Below are positions 1 through 64,000 of a DNA stretch of 64,000 bases, one piece after another. The stretch lies in the NCBI GenBank assembly GCA_027483665.1, contig JAIXUC010000041.1:62001-126000 (forward strand). Direction: 5' to 3'. Made by a program: the position numbers and the translations under genes. Source of the stretch: Comamonadaceae bacterium (GTDB taxonomy: Bacteria; Pseudomonadota; Gammaproteobacteria; Burkholderiales; Burkholderiaceae_C). The notes beneath the pieces are model-generated. The model ran no database searches. It was not told where the DNA came from and saw only the letters and a program-made list of their open reading frames with translations. Numbering within the stretch: position 1 is the first letter of the stretch; each line of letters opens with the position of its first letter.

Positions 1-629
1 TTCAGCCGCTGGTGCCCGCGCTGAAAAGCTGGTGGATGAAGCTGCATGTGCCTGCCAACTTCGTGGGCTACGGTACTTTCGCCCTGGCTGCGATGGTGGC
101 CTTCGCCTACCTTGTCAAACAAAACGCCCAAGAAGCGCGCTGGTGGAAGCTCGCACCGCTGTGGGTTCTGGGCGTGGTGCTGTGCTTCGAGCCACTGGTG
201 TTTCGCCAGTCAGCACAAGGCGGCATGAGCAACTTCTGGGCGATCTACTTTGGCGTGTCGGCCTTCATCGTTGCGGGCATTTTGTTGGGCCGCAAGCGCA
301 TCGCAGAGCGGCTGCCTGCGTTCGAGTTGCTTGACGACCTGATGTACAAGTCTATCGCGGTGGGGTTTGCTTTCTTCACCATTGCAACCGTGCTGGGTGC
401 GTTATGGGCGGCCGAGGCTTGGGGCGGCTACTGGAGCTGGGACCCTAAGGAAACCTGGGCACTGATCGTCTGGTTGAACTACGCCGCGTGGCTGCACATG
501 CGATTAATGAAAGGCCTGCGCGGAACAGTCGCCGCATGGTGGGCTTTGGTCGGTTTGGCCGTCACCACCTTCGCTTTCATTGGCGTCAACATGTTCCTGA
601 GCGGCCTGCACAGTTACGGCTCACTGTAA
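1..629 (+). CDS. ccsB: Cytochrome c biogenesis protein CcsB/ResC-type, 3' part
   Basis: Partial gene: the reading frame is open to the left edge (from base 3) and the true start lies outside the window, leaving about 208 C-terminal residues. The protein is a polytopic inner-membrane component of System II cytochrome c maturation that, with ResB/Ccs1, brings heme to the periplasm for attachment to apocytochromes. The WWD-type heme-handling signature is visible as [12 protein letters not shown], followed by two hydrophobic segments and the typical C-terminus ending HSYGSL. It is followed after 49 bases by msrP. The many c-type cytochromes in this window (petC, ctaC) would be clients. Confidence 0.93.
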
Positions 630-678
630 GAAGTCTTGCGCTCGGCCGACTGCTTTTCATCACTTCACTGGAGCTTTC

Positions 679-1686
679 ATGCTGATCCGTAAGAACCAAA
701 CCGGCTTTGAGCACCCAGTTCCCAGCGAAATCACACCGCAGCACTTCTACAGCGGCAGGCGAGACTGGCTGCGTTTGATGGCTGGCGGCGCAGCCGGCGC
801 AGCGATGGCCACTTGGGCCAGCCGCGAAGCTTTCGCGCAGGGCGCTGTGGCACCGGTCAGGCCGGGCAAGCTGGCCGCCTTGGCCGCCGTGAAGTCCACC
901 GTGGCGGGTGCGACCACGATGGAAAAGCTGACCGAGTACAAAGACGCCAGTACCTACAACAACTTCTATGAATTCGGCACCGACAAGGCCGACCCCGCGC
1001 GCAACGCGGGCACCCTGAAGACCACGCCCTGGACTGTGCAGGTCGACGGCTTGGTGAACAAGCCGACCCGATTCGCCTTGGAAGATTTGCTCAAGCTCAG
1101 CGCCATGGAAGAGCGAACCTACCGACTGCGCTGCGTGGAAGGCTGGTCCATGGTGATTCCATGGGTGGGCTACTCCATGTCGGAGCTGATCAAGCGCGTC
1201 GAGCCGCAAGGCAGCGCCAAGTACGTGGAGTTCATCACCTTGGCCGACCCCAAGACCATGCCCTTTGTGGGCTCGCGTGTGTTGGAGTGGCCCTATGTAG
1301 AAGCCCTGCGGATGGACGAGGCCATGCACCCGCTGACCCTGCTGACCTTTGGCATGTATGGCGAGGTCTTGCCCAACCAGAACGGCGCACCCGTTCGGCT
1401 GGTGGTGCCCTGGAAATATGGCTTCAAGAGCGGAAAAAGCTTGGTGCGAATTCGTTTCACCGACAAGCAACCCGCGACCGCCTGGAACAAGTCAGCTCCA
1501 CAAGAGTACGGCTTTTATTCCAACGTCAACCCCACGGTGGACCACCCACGCTGGAGCCAGGCTACCGAGCGCCGCATCGGCGAGGACGGTTTGTTTGCCA
1601 AGCGTCGCAAAACCCTCATGTTCAACGGCTACGAGGCCCAAGTGGGCCAGCTGTACGCCGGCATGGACTTGCGCAAGCTGTACTGA
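679..1686 (+). CDS. msrP: Periplasmic methionine sulfoxide reductase, catalytic subunit MsrP (YedY)
   Basis: MsrP is a molybdopterin enzyme that reduces methionine sulfoxide in periplasmic proteins, taking electrons from MsrQ. The 335-residue product begins with a Tat signal (twin arginine in GRRDWLRL, then an Ala/Gly-rich hydrophobic run ending near AFAQG), as expected for a folded cofactor protein exported by TatABC. The conserved Mo-ligand cysteine is residue 152 in YRLRCVEGW. Length and the sulfite-oxidase-like fold signatures match the family. The ATG has a TGGAGC ribosome site about 10 bases upstream. The gene is followed with no gap by msrQ. Confidence 0.95.
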
Positions 1687-2316
1687 GTGGCCTCGAACAT
1701 CGGCGGCTGGCGTGCCTGGGCTGGCCGCCCATGGGCCAAGCCCGCTGTGTTTGCTGCAGGCCTGCTGCCCCTGGCGTGGTTGATCTGGGCAGCGGCCAGC
1801 GACGGCTTAGGCGCAAACCCCGCTGAAGCTTTGATTCGCTCGACTGGGGACTGGACCTTGCGCGCTTTGTGCCTGGTGCTGCTGCTGACGCCACTGCGCG
1901 TCAGCCTGAAGTGGCCCTTGCTCGCGCGCTTTCGCCGCATGCTGGGTTTGTTCGTGTTTTTCTACGCGCTGGTGCACATGTTGTCCTACGCATGGCTGGA
2001 CATGGGCCTCGAGCTGGCCGAGATCGTTCTCGACATCATCAAGCGCCCGTTCATATTGGTGGGCTTCTTGGCGCTGTGTGTGCTGACAGCGCTGGCTGCT
2101 ACATCTTTTAACCGTGCGGTGCGTTGGATGGGCGCTGCCCGGTGGCAGACCTTGCACCGTTCGGTCTACGGCGTAGCCGGTTTGGCTGTGCTGCATTTTT
2201 TCTGGATGCGCGCTGGCAAAAACGATTTCGCCGAAGTGGCGGTTTATGCAGCCATCCTGAGCGCTCTGCTGGCTTGGCGAGTCTGGCACTGGTGGGGCAA
2301 ACGCCCCCGTACCTAG
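1687..2316 (+). CDS. msrQ: Heme-binding membrane subunit MsrQ (YedZ)
   Basis: MsrQ is the inner-membrane b-type heme partner that passes electrons from the quinone pool to MsrP. The 209-residue product is very hydrophobic with about six membrane segments of the ferric-reductase-like type, and has candidate heme histidines in ALVHMLSYAW and near HRSVYGVAGLAVLHFFW. It starts with GTG directly after the msrP stop codon, so the two are surely co-translated. Its stop overlaps the end of the convergent lysA by 4 bases. Confidence 0.93.
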   Translation: MASNIGGWRAWAGRPWAKPAVFAAGLLPLAWLIWAAASDGLGANPAEALIRSTGDWTLRALCLVLLLTPLRVSLKWPLLARFRRMLGLFVFFYALVHMLSYAWLDMGLELAEIVLDIIKRPFILVGFLALCVLTALAATSFNRAVRWMGAARWQTLHRSVYGVAGLAVLHFFWMRAGKNDFAEVAVYAAILSALLAWRVWHWWGKRPRT

Positions 2317-3611
2317 AGAAGCTGCTCGAGCCGAAAACAGTCTTGCGCGGTTTCGCGGCTGCGGATCAGCCGGGCCGATGAGCCATCCACCAGCACCTCG
2401 GCCGCTTTGCCTCGTGTGTTGTAGTTGCTGGCCATGCTCATGCAGTAAGCGCCAGCCGAGAGCACAGCCAGGTGATCGCCGGGCGCAACCAAAAGGCTGC
2501 GCTCCCGCCCCAACCAGTCGCCACTTTCGCAAACCGGGCCGACCACGTCGTAGGTTTGGGCGGAAGCGGTCGGCTGCCCCAAGCGCAGCGGCACGATCTG
2601 GTGGAAGGCCTCATACATGGCGGGACGCGGCAAGTCATTCATGGCCGCATCGACCACGCAAAAGTTCTTGTGCTCGCCATGCTTGAGATAGAGCACTTCC
2701 GTGATGCACACACCGGCGTTACCCACCAGCGAGCGACCCGGCTCGATCATCAGCAACTTGTCGGCATGCCCGCGCTTGTCGATGCGCTGCAGCAACTCGG
2801 CCCACAGCGCGTCGGCGGCGGGCGGGCTGTCACCTTGATAGTTGATACCAAGTCCGCCGCCAAAGTCGATGTGCTCGAGGGTGATGCCTTGCGCCTCGAC
2901 CTCTGCAACCAGGTCCAGCACGCGGTCCATCGCGTCGAGGTAGGGCGTGCTTTGCGTGATTTGCGAGCCGATGTGGCAGTCGATTCCCACCACGTGCAAG
3001 TCAGGCAGTGAAGCTGCGTGTCGATAAGCAGCCACCGTGCGCTCGTGGGCCACGCCGAATTTGTTGTCACGCAGGCCGGTGGATATGTAGGGATGCGTTT
3101 TGGCATCCACGTTGGGGTTGACGCGAATGCTGACCGGAGCCCTCACGCCAAGGGCCTTGGCGCAGTCGCTCAGGACATCCAGTTCAGATTCGCTTTCGAC
3201 GTTGAAGCAGCCAATCCCCGCACTCAATGCTGCCGTCATTTCTGCTCGGGTTTTGCCGACGCCAGAAAAGATGATGTGTGCCGGCTGAGCACCCGCTGCC
3301 AGCACCCGGGCCAACTCGCCACCTGACACGATGTCAAAACCGCAGCCTGCCTGCGCGAAGACCTGCAGGACCGCCAAGCTGGGGTTGGCCTTGACGGCGT
3401 AGCAAATGCGAGCGCGGCGGCCCTGAAAACCCCTCTGGTATGCGCCCAGGGCGTCCAGCATGGAGGCTTTGGAATAAACAAACAATGGGCTGCCGAAACG
3501 AGCGGTCAGCTCCGACAGGTCACACGCTTCTAGAGTAAGCCGCCCATTGGCGTAGGCCAGGTGCGGTGCTCCGGGTAAAGAAATACCTGCAGCGGGGGTG
3601 AGGGCGTTCAT
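2313..3611 (-). CDS. lysA: Diaminopimelate decarboxylase
   Basis: LysA catalyses the last step of lysine synthesis, meso-diaminopimelate to L-lysine. The 432-residue product is a fold-type III PLP enzyme: the PLP lysine is K74 in YAVKANPS, the phosphate and substrate regions include HIGSQI, GGGLGI and EPGRSLVGNAG, and the active-site cysteine motif is CESGDW. The start ATG overlaps the lptM stop (ATGA), so lysA is probably translated by coupling to the lipoprotein gene upstream. The lptM-lysA pair, divergent from cyaY, is a common proteobacterial arrangement. Confidence 0.97.
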   Translation of the reverse strand: MNALTPAAGISLPGAPHLAYANGRLTLEACDLSELTARFGSPLFVYSKASMLDALGAYQRGFQGRRARICYAVKANPSLAVLQVFAQAGCGFDIVSGGELARVLAAGAQPAHIIFSGVGKTRAEMTAALSAGIGCFNVESESELDVLSDCAKALGVRAPVSIRVNPNVDAKTHPYISTGLRDNKFGVAHERTVAAYRHAASLPDLHVVGIDCHIGSQITQSTPYLDAMDRVLDLVAEVEAQGITLEHIDFGGGLGINYQGDSPPAADALWAELLQRIDKRGHADKLLMIEPGRSLVGNAGVCITEVLYLKHGEHKNFCVVDAAMNDLPRPAMYEAFHQIVPLRLGQPTASAQTYDVVGPVCESGDWLGRERSLLVAPGDHLAVLSAGAYCMSMASNYNTRGKAAEVLVDGSSARLIRSRETAQDCFRLEQLL

Positions 3612-3850
3612 GGTCTGGGAGCGCTAGCCGGTGCTTGGCTTGGGTTTGCTGCACCTGAGGTTGCTGCGTTTGCAGGCGTGCTGTCTTCCAGTCGCAGGCT
3701 AGGCGTTAACAACTGAGGCAGCGTTGCTCTGTTGGCGGCTGCCGGTTCTGTGGGCAGGTACAAATTGCCTTTTTGGCCGCACCCGGCGGTGTTGACCGCG
3801 AGCACCGTGAGGATGATGGCGCTCCATAGAATCGGTCGTCGTACACACAT
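3608..3850 (-). CDS. lptM: LptM/YifL-type small lipoprotein
   Basis: An 80-residue lipoprotein. The hydrophobic signal peptide ends at TAGC and is followed by GQKGNLYLP, the signature of the LptM family, which in E. coli assists maturation of the LptD/LptE lipopolysaccharide translocon. The rest is a Pro/Ala-rich tail. I chose the ATG at 3850, giving the normal signal peptide. A longer in-frame start at 3907 would run into cyaY and spoil the signal. The ATG has no Shine-Dalgarno but a TACAAT box sits 6 bases before it. The stop overlaps the lysA start. Confidence 0.85.
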   Translation of the reverse strand: MCVRRPILWSAIILTVLAVNTAGCGQKGNLYLPTEPAAANRATLPQLLTPSLRLEDSTPANAATSGAANPSQAPASAPRP

Positions 3851-3856
3851 GGCGAA

Positions 3857-3862
3857 ATTGTA
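3857..3862 (-). promoter_or_regulatory. -10-like box TACAAT for lptM-lysA
   Basis: On the minus strand TACAAT is followed by exactly 6 bases and then the lptM ATG, so initiation 7 bases after the box would place +1 on the A of ATG. I see no clear -35 at normal spacing, so this rests on the -10 alone. Confidence 0.35.
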
Positions 3863-4195
3863 ATGACCGACCTTGAGTACCTCGACCGCGCAGAGCGCCT
3901 CCTTCAATCCGTCGAGTCTTGCTGCGATGAGCTCAATGAAATGCCAGGCATTGACATCGATAACCAGCGCGTGGGAGGCATGGTCACACTCACGTTCTCA
4001 CCCAACAGTCAAATCGTCATCAACCTGCAAAAGCCGCTCCAAGAAGTATGGATGGCGGCCCGAGCCGGGGGGTTCCACTACAAATGGACCGGTGACGCTT
4101 GGCTAGACACCAAAACGCAGCAAGACTTTTTTCAGGATTTGTCGGCTCAGGCCAGCGCACAAGCTGCAAGGTCGATCACCTTCGAACTGCGCTGA
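3863..4195 (+). CDS. cyaY: Frataxin-like iron-sulfur assembly protein CyaY
   Basis: CyaY binds iron and modulates the cysteine desulfurase IscS during Fe-S cluster assembly in the cytoplasm. The 110-residue product has the frataxin layout: an acidic first helix (DLEYLDRAERLLQSVESC), then the beta sheet with TLTFSPNSQIVIN and the conserved Gln/Trp stretch LQEVWMAARAGGFHY. The start codon lies only 12 bases from the divergent lptM start. A TAGAAT box at 3827-3832, inside lptM, could be its -10 but lacks a convincing -35. Confidence 0.95.
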   Translation: MTDLEYLDRAERLLQSVESCCDELNEMPGIDIDNQRVGGMVTLTFSPNSQIVINLQKPLQEVWMAARAGGFHYKWTGDAWLDTKTQQDFFQDLSAQASAQAARSITFELR

Positions 4196-4214
4196 AGCGG
4201 CCCCAAGTGGCGTG

Positions 4215-4244
4215 CAACGCAGCGCCGCGCCGCACGGTGCGTTG
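4215..4244. terminator. Possible hairpin between convergent cyaY and mrcA
   Basis: A 7-base perfect inverted repeat (CAACGCA at 4215-4221, TGCGTTG at 4238-4244) with a GC-rich 16-base loop lies in the 56-base gap between the two converging genes. It has no T tract on either side, so a role in termination is only suggested by its position. Confidence 0.3.
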
Positions 4245-4251
4245 ACGCCGG

Positions 4252-6636
4252 TTAGTTGCGAAACAAATCCAAGATACCTCTGCGTTCTTCAGAAGAGGCG
4301 GGCGCAGAGGCCGCGCCTTCCGGCCGCGCGGCTGGGTCTTCCAGACCCAAGCTGGAGATGCCCCCACCCCGGGCATATTCTTCGTAGAACCATTCGCCCC
4401 CAGAGCTAACCACACCCTCGGTGGGTGACACCTCTTGAACGGGAACGCCCTTGAGCACGTGTGCCATGTAGTTGATCCAGATGGGCAAGCTCAAGCCACC
4501 GCCAGTTTCCCGGTCGCCCAATTTGCGTGGATTGCTGTAGCCCATCCAAGCCACGGCCGTGACGGTGGGCTGAAAACCGGCAAACCAAGCGTCCATCGAA
4601 TCATTGGTTGTGCCAGTTTTGCCGTAAAGGTCAGGCCGCTTCAAAGTGCCTTGTGCGCGGGCTGCGGTGCCAGACCGGGTGATTTCCTGTAGCAAAGTAC
4701 TCATCACGAAGGCGTTACGCGCGTCAATGGCGCGGACACCTTCGCCAATTTCGGGCGGGGTAACTTCCAGCAGGGTCTTGCCTTTTTGGTCGCTCACACG
4801 TGTGATGAGCCAAGGGTTCACGCGATACCCTCCGTTTGCAAACACCGAGTACCCGGTGGCCAGTTGCATCGGCGTCACCGATCCGGCGCCCAGGGCCATC
4901 GTCAAATAAGGCGGGTGGCGTTCAGGTTCAAAGCCAAAGCGAGCCACCCAGTCCTGTGCAGCTTGTGGGCCGACGGTCTGCAGGACGCGAATGGAGACCA
5001 TGTTCTTGGACCGCGCCAGCGCTCTGCGCACGCTCATGGGGCCGTCGAACGTGGCATCGTAGTTCTTGGGCTCCCAAGCTTGCCCCCCGGTCTGCTCAGC
5101 AGTGAAGAACAGCGGCGCGTCGTTGACCACGGTCGCACTCGTGACACCCACCTCCAAAGCAGCCGAATATATGAAGGGCTTGAAACTCGAGCCTGGCTGC
5201 CGCCACGCTTGGGTGACGTTGTTGAACTTGTTGCTGTCGAAGTCAAAGCCCCCGACCAAGGAGCGCAAAGCCCCAGTGCGCGGATCGAGGGACACGAAAG
5301 CACCTTCGACCTCTGGCTTTTGGGTGATGGTCCAGCTGCCATTGGGTAACTGGTAGATGCGAACCACCGCGCCGCGCCGTATCTTTTTATTGGGCGCCGC
5401 CTTGCTTGCCAAGCCCGACTGCACGGGGCGCAAACCCTCACCCTTGATTTCCAGGGTTTGTGCGTCTTGCCGCACCACCAGCACCCGTTGCGCGTCGGCT
5501 TCCAAAACCACTGCGGCCAGCAGGTCGTCGTTGTCAGGATGCTCAACCAGGACGTCATCAATCAGCTGATCGGCCTGAGCCTTGTCCGCGGGGAGCTCGA
5601 CGAAGCGCTCGGGACCACGATAAACCTGACGCCGCTCGAAATCCATGATGCCCAGGCGCAAAGCGCGGTAGGCAGCCGTTTGATCTTCGGCCAAGATCGT
5701 GGTGTAGACGTTGAGGCCACGGGAGTACAGGTCTTCGCCGTACTGGGCAAACATCAGTTGCCGCGCCATTTCGGCTACGTGTTCCGCATGCACTTTGGAT
5801 TTGTCTTGCTGCGCGCGCAGGCGCAGCGGTTCGATACGGGCCGCCGCCGCCTGTTCTTCCGTGATGAAGTCATTGGCCAGCATCCGGTCGATGATGTGCA
5901 GCTGACGAATGCGCGCACGCCTTGGGTTGCTGATGGGGTTGTAGGCTGAGGGCGCCTTTGGCAAGCCCGCCAGCATGGCCGCCTCGGCGATGGTCACCTC
6001 TTGCAGAGGCTTGCCAAAGTAGGTCTCGGCTGCCGCTGCGAACCCATAGGCTCGATTCCCCAAGAAGATCTGATTCATGTAGATCTCCAGGATCTGATCC
6101 TTCGTCAGCAGATGTTCCAGCTTGAAGGTCAGGAGGATCTCGTAGATCTTTCGGGTGAAGGTTTTGTCAAAGGTGAGGTAGACGTTGCGTGCAACCTGCA
6201 TGGTGATGGTGGAGGCACCCTGGCTTCGCGCCTGTGCGACGTTGGCCAGACCGGCCCTGACAACCCCGACGTAGTCCACGCCGCTGTGTTCATAGAAACG
6301 CGCGTCCTCTATCGCCAGGACAGCGTCTTTCATCACCTTCGGGATTTCGGCAATGGTGGTGAGGTTTCGCCTTTCCTCGCCAAATTCACCGATCAAGACC
6401 CCGTCGGCTGTGAATACCCGCAATGGCAGCTTGGGCCTGTAGTCGGCCAGCTCGCTGATGTCGGGGAGGTTCGGATAGGCCGTTGCCAGAGCCAAGGCAA
6501 CCAGCATCAAAACGCTGACAGCTCCAGCGGCAGTCAGTCCCACCGCCCAAGCCAAACCGCGAATTGCCCAAGTCTGCCAAGCAGGCCGGCCTGTTGATGG
6601 CTTCGCGTTGTGTATAGATGGGGGTTCTGGAGGCAT
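4252..6636 (-). CDS. mrcA: Penicillin-binding protein 1A (bifunctional glycosyltransferase/transpeptidase)
   Basis: PBP1A polymerises glycan strands from lipid II and crosslinks peptides in the periplasm. The 794-residue product has one N-terminal membrane anchor (about 24-50), a GT51 domain with catalytic glutamate E110 in AIEDARFYEHSG, an OB-like insertion around 360-440, and a transpeptidase domain with SxxK at S483-K486, SKN at 543-545 and KTGT at 673-676. All catalytic motifs are intact. A Ser/Ala/Glu-rich tail ends the protein. It is divergent from pilM, the position it commonly holds beside the pilMNOPQ operon in proteobacteria. Confidence 0.96.
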   Translation of the reverse strand: MPPEPPSIHNAKPSTGRPAWQTWAIRGLAWAVGLTAAGAVSVLMLVALALATAYPNLPDISELADYRPKLPLRVFTADGVLIGEFGEERRNLTTIAEIPKVMKDAVLAIEDARFYEHSGVDYVGVVRAGLANVAQARSQGASTITMQVARNVYLTFDKTFTRKIYEILLTFKLEHLLTKDQILEIYMNQIFLGNRAYGFAAAAETYFGKPLQEVTIAEAAMLAGLPKAPSAYNPISNPRRARIRQLHIIDRMLANDFITEEQAAAARIEPLRLRAQQDKSKVHAEHVAEMARQLMFAQYGEDLYSRGLNVYTTILAEDQTAAYRALRLGIMDFERRQVYRGPERFVELPADKAQADQLIDDVLVEHPDNDDLLAAVVLEADAQRVLVVRQDAQTLEIKGEGLRPVQSGLASKAAPNKKIRRGAVVRIYQLPNGSWTITQKPEVEGAFVSLDPRTGALRSLVGGFDFDSNKFNNVTQAWRQPGSSFKPFIYSAALEVGVTSATVVNDAPLFFTAEQTGGQAWEPKNYDATFDGPMSVRRALARSKNMVSIRVLQTVGPQAAQDWVARFGFEPERHPPYLTMALGAGSVTPMQLATGYSVFANGGYRVNPWLITRVSDQKGKTLLEVTPPEIGEGVRAIDARNAFVMSTLLQEITRSGTAARAQGTLKRPDLYGKTGTTNDSMDAWFAGFQPTVTAVAWMGYSNPRKLGDRETGGGLSLPIWINYMAHVLKGVPVQEVSPTEGVVSSGGEWFYEEYARGGGISSLGLEDPAARPEGAASAPASSEERRGILDLFRN

Positions 6637-6658
6637 TCCGGCAAGTACCTAGTTCGAA

Positions 6659-6664
6659 ATTATA
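6659..6664 (-). promoter_or_regulatory. -10 box TATAAT upstream of mrcA
   Basis: A perfect TATAAT on the minus strand lies 22 bases before the mrcA ATG in the intergenic region. The nearest -35-like hexamer, TTGGGT, is at a short 14-base spacing, so the assignment is tentative. Confidence 0.4.
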
Positions 6665-6767
6665 GAAACGGCGTAATCACCCAAGGTTGGTCATTTAGGG
6701 CGGTCTTGTCTGCGTTAAAGCGTCGGGTTTTGGCAACGCCAGCGCGCATTAGTTCCGGAAAAAACCT

Positions 6768-6796
6768 TTGCTGGACAATGAGCTTACTGCTAGCAT
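6768..6796 (+). promoter_or_regulatory. Candidate extended -10 promoter for pilMNOPQ
   Basis: TTGCTG (6768-6773) and TAGCAT (6791-6796) are separated by 17 bases, and the -10 is preceded by TGC, an extended -10 feature. Expected transcription start is near 6803, which leaves a leader of roughly 49 bases to the TTG start of pilM. Confidence 0.4.
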
Positions 6797-6840
6797 TCAA
6801 GTGAAGTCTTAAGTGACGCAAGCCTTTTTTTGGCGCTTAC

Positions 6841-6846
6841 AGGGGA
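6841..6846 (+). promoter_or_regulatory. Ribosome binding site AGGGGA deciding the pilM start
   Basis: AGGGGA lies 5 bases before the in-frame TTG at 6852. The longer GTG reading from 6813 has no such site and adds 13 residues not expected in PilM. Confidence 0.5.
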
Positions 6847-6851
6847 CCAGC

Positions 6852-7931
6852 TTGATCTCTTTGGGATCCTTATTCAGTCGACAACCAGACCCTTTGTTGG
6901 GTCTGGACATCAGTTCATCCAGTATCAAGCTCGTTGAGCTTGGCCGAAATGGCGGCGGTGAATTGGTGCTGGAGCGGTGCGCGCTCGAGCCGATAGAGCG
7001 CGGCTGGATAACTGACGGCAACATCGAAAAATTCGACGAAGTTGCCGATGCGATCAAGCGATTAGTCAAAAAAAGCGGCACGCGAACCAAGAATGCCGCA
7101 ATGGCTTTGCCGGCATCGGCGGTTATCACCAAGAAGATTGTGCTCCCCGGCGGCCTGACGGACTCCGAGCTCGAGATCCAGGTGGAATCCGAAGCCAATC
7201 AGTACATACCTTTCTCGCTCGACGAAGTGAGTCTTGATTTTTGTGTCATCGGCCCCAGTCCAAGCACCCCGGGCGATGTGGAGGTTCTCATCGCAGCGTC
7301 TCGCAAAGAGAAAGTGCAAGACCGCCAAGGCTTGGCCGAGTCGGCAGGCCTCAAGGCCGTTGTGATGGACGTCGAGTCCTATGCCTCTCGCATGTCGATG
7401 GGCCGAATAGTGGAAGGTCTCCCCAACAAAGGGGCCGACACCATGGTGGCCCTGTTCGAAATTGGTGCTTTCTCGACGAGCATGCAAGTCATACGGAACA
7501 ACGAGGTGTTGTACGAGCGTGATCAAGCTTTCGGGGGCGCGCAGTTGACCCAGCTGATCGTGCGCCAGTACGGCTTTTCTCCGGACGAAGCCGAAACCAA
7601 AAAGCGCAATGGAGAGTTGCCTGAAGACTACGAATCTGTCGTGCTGCGGCCCTACATTGACAGCGTGACCCAAGAAATAGGCCGGACGTTGCAGTTTTTC
7701 TTCACCAGCACGCCGCACAACAAGGTGGACTACATCATGTTGGCTGGTGGCACCGCCTCTCTGCCCAAACTAACCGACTCCGTCACGCGACAAACGTCTT
7801 TCGCTTGTGGGTTGGTCAACCCTTTTGAAGGCATGGTCGTAGGCGGTGGCATCCGAGAGTCCAAGATGCGCCGTGAGGCCTCCTCCTATCTCACAGCATG
7901 CGGCCTAGCTTTGCGGAGGTTCGCGACGTGA
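6852..7931 (+). CDS. pilM: Type IV pilus assembly protein PilM
   Basis: PilM is a cytoplasmic actin-like ATPase that binds the N-terminal tail of PilN and links the alignment complex to the pilus motor. The 359-residue product (TTG start) shows the phosphate-binding start LLGLDISSSSIKLVEL, the central FEIGAFSTSMQVIRNN region and a C-terminal MLAGGTASLPKL adenosine motif. The TTG at 6852 is preferred because of AGGGGA upstream; GTG at 6813 is the alternative. The stop overlaps the pilN GTG start. Confidence 0.93.
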   Translation: MISLGSLFSRQPDPLLGLDISSSSIKLVELGRNGGGELVLERCALEPIERGWITDGNIEKFDEVADAIKRLVKKSGTRTKNAAMALPASAVITKKIVLPGGLTDSELEIQVESEANQYIPFSLDEVSLDFCVIGPSPSTPGDVEVLIAASRKEKVQDRQGLAESAGLKAVVMDVESYASRMSMGRIVEGLPNKGADTMVALFEIGAFSTSMQVIRNNEVLYERDQAFGGAQLTQLIVRQYGFSPDEAETKKRNGELPEDYESVVLRPYIDSVTQEIGRTLQFFFTSTPHNKVDYIMLAGGTASLPKLTDSVTRQTSFACGLVNPFEGMVVGGGIRESKMRREASSYLTACGLALRRFAT

Positions 7932-8614
7932 TTTTGATCAACCTTTTGCCGCACCGAGAGGCGGCCCGCAAACGGCGCAAGGAAACATTCACCGCGACGC
8001 TGGCAGCTGCCGCATTGGCGGGTGGTTTGGTTGGCGGCGGCGTCTATCTTTTTTATGAGGCGCAGATCGCTTCTCAGCAGGCTCGAAACGCCGTTCTTTT
8101 GGCGGAGAACAAGCGCCTTGACGGCCAAATCAGCGACATTGCCAACTTGCAAAGTGAAATTGCCGCCCTCAGGGCGCGTCAACAGGCAGTAGAAGATTTG
8201 CAGGCAGACCGCAACCTGCCCGTACACCTGCTCAACGAGTTGGTGCGCCAGCTACCAGACGGTGTGTACCTGACGAGCATGGTTCAAGAGGGACAAAGGA
8301 TCACTCTGAAGGGCGTCGCTCAATCCAACGAGCGTGTTTCGGAGTTGCTGCGTAACTTGTCCACAGGGCGCACGCCCTGGTTGGCGCGCCCAGAGCTGAT
8401 TGAAATCGTGGCCTCCACGGTCAGTTTGAGTGCCCGCGACCAGCGCAGGACGTCCAACTTCACCATGAGGGCCACGCTGTTGCGCACCAGTGAGGCGCAA
8501 AAGGCTTTGGAGGCTGCGGCTGCAGCACCGGCCACCGCGGCTTCTGCAGTGGTGGCTGTCGCGGCACCGGGCGCCGCGGCAGCGCGGGCTTCAGCGCCTG
8601 TTGCCAAGCCCTGA
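7928..8614 (+). CDS. pilN: Type IV pilus inner-membrane protein PilN
   Basis: PilN forms a heterodimer with PilO and docks PilM through its cytoplasmic tail. The start chosen is GTG at 7928, overlapping the pilM stop (GTGA) and preceded by GGAGG; it yields the family N-terminus ILINLLPHREAARKRRK, the PilM-binding motif. One membrane segment (about 22-43) is followed by a heptad-rich coiled coil (about 50-90) and a ferredoxin-like domain. The last 35 residues form an Ala/Pro/Val-rich tail. An upstream in-frame ATG at 7898 would add 10 residues inside pilM. Confidence 0.93.
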   Translation: MILINLLPHREAARKRRKETFTATLAAAALAGGLVGGGVYLFYEAQIASQQARNAVLLAENKRLDGQISDIANLQSEIAALRARQQAVEDLQADRNLPVHLLNELVRQLPDGVYLTSMVQEGQRITLKGVAQSNERVSELLRNLSTGRTPWLARPELIEIVASTVSLSARDQRRTSNFTMRATLLRTSEAQKALEAAAAAPATAASAVVAVAAPGAAAARASAPVAKP

Positions 8615-8628
8615 CCTAGGAAGATTTC

Positions 8629-9303
8629 ATGGCAACTAAAAAATCTTTCGGACCCAAAGTGGATTTCGCCGCACTGTCGGCGAGCCTGCAGAGGCAGTTC
8701 CGCAGCCTAGACCCCAACGACCCATCGGTTTGGCCAGCGCTGCCCAAGTCGATGCTGTATTTGGCCGTGGCCATTGCGGTGGTGGTGGCTCTGTGGTTTG
8801 TTTGGCTCAAAACATCGGACGAGTTGCTGCAACAAGTTCGCGCCGAAGAGCTCAAGCTGCGCGATGACTACACCAAGAAGCTGGCGCAAGCAGTGAATTT
8901 GGAGGCTTTGCGCAAGCAACGCGAGCAAGTCCAGCAGTACGTGACCCAGCTGGAAAAGCAGCTCCCCAGCAAGGCCGAAATGGATGCTTTGTTGTCGGAC
9001 ATCAACCAAGCTGGGCTGGGCCGTAGCTTGCAGTTCGACCTGTTTCGTCCTGGCGGCGTGGCTGTTCGCGACTATTACGCGGAGTTGCCCATCACGATCC
9101 GCGTGACAGGTCAGTACCACGACGTAGGCGCATTCACCGCCGACATTGCCAATTTGAGCCGCATCGTGACGCTCAACAACTTGACGCTCACACCCAGGCC
9201 CGCTGGCGGGCTGGTCATGGATGCCACCGCAAGAACATTCCGCTACCTGGACGAAAACGAAGTGGCTTCGCAGAGAAAAGCGCAAGCTGGAGCCAAGAAA
9301 TGA
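8629..9303 (+). CDS. pilO: Type IV pilus inner-membrane protein PilO
   Basis: PilO pairs with PilN in the periplasmic part of the alignment complex. The 224-residue product has a short cytoplasmic head, one membrane segment at about 42-62, a coiled coil (ELLQQVRAEELKLRDDY onward) and a C-terminal ferredoxin-like domain containing the PilO signature DLFRPGG and YAELPITIRVTGQYHD. An AGGAAG site precedes the ATG. The stop overlaps the pilP start. Confidence 0.94.
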   Translation: MATKKSFGPKVDFAALSASLQRQFRSLDPNDPSVWPALPKSMLYLAVAIAVVVALWFVWLKTSDELLQQVRAEELKLRDDYTKKLAQAVNLEALRKQREQVQQYVTQLEKQLPSKAEMDALLSDINQAGLGRSLQFDLFRPGGVAVRDYYAELPITIRVTGQYHDVGAFTADIANLSRIVTLNNLTLTPRPAGGLVMDATARTFRYLDENEVASQRKAQAGAKK

Positions 9304-9842
9304 AACGCGTGGGAATGGCTTTAGCCCTCACAGCGACCGTCGTTCTGGTGGGCTGTGACTCTCGCTCGAACGAGGAATTGCAAACGTGGATGTCGGAGCA
9401 GCGCAACCAGACGCGGCCCACAGTCCGGCCCATTCCAGAACCCAAGCAGTTCACGCCGCAGGGCTACAGCATGGTCGGCTCGGTGGAGCCCTTCAGCAAC
9501 CAGAAGCTGGTTCAGGCGCTGCGACAAGATTCTGCCCAGGCCACGTCGAACGTCGCTTTGATCACGCCGGAACTGGCTCGACGCAAAGAACCGCTCGAGG
9601 CATTTCCGCTCGACTCGGTTGCCATGGTGGGCAGCCTGTTGCGCAATGGCCAGACCGTGGCTTTGGTTCGGGTGGACAACCTGCTCTATCAGGTTCGTGT
9701 TGGCAACTACCTCGGTCAGAACTACGGTCGAATCACCAAAGTGGATGAGACCAGCATTGATCTGCGCGAAATCGTGCAGGACGCTGCCGGTGAATGGATT
9801 GAACGCACTGCGTCTTTGCAGTTGCAGGAGAGAACGAAATGA
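9300..9842 (+). CDS. pilP: Type IV pilus lipoprotein PilP
   Basis: PilP is an inner-membrane lipoprotein that joins PilN/PilO to the secretin PilQ. The 180-residue product starts with a lipoprotein signal ending LVGC (acylated cysteine C19), has a long flexible linker with TVRPIPEPKQFTP, and a C-terminal beta domain containing MVGSLLRNGQTVALVRVD and VGNYLGQNYGRI, typical of PilP. It overlaps both neighbours by ATGA, which argues for tight coupling and fixed stoichiometry. Confidence 0.95.
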   Translation: MKRVGMALALTATVVLVGCDSRSNEELQTWMSEQRNQTRPTVRPIPEPKQFTPQGYSMVGSVEPFSNQKLVQALRQDSAQATSNVALITPELARRKEPLEAFPLDSVAMVGSLLRNGQTVALVRVDNLLYQVRVGNYLGQNYGRITKVDETSIDLREIVQDAAGEWIERTASLQLQERTK

Positions 9843-11962
9843 ACACGCAAATCGGTTCGGTCGCGCGCTTGGCTAGGGCTTTGAGCCTTGGCATGGGTGC
9901 CTTGCTCAGTGCCGCAGTTTGGGCTCAGGGGAGCATCGAGTCCGTTAGCGGGTCGCTTCAGGGCGGCACCGAGGTGGTACGCATTCAGCTCACGGAGCCG
10001 CTTACTGCAGCACCGGCGGGTTTTGTGATCCAGTCTCCTGCCCGCATCGCTTTGGACTTTCCCGGTGTAGGCAACGCTCTGGGCCGCTCCACAGTGGACA
10101 TCAACCAAGGCAACATGCGTTCGGCAAGCGTTGTGCAGGCGGGGGACCGCACCCGGGTGGTGTTGAACCTGAAGCAAGCCACGGCCTACCGCACACAGAT
10201 CCAAGGCAAGACCTTGCTGGTCGTGCTGGAAGCCGCGCCGGTCAGCAGCGTGGCCAGTGCTGCAGCGCCCGCTGTCTTTGCTGAAAGCCGCAACCTCGAC
10301 ACCTTGCCTTTGAAGGACCTGGATTTCCGCCGTGGGGTGGACAACACGGGCCGCGTCGTCGTAACCCTGCCCAATAACCAGGTTGGCGTGGACATTCGCC
10401 AGCAAGGGCAGTCTTTGGTGGTGGAGTTCTTGAAGTCCAGCCTGCCTGAAGGCCTGCGCCGTCGCCTGGATGTGGCCGATTTCGGAACGCCGGTGCGCAC
10501 GGTCACCACCTTCCAAACGGGTGACCGGGTGCGCATGGTCATCGAGCCGACCGGCGCCTGGGAGCACAGCGCTTACCAAAGCGATAGCCAATTGGTGGTG
10601 GAGGTTCGTCCGCAGCGGGTGGATGCCTCCAGGGTGAGCCAAGGTCGAACTTACAGTGGCGAAAAGCTGTCTCTGAACTTTCAAAACATTGAGCTGCGCT
10701 CCTTGTTGCAGGTCATTGCCGAGTTTTCTAACTTCAACATCATCACCTCCGACACGGTCACGGGTGGAGTTACGCTGCGACTGCGTGATGTGCCTTGGGA
10801 CCAAGCGCTGGACATCATCCTGCAAGCCAAGGGGCTGGGCATGCGCAAGACCGGCAATGTGCTGTGGATTGCTCCGAGCGACGAGCTGGCCGCCAAAGAG
10901 AAGCAAGAGTTGGAGGCGCGGGCTGCTATTCAGAACCTGGAGCCCTTGCGCACGCAAGCCTTTCAGCTGAATTACACGAAGGCTGCCGAGATTGCCGCGC
11001 AGCTGACCGCAACCGGGTCCGGTGGCACAGGAGCCGGCAACACAGGCGCAAGAATTTTGAGCGTGCGCGGCAGTGTCATTCCAGAGCCGCGAACGAATCA
11101 GATTTTCGTGAGCGACATCGCCAGCCGCCTGGAGCAGGTGCAAGAGCTCATCAGCAAGTTGGACATTCCGGTGAGACAGGTGCTCATCGAGGCGCGAATC
11201 GTCGAAGCGACGGACACCTTCGGCAAATCATTGGGCGTGAAGTTCGGTGCGACAGACACTGCGGGCATTGGCATCGGCGGCGGTGGTACCCGGGCCGTGT
11301 TCGGGACCAACTACGCCAACGCGATCGCCGGTGCTGGCGGTGGCGGTGCCATCAACTCCCAAGGAACCTTCTTCAACTTCCCGGCTTCTGGTTTGGGCGT
11401 TGCCACACCAGTCAGCTTTGCGGTGTCGTTGTTTGGTTCTTCAGCCGCCCGGTTCCTGAACCTTGAAATCTCTGCGCTCGAGGCTGACGGCAAAGGCAAA
11501 GTGGTCTCCAGTCCACGGGTCGTGACAGCTGACCAGAAGAAAGCCATCATCGAGCAGGGTACGGAGCTTCCGTACCAGGTGGCCACGTCGAGCGGTGCCA
11601 CTTCGATTGCTTTCCGCAAGGCGAACCTGAAGCTCGAAGTCACGCCCCAGATCACGCCCGAGGGGGGCATCATTTTGGATGTGAAGGTCAACAAAGACAC
11701 GGTTGGCCAAAACACCGCCGCTGGTTTTGCCATCAACACCAAAGCCATCGAGACCCAGGTTCTGGTGGAAAACGGCGGCACGGTAGTGATCGGTGGAATC
11801 TTCGAGCAGACAGAGCGGGAGAATGAAAACCGCGTGCCTCTCTTGGGTGATCTGCCTGCGGTTGGGGCGCTGTTCCGCAACCGGGAGCGCTCAGTCAACA
11901 AAACTGAGCTGCTGGTCTTCTTGACACCCAAGACCATTTCCGAACGCGCTTCGGTGCGTTGA
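9839..11962 (+). CDS. pilQ: Type IV pilus secretin PilQ
   Basis: PilQ forms the outer-membrane channel for the pilus fibre. The 707-residue product has a signal peptide ending near AAVWAQG, AMIN peptidoglycan-binding regions (about 35-240), an STN/N0 domain beginning at LSLNFQNIELRSLLQVIA, an N1 domain with IFVSDIASRLEQVQELI, and a secretin core with ARIVEATDTFGKSLGVKF, VVSSPRVVTADQKKA and the C-terminal NRVPLLGDLPAVGALF. Glycine-rich loops occur near residues 475-505. The stop overlaps the aroK start, continuing the operon into shikimate genes. Confidence 0.96.
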   Translation: MNTQIGSVARLARALSLGMGALLSAAVWAQGSIESVSGSLQGGTEVVRIQLTEPLTAAPAGFVIQSPARIALDFPGVGNALGRSTVDINQGNMRSASVVQAGDRTRVVLNLKQATAYRTQIQGKTLLVVLEAAPVSSVASAAAPAVFAESRNLDTLPLKDLDFRRGVDNTGRVVVTLPNNQVGVDIRQQGQSLVVEFLKSSLPEGLRRRLDVADFGTPVRTVTTFQTGDRVRMVIEPTGAWEHSAYQSDSQLVVEVRPQRVDASRVSQGRTYSGEKLSLNFQNIELRSLLQVIAEFSNFNIITSDTVTGGVTLRLRDVPWDQALDIILQAKGLGMRKTGNVLWIAPSDELAAKEKQELEARAAIQNLEPLRTQAFQLNYTKAAEIAAQLTATGSGGTGAGNTGARILSVRGSVIPEPRTNQIFVSDIASRLEQVQELISKLDIPVRQVLIEARIVEATDTFGKSLGVKFGATDTAGIGIGGGGTRAVFGTNYANAIAGAGGGGAINSQGTFFNFPASGLGVATPVSFAVSLFGSSAARFLNLEISALEADGKGKVVSSPRVVTADQKKAIIEQGTELPYQVATSSGATSIAFRKANLKLEVTPQITPEGGIILDVKVNKDTVGQNTAAGFAINTKAIETQVLVENGGTVVIGGIFEQTERENENRVPLLGDLPAVGALFRNRERSVNKTELLVFLTPKTISERASVR

Positions 11963-12531
11963 TGTTGCAAGCGCCCGTGGCACCGCCGCCTAGCGGTGCG
12001 CGGTGCGTGGCATTGGTGGGAATGCCTGGCTCTGGAAAGAGTACGGTCGGCAGGCAGTTGGCCAGACGTCTGGGTGTGGGTTTTGCTGACTCAGACCACG
12101 TCATCGAAGAGCGCATCGGTACTTCCATACGCGAGTTTTTCGACACCTCGGGCGAGCAACGCTTTCGCGATCTCGAAGAGGCTGTCTTGGGCGACTTGAC
12201 TCTGCAACACCTTGGGGTGCTTTCAACGGGTGGCGGCTCGGTGCTCAGGCCGGCTAATCGCGAGCACTTGCGTGCGCGTTGCGTGGTTTTCTATCTCAGA
12301 ACAACGCCGGAAGAGGTCTTCAGGCGTTTGAGGCACGATCAAAACCGGCCCTTGTTGCAGGTGGACGATCCACAAGCCAAGCTGCGCGATCTCTTTGCGT
12401 CGCGCGATCCGCTCTACCGCGACGCATCGCATTTTGTTGTCGAGACCGGGCGACCGTCGGTCGCCTTGTTGGTCAACAACGTACTGATGCAGTTGGAGAT
12501 GGCTGGCCTGTTGCCGCTCGCTGCAGCTTGA
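11962..12531 (+). CDS. aroK: Shikimate kinase
   Basis: AroK phosphorylates shikimate at the 3-position in aromatic amino-acid synthesis. The 189-residue product has a P-loop GMPGSGKST at residues 20-28, the shikimate-binding DSD motif ([10 protein letters not shown]), a GGG substrate loop in [10 protein letters not shown] and the lid with [12 protein letters not shown] use the ATG that overlaps the pilQ stop by one base (TGATG). aroK-aroB behind pilQ is a long-known proteobacterial arrangement. Confidence 0.95.
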
Positions 12532-12609
12532 GCGCCAATGTCGGCGTGACGGCCAATCAGAGGGGTTGAACGGCTCACCAGTGGAAGGCAGGTGGGCGTT
12601 TGTCACGCC

Positions 12610-12640
12610 TTGCACTGCCCCCAAAAGCAGCGCCTACACT
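12610..12640 (+). promoter_or_regulatory. Candidate promoter directly before aroB
   Basis: TTGCAC (12610-12615) and TACACT (12635-12640) are 19 bases apart. The -10 is followed by 6 bases and then the aroB ATG, so +1 would fall on the start codon. The spacing is longer than ideal. It would allow aroB transcription independent of the pil-aroK operon. Confidence 0.35.
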
Positions 12641-12646
12641 CGAAGC

Positions 12647-13795
12647 ATGCCATTGTCAGAACCCCTTCAAGCACCACCCCAAACCGTCAGCGTTGCACTG
12701 GGCGAGCGGTCTTACCGCATCCACATTGGCAGTGGCCTGATGGCCTCGCAGGTGCTGCTGGACCGGGTGGATGCGCGCGCACAAGCCCTCGTTGTCAGTA
12801 ACGAAAAAGTGGCCCCTCTGTACGCTGACGTGCTGATGAAAACGCTGTCCGCGCACTTTCGCGATGTGCGTCTGTTGGTGCTGTCCGATGGCGAGCAGCA
12901 CAAACACTGGGCGACCCTGCAGCTGATTTTTGATGCTTTGCTGGCGCAGCAGGCTGACCGGCGCGTGGTGCTCTACGCGCTGGGCGGTGGCGTGGTGGGT
13001 GACATGACCGGCTTTGCAGCAGCCTGCTACATGCGCGGCGTGTCTTTCGTGCAAGTGCCCACCACCCTGTTGGCACAGGTTGATTCCTCGGTCGGCGGCA
13101 AAACCGCCATCAACCACCCCCTGGGAAAGAACATGATCGGCGCGTTCCACCAACCGCAGACGGTGGTGTGCGACCTAGATGTGCTGGCCACACTGCCCAG
13201 GCGGGAGCTGTGCGCTGGCCTTGCCGAAGTCATCAAGTACGGCCCGATCCACGACCTGGAGTTTTTTGCCTGGCTCGAGGCCCACATGGACGAGCTGCTG
13301 GCAGGCGTTCCGGCTGCGCTGGCACATGCGGTGCGCCGCAGTTGCGAGATCAAGGCAGAGGTGGTGGGTCAAGATGAGCGTGAATCAGGGCTGCGCGCCA
13401 TCCTGAACTTCGGCCACACCTTTGGGCACGCGATCGAGGCTGGGTTGGGCTACGGGCAGTGGCTGCACGGAGAAGCAGTAGGTTGCGGCATGGTCATGGC
13501 GGCCGAGCTGTCGAGCCGCCTCGGTCATGTTGACCGTTCCTTCGTGAATCGGTTGGCTCACCTGATTGCGCGTGCTGGTCTGCCGACCCAGGCGCCCGAT
13601 CTGGCTGTCGAGCGGTTTCTTGAGCTGATGCGCGTGGACAAGAAGGCGCATGCTGGCGACATCCGATTCGTACTGCTGAAAGGGCCGGGCGGCGCAGTGA
13701 TTCAAGGCGCGCCCGATGGATTGGTGGCTGAAGTCATTCGAAGCTGTCAGCGCCAGCGGCTCCCCAGCGACCTTGCGCAGAGCAGGCAGGCATGA
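12647..13795 (+). CDS. aroB: 3-dehydroquinate synthase
   Basis: AroB converts DAHP to 3-dehydroquinate, using NAD and a divalent metal. The 382-residue product has the NAD-binding [15 protein letters not shown] segment, the [17 protein letters not shown] catalytic region, and metal-ligand histidines in [13 protein letters not shown] and LHGEAV. The ATG at 12647 is preferred over an open extension back to 12566, since it gives the normal N-terminus ([16 protein letters not shown]). There is no Shine-Dalgarno before this ATG. The stop overlaps the dgt start. Confidence 0.95.
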
Positions 13796-14991
13796 AGGCA
13801 GGCGGCTTGAAGGCGCTGGCCAGCGACCCGACGCACAGCCGAGGACGCCGCCAGCCAGAGCCAGCCGCACCCAACCGCAACGACTACCAGCGCGACCGCG
13901 ACCGCGTGGTCCACTGCACGGCGTTCAGGCGTCTGGTCTACAAAACCCAAGTTTTCCTTAACCACGAGGGCGATTTGTTTCGCACCCGCCTGACACACTC
14001 GCTGGAGGTGGCGCAGCTGGCGCGCTCCATGGCCCGCAGCCTGGGTTTGCATGAAGACCTGGTGGAGGCGATCGCGCTGGCACACGACCTCGGCCACACC
14101 CCTTTCGGGCACGCTGGTCAAGATGCGCTGCACGACTGCATGCGCCAGCACGGCGGCTTCGAGCACAACCTGCAAAGCCTGCGCGTGGTGGACACACTCG
14201 AAGAGCGCTACGCAGCCTTCAATGGCCTGAACCTCTGCTTTGAAACCCGCGAAGGCATTCTGAAGCACTGCTCGGTGCGCCATGCACAGGAGCTGGAACA
14301 GCAAGAGCCAGGCGGTGTGGGCAGCCGCTTTCTGGCGCGCACCCAGCCTAGCCTGGAGGCGCAGTTGTGTAACTTGGCTGACGAGATCGCCTACAACGCG
14401 CATGACATCGACGACGGCGTGCGCTCAGGTCTGTTGCACGTCGAGCAGCTCAATGACCTTGCCCTGCTGCGCGAACTGCGCGAGCAGGCTGTTTTTGAAT
14501 ACCCGGCGCTGGCGGGCCGCAGGCTGCTGTTCGAGATGGTGCGCAGACTCATCAACCTGTTGGTGGCCGATGTGTTGGCGGCTACGCAAGAAGCAGCTGC
14601 AGTCAGCGGCGCAAGCGATGCAGGAGAAGCCCGGCGAGCAGGCCCGCTGGTCTGCTTCAGTGCGCCGATGCGCGGCGCGACCGACGAACTCAAACACTTT
14701 CTCATGCACCACCTCTACCGCCATGACCAGGTCATGGCGAGCATGGCGCGCGCCAAAGATGTGGTGCGCGAGCTGTTTGTGACTTACGAAGCCCTGCCGC
14801 AACGCATGGCCCCCGGGTTTGCTCAGCGGCCTGATCGGCACCGGGCTATTGCCGACTACATCGCCGGCATGACCGACCGTTTTGCGTTGAAGGAATACGC
14901 CAGATGGACCGGCCGCGACGCGATGGCTGGCTTGTCGCTTGCCGGCACACCGGCTGCTGGAGTGGCGTTTGCTGCAGGTGGTGCCGCGTGA
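13792..14991 (+). CDS. dgt: Deoxyguanosinetriphosphate triphosphohydrolase-like protein (HD domain)
   Basis: A dGTPase-like HD hydrolase predicted to cleave dNTPs to nucleoside and triphosphate. The 399-residue product has the metal-binding H...HD...D signature in [13 protein letters not shown] and [13 protein letters not shown], and [13 protein letters not shown] further on. Length fits the bacterial dgt-like type 2 family, whose nucleotide preference is not predictable from sequence. ATGA overlap with aroB and GTGA overlap with the next gene place it in the same operon. Confidence 0.9.
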
Positions 14992-15680
14992 AGCAGACAA
15001 CCGCTCGCGCTCAAGGGCCCGGCCCTGCAGCCAAGCTGGGTACGGCCTCGACCAAGACTTTGGAATCGTCCGCAGCAGAAGAGGAAACCCGGTCTGTCTT
15101 GCTGGACATGCAACGCTGGTTGCAGCTGGCCGTGATCGGCCTGAACCTCTGCCCCTTTGCGAAGTCGGTTCAAGCCAAAGGCTTGCTCCACTGGCACATC
15201 AGTGCGGCTCGGCGACCCAAAGAGGTGCTGAGAGAACTGCGGGTGGCGATGGCCGAATTGAACGACCTCAGCCCCGATGTGCGCGACACCAGCTTGCTGG
15301 TTCTGCCCCATGCGCTGCAAGACTTTTTGGCCTTCAACGACGTGCTCGATGAGGCCGAAGCACTGCTGCAAGAGATGGGCTTGCAAGGCGTGATCCAGAT
15401 TGCCAGCTTCCACCCGGACTACCTGTTTGCAGATGCACCGCCTGACGATCCAGCGCACTGCTCTAACCGAGCGCCATACCCGACACTGCACCTTTTGCGC
15501 GAAGACAGCCTGTCGCGCGCCATCGATGCCATGGACGACCCGGACAGCATTTATCTCCACAACATCCAGCGTTTGCGTGAGTTGGGCTGGGCCGGTTGGC
15601 AGGCGCTGGATGTCGGTCTGGGCAGCGGGGCGCGTCACCTTGCGCTATCCGATGCTCTTCAAGCCAAGGGTGGCACGTGA
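14988..15680 (+). CDS. DUF1415 family protein
   Basis: A soluble 230-residue protein of the DUF1415 family, for which I know no established biochemical role. Conserved-looking motifs are GLNLCPFAKSVQ (a CPF dipeptide segment), IASFHPDYLFAD and NRAPYPTLHLLREDS. The first 30 residues are Ser/Thr/Ala-rich and poorly conserved in appearance. The GTG at 14988 overlaps the dgt stop (GTGA); the frame is open upstream inside dgt, so the start rests on coupling. Its own stop overlaps the next GTG. Function is left open. Confidence 0.8.
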   Translation: MKQTTARAQGPGPAAKLGTASTKTLESSAAEEETRSVLLDMQRWLQLAVIGLNLCPFAKSVQAKGLLHWHISAARRPKEVLRELRVAMAELNDLSPDVRDTSLLVLPHALQDFLAFNDVLDEAEALLQEMGLQGVIQIASFHPDYLFADAPPDDPAHCSNRAPYPTLHLLREDSLSRAIDAMDDPDSIYLHNIQRLRELGWAGWQALDVGLGSGARHLALSDALQAKGGT

Positions 15681-16597
15681 ACGCGGCGGGTCGTCCGCGG
15701 CGCGCGCCCAGAGCCCCGCCAAGGCGCCCTGGCGCAGACCCGATGCCAGGGGCTTCGGCTGCTGACGCACGGCAGCAGTTGGGTTTGCAGCCAGAGCAAT
15801 CTTTGGAATTGTTGAAGGCGCTGCACATCCTCACGGCGGACGGGCGCATCAACCAAGACTCGCGCCGCAAGCTCAAGCAGGTACAGCACCTGCTGCGCTT
15901 CATCGAAGAGCGCTTGCGCTCTTATCCCGCCGACCACGCGTTGACATTGGCAGACCACGGTGCTGGCAAGTCGTACCTGGGGTTCTTGGTTTATGACTTG
16001 CTGCTCAGACCGCGTGGCCACGGCTGGGTGTATGGCGTAGAAGCGCGAACCGAACTGGTCGAGGCCTCTGGGCATCTGGCGCAACGTCTGGGCTTCGAGC
16101 GCATGCGCTTCATTGCGGCAGAAGTGGCCCAAACCGTCGGAGACCCGCAGTTGCCCGCGCGTGTGGACATGGTCACTGCACTGCACGCCTGCGACACCGC
16201 GACAGACGACGCGATGGCCTTTGGTCTGCAGCACCAAGCGCAGCACATCATTTTGGTGCCTTGTTGCCAGGCCGAAGTGGCCAGGCAGCTCAACCAGCAC
16301 AAGGCGCTGCTGCTGGCCCGCACGCCGCTGGCCGAGTTGTTGCGGCACCCGCTGCACACGCGCGAACTGGGCAGCCAGATCACCAACGTCCTTCGGTGTC
16401 TCTACCTGGAGGCGTGCGGCTACAGCGTGACCGTGACCGAGCTGGTGGGCTGGGAGCACAGCATGAAAAACGAGCTCATCTTGGCCCAGCGCACCGGGCA
16501 GCCTCGCCACAGTGCCCGCCAACGATTGCTGGAGATCGTGGACACCTTTGGTTTGCAGGCGCTCCTGAGCAGCCGCTTCGGCCAACTGCCTGCTTAA
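15677..16597 (+). CDS. SAM-dependent methyltransferase-like protein (GSTCD type)
   Basis: A 306-residue protein resembling the methyltransferase domain also found at the C-terminus of eukaryotic GSTCD. The SAM-binding loop is recognisable as LADHGAGKSYLGFLVYDLL, with a later acidic-turn VYGVEART and the HACDTATDDAM motif, and CCQAE near residue 197. Substrate unknown. I place the start at GTG 15677, overlapping the DUF1415 stop; ATG at 15743 is an alternative that removes a basic Pro/Arg-rich stretch of 22 residues. It ends just before the transposase gene. Confidence 0.72.
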   Translation: MNAAGRPRRAPRAPPRRPGADPMPGASAADARQQLGLQPEQSLELLKALHILTADGRINQDSRRKLKQVQHLLRFIEERLRSYPADHALTLADHGAGKSYLGFLVYDLLLRPRGHGWVYGVEARTELVEASGHLAQRLGFERMRFIAAEVAQTVGDPQLPARVDMVTALHACDTATDDAMAFGLQHQAQHIILVPCCQAEVARQLNQHKALLLARTPLAELLRHPLHTRELGSQITNVLRCLYLEACGYSVTVTELVGWEHSMKNELILAQRTGQPRHSARQRLLEIVDTFGLQALLSSRFGQLPA

Positions 16598-16602
16598 AGG
16601 CC

Positions 16603-17316
16603 ATGGCCCGCCTGCCGCGTCTGACCGTTGCGGGCTATGCGCACCACGTCATCTTGCGGGGTAACAACCGGCAGGCCATTTTTGTGGACGACCAAGACCG
16701 TCAAGACCTGTTGGCCATGCTGGCCCAATACGCGGCGGCCGAGCAGGTCGAGGTGCACGCTTATGTCTTGATGGACAACCACCTGCACCTGCTGCTGACC
16801 CCCCGCCATGACCAAGCCATGCCGAGGCTGATGCAGGCTTTGGGTCGGCGCTACGTGCGCCAGTTCAACCGCCGCCATGGACGCAGCGGCACGCTGTGGG
16901 AAGGGCGCTACCGCGCCACCTTGATCGACAGTGAGCGCTATCTCTTGGCGTGCATGGTCTACATCGAGCTGAACCCGGTTCGGGCGAGCCTGGTGGCCCA
17001 AGCGCGGGACCATCCCTGGAGCAGCCACGCCCACCACATCGGTGCCCGGCAAGACCGCTTGGTCACACCGCACCCTTTGTACTGGGCGCTCGGCAACACG
17101 CCGTTTGCCCGCGAAGCTGCTTACGCTGCGCTCGTAGCCGCCGGCCTGCAGCCGTCTCAGCAGCAGACCCTGACGGACGCCGCCTTAAAGGCGTGGGCAC
17201 TGGGCGGCGATGACTTCATCGCTGAATTGCAACGCCAAACCGGTCGCAGGGTGCGGGCGGCCAGACCGGGGCGCCCGAGGAAGCCGTCGGGTCCTGGGCC
17301 CTCTCAGCAGCCATGA
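16603..17316 (+). mobile_element. REP-associated tyrosine transposase (RAYT), IS200-like Y1 family
   Basis: A 237-residue Y1 transposase of the RAYT group, single-copy enzymes tied to small palindromic repeats rather than classical insertion sequences. The HUH motif is H60-L-H62 in MDNHLHLLLTP, the catalytic tyrosine is Y84 in GRRYVRQFNRRHG, and the family hallmark GTLWEGRYRATLID and YIELNPVRA follow. All catalytic residues are intact and the frame is unbroken. It starts 5 bases after the methyltransferase stop, with no visible left end. Related motifs lie behind it at 17350 and 17398. The C-terminal 35 residues are basic and Pro-rich. Confidence 0.9.
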
Positions 17317-17349
17317 GTGGAGCAGGCCATCGAATGCGCGCGCTGGTCT

Positions 17350-17417
17350 CATCTGTCCCCAAATAATTCATCTTGTCGTTGAGATTGTTGAAATCATCAT
17401 CTGACCCCGATTTATTT
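17350..17417. repeat. Pair of related 20-base motifs behind the RAYT gene
   Basis: CATCTGTCCCCAAATAATTC at 17350-17369 and CATCTGACCCCGATTTATTT at 17398-17417 agree at 15 of 20 positions, in the same orientation, 48 bases apart. Read on the minus strand they contain GGGGACAGATG and GGGGTCAGATG. Motifs of the GGGGTCAGA kind commonly accompany this class of transposase; I did not see another copy outside coding sequence in the window. The segment between them is AT-rich and has no gene. Confidence 0.6.
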
Positions 17418-17474
17418 GCTTGGCACGCTTGCTGCACTGCACGATACTCGCCAACCCTTGCACCAGGAGCGGTC

Positions 17475-22247
<4,773 letters not shown>

Positions 22248-22299
22248 TGGCACGGCTCTAGTGCTCACCGTCACCACCTAACGAAGACGAAAGCTCAAC

Positions 22300-23766
22300 A
22301 TGGGAAAAGTCACTGGATTCATGGAGTACGAGCGCATCGAGGAGGGCTATCAGCCAGTCGAGCAGCGCTTGAAAAACTACAAAGAATTCGTCATCACCCT
22401 GGACGACGCATCTGCAAAGCAACAAAGTGCCCGCTGCATGGACTGCGGCACGCCCTTTTGCAACAGCGGTTGCCCCGTCAACAACATCATTCCGGATTTC
22501 AACGAACTGGTGTTTCAAAGCGAGTGGAAGAACGCCATCGCGGTGCTGCACAGCACCAACAATTTCCCCGAATTCACGGGGCGCATTTGCCCAGCGCCTT
22601 GCGAGGCAGCATGCACGCTCAACGTGAATGACGACGCGGTGGGCATCAAGTCAATCGAGCACGCCATCATCGACCGAGCCTGGGCCGAAGGTTGGGTGGT
22701 GCCGCAGCCGCCTCAGGTGAAAACCGGGAGAAAAGTCGCTGTTGTGGGTTCTGGCCCGGCAGGTATGGCGGCCGCACAGCAGCTGGCGCGCGCGGGTCAC
22801 GACGTCACCGTGTTCGAGAAGAATGACCGCGTGGGCGGGCTGCTGCGCTACGGCATTCCCGACTTCAAGATGGAGAAGACGCACATTGACCGGCGTGTGT
22901 CGCAAATGGAAGCCGAGGGCGTGCGCTTTAGAACGGGCGTCTTGGTCGGGAACTTGCCCGAAGGTACCAAGGTCACCAACCTCTCCCAAGAAACCATCAC
23001 GCCCGATCAGCTCAAAGCCGAGTTTGATGCCGTGCTGCTGACGGGGGGGTCGGAGCAATCGCGTGATTTGCCAGTGCCGGGCCGGGAACTCGACGGCGTG
23101 CACTTCGCCATGGAGTTTTTGCCGCAGCAAAACCAAGTGAATGCGGGAGACAAGCTCAAGGGCCAGATTCGCGCCGATGGCAAGCACGTGATCGTGATCG
23201 GCGGCGGTGACACCGGCAGCGACTGTGTGGGCACCAGCAATCGCCACGGAGCAGCCAGCGTGACCCAATTCGAGCTGATGCCCGAGCCCCCCGTCGAAGA
23301 AAACCGTCCCCTTACTTGGCCTTACTGGCCTACCAAGCTGCGCACCAGTTCGAGCCACGAAGAGGGTTGCGAGCGCGAGTTTTCTATTGCCACCAAAGCG
23401 TTCTTGGGGGACAAGGGCAAAGTGGTCGGGCTGCAGACGGTTCGGGTGGGCTGGAAAGACGGCAAGATGGCCGAGGTTGCTGGCAGCGAGCAGGTGCTCA
23501 AGGCCGACTTGGTGTTGCTGGCCATGGGGTTTGTCAGCCCCGTGGCTTCGGTGCTCGACGCTTTTGGTGTGGACAAGGATGCGCGTGGCAACGCCCGGGC
23601 TGGCACCGAAGACAAGGGCGCTTACCGCACCAACGTGCCTCAAGTGTTCGCAGCAGGCGACATGCGGCGAGGCCAATCATTGGTGGTGTGGGCTATCCGT
23701 GAGGGGCGCCAGGCTGCGCGAGCCGTGGACGAGCATCTCATGGGCAAAAGCGACCTTCCGCGTTAA
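22300..23766 (+). CDS. gltD: Glutamate synthase small subunit
   Basis: GltD takes electrons from NADPH through FAD and 4Fe-4S clusters to GltB. The 488-residue product has the N-terminal cysteine clusters [18 protein letters not shown] and [15 protein letters not shown], an FAD-binding [17 protein letters not shown], an NAD(P)-binding [14 protein letters not shown], and the C-terminal FAD contact [18 protein letters not shown]. It lies 52 bases behind gltB in the usual gltBD order. The 156 bases after it show no gene and no clear terminator; a TATCAT at 23875-23880 is a weak -10 candidate for mlaF. Confidence 0.97.
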
Positions 23767-23922
23767 GGCGGGCGTACGGCACGAGCACCCGCGGGGCGAG
23801 TCGCCGCAGACTGACAGCGCGCAATGCCCCTTTGGCGACGGGAGCCAAGCGCCTGAGTCAACAGGGTGTTCCCGTATCATCGCGCGCTCGCACCGGCGGC
23901 ATTGTCCGGAGCGAGACGTTTG

Positions 23923-24756
23923 ATGACCCCCTCCGCCTCCTCCCCACTCGTTGACATCAGCAATCTCTGCTTTGGCTACGGCAGCAGGCCGGTTCTCGAT
24001 GGGATATCGCTGCAGGTTCCTCGAGGAAAAGTGACCGCGCTGATGGGTGCGTCGGGCGGCGGAAAAACCACTGTCCTGCGCCTGATTGGTGGGCAACTTC
24101 AGCCGCAATCTGGCAACCTGGTACTCAATGGACAAGACATGTCCGGCGCCAGCCAAGATGTCTGGTATGCGGCTCGGCGGCGCATGGGCATGTTGTTTCA
24201 GTTTGGCGCTCTGTTCACAGACCTCAGCGTTTTCGATAACGTCGCCTTTCCACTGCGAGAGCACACCAACCTGCCCAGCGCCATGGTGCGCGACATCGTG
24301 CTCATGAAGCTCGATGCCGTCGGCTTGCGCGGGGCCCGCGACCTGATGCCCTCCGAGATATCAGGCGGCATGGCGCGCCGGGTTGCCCTCGCCAGGGCGA
24401 TTGCCCTGGACCCAGAACTGGTGATGTACGACGAACCCTTTGCGGGCTTGGACCCTATTTCGCTCGGTACCGCTGCACGACTGATTCGCCAACTCAACGA
24501 CAACCTGGGCCTGACCACCCTCATCGTCTCCCACGATCTGGAAGAGACCTTTCGCATCGCCGATCAGGTGGTTGTTCTGGCTAACGGCAAGGTGGCCGCT
24601 CAGGGCACGCCGCAGGCCGTTCGTGAAAGCTCGGACCCGCTGGTTCACCAGTTTGTGAATGCGCTACCTGACGGCCCGGTGCGCTTTCACTATCCCGGCC
24701 CGGATGTGCGCGATGACTTCGGGCCGTCTGGCTCTAAAAAAAGGACTGGGCGATGA
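23923..24756 (+). CDS. mlaF: Phospholipid transport ATPase MlaF
   Basis: MlaF is the cytoplasmic ATPase of the MlaFEDB complex, which moves phospholipids between the inner membrane and the periplasmic carrier MlaC and so keeps the outer membrane asymmetric. The 277-residue product has Walker A GASGGGKTT, signature EISGGMARRVALARAI and Walker B ELVMYDEPFAGLDP. The ATG at 23923 gives the normal N-terminus. The last 30 residues form a charged tail. The stop overlaps the mlaE start (ATGA). Confidence 0.94.
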   Translation: MTPSASSPLVDISNLCFGYGSRPVLDGISLQVPRGKVTALMGASGGGKTTVLRLIGGQLQPQSGNLVLNGQDMSGASQDVWYAARRRMGMLFQFGALFTDLSVFDNVAFPLREHTNLPSAMVRDIVLMKLDAVGLRGARDLMPSEISGGMARRVALARAIALDPELVMYDEPFAGLDPISLGTAARLIRQLNDNLGLTTLIVSHDLEETFRIADQVVVLANGKVAAQGTPQAVRESSDPLVHQFVNALPDGPVRFHYPGPDVRDDFGPSGSKKRTGR

Positions 24757-25535
24757 CCCCTTTTCGTCTGGCCGATTTGGGGTTTGCGGTGCGCCAGTGG
24801 TTGGCCGACGTGGGCTATGCCACACGACTCCTGTGGGCCGTGCTGCGGCATTCGGGCTCTACGTTGCGTCGATTCGGCCTGGTGCGCGATCAAATCCATT
24901 TTCTCGGTAACCACTCACTGGCCATCATCACCATTTCGGGCCTTTTCGTAGGCTTTGTTCTGGGACTGCAGGGCTACTACACCCTGCAGCGCTACGGCTC
25001 TTCGGAGGCTTTGGGTGTGCTGGTTGCGCTTTCCTTGGTGCGCGAACTCGGACCGGTCATCACGGCCTTGTTGTTTGCAGGCCGGGCTGGTACATCGCTC
25101 ACGGCGGAAATTGGTCTGATGAAGGCCGGCGAGCAACTCAGTGCCATGGAAATGATGGCGGTAGACCCTGTGCAACGCGTTTTGGCGCCGCGTTTTTGGG
25201 GCGGCGTGATCGCCATGCCATTGTTGGCCGCGGTGTTCAGCGCGGTCGGCATCATCGGTGGCTGGGTCGTGGGTGTGGTAATGATTGGCGTGGACTCGGG
25301 CTCTTTCTGGAGCCAGATGCAAAGCGGCGTCGACGTGTGGAACGATGTCGGCAACGGCATCATCAAAAGCGTGGCTTTTGGGATCACGGTGACTTTCGTT
25401 GCGCTGCTTCAGGGTTATCGCGCCAAGCCGACGCCTGAAGGTGTTTCTCGCGCCACCACGCGCACGGTGGTCATGGCGTCTTTGGCAGTCTTGGCCATCG
25501 ACTTTGTGCTGACCGCCATGATGTTCAGCATTTGA
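24753..25535 (+). CDS. mlaE: Phospholipid transport permease MlaE
   Basis: MlaE is the membrane permease of the Mla complex. The 260-residue product carries the MlaE-family signatures GLQGYYTLQRYGSSEALG, LRELGPVITALLFAGRAG-type sequence and AGTSLTAEIGLMKAGEQL, with five to six hydrophobic segments. It overlaps mlaF by 4 bases and is followed by mlaD after 37 bases. Confidence 0.95.
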   Translation: MTPFRLADLGFAVRQWLADVGYATRLLWAVLRHSGSTLRRFGLVRDQIHFLGNHSLAIITISGLFVGFVLGLQGYYTLQRYGSSEALGVLVALSLVRELGPVITALLFAGRAGTSLTAEIGLMKAGEQLSAMEMMAVDPVQRVLAPRFWGGVIAMPLLAAVFSAVGIIGGWVVGVVMIGVDSGSFWSQMQSGVDVWNDVGNGIIKSVAFGITVTFVALLQGYRAKPTPEGVSRATTRTVVMASLAVLAIDFVLTAMMFSI

Positions 25536-25572
25536 TGGTGGCAATCGGACGCAAGTCCATGAAAGGTGCGTG

Positions 25573-26088
25573 ATGCAACGCTCTGCGAAAGATGTTTGGG
25601 TTGGCTTGTTTGTGCTGCTCGGAGCCGCTGCCGTGCTGTTTCTGGCGCTGCAGTCGGCGAATTTGTTGAGTTTGAACTTTGACCCGGTCTACCGGGTCAC
25701 AGCCCGCTTTGACAACATCGGTGGCCTGAAGGCCAAGTCGGCTGTGCGCAGCTCGGGCGTCGTGGTGGGGCGTGTCGAATCCATCGTCTTCGACGACAAA
25801 ACGTTTCAGGCGCGTGTCACTTTGGCGTTGGAGCGGCGCTACACATTTCCCAAGGACAGCTCGCTGAAAATCTTGACCAGCGGCCTGCTCGGAGAACAAT
25901 ACGTTGGCATAGAGGCCGGTGCCGATGTGGCGAACTTGCAGACTGGTGACACCATCACCTCCACACAGTCCGCGGTGGTGCTGGAGAACCTGATCGGCCA
26001 GTTTTTATACAACCGCGCGGCCGACGGGGCGAACGGAGCGAGCGGAGCTAACGGAGCCAGCGGAGCCAGCGGAGCCAACGCCAAGTGA
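25573..26088 (+). CDS. mlaD: MCE-domain phospholipid-binding protein MlaD
   Basis: MlaD is anchored by one N-terminal membrane helix (about 9-30) and forms a periplasmic hexameric ring that accepts lipid in the Mla system. The 171-residue product has an MCE domain with YRVTARFDNIGGLKAKSAVR, VVVGRVESI and LLGEQYVGIEAG. The last 20 residues are a Gly/Ala/Ser/Asn tail made by 9-base repeats (see repeat at 26023). ATG at 25573 is used; a GTG directly before it is equally possible. Confidence 0.93.
   Translation: MQRSAKDVWVGLFVLLGAAAVLFLALQSANLLSLNFDPVYRVTARFDNIGGLKAKSAVRSSGVVVGRVESIVFDDKTFQARVTLALERRYTFPKDSSLKILTSGLLGEQYVGIEAGADVANLQTGDTITSTQSAVVLENLIGQFLYNRAADGANGASGANGASGASGANAK
26023..26085 (+). 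repeat. 9-base tandem repeat encoding the MlaD tail
   Basis: Six to seven imperfect 9-base units (GAC/AAC/AGC-GG(A/G)-GC(N), for example AGCGGAGCC twice in a row at 26059-26076) encode alternating Asn/Ser-Gly-Ala triplets. They keep the frame and end at the mlaD stop codon. Confidence 0.75.
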
Positions 26089-26861
26089 GCGAATTCATGA
26101 CTTTCTCAACCCGTGCTTTTCCCAGCTCGCTGGGTCGCCTGCCTTACTCGGCGGCGCTGTTGTCTTGTGTGCTGATGTTGGGTGGTTGCGCTTCCGTTGC
26201 TCAACCCCATTCACAGGACCCTCTGGAGTCATTCAACAGGGGCGTCTACAACTTCAATGACGGCCTGGATCAGGCGCTGATCAAGCCTGTGGCAGAGGCT
26301 TATGTAGCAGTCACTCCTTCGCCAGTCCGAACTGGTGTGGGTAACTTCTTCAGCAACCTCGGGGACATCTGGACGTTCGCCAACAGCCTGATGCAGTTCA
26401 AGGGGCGGGTGGCGGCTGAAACCGCTATACGGTTTTCAGTCAACACCACCTGGGGGCTGGGTGGCTTGCTGGACATCGCGACGCAAGCAGGAATTCCAAA
26501 GCATCGTGAAGATTTCGGCCAGACGCTTGGTTTTTGGGGTGTGCCTGCGGGTCCATACCTCGTCTTGCCCGTACTCGGCCCTTCGACTGTTCGCGATACC
26601 GCCGCTCTGACCGTGGATGCTCAGGGCAACGTCGTCACTCAAGGCGTCGATCACGTTTCGACTCGCAACAGCCTGAGCACGCTCAATTTGGTCAATTCCC
26701 GAGCAGAGTTTTTGAATGCTGGTCGCTTGGTGGAAGAGGCCGCCATCGATAAGTACAGCTTCACCCGGGACGTGTTCCTGCAGCGTCGCCAAAGTCAGGT
26801 CTATGACGGCGATCCGCCCGATGTGGCTGAGCCTCAAGACCCGGAACCCACCAAGCCCTGA
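26085..26861 (+). CDS. mlaA: Outer-membrane lipoprotein MlaA (VacJ)
   Basis: MlaA is the outer-membrane component that removes phospholipid from the outer leaflet and hands it to MlaC. The 258-residue product has a lipoprotein signal ending MLGGC, then DPLESFNRGVYNFND, the VacJ signature, and GVPAGPYLVLPVLGPSTVRD. The GTG overlaps the mlaD stop (GTGA); an ATG at 26097 is an alternative. In E. coli mlaA lies away from the mlaFEDCB operon, whereas here it sits inside. Confidence 0.93.
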   Translation: MSEFMTFSTRAFPSSLGRLPYSAALLSCVLMLGGCASVAQPHSQDPLESFNRGVYNFNDGLDQALIKPVAEAYVAVTPSPVRTGVGNFFSNLGDIWTFANSLMQFKGRVAAETAIRFSVNTTWGLGGLLDIATQAGIPKHREDFGQTLGFWGVPAGPYLVLPVLGPSTVRDTAALTVDAQGNVVTQGVDHVSTRNSLSTLNLVNSRAEFLNAGRLVEEAAIDKYSFTRDVFLQRRQSQVYDGDPPDVAEPQDPEPTKP

Positions 26862-26917
26862 CCAAACGCTGGGCACAGCATGGGCTGGCATGATCAGCCA
26901 GCAATAGGAACTTCCAT

Positions 26918-27571
26918 ATGAACAGAAAACGTTTTGCCCGCTTGTTGACTTTCACGATCGTGAGCGCTTGGATCGGAACAATGGCCATCTTGCCTCAGGC
27001 GCACGCGGCTGAAGAAGCTCCGGACGCATTGGTGAAACGGTTGTCCGAGGAGGTGCTAAATGCGATCAAGGCTGACAAAAGCATCAAGGCCGGCGACGTG
27101 CAACCGGTCGTCGCACTGGTCGACCAGAAGATCTTGCCCAACCTTAACTTTCAACGCATGACGGCCTCTGCTGTGGGCCCGGCATGGCGGCAAGCGACGC
27201 CCGAGCAGCGGCAGCGACTTCAAGAGGAATTCAAGATTCTGTTGGTTCGCACTTATGCCGGAGCGCTGGCTCAGGTGACAGACCAGACCATCGTGGTGCG
27301 GCCGCTGCGTTCTGCGCCGACTGACACCGAGGTGATTGTTCGCTCCGAAATTCGTGGGCGAGGAGAACCTGTGCAGTTGGACTACCGCTTGGAGAAGACG
27401 CCTGGCCAAGGCGCCGGCTGGCGGATCTTCAACCTCAATGTGCTGGGGGTGTGGTTGGTCGACACCTACCGCAGTCAGTTTGCTGCAGAAATCAATGCGC
27501 GCGGCATTGATGGACTCATCAACACACTGGCTGAGCGCAACAAATCCAACAGCACACCCCGAAAGGGTTGA
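26918..27571 (+). CDS. mlaC: Periplasmic phospholipid carrier MlaC
   Basis: MlaC shuttles phospholipid across the periplasm between MlaA and MlaD. The 217-residue product has a signal peptide ending QAHAAEE, then the MlaC/Ttg2D fold with ILPNLNFQRMTASAVGPAWR, LVRTYAGALAQVTDQ and VWLVDTYRSQFAAEI. An AGGAAC site lies upstream of the ATG. The stop overlaps the mlaB start by one base. Confidence 0.95.
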   Translation: MNRKRFARLLTFTIVSAWIGTMAILPQAHAAEEAPDALVKRLSEEVLNAIKADKSIKAGDVQPVVALVDQKILPNLNFQRMTASAVGPAWRQATPEQRQRLQEEFKILLVRTYAGALAQVTDQTIVVRPLRSAPTDTEVIVRSEIRGRGEPVQLDYRLEKTPGQGAGWRIFNLNVLGVWLVDTYRSQFAAEINARGIDGLINTLAERNKSNSTPRKG

Positions 27572-27858
27572 TGGCGATGACTGCCTACAGACTTCCGCAG
27601 GTGCTCACGCATGACCTTGCTGCAGAAGTCATGGCGCAGAGTCGCAGCGCGCTGATGTCTCAGCAATCCCAGACATGGGTGCTGGATGCCAGCCTTCTTG
27701 ATCAGTTTGATTCCTCGGCTTTGGCGGTGCTCCTGGGCCTCCGGCGATTCGCGCTGGAGTCCAAGGCCGAGCTGCAAGTGCAGGGCGCGCCACAGCGTTT
27801 GACCCAGCTGGCCGGCCTTTACGGTGTCGCTGGCCTGTTGCATCTGACCTCGCACTGA
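27571..27858 (+). CDS. mlaB: STAS-domain protein MlaB
   Basis: MlaB is a small cytoplasmic STAS protein that stabilises and activates MlaF. The 95-residue product shows the STAS core WVLDASLLDQFDSSALAVLLGLRR and LQVQGAPQRLTQLAGLYGV. The serine pair after QFD is the usual STAS loop. ATG at 27571 overlaps the mlaC stop; ATG at 27577, 10 bases behind GAAAGGG, is also possible. Confidence 0.88.
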   Translation: MAMTAYRLPQVLTHDLAAEVMAQSRSALMSQQSQTWVLDASLLDQFDSSALAVLLGLRRFALESKAELQVQGAPQRLTQLAGLYGVAGLLHLTSH

Positions 27859-27911
27859 GCTCTTGTCACACCGGTCGGGTTTTGGGCCCTGGCCTAAACT
27901 CTCTGGTCTTT

Positions 27912-28886
27912 ATGTCAGCTGTTTCCTTTCAATCGGTCTCCAAGGTTTACGCGTCATCCAAGTCTTCGGTGCGAGCTTTGGATCAGGTGAGTTTCACCAT
28001 CGAGGAAGGCGAGTTCTTCGGTTTACTCGGGCCCAACGGTGCCGGGAAGACCAGCCTCATCAGCATCTTGGCTGGCCTGTCGCGTGCCAGCAGCGGACGC
28101 ATCAGCGTCTTGGGCCACGATGTGGTGGACGACTATGTCCAAGCTAGGCGCAGCCTGGGTATCGTGCCGCAAGAGTTGGTATTCGATCCTTTTTTCAATG
28201 TGCGCGAGACCCTGCGTATCCAGTCGGGCTACTTTGGCATCCAAAACAATGACGATTGGATCGACGAGCTCCTCAGCAGCTTGGGCTTGTCTGACAAAGC
28301 CAGTGCGAATATGCGTCAACTCTCCGGTGGCATGAAGCGGCGCGTTTTGGTGGCCCAGGCTTTGGTCCACAAGCCCCCCGTGATCGTCCTTGACGAGCCC
28401 ACTGCTGGCGTCGATGTGGAGCTGCGTCAAACGTTGTGGCAGTTTGTGGCTCGGCTCAACCGCGAGGGGCACACGGTGCTGCTGACCACGCACTACCTTG
28501 AGGAAGCCGAGGCCTTGTGCCAGCGCATTGCCATGTTGAAAGAGGGGCGGGTTGTGGCGCTGGCGCCTACGAGCGAGTTGCTCAGTACTGCGGCGCCTTC
28601 CGTGTTGCGCTTTAAGCTTGATGCAGAACTACCTGCTGAATTGGCGCAACGGGCGCGCATCACTGGCCGAATCGTGCAGCTTCCGGCCCAAGACGCTGCG
28701 GACATCGAACGCTGCCTTGGGGTCCTTCGACAAGCGGGCTTGCACGCACAAGATGTTGAAATTCGAAAGGCCGATCTGGAGGATGTGTTCTTGTCGCTCA
28801 TGGCGACCAAGTCCCCGCCCCAGTCTTTGGGCGGCGCTTCTATGTCTGCGCGCGCAGACAAGTCCGCCGCGGAGACCGCGCCATGA
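27912..28886 (+). CDS. ABC-2 type exporter ATPase (YadG-like)
   Basis: ATP-binding subunit of an ABC-2 exporter, paired with the permease that follows. The 324-residue product has Walker A GPNGAGKTS, signature RQLSGGMKRRVLVAQAL and Walker B VIVLDEPTAGVD, then a C-terminal regulatory part and an Ala/Ser-rich tail. It is close to the E. coli YadG group, whose substrate is unknown. The 53-base gap behind mlaB and the overlap with the permease suggest it belongs to the mla operon. Confidence 0.9.
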   Translation: MSAVSFQSVSKVYASSKSSVRALDQVSFTIEEGEFFGLLGPNGAGKTSLISILAGLSRASSGRISVLGHDVVDDYVQARRSLGIVPQELVFDPFFNVRETLRIQSGYFGIQNNDDWIDELLSSLGLSDKASANMRQLSGGMKRRVLVAQALVHKPPVIVLDEPTAGVDVELRQTLWQFVARLNREGHTVLLTTHYLEEAEALCQRIAMLKEGRVVALAPTSELLSTAAPSVLRFKLDAELPAELAQRARITGRIVQLPAQDAADIERCLGVLRQAGLHAQDVEIRKADLEDVFLSLMATKSPPQSLGGASMSARADKSAAETAP

Positions 28887-29638
28887 CTGGCTGGCAGACG
28901 TTGCTCTACAAGGAAGTTTTGCGCTTTTGGAAAGTGAGTTTCCAGACCATCGCTGCTCCTGTGCTGACCGCCGTCTTGTACATGCTCATCTTCGGCCACG
29001 TGCTCGAGGACCACGTGCAAGTGTTTGAGCAAGTGAGCTACACCGCTTTTCTGGTGCCTGGGCTGGTCATGATGAGCGTGCTGCAAAACGCCTTTGCCAA
29101 CAGTTCCTCTTCGCTGATTCAGAGCAAGATCATGGGCAACCTGGTTTTCTTGCTGCTGACCCCGCTGTCGCACCGCAGCTGGTTTGTGGCTTACGTGGGG
29201 TCGTCCATGGTCCGAGGCTTAGCCGTTGGCTTGGGCGTTTTTGCTGTCACCGCCTGGTTTGGCCGACCTTCGTATGCAGCGCCTTTGTGGATCATCGCCT
29301 TCGCCTTGATGGGTGCTGCCCTGATGGGCGCCCTGGGTCTGATCGCCGGCCTTTGGGCTGAGAAATTTGACCAGTTGGCTGGCTTTCAGAACTTCATCAT
29401 CATGCCGATGACGTTTTTGAGTGGTGTTTTTTATTCGATTCACTCGCTGCCTGCGGTTTGGCAGACCATCAGCCACCTCAACCCGTTTTTCTACATGATC
29501 GACGGCTTTCGCTATGGTTTTTTTGGCGCAAGCGATGTGTCGCCCTGGCTCAGCCTGGCGGTCGTGGCCAGCGCACTCGCCGGGGTTGCGGCGCTGGCCC
29601 TGCACCTGCTGCGCACGGGCTACAAGATCAGAAACTGA
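28883..29638 (+). CDS. ABC-2 type exporter permease (YadH-like)
   Basis: Membrane subunit of the YadGH-like exporter. The 251-residue product has six hydrophobic segments and ABC-2 family signatures such as VPGLVMMSVLQNAFANSSSS, FIIMPMTFLSGVFYS and LNPFFYMIDGFRYGF. The ATGA overlap with the ATPase gene supports a dedicated pair. Substrate not inferable; location between mlaB and ibaG hints at an envelope role. Confidence 0.9.
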   Translation: MTGWQTLLYKEVLRFWKVSFQTIAAPVLTAVLYMLIFGHVLEDHVQVFEQVSYTAFLVPGLVMMSVLQNAFANSSSSLIQSKIMGNLVFLLLTPLSHRSWFVAYVGSSMVRGLAVGLGVFAVTAWFGRPSYAAPLWIIAFALMGAALMGALGLIAGLWAEKFDQLAGFQNFIIMPMTFLSGVFYSIHSLPAVWQTISHLNPFFYMIDGFRYGFFGASDVSPWLSLAVVASALAGVAALALHLLRTGYKIRN

Positions 29639-29648
29639 AACTCACAGC

Positions 29649-29891
29649 ATGACTGCCGAAGAACTCACCGACATCATCCGCGCCGGCCTTCCTTGCGAAC
29701 ACATTGCGCTGGACGGGGACGGGCGTCACTGGTACGCCACGATCGTCTCTGAATCCTTCGAGGGGCGTCGCCTGGTGCAACGCCATCAGCAGGTGTACGC
29801 CACCTTGGGACACAAGATGCACACCGACGAAGTGCACGCGCTGTCCATGAAGACCTTCACGCCTGCCGAGTGGGCTGCACAGCCGCGCTGA
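29649..29891 (+). CDS. ibaG: BolA-family protein IbaG
   Basis: An 80-residue BolA/IbaG protein, a glutaredoxin partner in Fe-S handling and acid response. It has the BolA core HIALDGDGRHWYATIVSESFEGRRLVQRH split as DGRHWYATIV and EGRRLVQRHQQVYATLG, and a C-terminal HALSMKTFTPAEW. It sits directly before murA, as in E. coli where ibaG lies between mlaB and murA. Confidence 0.93.
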   Translation: MTAEELTDIIRAGLPCEHIALDGDGRHWYATIVSESFEGRRLVQRHQQVYATLGHKMHTDEVHALSMKTFTPAEWAAQPR

Positions 29892-29903
29892 GAACGGACT
29901 CTT

Positions 29904-31169
29904 ATGGACAAGCTTTTGATTCGTGGCGGGCGCACCCTGGCTGGAGAGGTGCAGGTATCGGGTGCCAAGAACGCTGCGCTGCCTCAGTTGTGTGCAGCCT
30001 TGTTAACGGCTCAGCCGGTGCGCTTGCGCAACGTGCCACATTTGCAAGACGTGGCCACGATGATGAAGCTGATCCGAAACATGGGGGTGGCCGCCGAGCG
30101 GGACGCATCGGGTGATGTGCTGCTCGACGCAGGCAAGCTCAGCTCGCCCGAGGCACCCTACGAGCTGGTGAAAACCATGCGCGCCTCGGTGCTGGCCCTG
30201 GGGCCGCTGCTGGCGCGCTTCGGCGAGGCCACTGTGTCTTTACCGGGTGGCTGTGCGATTGGTTCACGCCCGGTTGACCAGCACATCAAAGGCCTGCAGG
30301 CGATGGGCGCAGACATTCGCGTCGAGCACGGATACATGATCGCGCGTCTGACCGAAGGCAGGGCCCGCCTGCGGGGCGCGCGCATCACGACCGATATGGT
30401 CACTGTGACCGGCACCGAGAATTTCTTGATGGCCGCTTGTTTGGCCGAAGGCGAGACGGTGCTGGAGAACGCCGCCCAGGAGCCTGAGATTCCTGATTTG
30501 GCAGAGATGCTGATTGCCATGGGAGCGCACATTGAAGGCCACGGCAGCAGCCGCATCCGCATCGAAGGTGTCCAAGCCTTGCAAGGTTGTACGCATCAGG
30601 TCGTGGCTGACCGCATCGAGGCTGGTACCTTCCTGTGTGCCGTGGCTGCCACGGGCGGTGATGTGTTGCTGCGTCATGGACGGGCGGACCACTTGGACGC
30701 AGTCATCGAAAAGCTCCGAGAGGCGGGCGCAGAGGTGCTGGCAGTTCCCGAAGGAATCCGGGTGCGGGCATCAGGCCGACTCCAGGCAGTGGGCTTTCGC
30801 ACCACGGAGTACCCCGGATTTCCAACCGATATGCAGGCGCAGTTCATGGCGCTCAACTGCGTGGCGCAAGGCACCAGCACCGTGACCGAAACCATTTTTG
30901 AAAACCGCTTCATGCACGTCAATGAACTGGTCCGCTTGGGCGCCCGCATCCAGATCGACGGCAAGGTGGCTGTGGTCGAAGGCGTGGAGCGCCTCTCGGG
31001 TGCGACCGTCATGGCCACCGACCTGCGTGCATCGGCTTCGCTCGTGATCGCTGGCTTGATCGCACAAGGCAACACTGTGGTGGACCGCATCTACCACCTG
31101 GATCGGGGTTACGACCGCATGGAAGCCAAGCTGGCAGCACTGGGCGCGGACATCGAAAGGATCAAGTGA
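29904..31169 (+). CDS. murA: UDP-N-acetylglucosamine 1-carboxyvinyltransferase
   Basis: MurA transfers enolpyruvate from PEP to UDP-GlcNAc, the first committed step of peptidoglycan synthesis. The 421-residue product has the catalytic K22-N23 pair ([11 protein letters not shown]) and active-site cysteine C117 in [15 protein letters not shown], the fosfomycin target. Asp/Arg substrate contacts occur in [16 protein letters not shown]. It lies 12 bases after ibaG and overlaps hisG by 4 bases. Confidence 0.97.
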
Positions 31170-31822
31170 TCACATTGGCCCTGTCGAAGGGACGCATATT
31201 CGATGAAACCATGCCTTTGCTCGAAGCGGCGGGTGTGCAGGTTCTCGACGACCCAGAGCGCTCGCGCAAGCTCATTTTGGACACCAGCGACCCGGGGCTG
31301 CGCGTGGTGCTGGTGCGCGCAACAGACGTGCCGACTTACGTGCAATACGGAGGCGCCGACATGGGCGTCGTGGGCAGTGACACGTTGTTGGAGAGTGGGT
31401 GTGAAGGGCTCTACCAGCCGCTCGACCTGCAGATCGCACGTTGTCGCCTGAGTGTGGCGGTTCGGGCTGATGCCGACTATCAGCAGGCTGTGCGGCAGGG
31501 CGCGCGCTTGAAAGTCGCCACGAAATACGTGCGGCTGTCGCGCGAGTTTTTTGCGGCCAAGGGCGTGCACATCGACCTCATCAAGCTCTACGGCAGCATG
31601 GAGTTGGCACCCCTTACCGGGCTGGCAGATGCCATCGTCGACTTAGTGTCCACGGGGGGCACGCTCAAGGCCAATCATCTGGTCGAGGTCGAGCGCATCA
31701 TGGATATCAGCGCGCGACTGGTTGTGAACCAAGCCTCACTCAAGCTCAAGCCCTTGGCCTTGCGTCGATTGATTGACGCTTTCGACCAAGCGCTGCCCCA
31801 TCGCTCCGGCGTACCCTCATGA
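31166..31822 (+). CDS. hisG: ATP phosphoribosyltransferase, short form
   Basis: HisG joins ATP and PRPP in the first step of histidine synthesis. At 218 residues it is the short form, which lacks the C-terminal regulatory domain and in known cases needs the HisRS-like partner HisZ. HisZ is not in this window. Signatures are [30 protein letters not shown] and [16 protein letters not shown]. The GTG start overlaps the murA stop. Confidence 0.95.
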
Positions 31823-33156
31823 GCCTCACTGCACGTCCTCTGCGCATGTCCACTGTCGATGCGGACTTTGAATCGGCGTTCCAGTCGAGGCTGCATTGGT
31901 CTGCCGAGACCGACAGCGCCATCGAAGAGCGCGTGGCTGGCATATTGGCCGATGTGCGCACGCGTGGCGACGCTGCGGTGCTTGACTACACCGCCCGCTT
32001 CGATGGCCTGGATGTGTCCAACATGACGAGCCTCGAGTTGACGCAAGCGGAGTTCAAACTCGCATTCGACAGCCTGAACCCGCCACAGCGCCATGCCCTG
32101 CAAGCTGCTGCAGAACGCATCCGCGACTACCACCAGCGCCAGTTGCAAGCTTGTGGGCAGAGCTGGAGTTACCGCGACGCCGACGGCTCTTTGCTGGGCC
32201 AGAAGGTCACACCCCTGGACCGCGCCGGCATCTATGTGCCCGGGGGCAAAGCGGCTTATCCGTCTTCTTTGCTCATGAACGCCATTCCAGCGCATGTGGC
32301 CGGTGTCGGCGAAGTGGTGATGGTGGTGCCAACACCGAGAGGCGAGCGCAGTGCTTTGGTGCTGGCTGCTGCCTATGTTGCGGGCGTCAGCCGAGCCTTC
32401 ACCATTGGCGGTGCCCAAGCTGTGGCAGCCCTGGCTTACGGCACGGCGACAGTGCCCAAGGTGGACAAGATCACCGGCCCGGGCAACGCTTATGTTGCTG
32501 CCGCCAAAAGGCGCGTCTTCGGCACGGTGGGCATCGACATGATTGCCGGCCCCAGCGAAATCCTCGTTCTGGCAGATGGCAATGTCCCGCCCGAGTGGGT
32601 GGCGATGGACTTGTTCAGCCAGGCCGAACACGATGAGTTGGCACAAAGCATCTTGCTTTGTCCAAGCGCTTCTTATATCGACCGCGTGCAACAAGCCGTT
32701 GACTCATTGCTCAACAGTCTGCCCCGGGCCAGCATCATTGCTGCATCGCTCAACGGACGCGGTGCTTTCATTCACACGCGCAGCATGCAAGAGGCTTGCG
32801 ACATCAGCAACCGCATTGCGCCTGAGCACCTGGAAATCGCGAGTGACGAGCCCCAAGTCTGGGAGCCTTTGCTGCGCCATGCCGGAGCCATTTTTATGGG
32901 GCGCTACACCAGCGAAAGCCTAGGCGACTACTGCGCTGGTCCCAACCACGTGCTGCCCACGTCAGGGACTGCGCGCTTCTCGAGTCCGCTTGGCGTCTAC
33001 GACTTTCAGAAGCGCTCCAGCCTGATTGAAGTGAGCGCCGCTGGGGCTGCCGTGTTGGGGCCTATCGCGGCAGAGCTGGCCTACGGCGAAGGCTTGCAGG
33101 CTCATGCCCGTGCAGCCGAGTTGCGCTTGCCTGAAGTTCCGGAGATGCGGCGATGA
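31819..33156 (+). CDS. hisD: Histidinol dehydrogenase
   Basis: HisD carries out the last two oxidations, histidinol to histidine, with NAD and zinc. The 445-residue product shows [33 protein letters not shown], the zinc/catalytic region [13 protein letters not shown], and [14 protein letters not shown] overlaps link it to hisG and hisC. Confidence 0.97.
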
Positions 33157-34286
33157 GCGGCTCGCTTCGGTCAGTTCCGGGCTTGTCGATGATCCGCCAA
33201 GACGTGCAATCCATGCATGCCTATGCGGTCCAAGACGCTCGCGGCATGGTCAAGCTCGACGCCATGGAGAACCCCTACGTTCTGCCACCAGCGCTACAAG
33301 CGGAGTTGGGCGTGCGGCTGGGAGCGGTGGCCATCAATCGTTATCCGGGTCCGCGTGTCGATGAGCTGCGCCGAGTCTTGGCGCAACACATCGGCTTGCC
33401 CGACACACACGCACTCATGCTGGGCAATGGTTCTGATGAGTTGATATCCCTGCTGGCGATGGCCTGTGACTTGCCTGACGCCACCGTGCTTGCACCTGAA
33501 CCCGGCTTTGTGATGTACGCCATGAGTGCACGTTTGCAGGGCATGCGTTACGTCGGTGTGCCGCTTTGCGCCGACTTTTCTTTGGACGAGCCCGCGATGT
33601 TGCAAGCCATCACCGAGCATCGACCGGCGCTGGTGTACTTCGCGTACCCGAACAATCCCACCGCCAACTTGTGGGATGTCAGCACATTGCGTCGCCTCGT
33701 TGCTGCGGCCAGTGCGCAAGGCGCTCTGGTGGTGATGGACGAGGCCTATCAGCCCTTTTCCAGTCGTACCTGGCTCGAGGAGATCCGCAGCAGTCCTCTG
33801 GCCAACGCGCAGGTTTTGCTCATGCGCACACTGTCCAAGTATGGGCTTGCGGGCGTGCGCTTGGGTTACTTGTGCGGGCCTGCTGCGCTGATTGGCGAGA
33901 TCGACAAGTTGCGCCCGCCCTACAACGTCAGCGTACTCAACGCCGAATGCGCACTTTTTGCGCTGGAGCACGCGCAAGAGTTTGCGCAACAGGCTGCTTT
34001 GGTGCGCAGCGAGCGCGAGCGTCTGATCGCCGCACTGAGCCTCATGCAGGGGGTACAGCCTTTCCCCAGCGACGCCAACATGATGCTGTTGCGCGTCATG
34101 GCTGACGACGACCAAGCGGCGTCACGCTTGTTTGAGGGGCTGCGCGAACGCGGCGTTCTGGTGAAGAACGTTTCTAAAATGCACCCACTGCTGCGCAACT
34201 GCCTGCGTCTGACCGTGGGCACTTCGACCGAAAACGACCTGCTGTTGCAGGCACTCGCCCAGGCACTTCCCGGTGCCAGGGTCTGA
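33153..34286 (+). CDS. hisC: Histidinol-phosphate aminotransferase
   Basis: HisC is a fold-type I PLP aminotransferase converting imidazole acetol phosphate to histidinol phosphate. The 377-residue product has the cofactor contacts [30 protein letters not shown] and the PLP lysine in [18 protein letters not shown]. The ATG at 33153 overlaps the hisD stop; ATG at 33189 would drop 12 residues. Confidence 0.96.
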
Positions 34287-34308
34287 GTTCACCACCAGGG
34301 ACACCGCC

Positions 34309-34905
34309 ATGATCCCCAACCGCCGCGCTGATGTGGTTCGACAAACCGCAGAGACGCACATCAGCGTGTCGATTGACTTGGACGGCACCGGCGTGTCGCG
34401 GCTGTCAACCGGCATCGGTTTCTTCGATCACATGCTCGACCAGATTGCCCGACATGGCCTGATGGATCTCGCCATCGATGCCAAGGGCGACTTGCACATC
34501 GACGGGCACCACACCGTTGAAGACGTGGGCATCACATTGGGGCAGGCTGTGGCCAGGGCCGTCGCCGACAAAAAAGGTATTCGCCGGTATGGCCACGCCT
34601 ATGTCCCGTTGGACGAAGCGCTGTCCCGCGTGGTGATCGACTTCTCTGGCCGCCCCGGCTTGGTGATGAACCTGCCGTTTACCAGTGGCTCCATCGGCGG
34701 CTTCGACACGCAACTGACCCACGAGTTCTTTCAGGGTTTTGCAAACCACGCCTTGGTAACGCTGCACATCGACAATTTGCGCGGTGACAACGCCCACCAT
34801 CAGTGCGAAACGGTGTTCAAGGCTTTTGCTCGTGCTCTGCGCGCTGCGGTGGAGCGTGATCCCCGCGCTGCCGACATCATCCCGTCCACCAAGGGTTCGC
34901 TCTGA
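34309..34905 (+). CDS. hisB: Imidazoleglycerol-phosphate dehydratase
   Basis: HisB dehydrates imidazole glycerol phosphate. The 198-residue product is the monofunctional form, without the histidinol phosphatase domain fused in enterobacteria. It shows the metal-binding motifs [24 protein letters not shown] and [17 protein letters not shown] at 34309 gives the standard N-terminus; the frame is open upstream to 34273 by chance. The phosphatase step must come from a gene outside the window. Confidence 0.96.
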
Positions 34906-34907
34906 GC

Positions 34908-35549
34908 ATGCGCCAAGTGGCCGTGGTTGATTACGGCATGGGCAACCTGCGCTCTGTTTCGCAGGCTGTGAAAGCTGTCGCTGGCTCAGACTTTCTTGTC
35001 AGCGTCACGTCAGACCCAGAGGCGATCCGCCGAGCTGAGCGAATTGTGTTGCCGGGGCAAGGCGCAATGCCCGATTGCATGCATGAATTGAAGACCTCAG
35101 GCCTGCAAGAGTCGGTGATCGAGGCAGCGCGCAGCAAACCGCTGTTTGGTGTTTGCGTGGGCATGCAGATGTTGCTCGACCACAGCGAAGAAGGCGACAC
35201 GCCTGGCCTCGGTTTGTTTGCTGGGGACGTCATCCGCTTTCGCCTTGAAGGGCAACTTCAGCCGGACGGCAGCCGCTTCAAGGTTCCGCAAATGGGCTGG
35301 AACCAAGTGGCGCAGAGCCAGCCACACCCGCTGTGGCAGGGCGTGCCGGACGGCTCATGGTTTTACTTTGTACACAGTTTCCATGCGCGCACGCTGCAGG
35401 CGCAAGACAGCGCGGGCGAAACGGAGTACGGCGTTCGCTTTACGTCGGCACTGGCCCGCGATAACATTTTTGCAACCCAGTTCCACCCCGAAAAGAGCGC
35501 AGCGCACGGGCTGGCGCTTTATCGAAACTTCTTGTCCTGGAATCCCTGA
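34908..35549 (+). CDS. hisH: Imidazole glycerol phosphate synthase, glutaminase subunit
   Basis: HisH supplies ammonia to HisF. The 213-residue class I glutaminase has the nucleophile cysteine in [11 protein letters not shown], the oxyanion segment [11 protein letters not shown], and the His-Glu pair in [13 protein letters not shown]. It starts 2 bases after hisB. The short gap to hisA is 46 bases. Confidence 0.96.
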
Positions 35550-35595
35550 ACCCTTTGTGCTTGCGGCCGCGGTTTTCCTGCGGCGGCGTCAGACC

Positions 35596-36336
35596 ATGCA
35601 ACTCATCCCCGCAATTGACTTGAAAGACGGCCTTTGTGTGCGCCTGAAGCAGGGGGACATGAACCAAGCCACCCACTTTGGCGATGACCCAGTGGCTGTC
35701 GCCCGGGGTTGGCTGGCCAAAGGTGCCCGACGCCTGCACCTGGTAGACCTGAACGGCGCGTTCGCGGGCAAGCCGCAGAACTTGCAAGCCATTAAAAGCA
35801 TCTTGAAAGCGGTGGGAGAGGACATCCCCGTGCAGCTGGGTGGTGGCATCCGCGACCTCGACACCATCGAGCGCTACGTGGACAGTGGTCTGCGCTACGT
35901 CATCATTGGGACGGCAGCCGTGAAGAATCCCGGCTTTCTCAAAGACGCATGCACCGCCTTTGGGGGGCACATCATCGTCGGGCTCGACGCCAAGAACGGC
36001 AAGGTGGCAACAGACGGCTGGAGCAAACTCACTGGCCATGAGGTCGTTGACTTGGCTCGCAAGTTCCAAGACTGGGGCGTGGAGTCGATCATCTACACAG
36101 ATATTGGGCGCGACGGCATGCTGACCGGCATCAACATAGAGGCCACAGTCAAGCTGGCGCAGTCGCTCAGTATTCCTGTCATCGCATCGGGCGGCCTCGC
36201 AGGTATGGCAGACATTGAAGCGCTGTGCGCGGTACGAGATGAGGGCATTGAGGGCGTGATTTGTGGCCGCGCCATCTACAGCGGCGACCTCGACTTTGTA
36301 GCCGCTCAAGCGCGCGCAGACGAGTTGACGGGCTGA
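35596..36336 (+). CDS. hisA: Phosphoribosylformimino-5-aminoimidazole carboxamide ribotide isomerase
   Basis: HisA isomerises ProFAR to PRFAR. The 246-residue (beta/alpha)8 barrel has catalytic aspartates in IPAIDLKDG and [12 protein letters not shown], and phosphate loops QLGGGIRD and IASGGLAG. The ATG at 35596 gives the normal start; the same frame is open far upstream inside hisH but is not coding there. Confidence 0.96.
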
Positions 36337-36341
36337 CCGGC

Positions 36342-37142
36342 GTGCTGGCCAAACGCATCATCCCGTGCCTGGACGTCACAGGCGGGCGAGTGGTCAAGGG
36401 TGTCAACTTCGTTGCTTTGCGAGATGCTGGCGACCCGGTCGAGATTGCTGCTCGCTACAACGACCAAGGCGCAGACGAGCTCACCTTTCTCGACATCACG
36501 GCCACCAGCGATGGCAGAGACCTGATCTTGCCCATCATCGAGGCGGTGGCCAGCCAGGTTTTCATTCCTCTGACGGTGGGTGGGGGTGTGCGTAGCGTCG
36601 ACGATGTGCGCAGATTGCTTAACGCGGGTGCCGACAAAACCAGCTTCAACTCGGCGGCCATTGCCAACCCGCAAGTCATCAACGATGCCTCCAACCGGTT
36701 TGGCGCACAGTGCATCGTGGTGGCCATAGATGCCAAACGTCGCAGCGCTCTCGATGAACAGCGGCTGGATGCCAAGGGCTGCGCGATGGGCCCGGGTTGG
36801 GACGTCTTCAGCCACGGTGGGCGTACAAACACCGGCTTGGACGCAGTGGGCTGGGCTCGTGAAATGGCACTGCGCGGCGCTGGTGAGATCTTGCTGACCA
36901 GCATGGACCGCGACGGCACACGCGTTGGTTTCGATCTGGAGCTCACCCGTGCTGTGGCCGATGCAGTGCCGGTGCCAGTGATCGCCTCTGGCGGCGTGGG
37001 GCAGCTGGACCACTTGGTAGACGGTATCCAGTTGGGTGGTGCCGACGCGGTGCTGGCAGCCAGCATCTTCCATTACGGCGAATACACCGTGGGCCAAGCC
37101 AAGCAGCGCATGGCCGAGCGCGGTGTGCTCATGCGTGGCTGA
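36342..37142 (+). CDS. hisF: Imidazole glycerol phosphate synthase, cyclase subunit
   Basis: HisF combines PRFAR with ammonia from HisH to form imidazole glycerol phosphate and AICAR. The 266-residue barrel has the catalytic aspartate in [19 protein letters not shown], the phosphate motifs [11 protein letters not shown] and [11 protein letters not shown], and the second aspartate in [13 protein letters not shown]. The GTG at 36342, 5 bases after hisA, gives the standard N-terminus. Confidence 0.96.
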
Positions 37143-37166
37143 GCGGCCACCACAAAGAAGCAAGCT

Positions 37167-37556
37167 ATGGATTGGCTATCGCAAGTGGCGTGGGACGCGC
37201 AGGGCTTGGTTCCTGTGATAGCCCAAGAGCGTGGCAGCAAAGACATCCTGATGGTGGCCTGGATGAACCGCGAGGCCCTCGAAGAGACCGCGCGCACGGG
37301 CCAAGCGGTCTACTACAGCCGCTCGCGACAGAGACTTTGGCGCAAAGGCGAGGAATCGGGCCATGTCCAGCAGGTACACGAGATTCGCCTGGACTGCGAT
37401 GCCGATGTGGTGTTGTTGACCGTCACGCAACTGGGGCATGATCCGGGTATAGCGTGTCACACGGGGCGGCACAGCTGCTTCTTTCAAAAGCTTCAAGGCG
37501 GCCAGTGGCTATCCGTTGAGCCCGTCTTGAAAGACCCCGAGCACATTTACAAGTGA
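37167..37556 (+). CDS. hisI: Phosphoribosyl-AMP cyclohydrolase
   Basis: HisI opens the adenine ring of phosphoribosyl-AMP. The 129-residue product has metal and substrate signatures [40 protein letters not shown] and the cysteine motif [10 protein letters not shown]. It is the stand-alone cyclohydrolase, not fused to HisE. Confidence 0.96.
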
Positions 37557-37562
37557 ACCCGC

Positions 37563-37958
37563 ATGACCTCAGAAGACACCCTGCGCCGTCTGACGGATGT
37601 CATTGAGTCTCGAAAGCCCGCCGCAGGCGGTGATCCTGGGGCCAGTTATGTCGCGCGCTTGCTGGCACGCGGACCTGACGCATTTCTCAAAAAAATTGGA
37701 GAAGAGGCGACCGAGGTCGTATTGGCTGCCAAAGACATGCAGCACGGCGCTTCCAAAGAAGCGCTGATCGCGGAAATGGCTGATCTGTGGTTCCACAGTC
37801 TGATTGCGCTGGCTTACTTTGGCTGCTCGGCACAAGACGTGCTGGAAGAGCTTGCGCGCCGTGAGGGCAGGAGCGGCATCGAAGAAAAGGCCCTTCGCAA
37901 AGCTTTGGCAAGGCAAGCAGAGTCTGAGTCCACCAGATCCACCGGAGCCACCCCATGA
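37563..37958 (+). CDS. hisE: Phosphoribosyl-ATP pyrophosphatase
   Basis: HisE removes pyrophosphate from phosphoribosyl-ATP. The 131-residue product is a MazG-like all-alpha enzyme with [15 protein letters not shown] and [18 protein letters not shown] carrying the acidic metal ligands. It lies 6 bases after hisI and overlaps the next gene (ATGA). Confidence 0.95.
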
Positions 37959-38308
37959 GCACCATCATCGAGATGAAAACCGATAAAGACCGCACCTTGA
38001 TGCACATCTTGTACGCCATGCACACCATTGCCTGGGCGTCGGCCATGTCCTTGGCAGTGATCGCGGTCATCATCAACTACGTGCGGCGCGGCGACGAGCA
38101 CGATGCGCTCTATCAGGCGCACCACACTTACATGATCCGTACCTTCTGGTGGACCTTGGGTTGGTTGGTGCTGCTGTCGCCCTTGTGGTTGCTTTTCTTC
38201 GCTCCCGGGGCCATTGCGTACACGATCGTCGGACTTTGGTACCTCTATCGCTGTATCAAAGGCTGGTTGCGCTTTTCCAAGCAGCGCTTGCCCGTGGAGC
38301 TGACGTGA
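37955..38308 (+). CDS. DUF4870-type small membrane protein
   Basis: A 117-residue membrane protein with about three hydrophobic segments ([20 protein letters not shown], a Trp-rich middle segment and an aromatic C-terminal one) and a basic end. It resembles DUF4870 proteins, which have no defined function. ATGA overlap with hisE and GTGA overlap with the HIT gene show that it is translated as part of the his transcript. Confidence 0.8.
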
Positions 38309-38664
38309 GCGCTACCGATAACTGCCTTTTCTGCAAGATCGTCGCGGGTCAAATCCCATCGCGCAAGGTGTTCGAAGACGACGAAGTGCTGGCCTTTCAC
38401 GATATCAATCCTTGGGCGCCCGTTCACTTCCTGATCGTGCCGAAGCAACACATTGCATCCATGGCGCAAGTCACGGCGCGGGACGCACCTCTCATTAGCC
38501 ACATGCTCTTGTTGGCCCCCCGGTTGGCCTTGGAGCAAGGGTGCAGCCCTTACCCGGATGGGGGTTTTCGCATCGTCACCAACACGGGTACCCAAGGCGG
38601 GCAAGAGGTACATCACTTGCACTTTCATGTCATGGGCGGTCCGCGACCCTGGGCGAGGGGCTGA
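38305..38664 (+). CDS. HIT-family purine nucleotide phosphoramidase (HinT-like)
   Basis: A 119-residue HIT hydrolase likely to act on nucleoside phosphoramidates or adenylates. It has the zinc-site start CLFCKIVAGQIPS, VPKQHIASMAQV, and the histidine triad VHHLHFHVMGG. The GTG at 38305 overlaps the DUF4870 stop. It is the last gene of the his transcript before tatA. Confidence 0.92.
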   Translation: MSATDNCLFCKIVAGQIPSRKVFEDDEVLAFHDINPWAPVHFLIVPKQHIASMAQVTARDAPLISHMLLLAPRLALEQGCSPYPDGGFRIVTNTGTQGGQEVHHLHFHVMGGPRPWARG

Positions 38665-38758
38665 AACCTCCGCGCTGCACATCGCAGGGCAGTAAGCCCT
38701 GAGCCTGTGTTGACATATCGCACCTTTAGAATCGGTTGACATTGGCAAGGAGCTCAAC

Positions 38759-38992
38759 ATGGGAACATTTTCGATTTGGCATTGGTTGATCGTTCTCGCC
38801 GTCGTGGTGATGGTGTTTGGCACCAAGAAACTGCGCAACTTGGGCGCCGACTTGGGCGGCGCAGTCAAGGGCTTTAAGGACGGCATCAAGGATGGCGGCA
38901 CGGCAGAGGAAAAAGCCGCTGCTCAGGTGGCGCAGTCGTCGTCTGTAGCTGACAAGCCAACCATTGATGTCGAAGCGAAGACCAAGTCTTGA
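38759..38992 (+). CDS. tatA: Twin-arginine translocase subunit TatA
   Basis: TatA oligomerises to let folded proteins across the inner membrane. The 77-residue product has an N-terminal membrane helix ([16 protein letters not shown]), the hinge GTKKLRNLG and an amphipathic helix ([17 protein letters not shown]), then a charged tail. AAGGAG precedes the ATG. Clients in this window include MsrP. Confidence 0.95.
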
Positions 38993-39038
38993 GTCTTCAT
39001 GCAGCGGCGTTTGCACAGTCGACTGCTGCAGTTAGCCC

Positions 39039-39512
39039 ATGATCGATATCGGCATTTCCAAAATCGCGCTCATTGGCGCAGTCGCCTTGGTGGTCATTGG
39101 CCCAGAGCGACTGCCTAAAGTAGCGCGCATCGTCGGAACTTTTCTGGGCAAAGCACAGCGTTACGTGGCTGATGTGAAAGCAGAAGTCAACCGAACGATG
39201 GAGTTGGAAGAGCTGCAAAAGATGAAGTCGTCGGTTGAATCTGCAGCGCGGGACGTCCAGCAATCGGTGCAAACCAGCACGGCAGAGTTCGAGCGAGATT
39301 GGGCCGACGCTACATCAGGTGCTGACAACGCTTGGAACGCTGACCAGACGACAGCTCCAGTCACCACAGCGGCGTACAAGCCGCCCAAAAAGAACTGGCG
39401 ACTCAAACAAGGTGCAACACCGCGTTGGTACAAATCAAAGCATGGCATCCGGACCAACGCTCTGTCGGGGGCGGCGCGAGTAGCCAGATACCGCCCTAAG
39501 CCCCTGGCTTGA
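39039..39512 (+). CDS. tatB: Twin-arginine translocase subunit TatB
   Basis: TatB forms the receptor with TatC. The 157-residue product begins [20 protein letters not shown] followed by the TatB hinge [10 protein letters not shown], an amphipathic helix, and a long polar then Arg/Lys-rich tail. Its length and longer tail separate it from TatA. Confidence 0.94.
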
Positions 39513-39560
39513 TGCCAGCACACTACGCGTGCGCCGACGTGAACGCGCCAAGTCCCCCTC

Positions 39561-40355
39561 ATGTCTGACAGCCCCAAACCCCCTGAAGACGAATTAGCTG
39601 GTTCAGAGCAGCCCTTCGTGCAGCACCTCATGGAGTTGCGCGATCGCATGATCCGGGCCGTCATTGCCATCGGTGTGGTTGCGCTGGCTTTGGCGTTCTA
39701 CCCAGGGCCAGGTGCGCTCTACGACATCATGGCCGCGCCCTTGGTGGCGCACTTGCCCAAGGGCGCGACCTTGATCGCCACGTCGGTGATCTCGCCATTT
39801 TTGGTGCCCTTGAAGATTTTGCTGATGACGGCTTTCTTGATCGCGTTGCCAGTCGTCCTATGGCAGGTCTGGGCCTTTATTGCGCCTGGGCTTTATTCGC
39901 ATGAGAAGCGATTGGTCTTGCCGCTCGTCGTCTCCAGCACCCTGCTGTTCTTCGTTGGCGTGGCGTTTTGCTATTTCTTCGTGTTCGGGCAGGTGTTCTC
40001 GTTTATTCAAAGCTTTGCGCCCAAGAGCATCACGGCCGCGCCAGACATAGAGGCTTACTTGAGTTTTGTGCTCAGCATGTTTTTGGCTTTTGGCTTGGCA
40101 TTCGAGGTGCCCATCGTGGTCATTGTGCTGGCACGCATGAACATCGTCAGCATTGAAAAACTCAAGGCATGGCGCGGTTACTTTGTTGTCATCGCTTTCA
40201 TCATTGCTGCGGTCGTCACGCCGCCCGATGTCGTTTCACAGCTGGCGCTGGCAATACCCATGTGCCTGCTATACGAAGTTGGCATTTGGGCTGCTGTGCT
40301 TTTCCTGAAATACACGAAAGCACCGGTCGAACCGGCTGCGGACGCTGCAACTTGA
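39561..40355 (+). CDS. tatC: Twin-arginine translocase subunit TatC
   Basis: TatC recognises the twin-arginine signal. The 264-residue product has six hydrophobic segments, the signature FVQHLMELRDRMIRAV near the N-terminus, FIAPGLYSHEKRLVLPLVV, and the conserved FGLAFEVPIVVIVL region. The gene converges on the DegS-like gene with a 37-base gap that holds no clear terminator. Confidence 0.96.
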   Translation: MSDSPKPPEDELAGSEQPFVQHLMELRDRMIRAVIAIGVVALALAFYPGPGALYDIMAAPLVAHLPKGATLIATSVISPFLVPLKILLMTAFLIALPVVLWQVWAFIAPGLYSHEKRLVLPLVVSSTLLFFVGVAFCYFFVFGQVFSFIQSFAPKSITAAPDIEAYLSFVLSMFLAFGLAFEVPIVVIVLARMNIVSIEKLKAWRGYFVVIAFIIAAVVTPPDVVSQLALAIPMCLLYEVGIWAAVLFLKYTKAPVEPAADAAT

Positions 40356-40392
40356 TTGCTGTTTGGGAGCGCCCTGAGCGTCTTCAGACAGG

Positions 40393-41544
40393 CTAGCGAG
40401 TCGGTCTCGGAGTCACGCTGCGAGGCCTGATGCCCGGAGTAACGCGTAATTCAAGCGACTGGTTGCCCCGCATGACAGAAAACGTGCTCTGCTGCCCTGG
40501 CTTTAATGCGGCCACCAGTCGGAGCAATTGCGACACATTGCGGACGGCTTGCGTGCTCACAGCGACGATCACGTCGCCCGGTCGCAATCCAGCCTGAGCA
40601 GCAGGACCGTTTTGCAGCACCCCTGTAATGATGACGCCCTGGGGCAGAGCGCCGTCCTTGCGGGTAAGGCCGAAGGTTTCTGCCAGCTCCTGTGACAACT
40701 CATTGGGCTCCACCCCAATCCAGCCGCGGGTGACTTGTCCGTCGGCCACGATAGCCTGCAGCACCATCTTGGCAGTTGAGGTGGGGATCGCAAACCCAAT
40801 GCCCAAGTTGCCTCCAGAGCGCGAATAAATGGCCGTGTTGATGCCGACCAAATGTCCATTGACATCGACCAGCGCCCCCCCAGAGTTACCCGGGTTGATG
40901 GCCGCGTCTGTTTGGATGAAGTTCTCGAAGGTGTTGATGCCCAGCTGGTTTCTGCCTAATGCACTCACGATGCCGCTCGTCACCGTTTGGCCAACACCGA
41001 ACGGGTTGCCGATGGCTAGCAGCATGTCGCCAACCTGCAGCGCTTCGGAGTCGCCTAGAACTATCGTTGGCAGCTTGTCGAGCTCGATCTTCAAAACGGC
41101 CAAATCGGTGTCCGGGTCCGTGCCCACAATCTTGGCGGTCGCCCTGCGGCCATCGTTGACGATCACTTCAATGCCGTCAGCACCTTCAACCACATGGTTG
41201 TTGGTCAATATGTAGCCGCTGTTGCTGACAATCACCCCGCTGCCGATGCCGCCTTGCGGCTCCTGCCCTCGGTCACCGAAGAAAAATCGGAACCACGGGT
41301 CTTGCGCATGCGCCGGGTTCATGGCTTGACTGGTATTGATGCTGACCACGGCCGCCGCTGCGGCCTGAGCAGCGACGCGCATACTGCCTGGAGGGACGAT
41401 GCCGGGGGCCGGCGCTGGGGCTTCCAACAAAGCAATGGATGCCGGGGAGACGCGCAACCAGGCGGGCTTCAAGGTCAAAACAACGAAGTAAACGCCCAAG
41501 ACCACGGTCACGGTTTGTGCGAACAAGAGCCACCAACGTTTCAT
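40393..41544 (-). CDS. Membrane-anchored HtrA-type serine protease (DegS-like)
   Basis: A 383-residue trypsin-like HtrA protease with an intact triad: H117 in TNNHVVEGADG, D147 in DPDTDLAVL and S221 in NPGNSGGALVD. An N-terminal uncleaved helix (about 5-26) would hold it in the inner membrane facing the periplasm, and a single C-terminal PDZ domain (about 280-370) follows. This layout matches DegS/AlgW, which start the sigma-E envelope stress cascade, rather than soluble two-PDZ DegP. The cognate anti-sigma factor is not in the window. Confidence 0.87.
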   Translation of the reverse strand: MKRWWLLFAQTVTVVLGVYFVVLTLKPAWLRVSPASIALLEAPAPAPGIVPPGSMRVAAQAAAAAVVSINTSQAMNPAHAQDPWFRFFFGDRGQEPQGGIGSGVIVSNSGYILTNNHVVEGADGIEVIVNDGRRATAKIVGTDPDTDLAVLKIELDKLPTIVLGDSEALQVGDMLLAIGNPFGVGQTVTSGIVSALGRNQLGINTFENFIQTDAAINPGNSGGALVDVNGHLVGINTAIYSRSGGNLGIGFAIPTSTAKMVLQAIVADGQVTRGWIGVEPNELSQELAETFGLTRKDGALPQGVIITGVLQNGPAAQAGLRPGDVIVAVSTQAVRNVSQLLRLVAALKPGQQSTFSVMRGNQSLELRVTPGIRPRSVTPRPTR

Positions 41545-41552
41545 GGGTAAGA

Positions 41553-41579
41553 ATTGTAGGAGTCGAACCTAAACCCCAA
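41553..41579 (-). promoter_or_regulatory. Candidate promoter directly before the DegS-like gene
   Basis: On the minus strand TTGGGG (41579-41574) and TACAAT (41558-41553) are 15 bases apart. TACAAT is followed by 8 bases and then ATG, giving a leader of only one or two bases. No Shine-Dalgarno is visible. Confidence 0.35.
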
Positions 41580-41661
41580 GCGCAGCGCTCAGCTTCGCCC
41601 AAGCGCGGCAGTCCATGTTTCGAACCTCACCGCTCTGGTTACCTGCTATGAGACGCACTTG

Positions 41662-41988
41662 ATGAAGCGCCACAACCAAGTGATTTGGGTGCAGCCGCAT
41701 GCGCCGCCCAAGCCAGCGGAAGGCGAGCCCTGCAACGGGTGCGGCGTTTGCTGCTTGTCAGAACCATGCCCGCTGGGTGTGCTGTTGTCCTTTCGCTTAC
41801 ACGGTGCCTGTGCGGCCTTGCGTTGGTTGCCCCAAGAACAGATCTACCGATGCGGAGCACTGTCTAGCCCGAGTGCTTCTCGGGGAGTTCGCGGCGCACT
41901 GAGCCGTTTGCGATACGTTTGGCTCCGGCGTGCCATCGGTGCTGAACAAGGTTGTGATTGCAGCTTGGAGCCGAGCCCCGCGCCTTGA
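41662..41988 (+). CDS. YkgJ-family cysteine cluster protein
   Basis: A 108-residue protein with a cysteine cluster near its N-terminus, CNGCGVCCLSEPCPLG, and further cysteines at CAALRW, YRCGAL and GCDCSLEP. This resembles the zinc/iron-chelating YkgJ group; no enzyme activity is established. ATG at 41662 is used (a TTG lies just before it). It is divergent from the protease gene and runs directly into the NIF3 gene. Confidence 0.75.
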   Translation: MKRHNQVIWVQPHAPPKPAEGEPCNGCGVCCLSEPCPLGVLLSFRLHGACAALRWLPQEQIYRCGALSSPSASRGVRGALSRLRYVWLRRAIGAEQGCDCSLEPSPAP

Positions 41989-42756
41989 ATGACAATTTCA
42001 CGCATGACTGACCGAAAGACTTTGCTACTCGCTTTCGATGAGTTGCTGCAGCCAACAAGATTCACCGATTACGGCCCGAATGGGTTGCAAGTTGAAGGGC
42101 AACTGTCCGTTAGGCGAATCGTCTCCGGCGTGACTGCCAGTCGCGCTTTGATCGAGGCGGCGATTGCCGAGGAAGCCCAGGCCATCTTTGTGCATCACGG
42201 ACTTTTCTGGCGCGGCCAAGATGGACGCCTCACAGGCTGGCTTCGCGAGCGGGTCGCCCTGCTCATGGCACACGACATCAACTTGTTCGCGTATCACCTG
42301 CCGCTCGACGCGCACCCCGAACTGGGCAATAACGCGCAACTGGCGCGGCTCGTTGGCACAGCGGTGCATGGCCATTTTGGGGAGCAAGCGCTGGGTTGCT
42401 GGGGAGAACTGCCGGGTGGTGGTTGTAGCTTGGCGCAACTCACGCAGCACGTTCAGCAGCAGCTGGGGCGCTCCCCAGTCGTCGTGGGTGAAAGCCAGAA
42501 GGCCATTCGCCGCTTGGGATGGTGCAGCGGCGGCGCGCAGTCTTTTTTTCAGGCAGCGATCGACGCTGGTGTCGATGCCTTTCTGACCGGAGAGATTTCG
42601 GAACCTCAGGCGCACATGGCCCGCGAGACGGGCGTTGCTTTTTTAGCCTGCGGGCACCACGCCACCGAACGCCTGGGCGCCCCCGCCGTCGCGGCGCACG
42701 TTGCAGCTCGATTTGGGATCTCCCACAGCTTCGTCGACATCGATAACCCAGCATGA
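41989..42756 (+). CDS. NIF3-like protein (Nif3/YbgI family)
   Basis: A 255-residue member of the NIF3 family of dinuclear-metal proteins, annotated in some species as GTP cyclohydrolase 1 type 2. Metal-site motifs visible are IFVHHGLFW, YHLPLDAHPELGNNAQLA and ACGHHATERLG. The start may be ATG 41989, next to the upstream stop, or ATG 42004. The stop overlaps pdxA. Confidence 0.9.
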   Translation: MTISRMTDRKTLLLAFDELLQPTRFTDYGPNGLQVEGQLSVRRIVSGVTASRALIEAAIAEEAQAIFVHHGLFWRGQDGRLTGWLRERVALLMAHDINLFAYHLPLDAHPELGNNAQLARLVGTAVHGHFGEQALGCWGELPGGGCSLAQLTQHVQQQLGRSPVVVGESQKAIRRLGWCSGGAQSFFQAAIDAGVDAFLTGEISEPQAHMARETGVAFLACGHHATERLGAPAVAAHVAARFGISHSFVDIDNPA

Positions 42757-43844
42757 CCACCCTCCCGCAAGCCCTAACCGCGCCGCTTGCCATCACCCTG
42801 GGAGACCCCTGCGGCATTGGCCCAGAAATCGTTCTGAAGTCGCTGCAGTGCGACCCATCGTGGATGAACTTGGTCGTTTGCGTTGGCGACTTGGGGGTGC
42901 TGGAGCGCACGGCCGCTGCGTTGCGTTGGCAAAAGGGGTTTCGGGCCGTCAACAGCGTGCGTGCAGCCTTGGATTTGCGGCGCGAGCAGCCCCATGTACT
43001 GCCCGTTGTGCAAGTGGGCGACTGCCTGCCCAACATGCCTTTGGGTCAAGTGGATGCTCGGGCTGGAGCCGCTGCGCAGAGGTGGGTTGAGTGGGCTGCC
43101 AACGCTGCGCTGAGGGGCGAGGTTGCTGGGCTGGTAACGGCACCCCTTCACAAAGCCGCTCTCGCGGCTGCAGGTTGCCCGTACCCTGGGCACACAGAAC
43201 TCCTTCAGGCCAATGCAGCGGCGTTTCTGGAGTTGGACCCATCCCAGTTGCCAGTCCGGATGATGCTTGCGAACAACGAGTTGCGCACAGTGCTGACAAG
43301 CATTCACGTGTCACTGCGGCAGGCCATCGATGCGATCACCGTCGATTCTGTTTTGGAAACCTTGCGCATCACCCATGCACATGGTCTGCGCTGCCACCCG
43401 GGTGAGCGCTGGCGGATCGCTGTCGCCGGGTTGAACCCGCATGCAGGAGAGGGTGGACTCTTCGGTCAAGAAGAAACGCTCGCGATCGCTCCTGCGATCG
43501 AGGTGGCGCTCTCAGAGGGCATGGATGTTCATGGCCCCATCTCCCCAGACACCGTGTTCATGCGCGCCCGATCTGTCGGTGCACGGCCTGGGGAATTTGA
43601 TGTCGTGGTGGCGATGTACCACGACCAGGGGCTCATTCCCGTGAAGTACCTCGGAGTCGCCGATGGCGTCAACGTGACACTTGGACTGCCGTTCATTCGA
43701 ACCAGCCCAGACCACGGAACCGCTTTTGACATAGCCGGCAAGTACCAAGCCGACCCCAGCAGTTTTTTGACTGCCCTGAAGAGCGCTTTCGCCCTGGCCG
43801 TCTCATCTAAGCCGGCACCACGGCCAGCAGTGCAGCATGAATAA
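42753..43844 (+). CDS. pdxA: 4-hydroxythreonine-4-phosphate dehydrogenase
   Basis: PdxA oxidises 4-phosphohydroxy-L-threonine in the DXP-dependent pyridoxal phosphate pathway. The 363-residue product has GDPCGIGPEIVLK, the metal histidines in CPYPGHTELLQ, AGLNPHAGEGGLFGQEE and YHDQGLIPVKYL, and FIRTSPDHGTAFDIAG. All family signatures are present. PLP enzymes such as LysA and HisC use its product. Confidence 0.96.
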   Translation: MTTLPQALTAPLAITLGDPCGIGPEIVLKSLQCDPSWMNLVVCVGDLGVLERTAAALRWQKGFRAVNSVRAALDLRREQPHVLPVVQVGDCLPNMPLGQVDARAGAAAQRWVEWAANAALRGEVAGLVTAPLHKAALAAAGCPYPGHTELLQANAAAFLELDPSQLPVRMMLANNELRTVLTSIHVSLRQAIDAITVDSVLETLRITHAHGLRCHPGERWRIAVAGLNPHAGEGGLFGQEETLAIAPAIEVALSEGMDVHGPISPDTVFMRARSVGARPGEFDVVVAMYHDQGLIPVKYLGVADGVNVTLGLPFIRTSPDHGTAFDIAGKYQADPSSFLTALKSAFALAVSSKPAPRPAVQHE

Positions 43845-43871
43845 ACCTCTTGGAAGCGATGGACCGACCAG

Positions 43872-44309
43872 CTAGCGCTTGAGTTGGTCGCGAATCTCGC
43901 GCAAAAGCAACACATCTTCAGGCGTCGGCGGTGGGTTAGCCCCGGCCAACGTCTCAGCAGGCGCTTGTCTTTTAAGCCGGTTGACTTGCTTGACCATGAG
44001 GAAGATGACGGCGGCCAAGACAATGAAGTTCACAGCGACCGTTATGAAGTTGCCGTAGGCCAGCACCGGAACCCCCGCCTTTCGCAGCGAATCGAGCGTC
44101 AATGCGGTACCGGTCGGGACGTTTCCCAGAACAAAAAACAAGCTCGAAAAATCCAGCTTGCCGAAGAACATCCCCACCACCGGCATGATCAAGTCGGTCA
44201 CGACCGATTCAACGATCTTTCCGAAGGCTGCTCCGATGATCACGCCGACCGCGAGGTCGATCACGTTTCCCTTGACGGCAAACTCTTTGAACTCCTCAAT
44301 CACTTTCAT
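43872..44309 (-). CDS. mscL: Large-conductance mechanosensitive channel MscL
   Basis: MscL opens under membrane tension to release solutes during osmotic downshock. The 145-residue product begins with the amphipathic [20 protein letters not shown], has two membrane helices (about 15-45 and 75-100, the second containing [19 protein letters not shown]) and a C-terminal charged helix. The ATG is preceded by a strong AGGAGG. It converges with pdxA and diverges from petA. Confidence 0.95.
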
Positions 44310-44317
44310 GGATGTTG

Positions 44318-44323
44318 CCTCCT
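44318..44323 (-). promoter_or_regulatory. Strong Shine-Dalgarno of mscL
   Basis: A perfect AGGAGG lies 8 bases before the mscL ATG on the minus strand, unusually complete for this window. The rest of the 219-base gap to petA contains no gene. A TAGAAT at 44431-44436 might be a petA -10 but lacks a partner at normal spacing. Confidence 0.6.
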
Positions 44324-44528
44324 ACAGCTGTGGGGTTGCAGAACAAAGACTTCGTACCGGTGCGTCCTGAAGACCCGGCTTTCAACTTGGTTGCCACTGG
44401 CCAAGACCAATCCGTTGAAGAGGCCTCCGCTAGAATCAACGAGTCTAAGAGGTGCGCACCGCTGGCAATACAAGCCAGTCATGCCCGAGCACCTCAAGCA
44501 CACAAGCGCAGCAGCATTTGAGGGCCAT

Positions 44529-45128
44529 ATGAGCGACACCAGCATCGATAACAGTAAACGAACTTGGCTGATTGCCTCGACCTGTGCAGGATTTGCAGGG
44601 GGTGCAGCGGTTGCGGTCCCTTTCGTCAGTACGTTCCAGCCTTCCGAGCGGGCCCGAGCGGCCGGAGCATCGGTTGAGGTCGACATCGCCGATCTGCGGC
44701 CTGGCGAAAAGTTGACTGTTGAGTGGCGTGGAAAGCCGGTTTGGATCATCAGACGTACGCCAGAACAGCTTGCAGCCTTGGACTCCATCAAGGAGCAACT
44801 CGCAGACCCAGAGTCAGCGCGCAAGCCGTCGGAGCTGACCCCCGCATACGCCCGAAACGGTCACCGATCAATCAAGCCCGAGGTGATGGTGGCCGTGGGA
44901 ATCTGCACCCACCTTGGCTGCTCTCCTTCTGATAAGTTCACCCCGGGACCCCAACCATCTTTGCCAAATGACTGGGCAGGCGGTTTCTTGTGTGCGTGTC
45001 ACGGCTCAACTTTCGACATGGCGGGCCGGGTCTACAAGAACAAGCCTGCCCCGGACAACCTGGAGGTGCCGCCACACATGTATGTGTCGGATACGCGCCT
45101 GCTGATCGGCGAAGACAAAAAAGCCTGA
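44529..45128 (+). CDS. petA: Ubiquinol-cytochrome c reductase iron-sulfur subunit (Rieske)
   Basis: The Rieske protein of the bc1 complex. The 199-residue product has an N-terminal targeting/anchor helix (WLIASTCAGFAGGAAVAVPF) and 2Fe-2S ligands C126, H128, C155 and H158 in CTHLGC and CACHGS, with the disulfide cysteines C131 and C157. The ATG at 44529 follows GAGGGCC; the frame is open far upstream antisense to mscL but that part is not coding. It heads the petABC operon. Confidence 0.96.
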   Translation: MSDTSIDNSKRTWLIASTCAGFAGGAAVAVPFVSTFQPSERARAAGASVEVDIADLRPGEKLTVEWRGKPVWIIRRTPEQLAALDSIKEQLADPESARKPSELTPAYARNGHRSIKPEVMVAVGICTHLGCSPSDKFTPGPQPSLPNDWAGGFLCACHGSTFDMAGRVYKNKPAPDNLEVPPHMYVSDTRLLIGEDKKA

Positions 45129-45156
45129 TCAGCATTAGCCATTCAAGAGGACAACC

Positions 45157-46557
45157 ATGGCTGAAATGAAAGAGATTTCCCCCAACGCGCCCGTCGGGGC
45201 CAAGTTGATGAATTGGGTAGACAACCGATTTCCAGCGACTAAGCTCTACAAAGAGCATTTGAGTGAGTACTACGCACCCAAGAATTTCAATTTCTGGTAT
45301 TTCTTTGGTTCACTGGCTCTGCTGGTGCTCGTTATCCAGATAGTGACCGGTATCTTTTTGGTGATGCATTACAAGCCAGACGCAGAATTAGCATTTGCGT
45401 CGGTCGAATACATCATGAGAGACGTGCCCTGGGGTTGGTTGGTGCGCTACATGCACTCGACTGGCGCATCTGCGTTCTTTGTGGTTGTTTATTTGCACAT
45501 GTTCCGGGGGCTCATCTACGGCTCTTACCGTAAGCCTAGAGAGCTTGTATGGGTTTTCGGTTGTGCAATTTTCCTCTGTCTCATGGCAGAGGCATTCATG
45601 GGCTACCTGCTTCCTTGGGGCCAAATGAGCTATTGGGGCGCGCAGGTGATCGTGAACCTATTTGCCGCTATTCCTTTTGTGGGTCCCGACCTTGCGATTT
45701 TGATCCGCGGTGATTACGTAGTGAGTGACGCCACCTTGAATAGATTCTTCAGTTTCCATGTGATTGCTGTCCCTCTGGTGCTGCTTGGGTTGGTCGCTGC
45801 ACACATCATTGCGCTGCACGAGGTGGGATCTAACAATCCTGATGGCGTCGATATCAAGGCCAAGCTGGACGAAACGGGTAAGCCCTTGGATGGTATTCCC
45901 TTTCACCCCTATTACACGGTTCACGATATCTTGGGGGTCAGCGTTTTCCTGATGGCTTTCTCTGCCATTATTTTCTTTGCTCCAGAGTTTGGCGGTTTCT
46001 TCTTGGAATACAACAACTTCATTCCTGCTGACCCGCTGAAGACGCCTTTGCACATCGCACCAGTCTGGTACTTCACTCCGTACTATTCGATGCTGAGAGC
46101 CATCACTGCTGAGTTCATGTATGTCTTGGTGGCGTGCGTGCTGGGCGGTGCATTGCTGGCTGTCTGGAAAATCCAGATGGCACAGATCGTCAAGGGCGCC
46201 ATCGTGGTGGCTGCGATCGTTTCAGCCGCTCTTTTGCTGTCCATTGACGCTAAGTTCTGGGGCGTAGTCGTCATGGGTGGCGCGGTCATTATTCTGTTCT
46301 TCCTGCCTTGGCTCGACTACAGCCCTGTCCGCTCAATCCGGTACCGTCCGAGTTGGAACAAATACCTCTACGGAGTATTTGTAGTGAATTTCTTTGTTCT
46401 GGGTTACCTAGGCGTACTGCCACCTTCGCCAATTGGTGAGCGCGTTTCGCAGGTGGGCACGCTGTTTTATTTTGGTTTCTTCATCCTCATGCCGTGGTGG
46501 AGTCGTTTGGGCGACGCTAAGCCAGTGCCTGATCGGGTAACGTTCGCCGCTCATTGA
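45157..46557 (+). CDS. petB: Ubiquinol-cytochrome c reductase cytochrome b
   Basis: Cytochrome b of the bc1 complex, holding both b hemes and the quinol sites. The 466-residue product has paired heme histidines in RYMHSTGASAFFVVVYLH and FFSFHVIAVPLVLLGLVAAH, the PEWY-like quinol-oxidation loop represented by APVWYFTPYYSMLRA, and eight or more membrane segments. An AGAGGAC site precedes the ATG. Codon use is less GC-rich than in the upstream genes. Confidence 0.96.
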   Translation: MAEMKEISPNAPVGAKLMNWVDNRFPATKLYKEHLSEYYAPKNFNFWYFFGSLALLVLVIQIVTGIFLVMHYKPDAELAFASVEYIMRDVPWGWLVRYMHSTGASAFFVVVYLHMFRGLIYGSYRKPRELVWVFGCAIFLCLMAEAFMGYLLPWGQMSYWGAQVIVNLFAAIPFVGPDLAILIRGDYVVSDATLNRFFSFHVIAVPLVLLGLVAAHIIALHEVGSNNPDGVDIKAKLDETGKPLDGIPFHPYYTVHDILGVSVFLMAFSAIIFFAPEFGGFFLEYNNFIPADPLKTPLHIAPVWYFTPYYSMLRAITAEFMYVLVACVLGGALLAVWKIQMAQIVKGAIVVAAIVSAALLLSIDAKFWGVVVMGGAVIILFFLPWLDYSPVRSIRYRPSWNKYLYGVFVVNFFVLGYLGVLPPSPIGERVSQVGTLFYFGFFILMPWWSRLGDAKPVPDRVTFAAH

Positions 46558-46574
46558 TTTGCAGAGACTAAGCA

Positions 46575-47333
46575 ATGATTAAAGTTCTTCTTGGATTGGT
46601 GGTCGTGGTGTCCATGCAGTCAGCGGCATGGGCAGCCGGTGGGGGTGTCGCATGGGACAAGGCACCGCTCAAAACTAACGACATGGCTTCATTGCAAAAC
46701 GGCGCCAAGATTTTTGCAAACTATTGCCTGAATTGTCATGCTGCATCCTTCATGCGATATAACCGGTTGCAGGATATTGGGCTGACTGAGCAGCAAATTA
46801 AAGACAACCTGATGTTCGCAACGGATAAAGTTGGCGAAACCATGAAGGTGTCCATGGATCCCAAGCAGGCAAAGGCTTGGTTCGGCGGGAATCCCCCCGA
46901 TTTGACTTTGATCGCACGTTCTAGGTCGGCTGTAGGTGTCGGGCCTGGTTCAGACTATCTATATACCTTTTTGCGAACTTACTATCGCGACGATACCAAG
47001 CCAACCGGTTGGAATAACTTGGCGTTCCCCAACGCGGGCATGCCTCATGTTTTGTGGGAACTTCAGGGTGAGCGTAGGCCCATCTTCGAGAAAGTTACAG
47101 AGCATGGCCAGGACCTTCAAGTTCTTAAAGGATGGGAGCAGGTAACTCCTGGGACAATGACACCTTTGGAATATGACCAGGCGATTGGCGATCTGGTCAG
47201 TTTTTTGCAATGGATGGGTGAGCCCGCTCGGAATGACCGTGTTCGTATTGGTATTTGGGTTCTGATGTTTTTAGGTGTGTTCACTGTTATCGCATGGCGG
47301 TTGAACGCAGCTTACTGGAAAGACATCAAGTAA
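46575..47333 (+). CDS. petC: Ubiquinol-cytochrome c reductase cytochrome c1
   Basis: Cytochrome c1, the membrane-bound c-type heme subunit that passes electrons to cytochrome c. The 252-residue product has a signal peptide ending SAAWA, the heme site CLNCH (C51, C54, H55), a distal Met candidate in FPNAGMPHVLWEL, and a C-terminal membrane anchor. Heme attachment would rely on CcsB-type maturation. It is followed by a strong terminator. Confidence 0.96.
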   Translation: MIKVLLGLVVVVSMQSAAWAAGGGVAWDKAPLKTNDMASLQNGAKIFANYCLNCHAASFMRYNRLQDIGLTEQQIKDNLMFATDKVGETMKVSMDPKQAKAWFGGNPPDLTLIARSRSAVGVGPGSDYLYTFLRTYYRDDTKPTGWNNLAFPNAGMPHVLWELQGERRPIFEKVTEHGQDLQVLKGWEQVTPGTMTPLEYDQAIGDLVSFLQWMGEPARNDRVRIGIWVLMFLGVFTVIAWRLNAAYWKDIK

Positions 47334-47345
47334 TAATTGATGCAC

Positions 47346-47361
47346 CACGCCTGTTGGCGTG
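47346..47361 (+). terminator. Small hairpin ahead of the petABC terminator
   Basis: A 6-base stem CACGCC/GGCGTG with a TGTT loop is followed by TTT. It lies directly before the larger hairpin and may assist termination or protect the 3' end of the petABC message. Confidence 0.45.
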
Positions 47362-47367
47362 TTTGGC

Positions 47368-47411
47368 AGAGTGGGCGGCCGACATGGCCCCCACTCTTTT
47401 TGACTTTTAGG
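47368..47411 (+). terminator. Rho-independent terminator of petABC
   Basis: AGAGTGGG (47368-47375) pairs with CCCACTCT (47390-47397); an inner GGCC/GGCC pair closes a 5-base loop. The stem runs into TTTTT and then GACTTTT. This is the clearest intrinsic terminator in the window and separates petABC from sspAB. Confidence 0.8.
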
Positions 47412-47422
47412 GAGACATTCAG

Positions 47423-48034
47423 ATGATGGTGCTGTACTCGGGGACCACGTGTCCGTTCTCACATCGATGCCGCTTCGTGTTGTTCGAGAAAGGTATGGAT
47501 TTTGAGATCCGTGACGTAGATTTGTATAACAAACCCGAGGATATCAGCGTCATGAATCCTTACGGTCAAGTTCCAATATTGGTTGAACGCGACCTCATTT
47601 TATACGAGTCAAATATCATTAATGAGTATATTGACGAGAGGTTTCCTCACCCTCAATTAATGCCAGGAGATCCAGTAGACCGGGCACGCGTGCGCCTCTT
47701 TTTGTTGAATTTTGAGAAAGAACTGTTCACGCATGTCTCTGTACTGGAATCTCGAGCTGCTAAAGCCAACGAAAAGGCACTTGAGAAGGCAAAAGGGCAC
47801 ATTCGTGATCGCTTGACCCAGCTTGCGCCTGTTTTTCTTAAAAACAAGTTCATGCTCGGCGATAGCTTTTCTATGCTCGATGTTGCGATTGCACCATTGC
47901 TCTGGCGTTTGGATTATTACGGTATCGATCTGTCGAAAAATGCAGCCCCGTTGCTCAAGTACGCTGAACGTATCTTCTCCCGTCCAGCATACATCGAAGC
48001 GTTGACGCCTTCAGAAAAGGTCATGCGCAAGTGA
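47423..48034 (+). CDS. sspA: Stringent starvation protein A (GST-like)
   Basis: SspA is a glutathione-S-transferase-fold protein that binds RNA polymerase and modulates starvation and acid-stress genes. The 203-residue product has the N-terminal thioredoxin-like domain (VLYSGTTCPFSHRCRFVLFE, IRDVDLYNKPEDI, PILVERDLILYESNIINEY) and a C-terminal helical domain. GGGAGA precedes two adjacent ATGs. The gene is clearly AT-richer than its surroundings: 22 of 60 bases are G or C at 47581-47640. petABC followed by sspAB is common in betaproteobacteria. Confidence 0.95.
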   Translation: MMVLYSGTTCPFSHRCRFVLFEKGMDFEIRDVDLYNKPEDISVMNPYGQVPILVERDLILYESNIINEYIDERFPHPQLMPGDPVDRARVRLFLLNFEKELFTHVSVLESRAAKANEKALEKAKGHIRDRLTQLAPVFLKNKFMLGDSFSMLDVAIAPLLWRLDYYGIDLSKNAAPLLKYAERIFSRPAYIEALTPSEKVMRK

Positions 48035-48050
48035 GATCCTTGCCTCCTGT

Positions 48051-48560
48051 ATGAATATCATGGAGCCGAACACCACTACATCGACGCGCCCGTACCTTAT
48101 TCGGGCGCTGTATGAGTGGTGTACGGATAACGCGTTAACGCCCTATGTGGCCGTGCTGGTTGATGAGTCTGTTCAGGTGCCAAGGGAATATGTTAAGAAT
48201 GGTGAGATCGTTTTAAACATCAGCCTAGATGCCACCAGTGGCCTTCGACTAGGAAATGATTTCATTGAATTCAAAGCACGTTTTGCCGGCTCTTCAAGGG
48301 AAATTCTTGTCCCGATCGGAAGAGTCATTGCTGTATACGCCCGAGAAAACGGTCAAGGCATGGCGTTTCCTATGCCTTCTGCAGGTGGGCAGATTGAAAG
48401 AGCAGACGATGGGTCTACGAAAAACAATGGCCCCATCGATCGCCCTGTTTTGTTGGTTCCAGTGGCAGAGGGTGGTGAATCCAGAGGCGATGAACAAGGA
48501 GCAGACCCGCCTCCCCCTCGACCTCAAGGCGGTCGACCAAGTTTAAAGCGCGTGAAGTAG
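48051..48560 (+). CDS. sspB: ClpXP specificity-enhancing factor SspB
   Basis: SspB delivers ssrA-tagged proteins to ClpXP. The 169-residue product has the SspB core RPYLIRALYEWCTDNALTPY, VPREYVKNGEIVLNIS and LRLGNDFIEFKARF, then a long polar linker and a short C-terminal end (PSLKRVK) resembling the ClpX-binding tail. Start is ATG 48051 or 48060; neither has a good ribosome site, which fits coupling to sspA. Confidence 0.93.
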   Translation: MNIMEPNTTTSTRPYLIRALYEWCTDNALTPYVAVLVDESVQVPREYVKNGEIVLNISLDATSGLRLGNDFIEFKARFAGSSREILVPIGRVIAVYARENGQGMAFPMPSAGGQIERADDGSTKNNGPIDRPVLLVPVAEGGESRGDEQGADPPPPRPQGGRPSLKRVK

Positions 48561-48606
48561 TGTTGGTTTAAGCTTGCGCTGCTACAGATTTTTAGAAATG
48601 CCCATC

Positions 48607-48682
48607 GCCGATTTAGCTCAGTTGGTAGAGCAACCGCCTTGTAAGCGGTAGGTCATCAGTTCGAATCCGATAATCGGCACCA
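48607..48682 (+). tRNA. tRNA-Thr (anticodon UGU)
   Basis: A 76-base cloverleaf with encoded CCA. Acceptor GCCGATT pairs with AATCGGC, the D arm is GCTC/GAGC, the anticodon stem ACCGC/GCGGT encloses CTTGTAA with TGT at positions 34-36, and the T loop is TTCGAAT. The T stem ATCAG/CCGAT has one A-C mismatch at pair 52-62. Confidence 0.95.
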
Positions 48683-48696
48683 CAGTTAATTGATCG

Positions 48697-49116
48697 ATGT
48701 CTGGGATGAGTCCTTCCATTGCTCCGCTAGCCATCACCTTGCATCGTCGATCGCGCGAGTTGGAGATGGCTTTCACTGATGGGTCAGTTGTTCGACTGGC
48801 CTTCGAGTTGATGCGTGTGTTCTCGCCATCAGCAGAGGTACAGGGGCATGCTCCAGATCAATCCGTTTTGCAGACAGGACACCGGTTGGTGCTGATTGAA
48901 GATGTAGAGCTGGTAGGCCACTACGGAATTCGTCCTAAATTCTCCGATGGGCACCATACGGGTATCTTTGCTTGGGATTACCTTCTCAGACTGTCCAGTG
49001 AGCGCGATCAGCTTTGGAGCGCTTATGAAAGTCGCCTGAAGGCGGCTGGTGCGTCCCGAGATGCAGGTGCTCCCCAGCAGGCCTCTGTTGGTTGTAAAGG
49101 CGAGCGCAGCAAATGA
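48697..49116 (+). CDS. DUF971 protein (gamma-butyrobetaine hydroxylase-like N-terminal domain)
   Basis: A 139-residue soluble protein with the DUF971 fold, found alone in bacteria and at the N-terminus of gamma-butyrobetaine hydroxylases in eukaryotes. Visible motifs are [39 protein letters not shown] and WDYLLRL. It lies between tRNA-Thr and ubiE. Links of this family to Fe-S or metal handling have been proposed; nothing here proves them. Confidence 0.85.
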
Positions 49117-49132
49117 CCTCACAGGCATCCAC

Positions 49133-49870
49133 ATGACTGGTACCCACTTCGGCTACGAGCGCGTAGCGGAGGCTGACAAGGCGGGCAAGGTAAGGCGCGT
49201 GTTCGATTCGGTTGCGTCGCGATATGACGTGATGAACGACTTGATGTCGGCTGGGCTACATCGCATCTGGAAGGCGTACGCGGTAGCTGTAGCAAACGTC
49301 CAGCTTGGGCAGAAAGTGCTGGATATTGCAGGCGGCACAGGCGACTTGGCAATGGCTTTCGCTAAATTGGCAGGTAATCGCGGCCAGGTGGTTCACACTG
49401 ACATCAACGAGGCCATGCTCTCAGAGGGACGTCGCCGTTTGGCGGACCAGGGTGTCATTCTGCCTACGATCATCTGCGACGCCGAGCGGCTCCCCTTCCC
49501 CGACGCGTACTTCGATGTGGTTACCGTCGCCTTTGGGCTGCGAAACATGACTCACAAAGACGTCGCTATCTCTGAGATGCACCGAGTCCTTCGACCTGGT
49601 GGCAAGCTGTTGGTTCTGGAGTTTTCCCGGGTCGCGCCTCCACTGACGAAGGCATACGATTGGTACTCCTTCAATGTGCTGCCTCGAATAGGGCAGATGG
49701 TGGCGGGCGATTCACGCAGCTACCGCTACCTCGCTGAATCTATTCGAATGCATCCAGGACAGGAAGAGCTAAAGGGCATGCTGCGTAAAGGCGGCTTCGG
49801 CCATGTGGACTATCACAACCTCAGTGCGGGTATCGCAGCTTTGCATGTTGGAATACGAACGTCGTTGTGA
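49133..49870 (+). CDS. ubiE: Ubiquinone/menaquinone biosynthesis C-methyltransferase
   Basis: UbiE performs the C-methylation of the benzoquinol ring in ubiquinone synthesis. The 245-residue product has [42 protein letters not shown] motif [13 protein letters not shown], and [10 protein letters not shown]. The ATG at 49133 gives the family N-terminus; an open frame extends back to 49049. It opens the ubiE-tim44-ubiJ-ubiB cluster. Confidence 0.96.
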
Positions 49871-49894
49871 TCTATCAGACCAATCGGAGGGGCT

Positions 49895-50872
49895 ATGAAA
49901 TTATGGGCAGCTGTTTTTGCGACGTTGATGTGCTTGTCGGTGTTCGACGCCGACGCAGCAAAGCGTCTAGGCGGTGGTAAAAGTTTTGGAAAGCAGTCCA
50001 GCAATGTGACGCAAAGGGACAGCGCTGGCCCTGCGGCCTCTCCGCAACAGGCCCCCGCCAATGGTGCAAGCCGTCAAGCAAACTCACCCACAACTGGCGC
50101 TGCTGCGACCTCAAGGCCTTGGGGTGCTATGTTGGGCGGGTTGGCTGCAGGCTTGGGCCTGGCTTGGTTGGCAAGCTCGCTAGGGTTGGGCGAGGCTTTT
50201 GGACAGTTTTTGTTGATTGCCCTCTTGGCAATGGCAGGTGTTGTGTTGTGGAAGGTATTGGCTCGTTCGCGTCAAAGCCAATCCACAGCCGGAGCCGCTC
50301 GCTATGCCTACCAAGGCGCATCCGACCAAACTGCCCCAGTTCAGCGCAACTACAGCCCGGACAATGTGGGCAACGATGCTTCTGCGCGACCTTGGGAAAG
50401 AAACAGCATGGCCTTTGACGCAGCACGGCCTTCGCCAATGGGCTCGGTTATTGGCTCGGCCCTGTCTGGCAAGCCGAACTGGTCTGTGCCTGACGACTTC
50501 GACACGCATTCTTTCGTTGAAGCCGCGAAACGAAATTTCGTCTCTTTGCAAGCCGCTTGGGACCGTTCAGATGTCCAAGCTTTGCGTACGCTCATGACCG
50601 ACGAAATGTTCTCTGAAATCAGACAGCAGCTGAGCGAACGCGAGGCCCACACCGGTAGCCAACCAAACCTCACCGATGTAGTGATGATCGATGCTCATTT
50701 GCTTGGGATCGAAGACCTAGGCGCACATTACATGGCCAGCGTCGAGTTTTCAGGAATGATCCGCGAAGAGCCATCTGCAGGGCCAAGCCCATTCCGCGAG
50801 GTTTGGAATATGACCAAGCCAAAAAGTGGTGCCTCTGGCTGGCTGGTGGCAGGCGTCCAAGCGCTGCAGTGA
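49895..50872 (+). CDS. Tim44-like domain protein
   Basis: A 325-residue protein related to the C-terminal domain of mitochondrial Tim44. It has a signal peptide (to about DADA, residue 21), a Ser/Gln/Ala-rich linker, two adjacent hydrophobic segments around 72-122 (LGGLAAGLGLAWLASSLGLG, then LLIALLAMAGVVLWKVL) and a C-terminal Tim44-like domain (about 185-325) with FVEAAKRNFVSLQAAWDRSD. Bacterial roles are poorly defined. A CGGAGGGG site precedes the ATG. Confidence 0.88.
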   Translation: MKLWAAVFATLMCLSVFDADAAKRLGGGKSFGKQSSNVTQRDSAGPAASPQQAPANGASRQANSPTTGAAATSRPWGAMLGGLAAGLGLAWLASSLGLGEAFGQFLLIALLAMAGVVLWKVLARSRQSQSTAGAARYAYQGASDQTAPVQRNYSPDNVGNDASARPWERNSMAFDAARPSPMGSVIGSALSGKPNWSVPDDFDTHSFVEAAKRNFVSLQAAWDRSDVQALRTLMTDEMFSEIRQQLSEREAHTGSQPNLTDVVMIDAHLLGIEDLGAHYMASVEFSGMIREEPSAGPSPFREVWNMTKPKSGASGWLVAGVQALQ

Positions 50873-50967
50873 CAAATCGGACCCATTACAAGGGCATGGC
50901 GGCGGCCTGCGATTGGATGGCGGGATGGCTGCAGCCTTGGGGCGGTCCATGACTTCTTAAGGATCAG

Positions 50968-51525
50968 ATGGCATTGAAACCAGTTGGGCTCCTTGGACTG
51001 CTGGACGCTCTTGCAAGCACGCTAGAAGCAAAAATCCACCCGCCTGGTTGGCTGACCGATGAAGCCACCAGGCGTTTGTTGATTTTGTTCAATCACATCT
51101 TGCTTCAAGAGCCATTGGCTGGCGAGCGCCTAAGTCGTCAATCGGGCCGCAGCATTCAATTGCAATGGCGAGAGCAAAAACTGAGAGTCCGTATCAGTGC
51201 AGCAGGGCTTTTCGAAGTGTGTGACGAAGCGTCCGAGCCCGATCTAACGGTGCAAGTAACGCAGGCACAGCCTTCTGAACTTGCTGCTGCCTTGATGGCG
51301 GGTTCGAAGCCTCAGGTGCGAATCGAGGGTGATGTGCAACTCGCGGCAGACCTCAACTGGATAGTCGACCATGTTCGGTGGGATGTCGAGCACGATCTAT
51401 CTCGTTTGATTGGTGATGCGCCGGCTCACACCCTCGTAGCAGTAGGGAAACAAGTTCTACCTGCACTGCGCCAATTCGCGGCCATGGCCTCGCGGCGTTT
51501 TGTGTCTCCAATGCGCGGCGGGTAA
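50968..51525 (+). CDS. ubiJ: Ubiquinone biosynthesis accessory factor UbiJ
   Basis: UbiJ is an SCP2-domain lipid-binding protein that helps assemble the soluble Ubi complex. The 185-residue product has an SCP2-type N-terminal domain (LLQEPLAGERLSRQSGR, LTVQVTQAQPSELAAALM, VRIEGDVQLAADLNWIVD) and an amphipathic C-terminal helix. AAGGAT precedes the ATG. It stands 12 bases before ubiB, the usual order. Confidence 0.9.
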   Translation: MALKPVGLLGLLDALASTLEAKIHPPGWLTDEATRRLLILFNHILLQEPLAGERLSRQSGRSIQLQWREQKLRVRISAAGLFEVCDEASEPDLTVQVTQAQPSELAAALMAGSKPQVRIEGDVQLAADLNWIVDHVRWDVEHDLSRLIGDAPAHTLVAVGKQVLPALRQFAAMASRRFVSPMRGG

Positions 51526-51537
51526 GGTATTGGCCCC

Positions 51538-53112
51538 ATGAGCCGAATGTTCCGGGGTGGGTTCATCCTGTGGGTGGTGCTGCGGTACGGCTTAGACGAG
51601 CTGCTGCTTACCAGCTTCAGCAGGCCTTGGCTCCACACCGTGGCGCGGGTTTTGTCCGTAGGTCGTGACCTCAGAGCCCCGCCAGGCCAGCGACTTCGCG
51701 AAGCCCTGGAAAGGCTGGGGCCGATCTTTGTGAAGTTCGGACAGATGTTGTCCACGCGCAGAGACTTGTTGCGCCCAGACATTGCCGACGAGCTGGCGCG
51801 CCTGCAAGATCAAGTACCGCCTTTCGACTCGGATTTATCGATTCGCTGCATCGAAAAAGCGTTGGGAAAGCCCATAGACCAGCTCTTTGTTGCCTTCGAT
51901 CGCCAGCCGGTGGCGAGCGCTTCGATTGCCCAAGTGCACTTTGCGCTCTTGCGAAATCGCGATGGCAGTGTCCGCGAAGCCGCTGTGAAAGTACTGCGCC
52001 CAGGCATGCTGCCGGCGATCGAAAAAGATTTGGCGCTGATGAGAATGATGGCGGGTTGGGTGGAGAGTCTTTCGGCAGACGGTAAGAGATTGAAGCCACG
52101 CGAGGTGGTGGGCGAATTTGACAAGTACCTGCACGACGAGCTGGACCTCTTGCGGGAGGCGTCCAGCGCGGCGCAGTTGCGGCGCAACATGTCAGGCTTG
52201 GATCTGGTGCTCATTCCGGAAATGTTCTGGGATCACTGCACCGCAGAAGTGTTGGTGATGGAGCGCATGAATGGTGTCCCTATCAGCCAAGTGGAGCGGC
52301 TGCGAGATGCTGGCGTTGACTTGAAGCAGTTGGCGCGGGACGGCGTCACCATATTCTTTACCCAAGTATTTCGGGACGGCTTTTTTCACGCCGATATGCA
52401 TCCGGGAAACATTCAGGTGAGCTTGGCACCAGACTCTTTTGGGCGCTACATATCGCTGGACTTCGGCATCGTCGGCACCCTGACCGAGTTCGATAAAGAA
52501 TACCTGGCGCAGAATTTCACCGCTTTCTTCCGACGCAACTACAAACGCGTGGCTGAGTTGCACATCGAGTCCGGCTGGGTGCCAGCCAGCACCCGTGTAG
52601 ATGAACTGGAGTCAGCCATACGCGCGGTTTGTGAGCCTTACTTTGACCGTCCGCTCAAAGAAATTTCTTTGGGCTTGGTTTTGATGCGGCTCTTCCAGAC
52701 TTCGCGGCGGTTCCAGGTGGAAATCCAGCCGCAGTTGGTCTTGCTGCAAAAGACCTTGCTGAACATCGAGGGCTTGGGGCGTCAGTTGGACCCAGACCTT
52801 GACCTCTGGAGCACCGCCAAGCCATTTTTGGAGCGCTGGATGATCGAGCAAGTGGGGCCCCAAAAGCTCTTTCATCAGCTGCGCGATCAAGCGCCTGTTT
52901 ATGCCAAGCTAGTCCCCGAGCTTCCGCGTTTGCTTCAACAGTACTTGCTGCGCGGTTCAGAGGCGAGCAGCAAGCAAGCCACACGGGTTGAAGAACTCCT
53001 TCTTGAGCAAAGGCGAACCAATCGCCTGTTGCAGGCCCTGCTCTATGCTTTTTTCGGCTTTGCGCTGGGCTTGGTTTTGTTGCAGATATACCTTCGGGTG
53101 CGCCTGTTCTGA
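51538..53112 (+). CDS. ubiB: Ubiquinone biosynthesis protein kinase-like ATPase UbiB
   Basis: UbiB is an atypical ADCK/UbiB kinase-like ATPase needed for ubiquinone synthesis. The 524-residue product has the KxGQ motif in [17 protein letters not shown], the Ala-rich nucleotide loop in [13 protein letters not shown], the lysine in [11 protein letters not shown], the catalytic-loop region [11 protein letters not shown] and DFGIVG, plus two C-terminal membrane helices with [19 protein letters not shown]. All UbiB motifs are intact. Confidence 0.95.
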
Positions 53113-53169
53113 TCGACGGGTGCCCTCCTATACTCAAAGGCTTTGCTCGCCTACGCTCAGCATTGCCTT

Positions 53170-53574
53170 ATGCCCATCTACGCCTACAAGTGTGATTCCT
53201 GCGGGCACACGCTGGAACTGCTCCAGAAGATGTCCGACTCTCCAGCGCGCGACTGCCCCAGCTGTGGAGCGGCAACTCTGGTTAAACAGGTGACTGCGGC
53301 TGGGTTTCAGTTGAAGGGTTCTGGCTGGTACGTCACTGACTTCCGCGGCGGGCAGTCAGCAAAATCGGCACCCGACAAAGCTGCTGAGAGCGGCGCGGAC
53401 GAACTTGCTGGCAAAGCAGGTGAGCCCTCCGGCTCTTCACCGCCTGCTGAAGTTAGCGCTCCAAAAGCTTCTGAAAATTCCAGTGGCTCATCGTCTGCAG
53501 CACCAGCCCCAAGCGGCGGAAGTGCCGAAGTCAAGTCAGTACCCGCCGTGAAGTCCGGGCCAACTGGTCAATGA
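53170..53574 (+). CDS. FmdB-type zinc ribbon protein
   Basis: A 134-residue protein with an N-terminal FmdB zinc ribbon (MPIYAYKCDSCGHTLE and CPSCG, two CxxC pairs) in the first 45 residues and a GFQLKGSGWYVTDF segment that is conserved in the family. The remaining 75 residues are low-complexity Ser/Ala/Pro/Glu-rich and likely disordered. The function of the family is unproven; a role in protein or nucleic-acid binding is possible. It precedes a DUF502 gene and aspS. Confidence 0.88.
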   Translation: MPIYAYKCDSCGHTLELLQKMSDSPARDCPSCGAATLVKQVTAAGFQLKGSGWYVTDFRGGQSAKSAPDKAAESGADELAGKAGEPSGSSPPAEVSAPKASENSSGSSSAAPAPSGGSAEVKSVPAVKSGPTGQ

Positions 53575-53623
53575 CGTCCTCGCTCTGACGGCAGCACCTT
53601 TCGCCCAACAGACCCACTCCCTC

Positions 53624-54271
53624 GTGCACCTCAAAAAATACTTGATCACGGGCCTCCTGGTTTGGCTCCCACTGGCCATCACGGTTTACGTGTTGCTGTG
53701 GCTGGTTGGCGTGCTCGATGGGGTTTTTGTCGCAGTGATCGAGGCGCTGTTGGCAGTTTTGCCAGAAACCTCTGCAACACAAACTTGGGCACTGAAGCTC
53801 CGATCAGCCCATGGCTTGGGCGTCTTGGCTGTGTTGCTGACTCTGTTCGTCACAGGAGCCCTTGTTTCCAACGTAGCGGGGCGCTGGTGGGTCAAGCAAT
53901 GGGATCGTCTATTCACCACCATCCCCATCGTCAAGTCGATCTACACCAGTGTCAAAAAGGTGTCGGACACGCTGTTTTCAAGCACAGGCAACGCTTTTCG
54001 TACCGCTGTCTTGGTGCAGTACCCAAGACCTGGGACTTGGACCATTGCTTTTCAAACGGGCGTGCCGTCGGGTGAGGTGGCGCAACACCTGCCAAATGAT
54101 TGCATCAGTGTGTACGTGCCCACCACCCCCAACCCCACCAGCGGGTTCTTCTTGATGGTGCCCCGCTCTGATGTCGTCGAACTGAAAATGAGCGTAGACG
54201 AGGCGCTGACCTACGTTATTTCCATGGGTGCAGTAGCGCCCGTGCCTGCCACCCCTTCGCTCAAGCGCTGA
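53624..54271 (+). CDS. DUF502 membrane protein
   Basis: A 215-residue protein of DUF502 with two membrane helices (about 6-32 and 64-86), the signature [35 protein letters not shown] and [19 protein letters not shown]. The function is not established. The GTG at 53624 is the best family-consistent start. It lies 49 bases after fmdB and 19 before aspS, probably one transcript. Confidence 0.87.
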
Positions 54272-54290
54272 CTCTGTTTGTGAGATCTGT

Positions 54291-56114
54291 ATGTCCCCGT
54301 CTGTAATCCAACCTTCCCCCATGCGCTCGCACTACTGCGGCAGCGTCACCGAAGCCCTTCAGGGCCAAATCGTCTCCTTGTGTGGCTGGGTCAACCGCCG
54401 CCGCGACCATGGTGGCGTGATCTTTGTCGATCTGCGCGATCGAGAAGGAACGGTACAAGTGGTTTGCGACCCAGACCGCCCGGATATGTTTGCCCAAGCG
54501 GAAGATTTGCGAAACGAGTTCTGCGTGCGTGTTGTGGGCCTCGTCAGGGCGCGTCCTGCAGGCACCACCAACGACCAGATCAAGAGCGGAAAGATTGAGG
54601 TGCTTTGTCACGCGCTGACCGTGCTGAACGCTTCGGTGACGCCGCCCTTCCAAATTGACGACGACAACCTGTCGGAAACAACACGCCTAACGCACCGGGT
54701 GTTAGACCTTCGCCGGCCCTACATGCAGCACAACCTCATGCTGCGCTACCGCGTGGCCATGGAAGTGCGCAAGTTCTTGGATTCCAATGGTTTTGTCGAT
54801 ATCGAAACGCCAATGCTCACCAAGAGCACCCCCGAGGGCGCGCGCGACTACCTCGTTCCGAGCCGCGTTCACGACGGGCAGTTCTTTGCACTACCGCAAT
54901 CGCCCCAACTGTTTAAACAACTGCTCATGGTGGCGGGCTTCGATCGTTACTACCAAATCACCAAGTGCTTCCGCGACGAAGACTTGCGCGCCGACCGTCA
55001 GCCCGAGTTCACGCAGATCGACATCGAAACGTCCTTTATGGGCGAGGAAGAGATTCGCCACCTGTTCCAGCACATGATCACGCAAGTGTTCAAGACAGTG
55101 CTCGACGCGGACTTGGGTCAGTTCCCCGTGATGGCGTACTCAGAAGCCATGCATCGTTTTGGCTCCGACAAGCCAGACCTTCGCGTGAAGCTTGAGTTCA
55201 CTGAACTCACCGATGTCATGACAGACGTCGATTTCAAGGTCTTTTCTGTGCCGGCCAATGCCAAAGGTGGCCGAGTCGTGGCACTGCGGGTGCCGGGTGC
55301 CGCAACCGAAGGCGCGGGACTGAGCCGCGGCGAGATCGACGCTTACACAGAGTTCGTCAAGATCTACGGGGCCAAGGGCTTGGCGTGGATCAAGGTCAAC
55401 GAGTGCACCAAGGGTCGCGAAGGCTTGCAAAGCCCCATTGTGAAAAATCTGCACGATCGCGCCATCGCCCAGCTTTTGGAGCGCACCGGCGCACAGGACG
55501 GGGACTTGCTGTTCTTCGGAGCCGACAAAGCAAAGGTCGTCAACGACGCCATCGGCGCGCTACGCATCAAGATCGGCCACAGCGAATTCGGCCGAAAGAG
55601 CGGCTTGTTCGAACACCGCTGGGCCCCCATGTGGGTGGTTGACTTCCCCATGTTCGAGTTCGACGAAGAAGCACAGCGGTACACCGCGGTTCACCACCCC
55701 TTTACCGCGCCCAAAGATGGCCATGAAGACTGGATGGCCACCGAACCAGAGAAGTGCGTGGCCAAGGGCTACGACATGGTCCTCAATGGCTGGGAAATTG
55801 GTGGCGGCTCGGTGCGTATCCACACAGCAGCGGTGCAACAAAAGGTGTTTGATGCCTTGAAGATCACACCAGAAGAGGCCCAGCAAAAATTCGGCTTTCT
55901 TCTGGACGCCTTGCAGTACGGCGCGCCGCCGCACGGCGGGCTGGCTTTTGGTCTAGACCGTATCGTCACCCTCATGACAGGAGCCGAGTCCATTCGCGAC
56001 GTGATCGCTTTCCCCAAAACCCAGCGCGCACAGTGCTTGCTGACGCAAGCGCCGAGTCCGGTGGATGAAAAGCAATTGCGCGAACTGCACATTCGTTTGC
56101 GCAACACGCCCTGA
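54291..56114 (+). CDS. aspS: Aspartate-tRNA ligase
   Basis: AspS charges tRNA-Asp. The 607-residue product is the bacterial form: N-terminal OB anticodon domain ([20 protein letters not shown]), class II motif 2 ([18 protein letters not shown]), the GAD insertion domain and motif 3 ([13 protein letters not shown]). ATG at 54291 is used, though ATG 54321 (MRSHYCG) matches the usual N-terminus better. Whether it is discriminating cannot be told from reading alone. Confidence 0.96.
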
Positions 56115-56116
56115 CC

Positions 56117-56551
56117 TCAATCTCCCGTGGCCAACCGCTGTATGGCGTCGATGTAGGCGTCGGCGTCAGGCGCTTGGCCCGAGCGTTGGCTCTCCCAAAG
56201 CATGCGGCCCAAGCATTCCATGGCCTCGTGATGCGCAGCATGCAGATCATTGCGGCGTGCGGCCAACAGCTCTACTGCCTGGCGAATGCCTTTCGGTTGA
56301 TCGATAGAGCACTGCTCGCTCAAACTGAGGTGCATCGACAGGTGCAAAAACGGGTTGACTTGCCCGGCTTCACCGCCGTACTCACGGGCTACAGCCGCCT
56401 CAGCATCGTGCAGCGCTGATCGGTATTCGGGGTGCTCATCGATCCACTGACCGGCCAAGGCTTCTATCGGCTGCATAGGCTCGCCCCGGGTTTGTTTGGC
56501 AAGAACGGCACAGAAGAAACGACGGACGTCGGCAGTGGATGGCTGAAACAT
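56117..56551 (-). CDS. DUF1841 family protein
   Basis: A 144-residue soluble protein of DUF1841, function unknown. Conserved-looking motifs are MFQPSTADVRRFFCAVLAK, WIDEHPEYRSAL and NPFLHLSMHLSLSEQ. I use the ATG at 56551; the frame is open far upstream to 56917 but that stretch is antisense to the parA gene. It converges on aspS with a 2-base gap and is divergent from parA. Confidence 0.82.
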   Translation of the reverse strand: MFQPSTADVRRFFCAVLAKQTRGEPMQPIEALAGQWIDEHPEYRSALHDAEAAVAREYGGEAGQVNPFLHLSMHLSLSEQCSIDQPKGIRQAVELLAARRNDLHAAHHEAMECLGRMLWESQRSGQAPDADAYIDAIQRLATGD

Positions 56552-56656
56552 CGTGGGATTTTCGTTGTTCAGCAGCAAGCTACCATGGTCAGTAATACCC
56601 AGTCTTGATACGCAAGCTTTGGCCAAGCGGCCATTCATTGAGCAAGGAGCGTGACC

Positions 56657-57274
56657 ATGCCAGTCGTCGTTGTTGCCAATCCAAAAGGCGGGGTGGGCAA
56701 GTCCACTCTCTCCACCCAGATCGCGGGCTATTACGCGAACCAAGGACACGCGGTGATGCTGGGCGACGTCGACCGGCAGCAGTCCACCCGGCTCTGGCTT
56801 GGTTTGCGTCCGCCGTCGCTGGCCCCCATCGCGACGTGGGATGTCAATGCAGACATGATCGTCAAGCCGCCCAAGGGCACGACACACGTCGTGCTGGACA
56901 CGCCCGCCGGCTTGCACGGTTGGCGGTTCAAGGACGTTCTAAAAATGGCTGACCGGATCCTCGTTCCCTTGCAGCCCAGCGTATTCGATATTTTTGCAAC
57001 CAAGGCCTTTATCGACGACCTCTTGGAGCAGCGCAAAGAGCAGGGTGTGCATATTGGCCTGGTGGGTATGCGGGTCGATAGCCGAACGATTGCTGCAGAC
57101 AAGCTCGCGGAGTTCATCGCCACGCTGGGACTGCCCGCCTTGGGCACGCTTCGCAACACGCAGCTTTACGTACAGCTTGCAGCTCGCGGACTCACGCTGT
57201 TTGACATGCCACCTGCACGCGTGGAGCGTGATCTGGCGCAATGGGCTCCCATTTGCCAGTGGCTAGACACCTGA
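56657..57274 (+). CDS. ParA-family ATPase (orphan)
   Basis: A 205-residue small ParA without an N-terminal DNA-binding domain. The deviant Walker A is NPKGGVGKST with K10 and K15, followed by GDVDRQQSTRLWL (ParA signature) and Walker B VVLDTPAGL. No parB or centromere-like repeats lie near. Such stand-alone ParAs can position cargo such as chemoreceptor clusters or carboxysomes, but the cargo here is unknown. AAGGAG 7 bases before ATG 56657 sets the start; a GTG 6 bases upstream is less likely. Confidence 0.87.
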   Translation: MPVVVVANPKGGVGKSTLSTQIAGYYANQGHAVMLGDVDRQQSTRLWLGLRPPSLAPIATWDVNADMIVKPPKGTTHVVLDTPAGLHGWRFKDVLKMADRILVPLQPSVFDIFATKAFIDDLLEQRKEQGVHIGLVGMRVDSRTIAADKLAEFIATLGLPALGTLRNTQLYVQLAARGLTLFDMPPARVERDLAQWAPICQWLDT

Positions 57275-57316
57275 TAGGTGCCCGAGCCCGAGGGTGGGCG
57301 ATGCAAGCTGACCGCA

Positions 57317-57808
57317 CTAAGCCACCTCGGCAGGCCCTTCGTCAGACCCATCAAAGCCTTGCTGGCGCCACGCTTCAAAGACCGTGACTGCCACGGCGTT
57401 CGACAGGTTCAGGCAGCGCTGGCCGCGCTGCATGGGCAAACGCAGCTTTTGCTGGTCCGCAAAGTGCGCCAGCACCGGTTTGGGCAAGCCGCTGGTTTCG
57501 CAGCCAAACACCAACCAATCGCCAGCTTGCCAAAGGTGCTGAAAGACTTGGCTGTGCCCGCGCGTGGTGAGCGCGAACATACGGGCGGGATCGGGCTTGT
57601 GCGTCTCCAGCAGCGCACTCCAAGTGGCGTGGCGCCGCACCGTGGCGTGTTCGTGGTAGTCAAGCCCTGCTCGGCGAAGCAGACGGTCGTCCATCGAAAA
57701 CCCCAAGGGCTCTACCAAGTGAAGTTGGCAGCCCGTGTTGGCAGCCAGACGAATGACGTTGCCCGTGTTGGGCGGTATTTCCGGATGAACCAAAACGATG
57801 TGGAACAT
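57317..57808 (-). CDS. trmL: tRNA (cytidine(34)-2'-O)-methyltransferase TrmL
   Basis: TrmL methylates the wobble ribose of tRNA-Leu species. The 163-residue SPOUT enzyme has [41 protein letters not shown] and the C-terminal knot [14 protein letters not shown]. The ATG at 57808 gives the family N-terminus; an ATG at 57826 would add six residues. It lies 18 bases behind comF on the same strand. Confidence 0.92.
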
Positions 57809-57826
57809 GGCGCTGTGCGTATGCAC

Positions 57827-58609
57827 TTAATTGAACAACGGGGAGCTTGTATCAAACCGTTCGTCGCTCGGCTCTGATCTGGCGACAACTGCCACATCCA
57901 CCGCGGCTGCGCCCGCCGCCAGCAGCGCCGCAGTGCAAGCGGCGGCAGTGCCGCCGCTGGTCATCACGTCGTCGATCAGCAAAACGCGTCTTCCTTGGAC
58001 GAGCACGGCTTGCGTGGGTGACACCACCAATGCGCCCTTCAGGTTGGAGAGGCGTTGGTCAAGCCGAAGTCCGTGCTGAAGCGGCGTTTCGCGAATCTTG
58101 CGCAGCGAATGGTTCAGTAGCTGGCCAGGTGCCAGGCAGCGCGCCAGCAATAAGGCGTGGTTGAAACCCCGTTCGCGAAGCCTGCTGGGTGAGGATGGAG
58201 CGGCCACCACGACTTGCGCCCTACGCACCAGCGCTTGCCAGCCCTCGGTACTGCGCACGAGCTGTGCCAAGGGCTCTGCCCAGCCAGGTTGCTGATGGAA
58301 CTTCAGTTGTGCCAAACACCTGTTCCATGGGTAAGCGTAGGGCACAGCGGCCAGAGCGTTTTGCCACAGCGGTGGGATGCGCTGGCACGCGAAGCACACG
58401 CTGCCTGTCATCGCGGGAGAAAGGCTCAACGCGCAGCGTGCACACCGGGCGCGTGGTTTGAAAAAAAGGCTGTGGCACTCTGCACACAGGCGGTCGGTCG
58501 GCCAAGCGTGGCATGCCAGACAACGCGACGGCAGCTTGAGTTGGCTGACCCGCCTTCTCCACCAAAGTCCTGCGCCAAGGTCTTCGGAGTCTGTGCTGAC
58601 CATTTTCAT
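57827..58609 (-). CDS. comF: ComF-family phosphoribosyltransferase-like protein
   Basis: ComF proteins assist DNA uptake in naturally competent bacteria. The 260-residue product has a zinc-finger-like N-terminus with CxxC pairs (RCLACHAW, LCAECH, RCARC, CFACQ), then a type I phosphoribosyltransferase fold with the PRPP loop VLLIDDVMTSGGTAAAC. I take ATG 58609 (58603 is next). The frame continues to 58945 without sense. The type IV pilus genes in this window would be its partner machinery. Confidence 0.88.
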   Translation of the reverse strand: MKMVSTDSEDLGAGLWWRRRVSQLKLPSRCLACHAWPTDRLCAECHSLFFKPRARCARCALSLSPAMTGSVCFACQRIPPLWQNALAAVPYAYPWNRCLAQLKFHQQPGWAEPLAQLVRSTEGWQALVRRAQVVVAAPSSPSRLRERGFNHALLLARCLAPGQLLNHSLRKIRETPLQHGLRLDQRLSNLKGALVVSPTQAVLVQGRRVLLIDDVMTSGGTAAACTAALLAAGAAAVDVAVVARSEPSDERFDTSSPLFN

Positions 58610-58615
58610 CTGATC

Positions 58616-58621
58616 AATATA
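58616..58621 (-). promoter_or_regulatory. -10-like box TATATT directly before comF
   Basis: On the minus strand TATATT is followed by 6 bases (GATCAG) and then the comF ATG at 58609. No Shine-Dalgarno and no convincing -35 are visible. Confidence 0.35.
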
Positions 58622-58701
58622 CTGACCCGAGCCGATTGGTGGGCTCGAGCAATGTCCGCAGAATGGTCGCCAGCCCGACTGAAAGTTCTTGGCCGTAACT
58701 C

Positions 58702-59625
58702 GTGTCGACGCCCCATCTTCCCCCAACAATTGACCCGATTGCCGCACTTCGTTGGCAGGCAAGGGTCCCCGAGACAGCGGCGTGGCTGCATGCGGAAATT
58801 GGTCGAAGAATGGCCGATCGTTTGGTCTGGATTCGCCAACAGCCAAAGCACTGGATGCATTGGCAGCCCTTGAGTGACGGCCCTGAGGTCCATCAAATGG
58901 TGGCCCGCAACTACCCCGGTGCCACAGCCGTATTGGTTCAGACAAACGCCGACCGGTGGAGTCGTCGTTTGAGTGGTCTCAGTGGGTCGTGGTGGAAGCC
59001 TTCGCGCTGGCGCAGCCGAAAGCTCGTCTGTCTGCCTGAACAAAGCCTGTCCCCGGTCGGCATGTTGTGGGCCAACCTGATGCTGCACACCAGCGCCGAC
59101 CCACAGGCCTTGCTCAAACGATGGAGCGAACTCGTTTTACCGGGCGGGTTCCTGATGCTGTCTTGCTTGGGGCCCGACACTTTGCGCGAATGGCGAGACG
59201 TGTGCACCGAGTTGGGTTGGCCGCCTCCAGCGCATGCGTTCACGGACATGCACGACTGGGGAGACATGTTGCTCCAAGCCGGGTTCGCAGAGCCTGTCAT
59301 GGACATGGAGCGTTTCACATTGACTTTCGATTCCCCCGAGCGGCTGTTGCAGGAACTGCGAGGTCTCGGGCGCAATTTGCACATCGCTCGGTTTTCAGCC
59401 TTGCGCGGCAAGCACTGGCACGCTGAACTGAAGGAACATCTCGCGAAACGCTTAAGGGACCCACAGTCAGGCCGCCTGACTTTCACCGTAGAAGTGACCT
59501 ACGGCCACGCTTTCAAATCAGCTGCTAATCAACCGCGAACCCCATCTGATGATGCTTTCAGCCTGACCTTGGAGGCTGTGCGAGCGAAGCTTCCCCGTCA
59601 TTCAAAAGGGCTGCGAGGTGGGTAA
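58702..59625 (+). CDS. BioC-like methyltransferase-fold protein
   Basis: A 307-residue protein resembling BioC, the malonyl-ACP O-methyltransferase of biotin synthesis, in its second half: LWANLMLHTSADPQALLKRW, PGGFLMLSCLGPDTLREWR and MHDWGDMLLQAGFAEPVMDM. The usual glycine-rich SAM motif I is not seen in the first 120 residues, where there is a Trp/Arg-rich stretch instead. Activity is therefore uncertain. The start is a GTG without a clear ribosome site. It is divergent from comF. Confidence 0.7.
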   Translation: MSTPHLPPTIDPIAALRWQARVPETAAWLHAEIGRRMADRLVWIRQQPKHWMHWQPLSDGPEVHQMVARNYPGATAVLVQTNADRWSRRLSGLSGSWWKPSRWRSRKLVCLPEQSLSPVGMLWANLMLHTSADPQALLKRWSELVLPGGFLMLSCLGPDTLREWRDVCTELGWPPPAHAFTDMHDWGDMLLQAGFAEPVMDMERFTLTFDSPERLLQELRGLGRNLHIARFSALRGKHWHAELKEHLAKRLRDPQSGRLTFTVEVTYGHAFKSAANQPRTPSDDAFSLTLEAVRAKLPRHSKGLRGG

Positions 59626-59798
59626 AAGTACTGTCTGAGCAGTGGTCAGGCTTGGTCCGCGGCGCGCTACACTCGCACCACATTTTTTTAGGGTATTTTC
59701 CCGGTAGAGATGTCGCTACAGCACCGAGCGGGCGGGCAGCGCGTCTTGAGTGTTGTGTCGCGGCAGACACAAGCCAGGTGTTTCAGCGATTGGCCAAC

Positions 59799-60266
59799 AT
59801 GGTGTTTCGTTTCGCTACGGTGAATGGGCCTCACGTGCAGTGGTTCCTCAGGCGTAACTGCTCAGTCAAGCCTGGCCAGTTGGCACTGCTTTACGCATCT
59901 ATCTGCGCGGTCTCTTTAGGAATCGGCACTTTCTTCTGGTTCCAAGGTGCGCATTTGGTGTTGCCGTTTGCGTCCTTGGAGATCGCCGTGGTCGGGGTCG
60001 CTTTTCTGATGTACGCGCGCCACGCGACGGACGGCGAAAAAATCCTTCTTAACGGCCCGCACTTGGTGGTCGAGTTGGAGCATGGCGGCCGGTTGGAGCG
60101 TGCCGAGTTCAGTCGTGAGTGGGTCCGGGTTGAGCCCTGTGCGGGCGACACCTCCTTGATTGAAGTGTCTGCGCAGGGGCGCCGTGTTCAAGTCGGGCGC
60201 TTCGTTCGCCCAGAGCTCCGATCCGCTCTAGCCAGAGAGATTCGCATGGCCCTGCGAGAAGCTTGA
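59799..60266 (+). CDS. DUF2244 membrane protein
   Basis: A 155-residue protein with two adjacent membrane helices (about 28-70) and a C-terminal cytoplasmic beta domain, matching DUF2244. Signatures include WFLRRNCSVKPGQLALLY and RVQVGRFVRPELRSALAREI. The family often sits just before cytochrome oxidase genes, as here, but has no proven role. I use ATG 59799; the open frame starts at 59652. The 173 bases after the BioC-like gene hold a TACACT (59668) but no good -35. Confidence 0.85.
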   Translation: MVFRFATVNGPHVQWFLRRNCSVKPGQLALLYASICAVSLGIGTFFWFQGAHLVLPFASLEIAVVGVAFLMYARHATDGEKILLNGPHLVVELEHGGRLERAEFSREWVRVEPCAGDTSLIEVSAQGRRVQVGRFVRPELRSALAREIRMALREA

Positions 60267-60325
60267 CAATGCAGGCTCGGCGGGGCGTCCTTGTGGTTCA
60301 GTAGAAGTGTGTGCAGGAAGACAGG

Positions 60326-61528
60326 ATGATGATGCAACTTAAGAAAAAGCCGGTTTGTTCAGCTGTTCAGCGCGGTATTCGTAGCGCCGCTTTGGTCTCG
60401 GCATGGTTGGGTTTGGCACTGGCGGGTGTGGCTCACGCTGCCACCCAAGACTTGCCGGGCGGCCCGGCGGTCAATCAGCTCAATCTGCATCCTCCCGTCA
60501 CCCGAATTGCCGAAGCGCAGCACGGGTTGCACTGGATGATGCTCGCAATCTGTACGGTCATCTTCGTTGCAGTGTTTGCGGTCATGTTTTATTCCATTTG
60601 GAAGCACCGCAAATCCAAGGGACACAAGTCCGCCAACTTTCACGAATCGGCCACGGTAGAAGTGGTTTGGACAATCGTGCCTTTCTTGATCGTCATCGGA
60701 ATGGCGTTGCCAGCCACCAAGGTCCTGGTGGCCCAAAAGGACACCACCAACGCTGACGTCACCATCAAGGCCACGGGTTATCAATGGAAGTGGGGGTATG
60801 ACTACATAAAGGGTGAGGGTGAGGGCATCGCTTTCCTCTCCACTCTAGACGCAGGCCACCGGCTGATGTCCGACCAAGGCCAGCCCGCCGGCGACAATTA
60901 CCTGCTGAAAGTTGACAACCCCATGGTTGTCCCAGTCGGGCAAAAAATTCGGATCATCACGACAGCCAACGACGTCATTCACGCTTGGATGGTTCCTGCA
61001 TTTGGCGTCAAGCAGGACGCCATTCCCGGCTTCGTACGGGACACTTGGTTCAGGGCAGAGAAGACGGGCGACTTCTACGGCCAGTGCGCCGAGTTGTGCG
61101 GTAAAGAACACGCCTACATGCCCATCCATGTGAAAGTGGTCACCCCTGCGGAATACACAGCATGGGTGGACACCGAACGCAAGAAAATCGCTGCTCGCGC
61201 CGACGATCCGAGCAAAGTGTGGGCGCTGCCCGAGATGATGGCCCGCGGCGAAAAAGTCTATGCAACCAACTGCGTGGCTTGCCACCAAGCCGCTGGCAAA
61301 GCGGTGGGTCCCATCAAAGCACTGGATGGTTCTGCAGCCGTTCTGGATGCAGACAAGTCACGCCAAATTGCAATCATGCTCAATGGCCAGAACAACGGCG
61401 CCATGCCCGCTTGGAAGCAACTGAGTGATACAGAGATAGCAGCTGTCATCACCTACACCAAGAACAACTGGTCGAATAAGACCGGGCAAATCGTGCAGCC
61501 GGCCGACGTGCTGGCAGCACGCAAGTAA
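60326..61528 (+). CDS. ctaC: Cytochrome c oxidase subunit II with cytochrome c domain
   Basis: Subunit II holds the CuA centre that accepts electrons from cytochrome c. The 400-residue product has a signal peptide ending VAHAATQ, two membrane helices, the CuA ligands in FYGQCAELCGKEHAYMPIH, and an extra C-terminal cytochrome c domain (about 305-395) with heme site CVACH and axial-Met candidates near NNGAMPAWKQ. AGGAAG lies 5 bases before ATG 60326; ATG 60329 or GTG 60311 are alternatives. Confidence 0.95.
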   Translation: MMMQLKKKPVCSAVQRGIRSAALVSAWLGLALAGVAHAATQDLPGGPAVNQLNLHPPVTRIAEAQHGLHWMMLAICTVIFVAVFAVMFYSIWKHRKSKGHKSANFHESATVEVVWTIVPFLIVIGMALPATKVLVAQKDTTNADVTIKATGYQWKWGYDYIKGEGEGIAFLSTLDAGHRLMSDQGQPAGDNYLLKVDNPMVVPVGQKIRIITTANDVIHAWMVPAFGVKQDAIPGFVRDTWFRAEKTGDFYGQCAELCGKEHAYMPIHVKVVTPAEYTAWVDTERKKIAARADDPSKVWALPEMMARGEKVYATNCVACHQAAGKAVGPIKALDGSAAVLDADKSRQIAIMLNGQNNGAMPAWKQLSDTEIAAVITYTKNNWSNKTGQIVQPADVLAARK

Positions 61529-61558
61529 ATTCAGAAGAGCAGTTACCGAGGACACACC

Positions 61559-63187
61559 ATGAGCGCAGTACTCGACCCCCATGGCCATGAGGCCGGCGAC
61601 CACGCCCACGACCACCACCACGCGCCTACGGGCTGGCGTCGCTGGGTCTACGCCACCAACCACAAAGACATCGGCACGCTGTACTTGCTGTTTTCGTTCG
61701 CGATGCTGATGTTCGGGGGCGTCTTGGCTTTGGGTATTCGTGCCGAGTTGTTTCAACCCGGCTTGCAGGTGGTTAACCCCGAGTTGTTCAACCAGCTCAC
61801 CACCATGCACGGGCTGATCATGGTGTTCGGAGCCATCATGCCGGCCTTCGTCGGGTTCGCTAACTGGATGATTCCGCTGCAGATTGGCGCATCCGACATG
61901 GCCTTTGCCCGCATGAATAACTTCAGCTTCTGGCTGATGATTCCAGCAGGTTTGATCCTTGGCGGCAGCTTCTTCATGCCCGGTGGAGCACCTGCTGCTG
62001 GTTGGACGCTGTACGCACCGCTCACGCTGCAAATGGGCCCGTCGATGGATGCGGCGATCTTTGCCATGCACATCCTGGGCGCGTCGTCGATCATGGGCTC
62101 GATCAACATCATCGTGACGATTCTGAACATGCGCGCGCCCGGCATGACACTCATGAAGATGCCGATGTTCTGCTGGACTTGGCTGATCACGGCTTACCTG
62201 TTGATCGCCGTCATGCCCGTGTTGGCCGGTGCCATCACCATGACGCTGACCGATCGCCATTTCGGCACCAGTTTCTTCAACCCAGCCGGCGGCGGCGATC
62301 CGGTGATGTACCAGCACATCTTCTGGTTCTTCGGTCACCCCGAGGTCTACATCATGATCTTGCCGGCTTTCGGCATCATCAGCCAGATCGTGCCGGCTTT
62401 CAGTCGCAAGAAGCTGTTTGGTTATGCGTCCATGGTGTATGCCACGTCATCCATTGCCATCCTTTCCTTCATCGTATGGGCGCACCACATGTTCACGACC
62501 GGCATGCCGGTGACTGGACAGCTGTTCTTCATGTACGCCACGATGCTGATCGCGGTGCCGACGGCGGTGAAGATTTTCAATTGGATTGCCACCATGTGGC
62601 GCGGTTCGATGACTTTCGAGACCCCCATGCTGTTTGCAGTAGGCTTCATTTTTGTGTTCACCATGGGCGGCTTCACGGGCCTCATCTTGGCAATCGCGCC
62701 GATTGATATTCAGCTCCAGGACACCTACTACGTGGTGGCCCACTTCCACTACGTGCTCGTGGCAGGGTCGCTCTATGCGTTGTTCGCGGGCTACTATTAC
62801 TGGGTCCCCAAGTGGACTGGCGTGATGTACAGCGAAACCCGCGGCAAGATCCATTTTTGGTGGTCGTTGATCGCTTTCAACATCACTTTCTTCCCCATGC
62901 ACTTTCTGGGGTTGGCCGGTATGCCGCGCCGCTACGCCGACTACCCCATGCAGTTTGCAGACTTCAATGCCATTGCCTCGGTTGGCGCATTCGCTTTCGG
63001 CTTGGCACAGGTGTATTTCTTCTTTTATGTGGTTTTGCCCACCATGTTGGGCAAAGGTGAGCCCGCCGCTCAAAAACCCTGGGAAGGTGCCGAGGGCTTG
63101 GAGTGGGAAGTACCGTCTCCTGCACCCTTTCATACCTTCGAAAACCCACCCAAACTCGACGCGACGGCCACGCGCGTGGTGGGTTAA
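61559..63187 (+). CDS. ctaD: Cytochrome c oxidase subunit I
   Basis: The catalytic heme-copper subunit of the aa3-type oxidase. The 542-residue product has twelve membrane segments, the low-spin heme His in [14 protein letters not shown], the CuB/cross-linked pair in [12 protein letters not shown], CuB histidines in [10 protein letters not shown], the K-channel region, and heme a3/a ligands in [13 protein letters not shown] His-rich N-terminus ([10 protein letters not shown]) is present. Subunit III lies outside the window. Confidence 0.97.
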
Positions 63188-63214
63188 GCGCCAAGCGCCA
63201 AACAGAGCGGTGTG

Positions 63215-63325
63215 ATGACGCCAGATCAAAAAAAGAGCAACCAACGCACCGGATGGATTCTGCTGTCCGTCGTGGCAGTGTTCTTCCTTGGTTTTGTTGC
63301 CAAGATGGTTTGGCTAAGGAACTGA
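63215..63325 (+). CDS. Cytochrome oxidase small assembly protein
   Basis: A 36-residue single-helix protein. It starts MTPDQKKSNQRTGW and has one membrane helix (ILLSVVAVFFLGFVAKMV). Its size, basic head and position between ctaD and ctaG match the small assembly proteins annotated at this spot in Comamonadaceae. The reading frame ends 4 bases before the ctaG ATG. It is too short for usual ORF cut-offs but placement and composition support it. Confidence 0.8.
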   Translation: MTPDQKKSNQRTGWILLSVVAVFFLGFVAKMVWLRN

Positions 63326-63329
63326 GCGC

Positions 63330-63905
63330 ATGAGCCGCGCTTCAGCAAACGTGCAGATGGTTGGAAAGCTGACCATCGTCGCTTTGGGTATGTTTGCCTT
63401 CGGCTATGCGCTGGTGCCCATCTACCGTGCCATATGTGAGGCGACAGGGATCAACATCTTGTCTCTGGCTGAGCGCCAAGTCCCTGGCGCTTCCCCTGCC
63501 GTTCAAGCCAAAGGCAGCGTGCCAGCCAACACGCAAGTCGATACCAGTCGGCTCATCACCATCGAGTTCGACGCTAATTCAAGGGGGCCTTGGACGTTTC
63601 GCCCAGCACAGCGGTCCATCCAAGTGCACCCTGGGCAACTCGCCACGGTGATGTACGAGTTTCAAAACACGCAGAACCGCCGCATGGCCGCGCAAGCAAT
63701 CCCAAGTTATGCGCCACGGCAGGCCACCGCGCATTTCAACAAGCTGGAATGTTTTTGTTTTAACCAGTACACCCTGGAGCCTGGCGAAAAGCGCGAGTGG
63801 CCGGTGGCTTTCATCATCGATCCCCGCCTGAGCAAAGACGTCACGACCATCACGCTGTCCTACACCTTTTTTGAGGTGCCGGGCACCGGAAACAGCGCTC
63901 CATGA
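63330..63905 (+). CDS. ctaG: Cytochrome c oxidase assembly protein CtaG (Cox11)
   Basis: CtaG/Cox11 delivers copper to the CuB site of subunit I. The 191-residue product has one N-terminal membrane helix, the YALVPIYRAICEATGINI signature just after it and the copper-binding motif ECFCFNQYTL in an immunoglobulin-like periplasmic domain, with AQAIPSYAPRQATAHFNKL before it. The stop overlaps the following start (ATGA). Confidence 0.95.
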   Translation: MSRASANVQMVGKLTIVALGMFAFGYALVPIYRAICEATGINILSLAERQVPGASPAVQAKGSVPANTQVDTSRLITIEFDANSRGPWTFRPAQRSIQVHPGQLATVMYEFQNTQNRRMAAQAIPSYAPRQATAHFNKLECFCFNQYTLEPGEKREWPVAFIIDPRLSKDVTTITLSYTFFEVPGTGNSAP

Positions 63906-64000
63906 CCGAGCAAGACGAATCCGGTTTGCATACGCGGGGCAGTTTCTGGGTTGCCATGAGAACGGTGGCCTGGTCCCTTTTGGGTGTTAGAAAGCACAGT
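63902..64000 (+). CDS. DUF2970-type small protein, 5' part
   Basis: Partial gene cut by the right edge; 33 residues are visible. After a polar N-terminus it reads FWVAMRTVAWSLLGVRKHS, which resembles DUF2970, a small membrane protein commonly found between ctaG and ctaE in betaproteobacteria. The ATG overlaps the ctaG stop (ATGA). Function unknown. Confidence 0.65.
   Translation, partial: MTEQDESGLHTRGSFWVAMRTVAWSLLGVRKHS

Follow-up and report, generated by a model that had tools for sequence, protein, structure and literature searches.

A RAYT-type transposase gene held upstream of gltB across a bacterial family, and its possible domestication as a regulator of glutamate synthase

Introduction

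The closest described systems are RAYT-like transposases of the Y1 type. In the parts of Di Nocera 2013 (PMC3733652) consulted here, TIRYTs/TIRtrons are RAYT-like Y1 transposases flanked by inverted repeats with GGGGWSAS; the searched portion of that paper mentions A. phosphatis and had no match to six betaproteobacterial name stems. According to the consulted sections of Quentin 2018 (PMC6006769), TnpAY1 subclass 2.1 is RAYT group 1 of Bertels et al. 2017. The same sections describe class 2 TnpAY1 genes as patchily distributed, favouring horizontal transfer, with no REP-like repeats found for subclass 2.1, and the tree of that study was restricted to sequences that have HuH and Y. Single-copy RAYTs have persisted for millions of years, and their exact function is described as unknown in the part of the literature covered (PMC8049555).

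The locus analysed here shares features with each of these systems and differs from each. As in TIRYTs/TIRtrons, GGGGWSAS repeats form the flanks, and in some genomes the repeats occur in dimers or clusters, as they do in relatives of our gene (PMC3733652, as far as consulted). However, the TIRYT/TIRtron examples in that account are of single species, whereas in the present case a single gene occupies a fixed place at gltB across a family, its bipartite right end is found once per genome, and left end and catalysis have been shed repeatedly. With subclass 2.1 the gene shares Y---NP, a C-terminal extension, GGGG[AT][CG]A[CG] flanks and the lack of reported GTAG REPs, a likeness drawn from the features described in the consulted sections rather than from that study's profiles (PMC6006769). 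Unlike class 2 genes as described there, it occurs in nearly all examined genomes of one family and has descended with its neighbours, and HuH or Y is often missing from it. The RAYT/TnpA_REP proteins of E. coli and Pseudomonas are likewise single-copy, vertically kept and called domesticated, and their structure 4er8 is the best structural match to ours (PMC8049555, PMC8266576, both in part). In contrast to their GTAG-foot hairpins, the recurrent flank motif here is GGGGWCAGA; moreover, no dispersed copies were found in the host genome and a role independent of catalysis is indicated. Within our partial coverage of the literature, we found no report of a gltB-linked RAYT, of a RAYT/TnpAREP with lost catalysis, of a RAYT or domesticated transposase in Burkholderia, or of an IS200-like transposase at a gltB promoter, and the matches listed for the motif sequence in literature text were all unrelated papers.

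Comparison across genomes leads us to put at about even odds (roughly 0.5) that the retained role of this RAYT would be to regulate gltB as a domesticated transposase.

A TIRYT-like RAYT gene in front of gltB

The window, by which we mean the whole stretch of 64,000 nucleotides analysed, carries the RAYT gene between a methyltransferase gene and gltB (Table 1). As an earlier note on this DNA had stated, neither neighbour is broken by it. The RAYT stop lies 158 bp before the gltB start, and the interval contains the sole promoter-like match of the form TTGGCA-N17-GATACT within 16400-17600. Only 5 bp separate the methyltransferase stop from the RAYT start; these two genes may be co-transcribed now that the left end has been lost.

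Table 1. Positions of genes, catalytic codons and right-end elements in the window
Feature	Position	Strand	Basis
dGTPase-like gene (presumed, from family resemblance)	13792..14991	+	ORF
DUF1415 protein gene	14904..15680	+	PF07209, 1.3e-56
Methyltransferase gene (Methyltransf_32)	15671..16597	+	ORF and Pfam; start coordinate approximate
RAYT/TIRYT-type gene, 237 aa	16603..17316	+	Pfam, NCBIfam, predicted fold as TnpA_REP 4er8
HUH codons H60-x-H62	16780..16788	+	both His in 100% of 103 close orthologs
Catalytic Y120 to N124 (Y---NP)	16960..16974	+	alignment to TnpA_REP
Inner half-site GGGGACAGATG of right end	17350..17360	-	motif match and relatives' alignment
Outer (main) motif GGGGTCAGATG of right end	17398..17408	-	48 bp from half-site
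Bipartite right-end element (half-site, AT-rich arms, variable spacer, main motif)	17348..17418	.	consensus of 100 loci
gltB sigma-70-type promoter-like TTGGCA-N17-GATACT	17420..17448	+	11 bp beyond main motif
gltB, glutamate synthase large subunit	17475..22247	+	ORF and Pfam

The window protein matches Pfam Y1_Tnp at 2.9e-15 (56.9 bits, cut-off 23) and NCBIfam REP_Tyr_transpos NF047646 at 87.4 bits (cut-off 80), and H60, H62, Y120, N124 and P125 are all present, which bears out the description of an intact RAYT with HxH and Tyr. Its AF2 model has a mean pLDDT of 90.3, and TnpA_REP 4er8 is the best match both to the model (Z 15.8, 159 residues aligned, rmsd 2.8) and by sequence profile. The model places C-terminal helices at 142-212, a domain that had no Pfam match to an HTH profile up to E 10; in isolation it was modelled too poorly, and a fold search with it alone was dropped. 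We regard it as close to certain that the gene is a RAYT of TIRYT-like type and that its place at gltB is family-wide. We call the window copy a degenerate TIRYT descendant, with the GGGGWSAS repeats present and the left inverted copy absent. A multi-copy mobile element of the IS200/IS605 kind was rejected on the grounds that the site is fixed in the family and that this is the one Y1_Tnp gene in the host genome (2,896,378 bases in 44 contigs, the single genome of its genus in the search).

An old locus across the family

Among 200 genomes of the same family, 190 have a match to the RAYT protein at E 1e-20, usually one each, and at only three of the 150 listed places did stops fall inside the match (stop counts come from these 150 places; ortholog frames were read to the first stop). 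Of 193 gltB-bearing genomes, 150 listed gltB places were checked, and at 146 of them the RAYT lies directly upstream on the same strand, 126 by the position of the protein match and 20 more by tblastn on fetched DNA. The four exceptions comprise G130, where the contig ends, G191, which has no RAYT, and G178 and G187, in which the RAYT is elsewhere. Distances between RAYTs correlate with those between gltB genes at r 0.44 (99 loci), compared with r 0.46 for gltB and the methyltransferase (65 loci). The RAYT thus tracks its neighbours about as well as they track each other, which points to descent along with them. For 103 close orthologs the median dN/dS was 0.25 (range 0.04-0.50, 1795 pairs). 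The locus is old and family-wide, not a fresh insertion.

These data bear directly on the idea of a recent insertion of an active element, with the two motifs as its left and right recognition sites, and on any reading of the unbroken neighbours in the earlier note as genes that such an insertion had spared. Such an element would fit the intact catalytic residues of the window protein; an old fixed locus, both motifs on one side of the gene and a single copy leave it extremely improbable, and what had looked like a sparing insertion is instead an inherited arrangement.

Outside the family, a sample of the class had a match at E 1e-15 in 135 of 274 genomes, patchily distributed, often several per genome and some with stops. 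gltB was seen in the fetched stretch of none of 20 relatives from outside the family, counting L243, whose stretch stops about 0.2 kb downstream of the gene. All 20 keep both His, the Tyr and the Asn, and 13 by eye count have an exact GGGGTCAGA at most 110 bp before the gene, with different arms.

Some loci depart from the usual layout. In G015, G156 and G072 (L160, L161 and L162), about 0.9-1.1 kb of other DNA separates the RAYT from gltB, and the gltB side retains the motif pair in L161 and the half-site in L162. Codons resembling the C terminus of the dGTPase-like gene directly precede the RAYT in L137, L144, L154, L159, L162 and L172, and directly precede gltB in L261, which is without RAYT (all by eye).

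Two motifs that form one right end

GGGGWCAGATG lies 34 and 82 bases past the RAYT stop, exactly where the earlier note had put its two motifs, and a 20-base alignment of the two by eye does match at 15 of 20 positions. That note had them in the same orientation: they share it with each other, whereas relative to the gene they are reversed, GGGG reading on the minus strand. Before the RAYT the window has no exact copy, also as claimed. Genome-wide (2.90 Mb), the exact motif occurs twice, both times here (reversed control 0); the looser WWWYGGGGWCAGA also gave two matches, both here (control 1), and the still looser WWWNGGGGWCAGA gave three (control 1). With one mismatch allowed the window has three matches against a chance mean of 2.2, no more than chance, and frequency was dropped as evidence; non-randomness therefore lies in position and pairing, not in number. 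That the motif is real is settled by its conservation in relatives.

In the window the right end carries the GGGGWSAS-type repeats GGGGTCAG and GGGGACAG. Across 100 aligned loci, TGTCCC and TCTGACCC are mostly 48 or 49 bp apart and enclose arms rich in AT and a spacer that varies; beyond them come a -35/-10 pair, for the most part conserved, and then gltB. In unselected counts, 100 of 102 loci retain the main motif TCTGACCC and 89 of 102 retain the half-site TGTCCC (values of 0.99 and 1.0 come from 60 loci picked for having the pair and are partly by construction), compared with only 50 of 103 for the left motif. In relatives the left end has a sequence close to TTAATTGGGGTCAGATTCCAATTA and lies just before the RAYT start, and the motif flanks related genes on both sides, pointing inward. 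The motifs thus do belong to the RAYT, as had been proposed, and the proposal that the window pair represents left and right sites fails, as the true left end of relatives is upstream and faces the other way. On the sequence comparison, both window motifs are parts of one right end, and the left end is gone from the window copy.

As a genome-wide pattern, the bipartite element was found once each in 71 of 200 genomes including the host, never twice, with a control of 0. In all 67 of these genomes with listed gltB coordinates it sits upstream of gltB, and three of the other four have it beside a RAYT. In two HUH-lost loci, L140 and L152, the outer motif at gltB is reversed while the half-site stays in place, as if a near-palindromic outer site could be read either way.

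In one register the two arms complement each other across the spacer, with a mean paired fraction of 0.62 compared with at most 0.49 in other registers (60 loci), and TnpA relatives bind single-stranded hairpins (PMC8266576, as far as consulted). The right end could accordingly act in cis as a hairpin or RNA element, for example a terminator, processing site or insulator, with the protein acting on that single strand. We consider this quite unlikely: the region scan found no terminator-like site between RAYT and gltB in the window, the window arms are AT-rich, weak and degraded-looking by eye, and the spacer varies between loci without conservation.

Loss of catalytic residues with retention of the gene

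Catalytic residues were read in one gene per genome for 126 of the 190 RAYT-bearing genomes, a non-random set of 30 best matches, 20 weak ones reached via gltB, 16 chosen ones and 60 spaced evenly over the other 104 listed; L145 and L151 were dropped, their stretches containing no RAYT. H60, H62, Y120 and N124 were intact in 71 genomes, 42 had lost HUH through replacement of one or both His (including G151, L147, which aligns badly around HUH and is possibly frameshifted) and 13 had lost Tyr/Asn only. Catalytic-site residues are thus lost in 55 of the 126 genomes, and the gene is still kept. The lost residues cluster at H15, M57, N59, H60, H62, C117, Y120, L123 and N124, whereas 40 positions are at least 85% conserved in both groups, among them the N-terminus, much of GTLWEGR and the C-terminal block.

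Over the 126 genes, RAYT lengths range from 216 to 299 aa (median 233), and HUH-lost lengths are normal. Within genera, dN/dS was 0.07-0.47 for all eight HUH-lost pairs (two with dS above 1.7) and 0.06-0.29 for the 16 intact pairs computed. Given these lengths and the eight values below 0.5, we rejected the view of HUH-lost copies as pure pseudogenes. Between genera, HUH-lost pairs had a median of 0.57 and reached 1.03, compared with 0.32 for intact pairs, a faster evolution which suggests that constraint is partly relaxed. On the best tree, built without the catalytic columns, unrooted and with many weak branches, HUH state changed at least 14 times, of which the starred branches force 4. Genes from outside the family branch from among intact family members on this tree, so that a single capture does not follow from it.

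The two ends of the element behave differently with respect to catalysis. A left end was found in none of the 42 HUH-lost loci and in 34 of the 71 intact ones (Fisher 4e-9), whereas the bipartite right end was present in 28 of 42 and 53 of 71, respectively (shuffling expects 0.05 and 0.1). Of the 126 loci, 37 do not have the pair: 18 with intact catalysis, 14 that lost HUH and 5 that lost Tyr/Asn. The motif tests made alongside the residue reading reached 330 bp past the RAYT and undercount where gltB is further off; the pair test used the gltB-side stretch for G187, G178 and G156 and accepted the outer motif in either orientation. An independent-pairs test of catalytic against left-end loss on the starred branches had only four pairs and hence no power.

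Natural separations of gene and site

In a few genomes gene and site have come apart or are dispensable altogether. In G178 and G187, whose RAYTs have lost HUH and have no motif pair beside them, the right end stays at gltB. Its spacing is intact in G178; in G187 the outer motif has drifted to CCGACCCC and fails both the pair test and the genome-wide pattern. The pair is absent at gltB in G042, G139 and G191, which have no RAYT at E 1e-5 and a fully readable upstream region: in G042 the dGTPase-like gene directly precedes gltB, and G139 has a lone TGACCCC 323 bp upstream of gltB. G130 (87% complete) has no RAYT match and keeps the pair, on a contig that has just 183 bp before gltB and so stops at the point where a RAYT would be expected to start. 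As to whether the pair occurs at gltB without the RAYT, an outcome that the earlier note had named as one that would refute its reading, the answer is therefore divided: absent in the three RAYT-less genomes with readable upstream DNA, present in the two with the RAYT elsewhere and at the contig end of G130. Few as these cases are, G178, G187 and the RAYT-less genomes indicate that the site is separable from physical linkage and tied to presence of the protein.

The bipartite site might instead belong to an unrelated regulator of gltB, with the RAYT a neutral neighbour. It is placed where an upstream promoter regulator would bind, outlives separation from the RAYT and is present in G130 with no RAYT detected. 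This reading is nonetheless very doubtful: the same motif forms the left end of these genes and the ends of related genes not seen near gltB, the pair is absent in the three readable RAYT-less genomes, and purifying selection acts on the RAYT even where catalysis is lost.

A candidate trans regulator of gltB

From the fixed position, purifying selection, catalytic loss with the gene kept and retention of the right end, we infer a domesticated gltB regulator. A TIRYT-type RAYT, an HUH/Tyr single-strand endonuclease, would have settled in front of gltB early in the family's history, become fixed there and been domesticated. TnpA relatives act as dimers, and the RAYT protein, probably dimeric too, may bind both half-sites, which lie about 48 bp from each other and immediately precede the -35 box. 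Once bound, it would modulate gltB transcription in trans and perhaps its own locus as well. Cutting or mobilising the motif would be the ancestral activity, dispensable for the role at gltB. For the window copy, with its left end lost and no dispersed copies, only the gltB site remains to act on.

Extended to the family, the proposal is somewhat more tentative, and we hold it at slightly below even: the whole family would use a domesticated HUH/Tyr transposase as a dedicated trans regulator of glutamate synthase, with a former transposon end as its operator, the nuclease having been independently discarded several times and DNA binding kept. If true, this would be a bacterial counterpart of the exaptation of transposases as transcription factors, caught at intermediate stages. 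Catalysis, repeat dispersal and gene retention come apart in this family, which makes the question of RAYT function testable; for what the gene is retained to do, the site beside gltB seems to be required and the active site not. Genes labelled transposases may thus hold a candidate, undescribed layer of control in a large family, acting on nitrogen assimilation at its GOGAT step.

Dispersal of the motif

Beyond the gltB locus, copies of the motif are scattered through some genomes, mainly those with an intact enzyme; they stand singly or in inverted pairs, a distinction read from sequence contexts rather than tallied. A 23-mer searched at up to three mismatches was found in 79 of 200 genomes, own locus included, with up to 33 copies and a control of 0. 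Genomes with intact catalysis had a mean of 8.15 motif copies (control 1.04), compared with 1.9 (control 0.93) in HUH-lost ones. The exceptions are HUH-lost G072 with nine copies (control 0) and RAYT-less G139 with six (control 1). As far as correlation goes, this suggests that motif dispersal may depend on the active site. In the host genome, searches with the exact 11-mer, the looser motif and the 23-mer found no copy outside the locus. The earlier note had associated RAYTs with repeat dispersal and had set a genome-wide motif count beforehand as a test: the motif is not commoner elsewhere in this genome, which speaks against dispersal here.

Mobilisation of its terminal repeats genome-wide, in a REPIN-like manner with the gltB right end as the master copy, could also be what the RAYT is kept for, and the dispersed singles and inverted pairs, the 79 genomes with the 23-mer and the high copy number where catalysis is intact would all fit. 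We judge this rather unlikely, as no dispersed copy was found in the host genome, 55 of 126 genomes keep the gene without the full catalytic residues, and decay affects the left end and spares the right. REPIN dispersal as the sole retained function was rejected on the lack of dispersed host copies and the catalytic losses. Regulation of gltB remains the preferred reading.

The dispersed copies have features of their own. Across 335 motif sites, the motif tip is repeated in tandem as truncated copies, which are stacked on the outer side in 38 cases and on the inner side in 11; most of the inner cases are either palindromic arms or the same events viewed from the outer copy. About 0.4 outer stacks are expected by shuffling, and 11 of the 38 end after GGGGTCA. 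They were seen at L005, L097, L101, L188, L201, L245, L255 and other motif copies, and may be the footprint of repeated nicking or strand transfer, hinting at the position of cleavage. MITE-like units of about 104 bp, with motif ends and shared internal sequence, occur by eye in three genera (G030, G034 and G063, at L177, L178, L180, L210, L212, L213, L229 and L231). G008 (L214-L225) carries a palindromic version of the motif, TAATTGGGGTCAGACCCCAATTA, and by eye a fixed tail like AAAAATGATAGCTAGA lies beside 8 of its 12 fetched copies.
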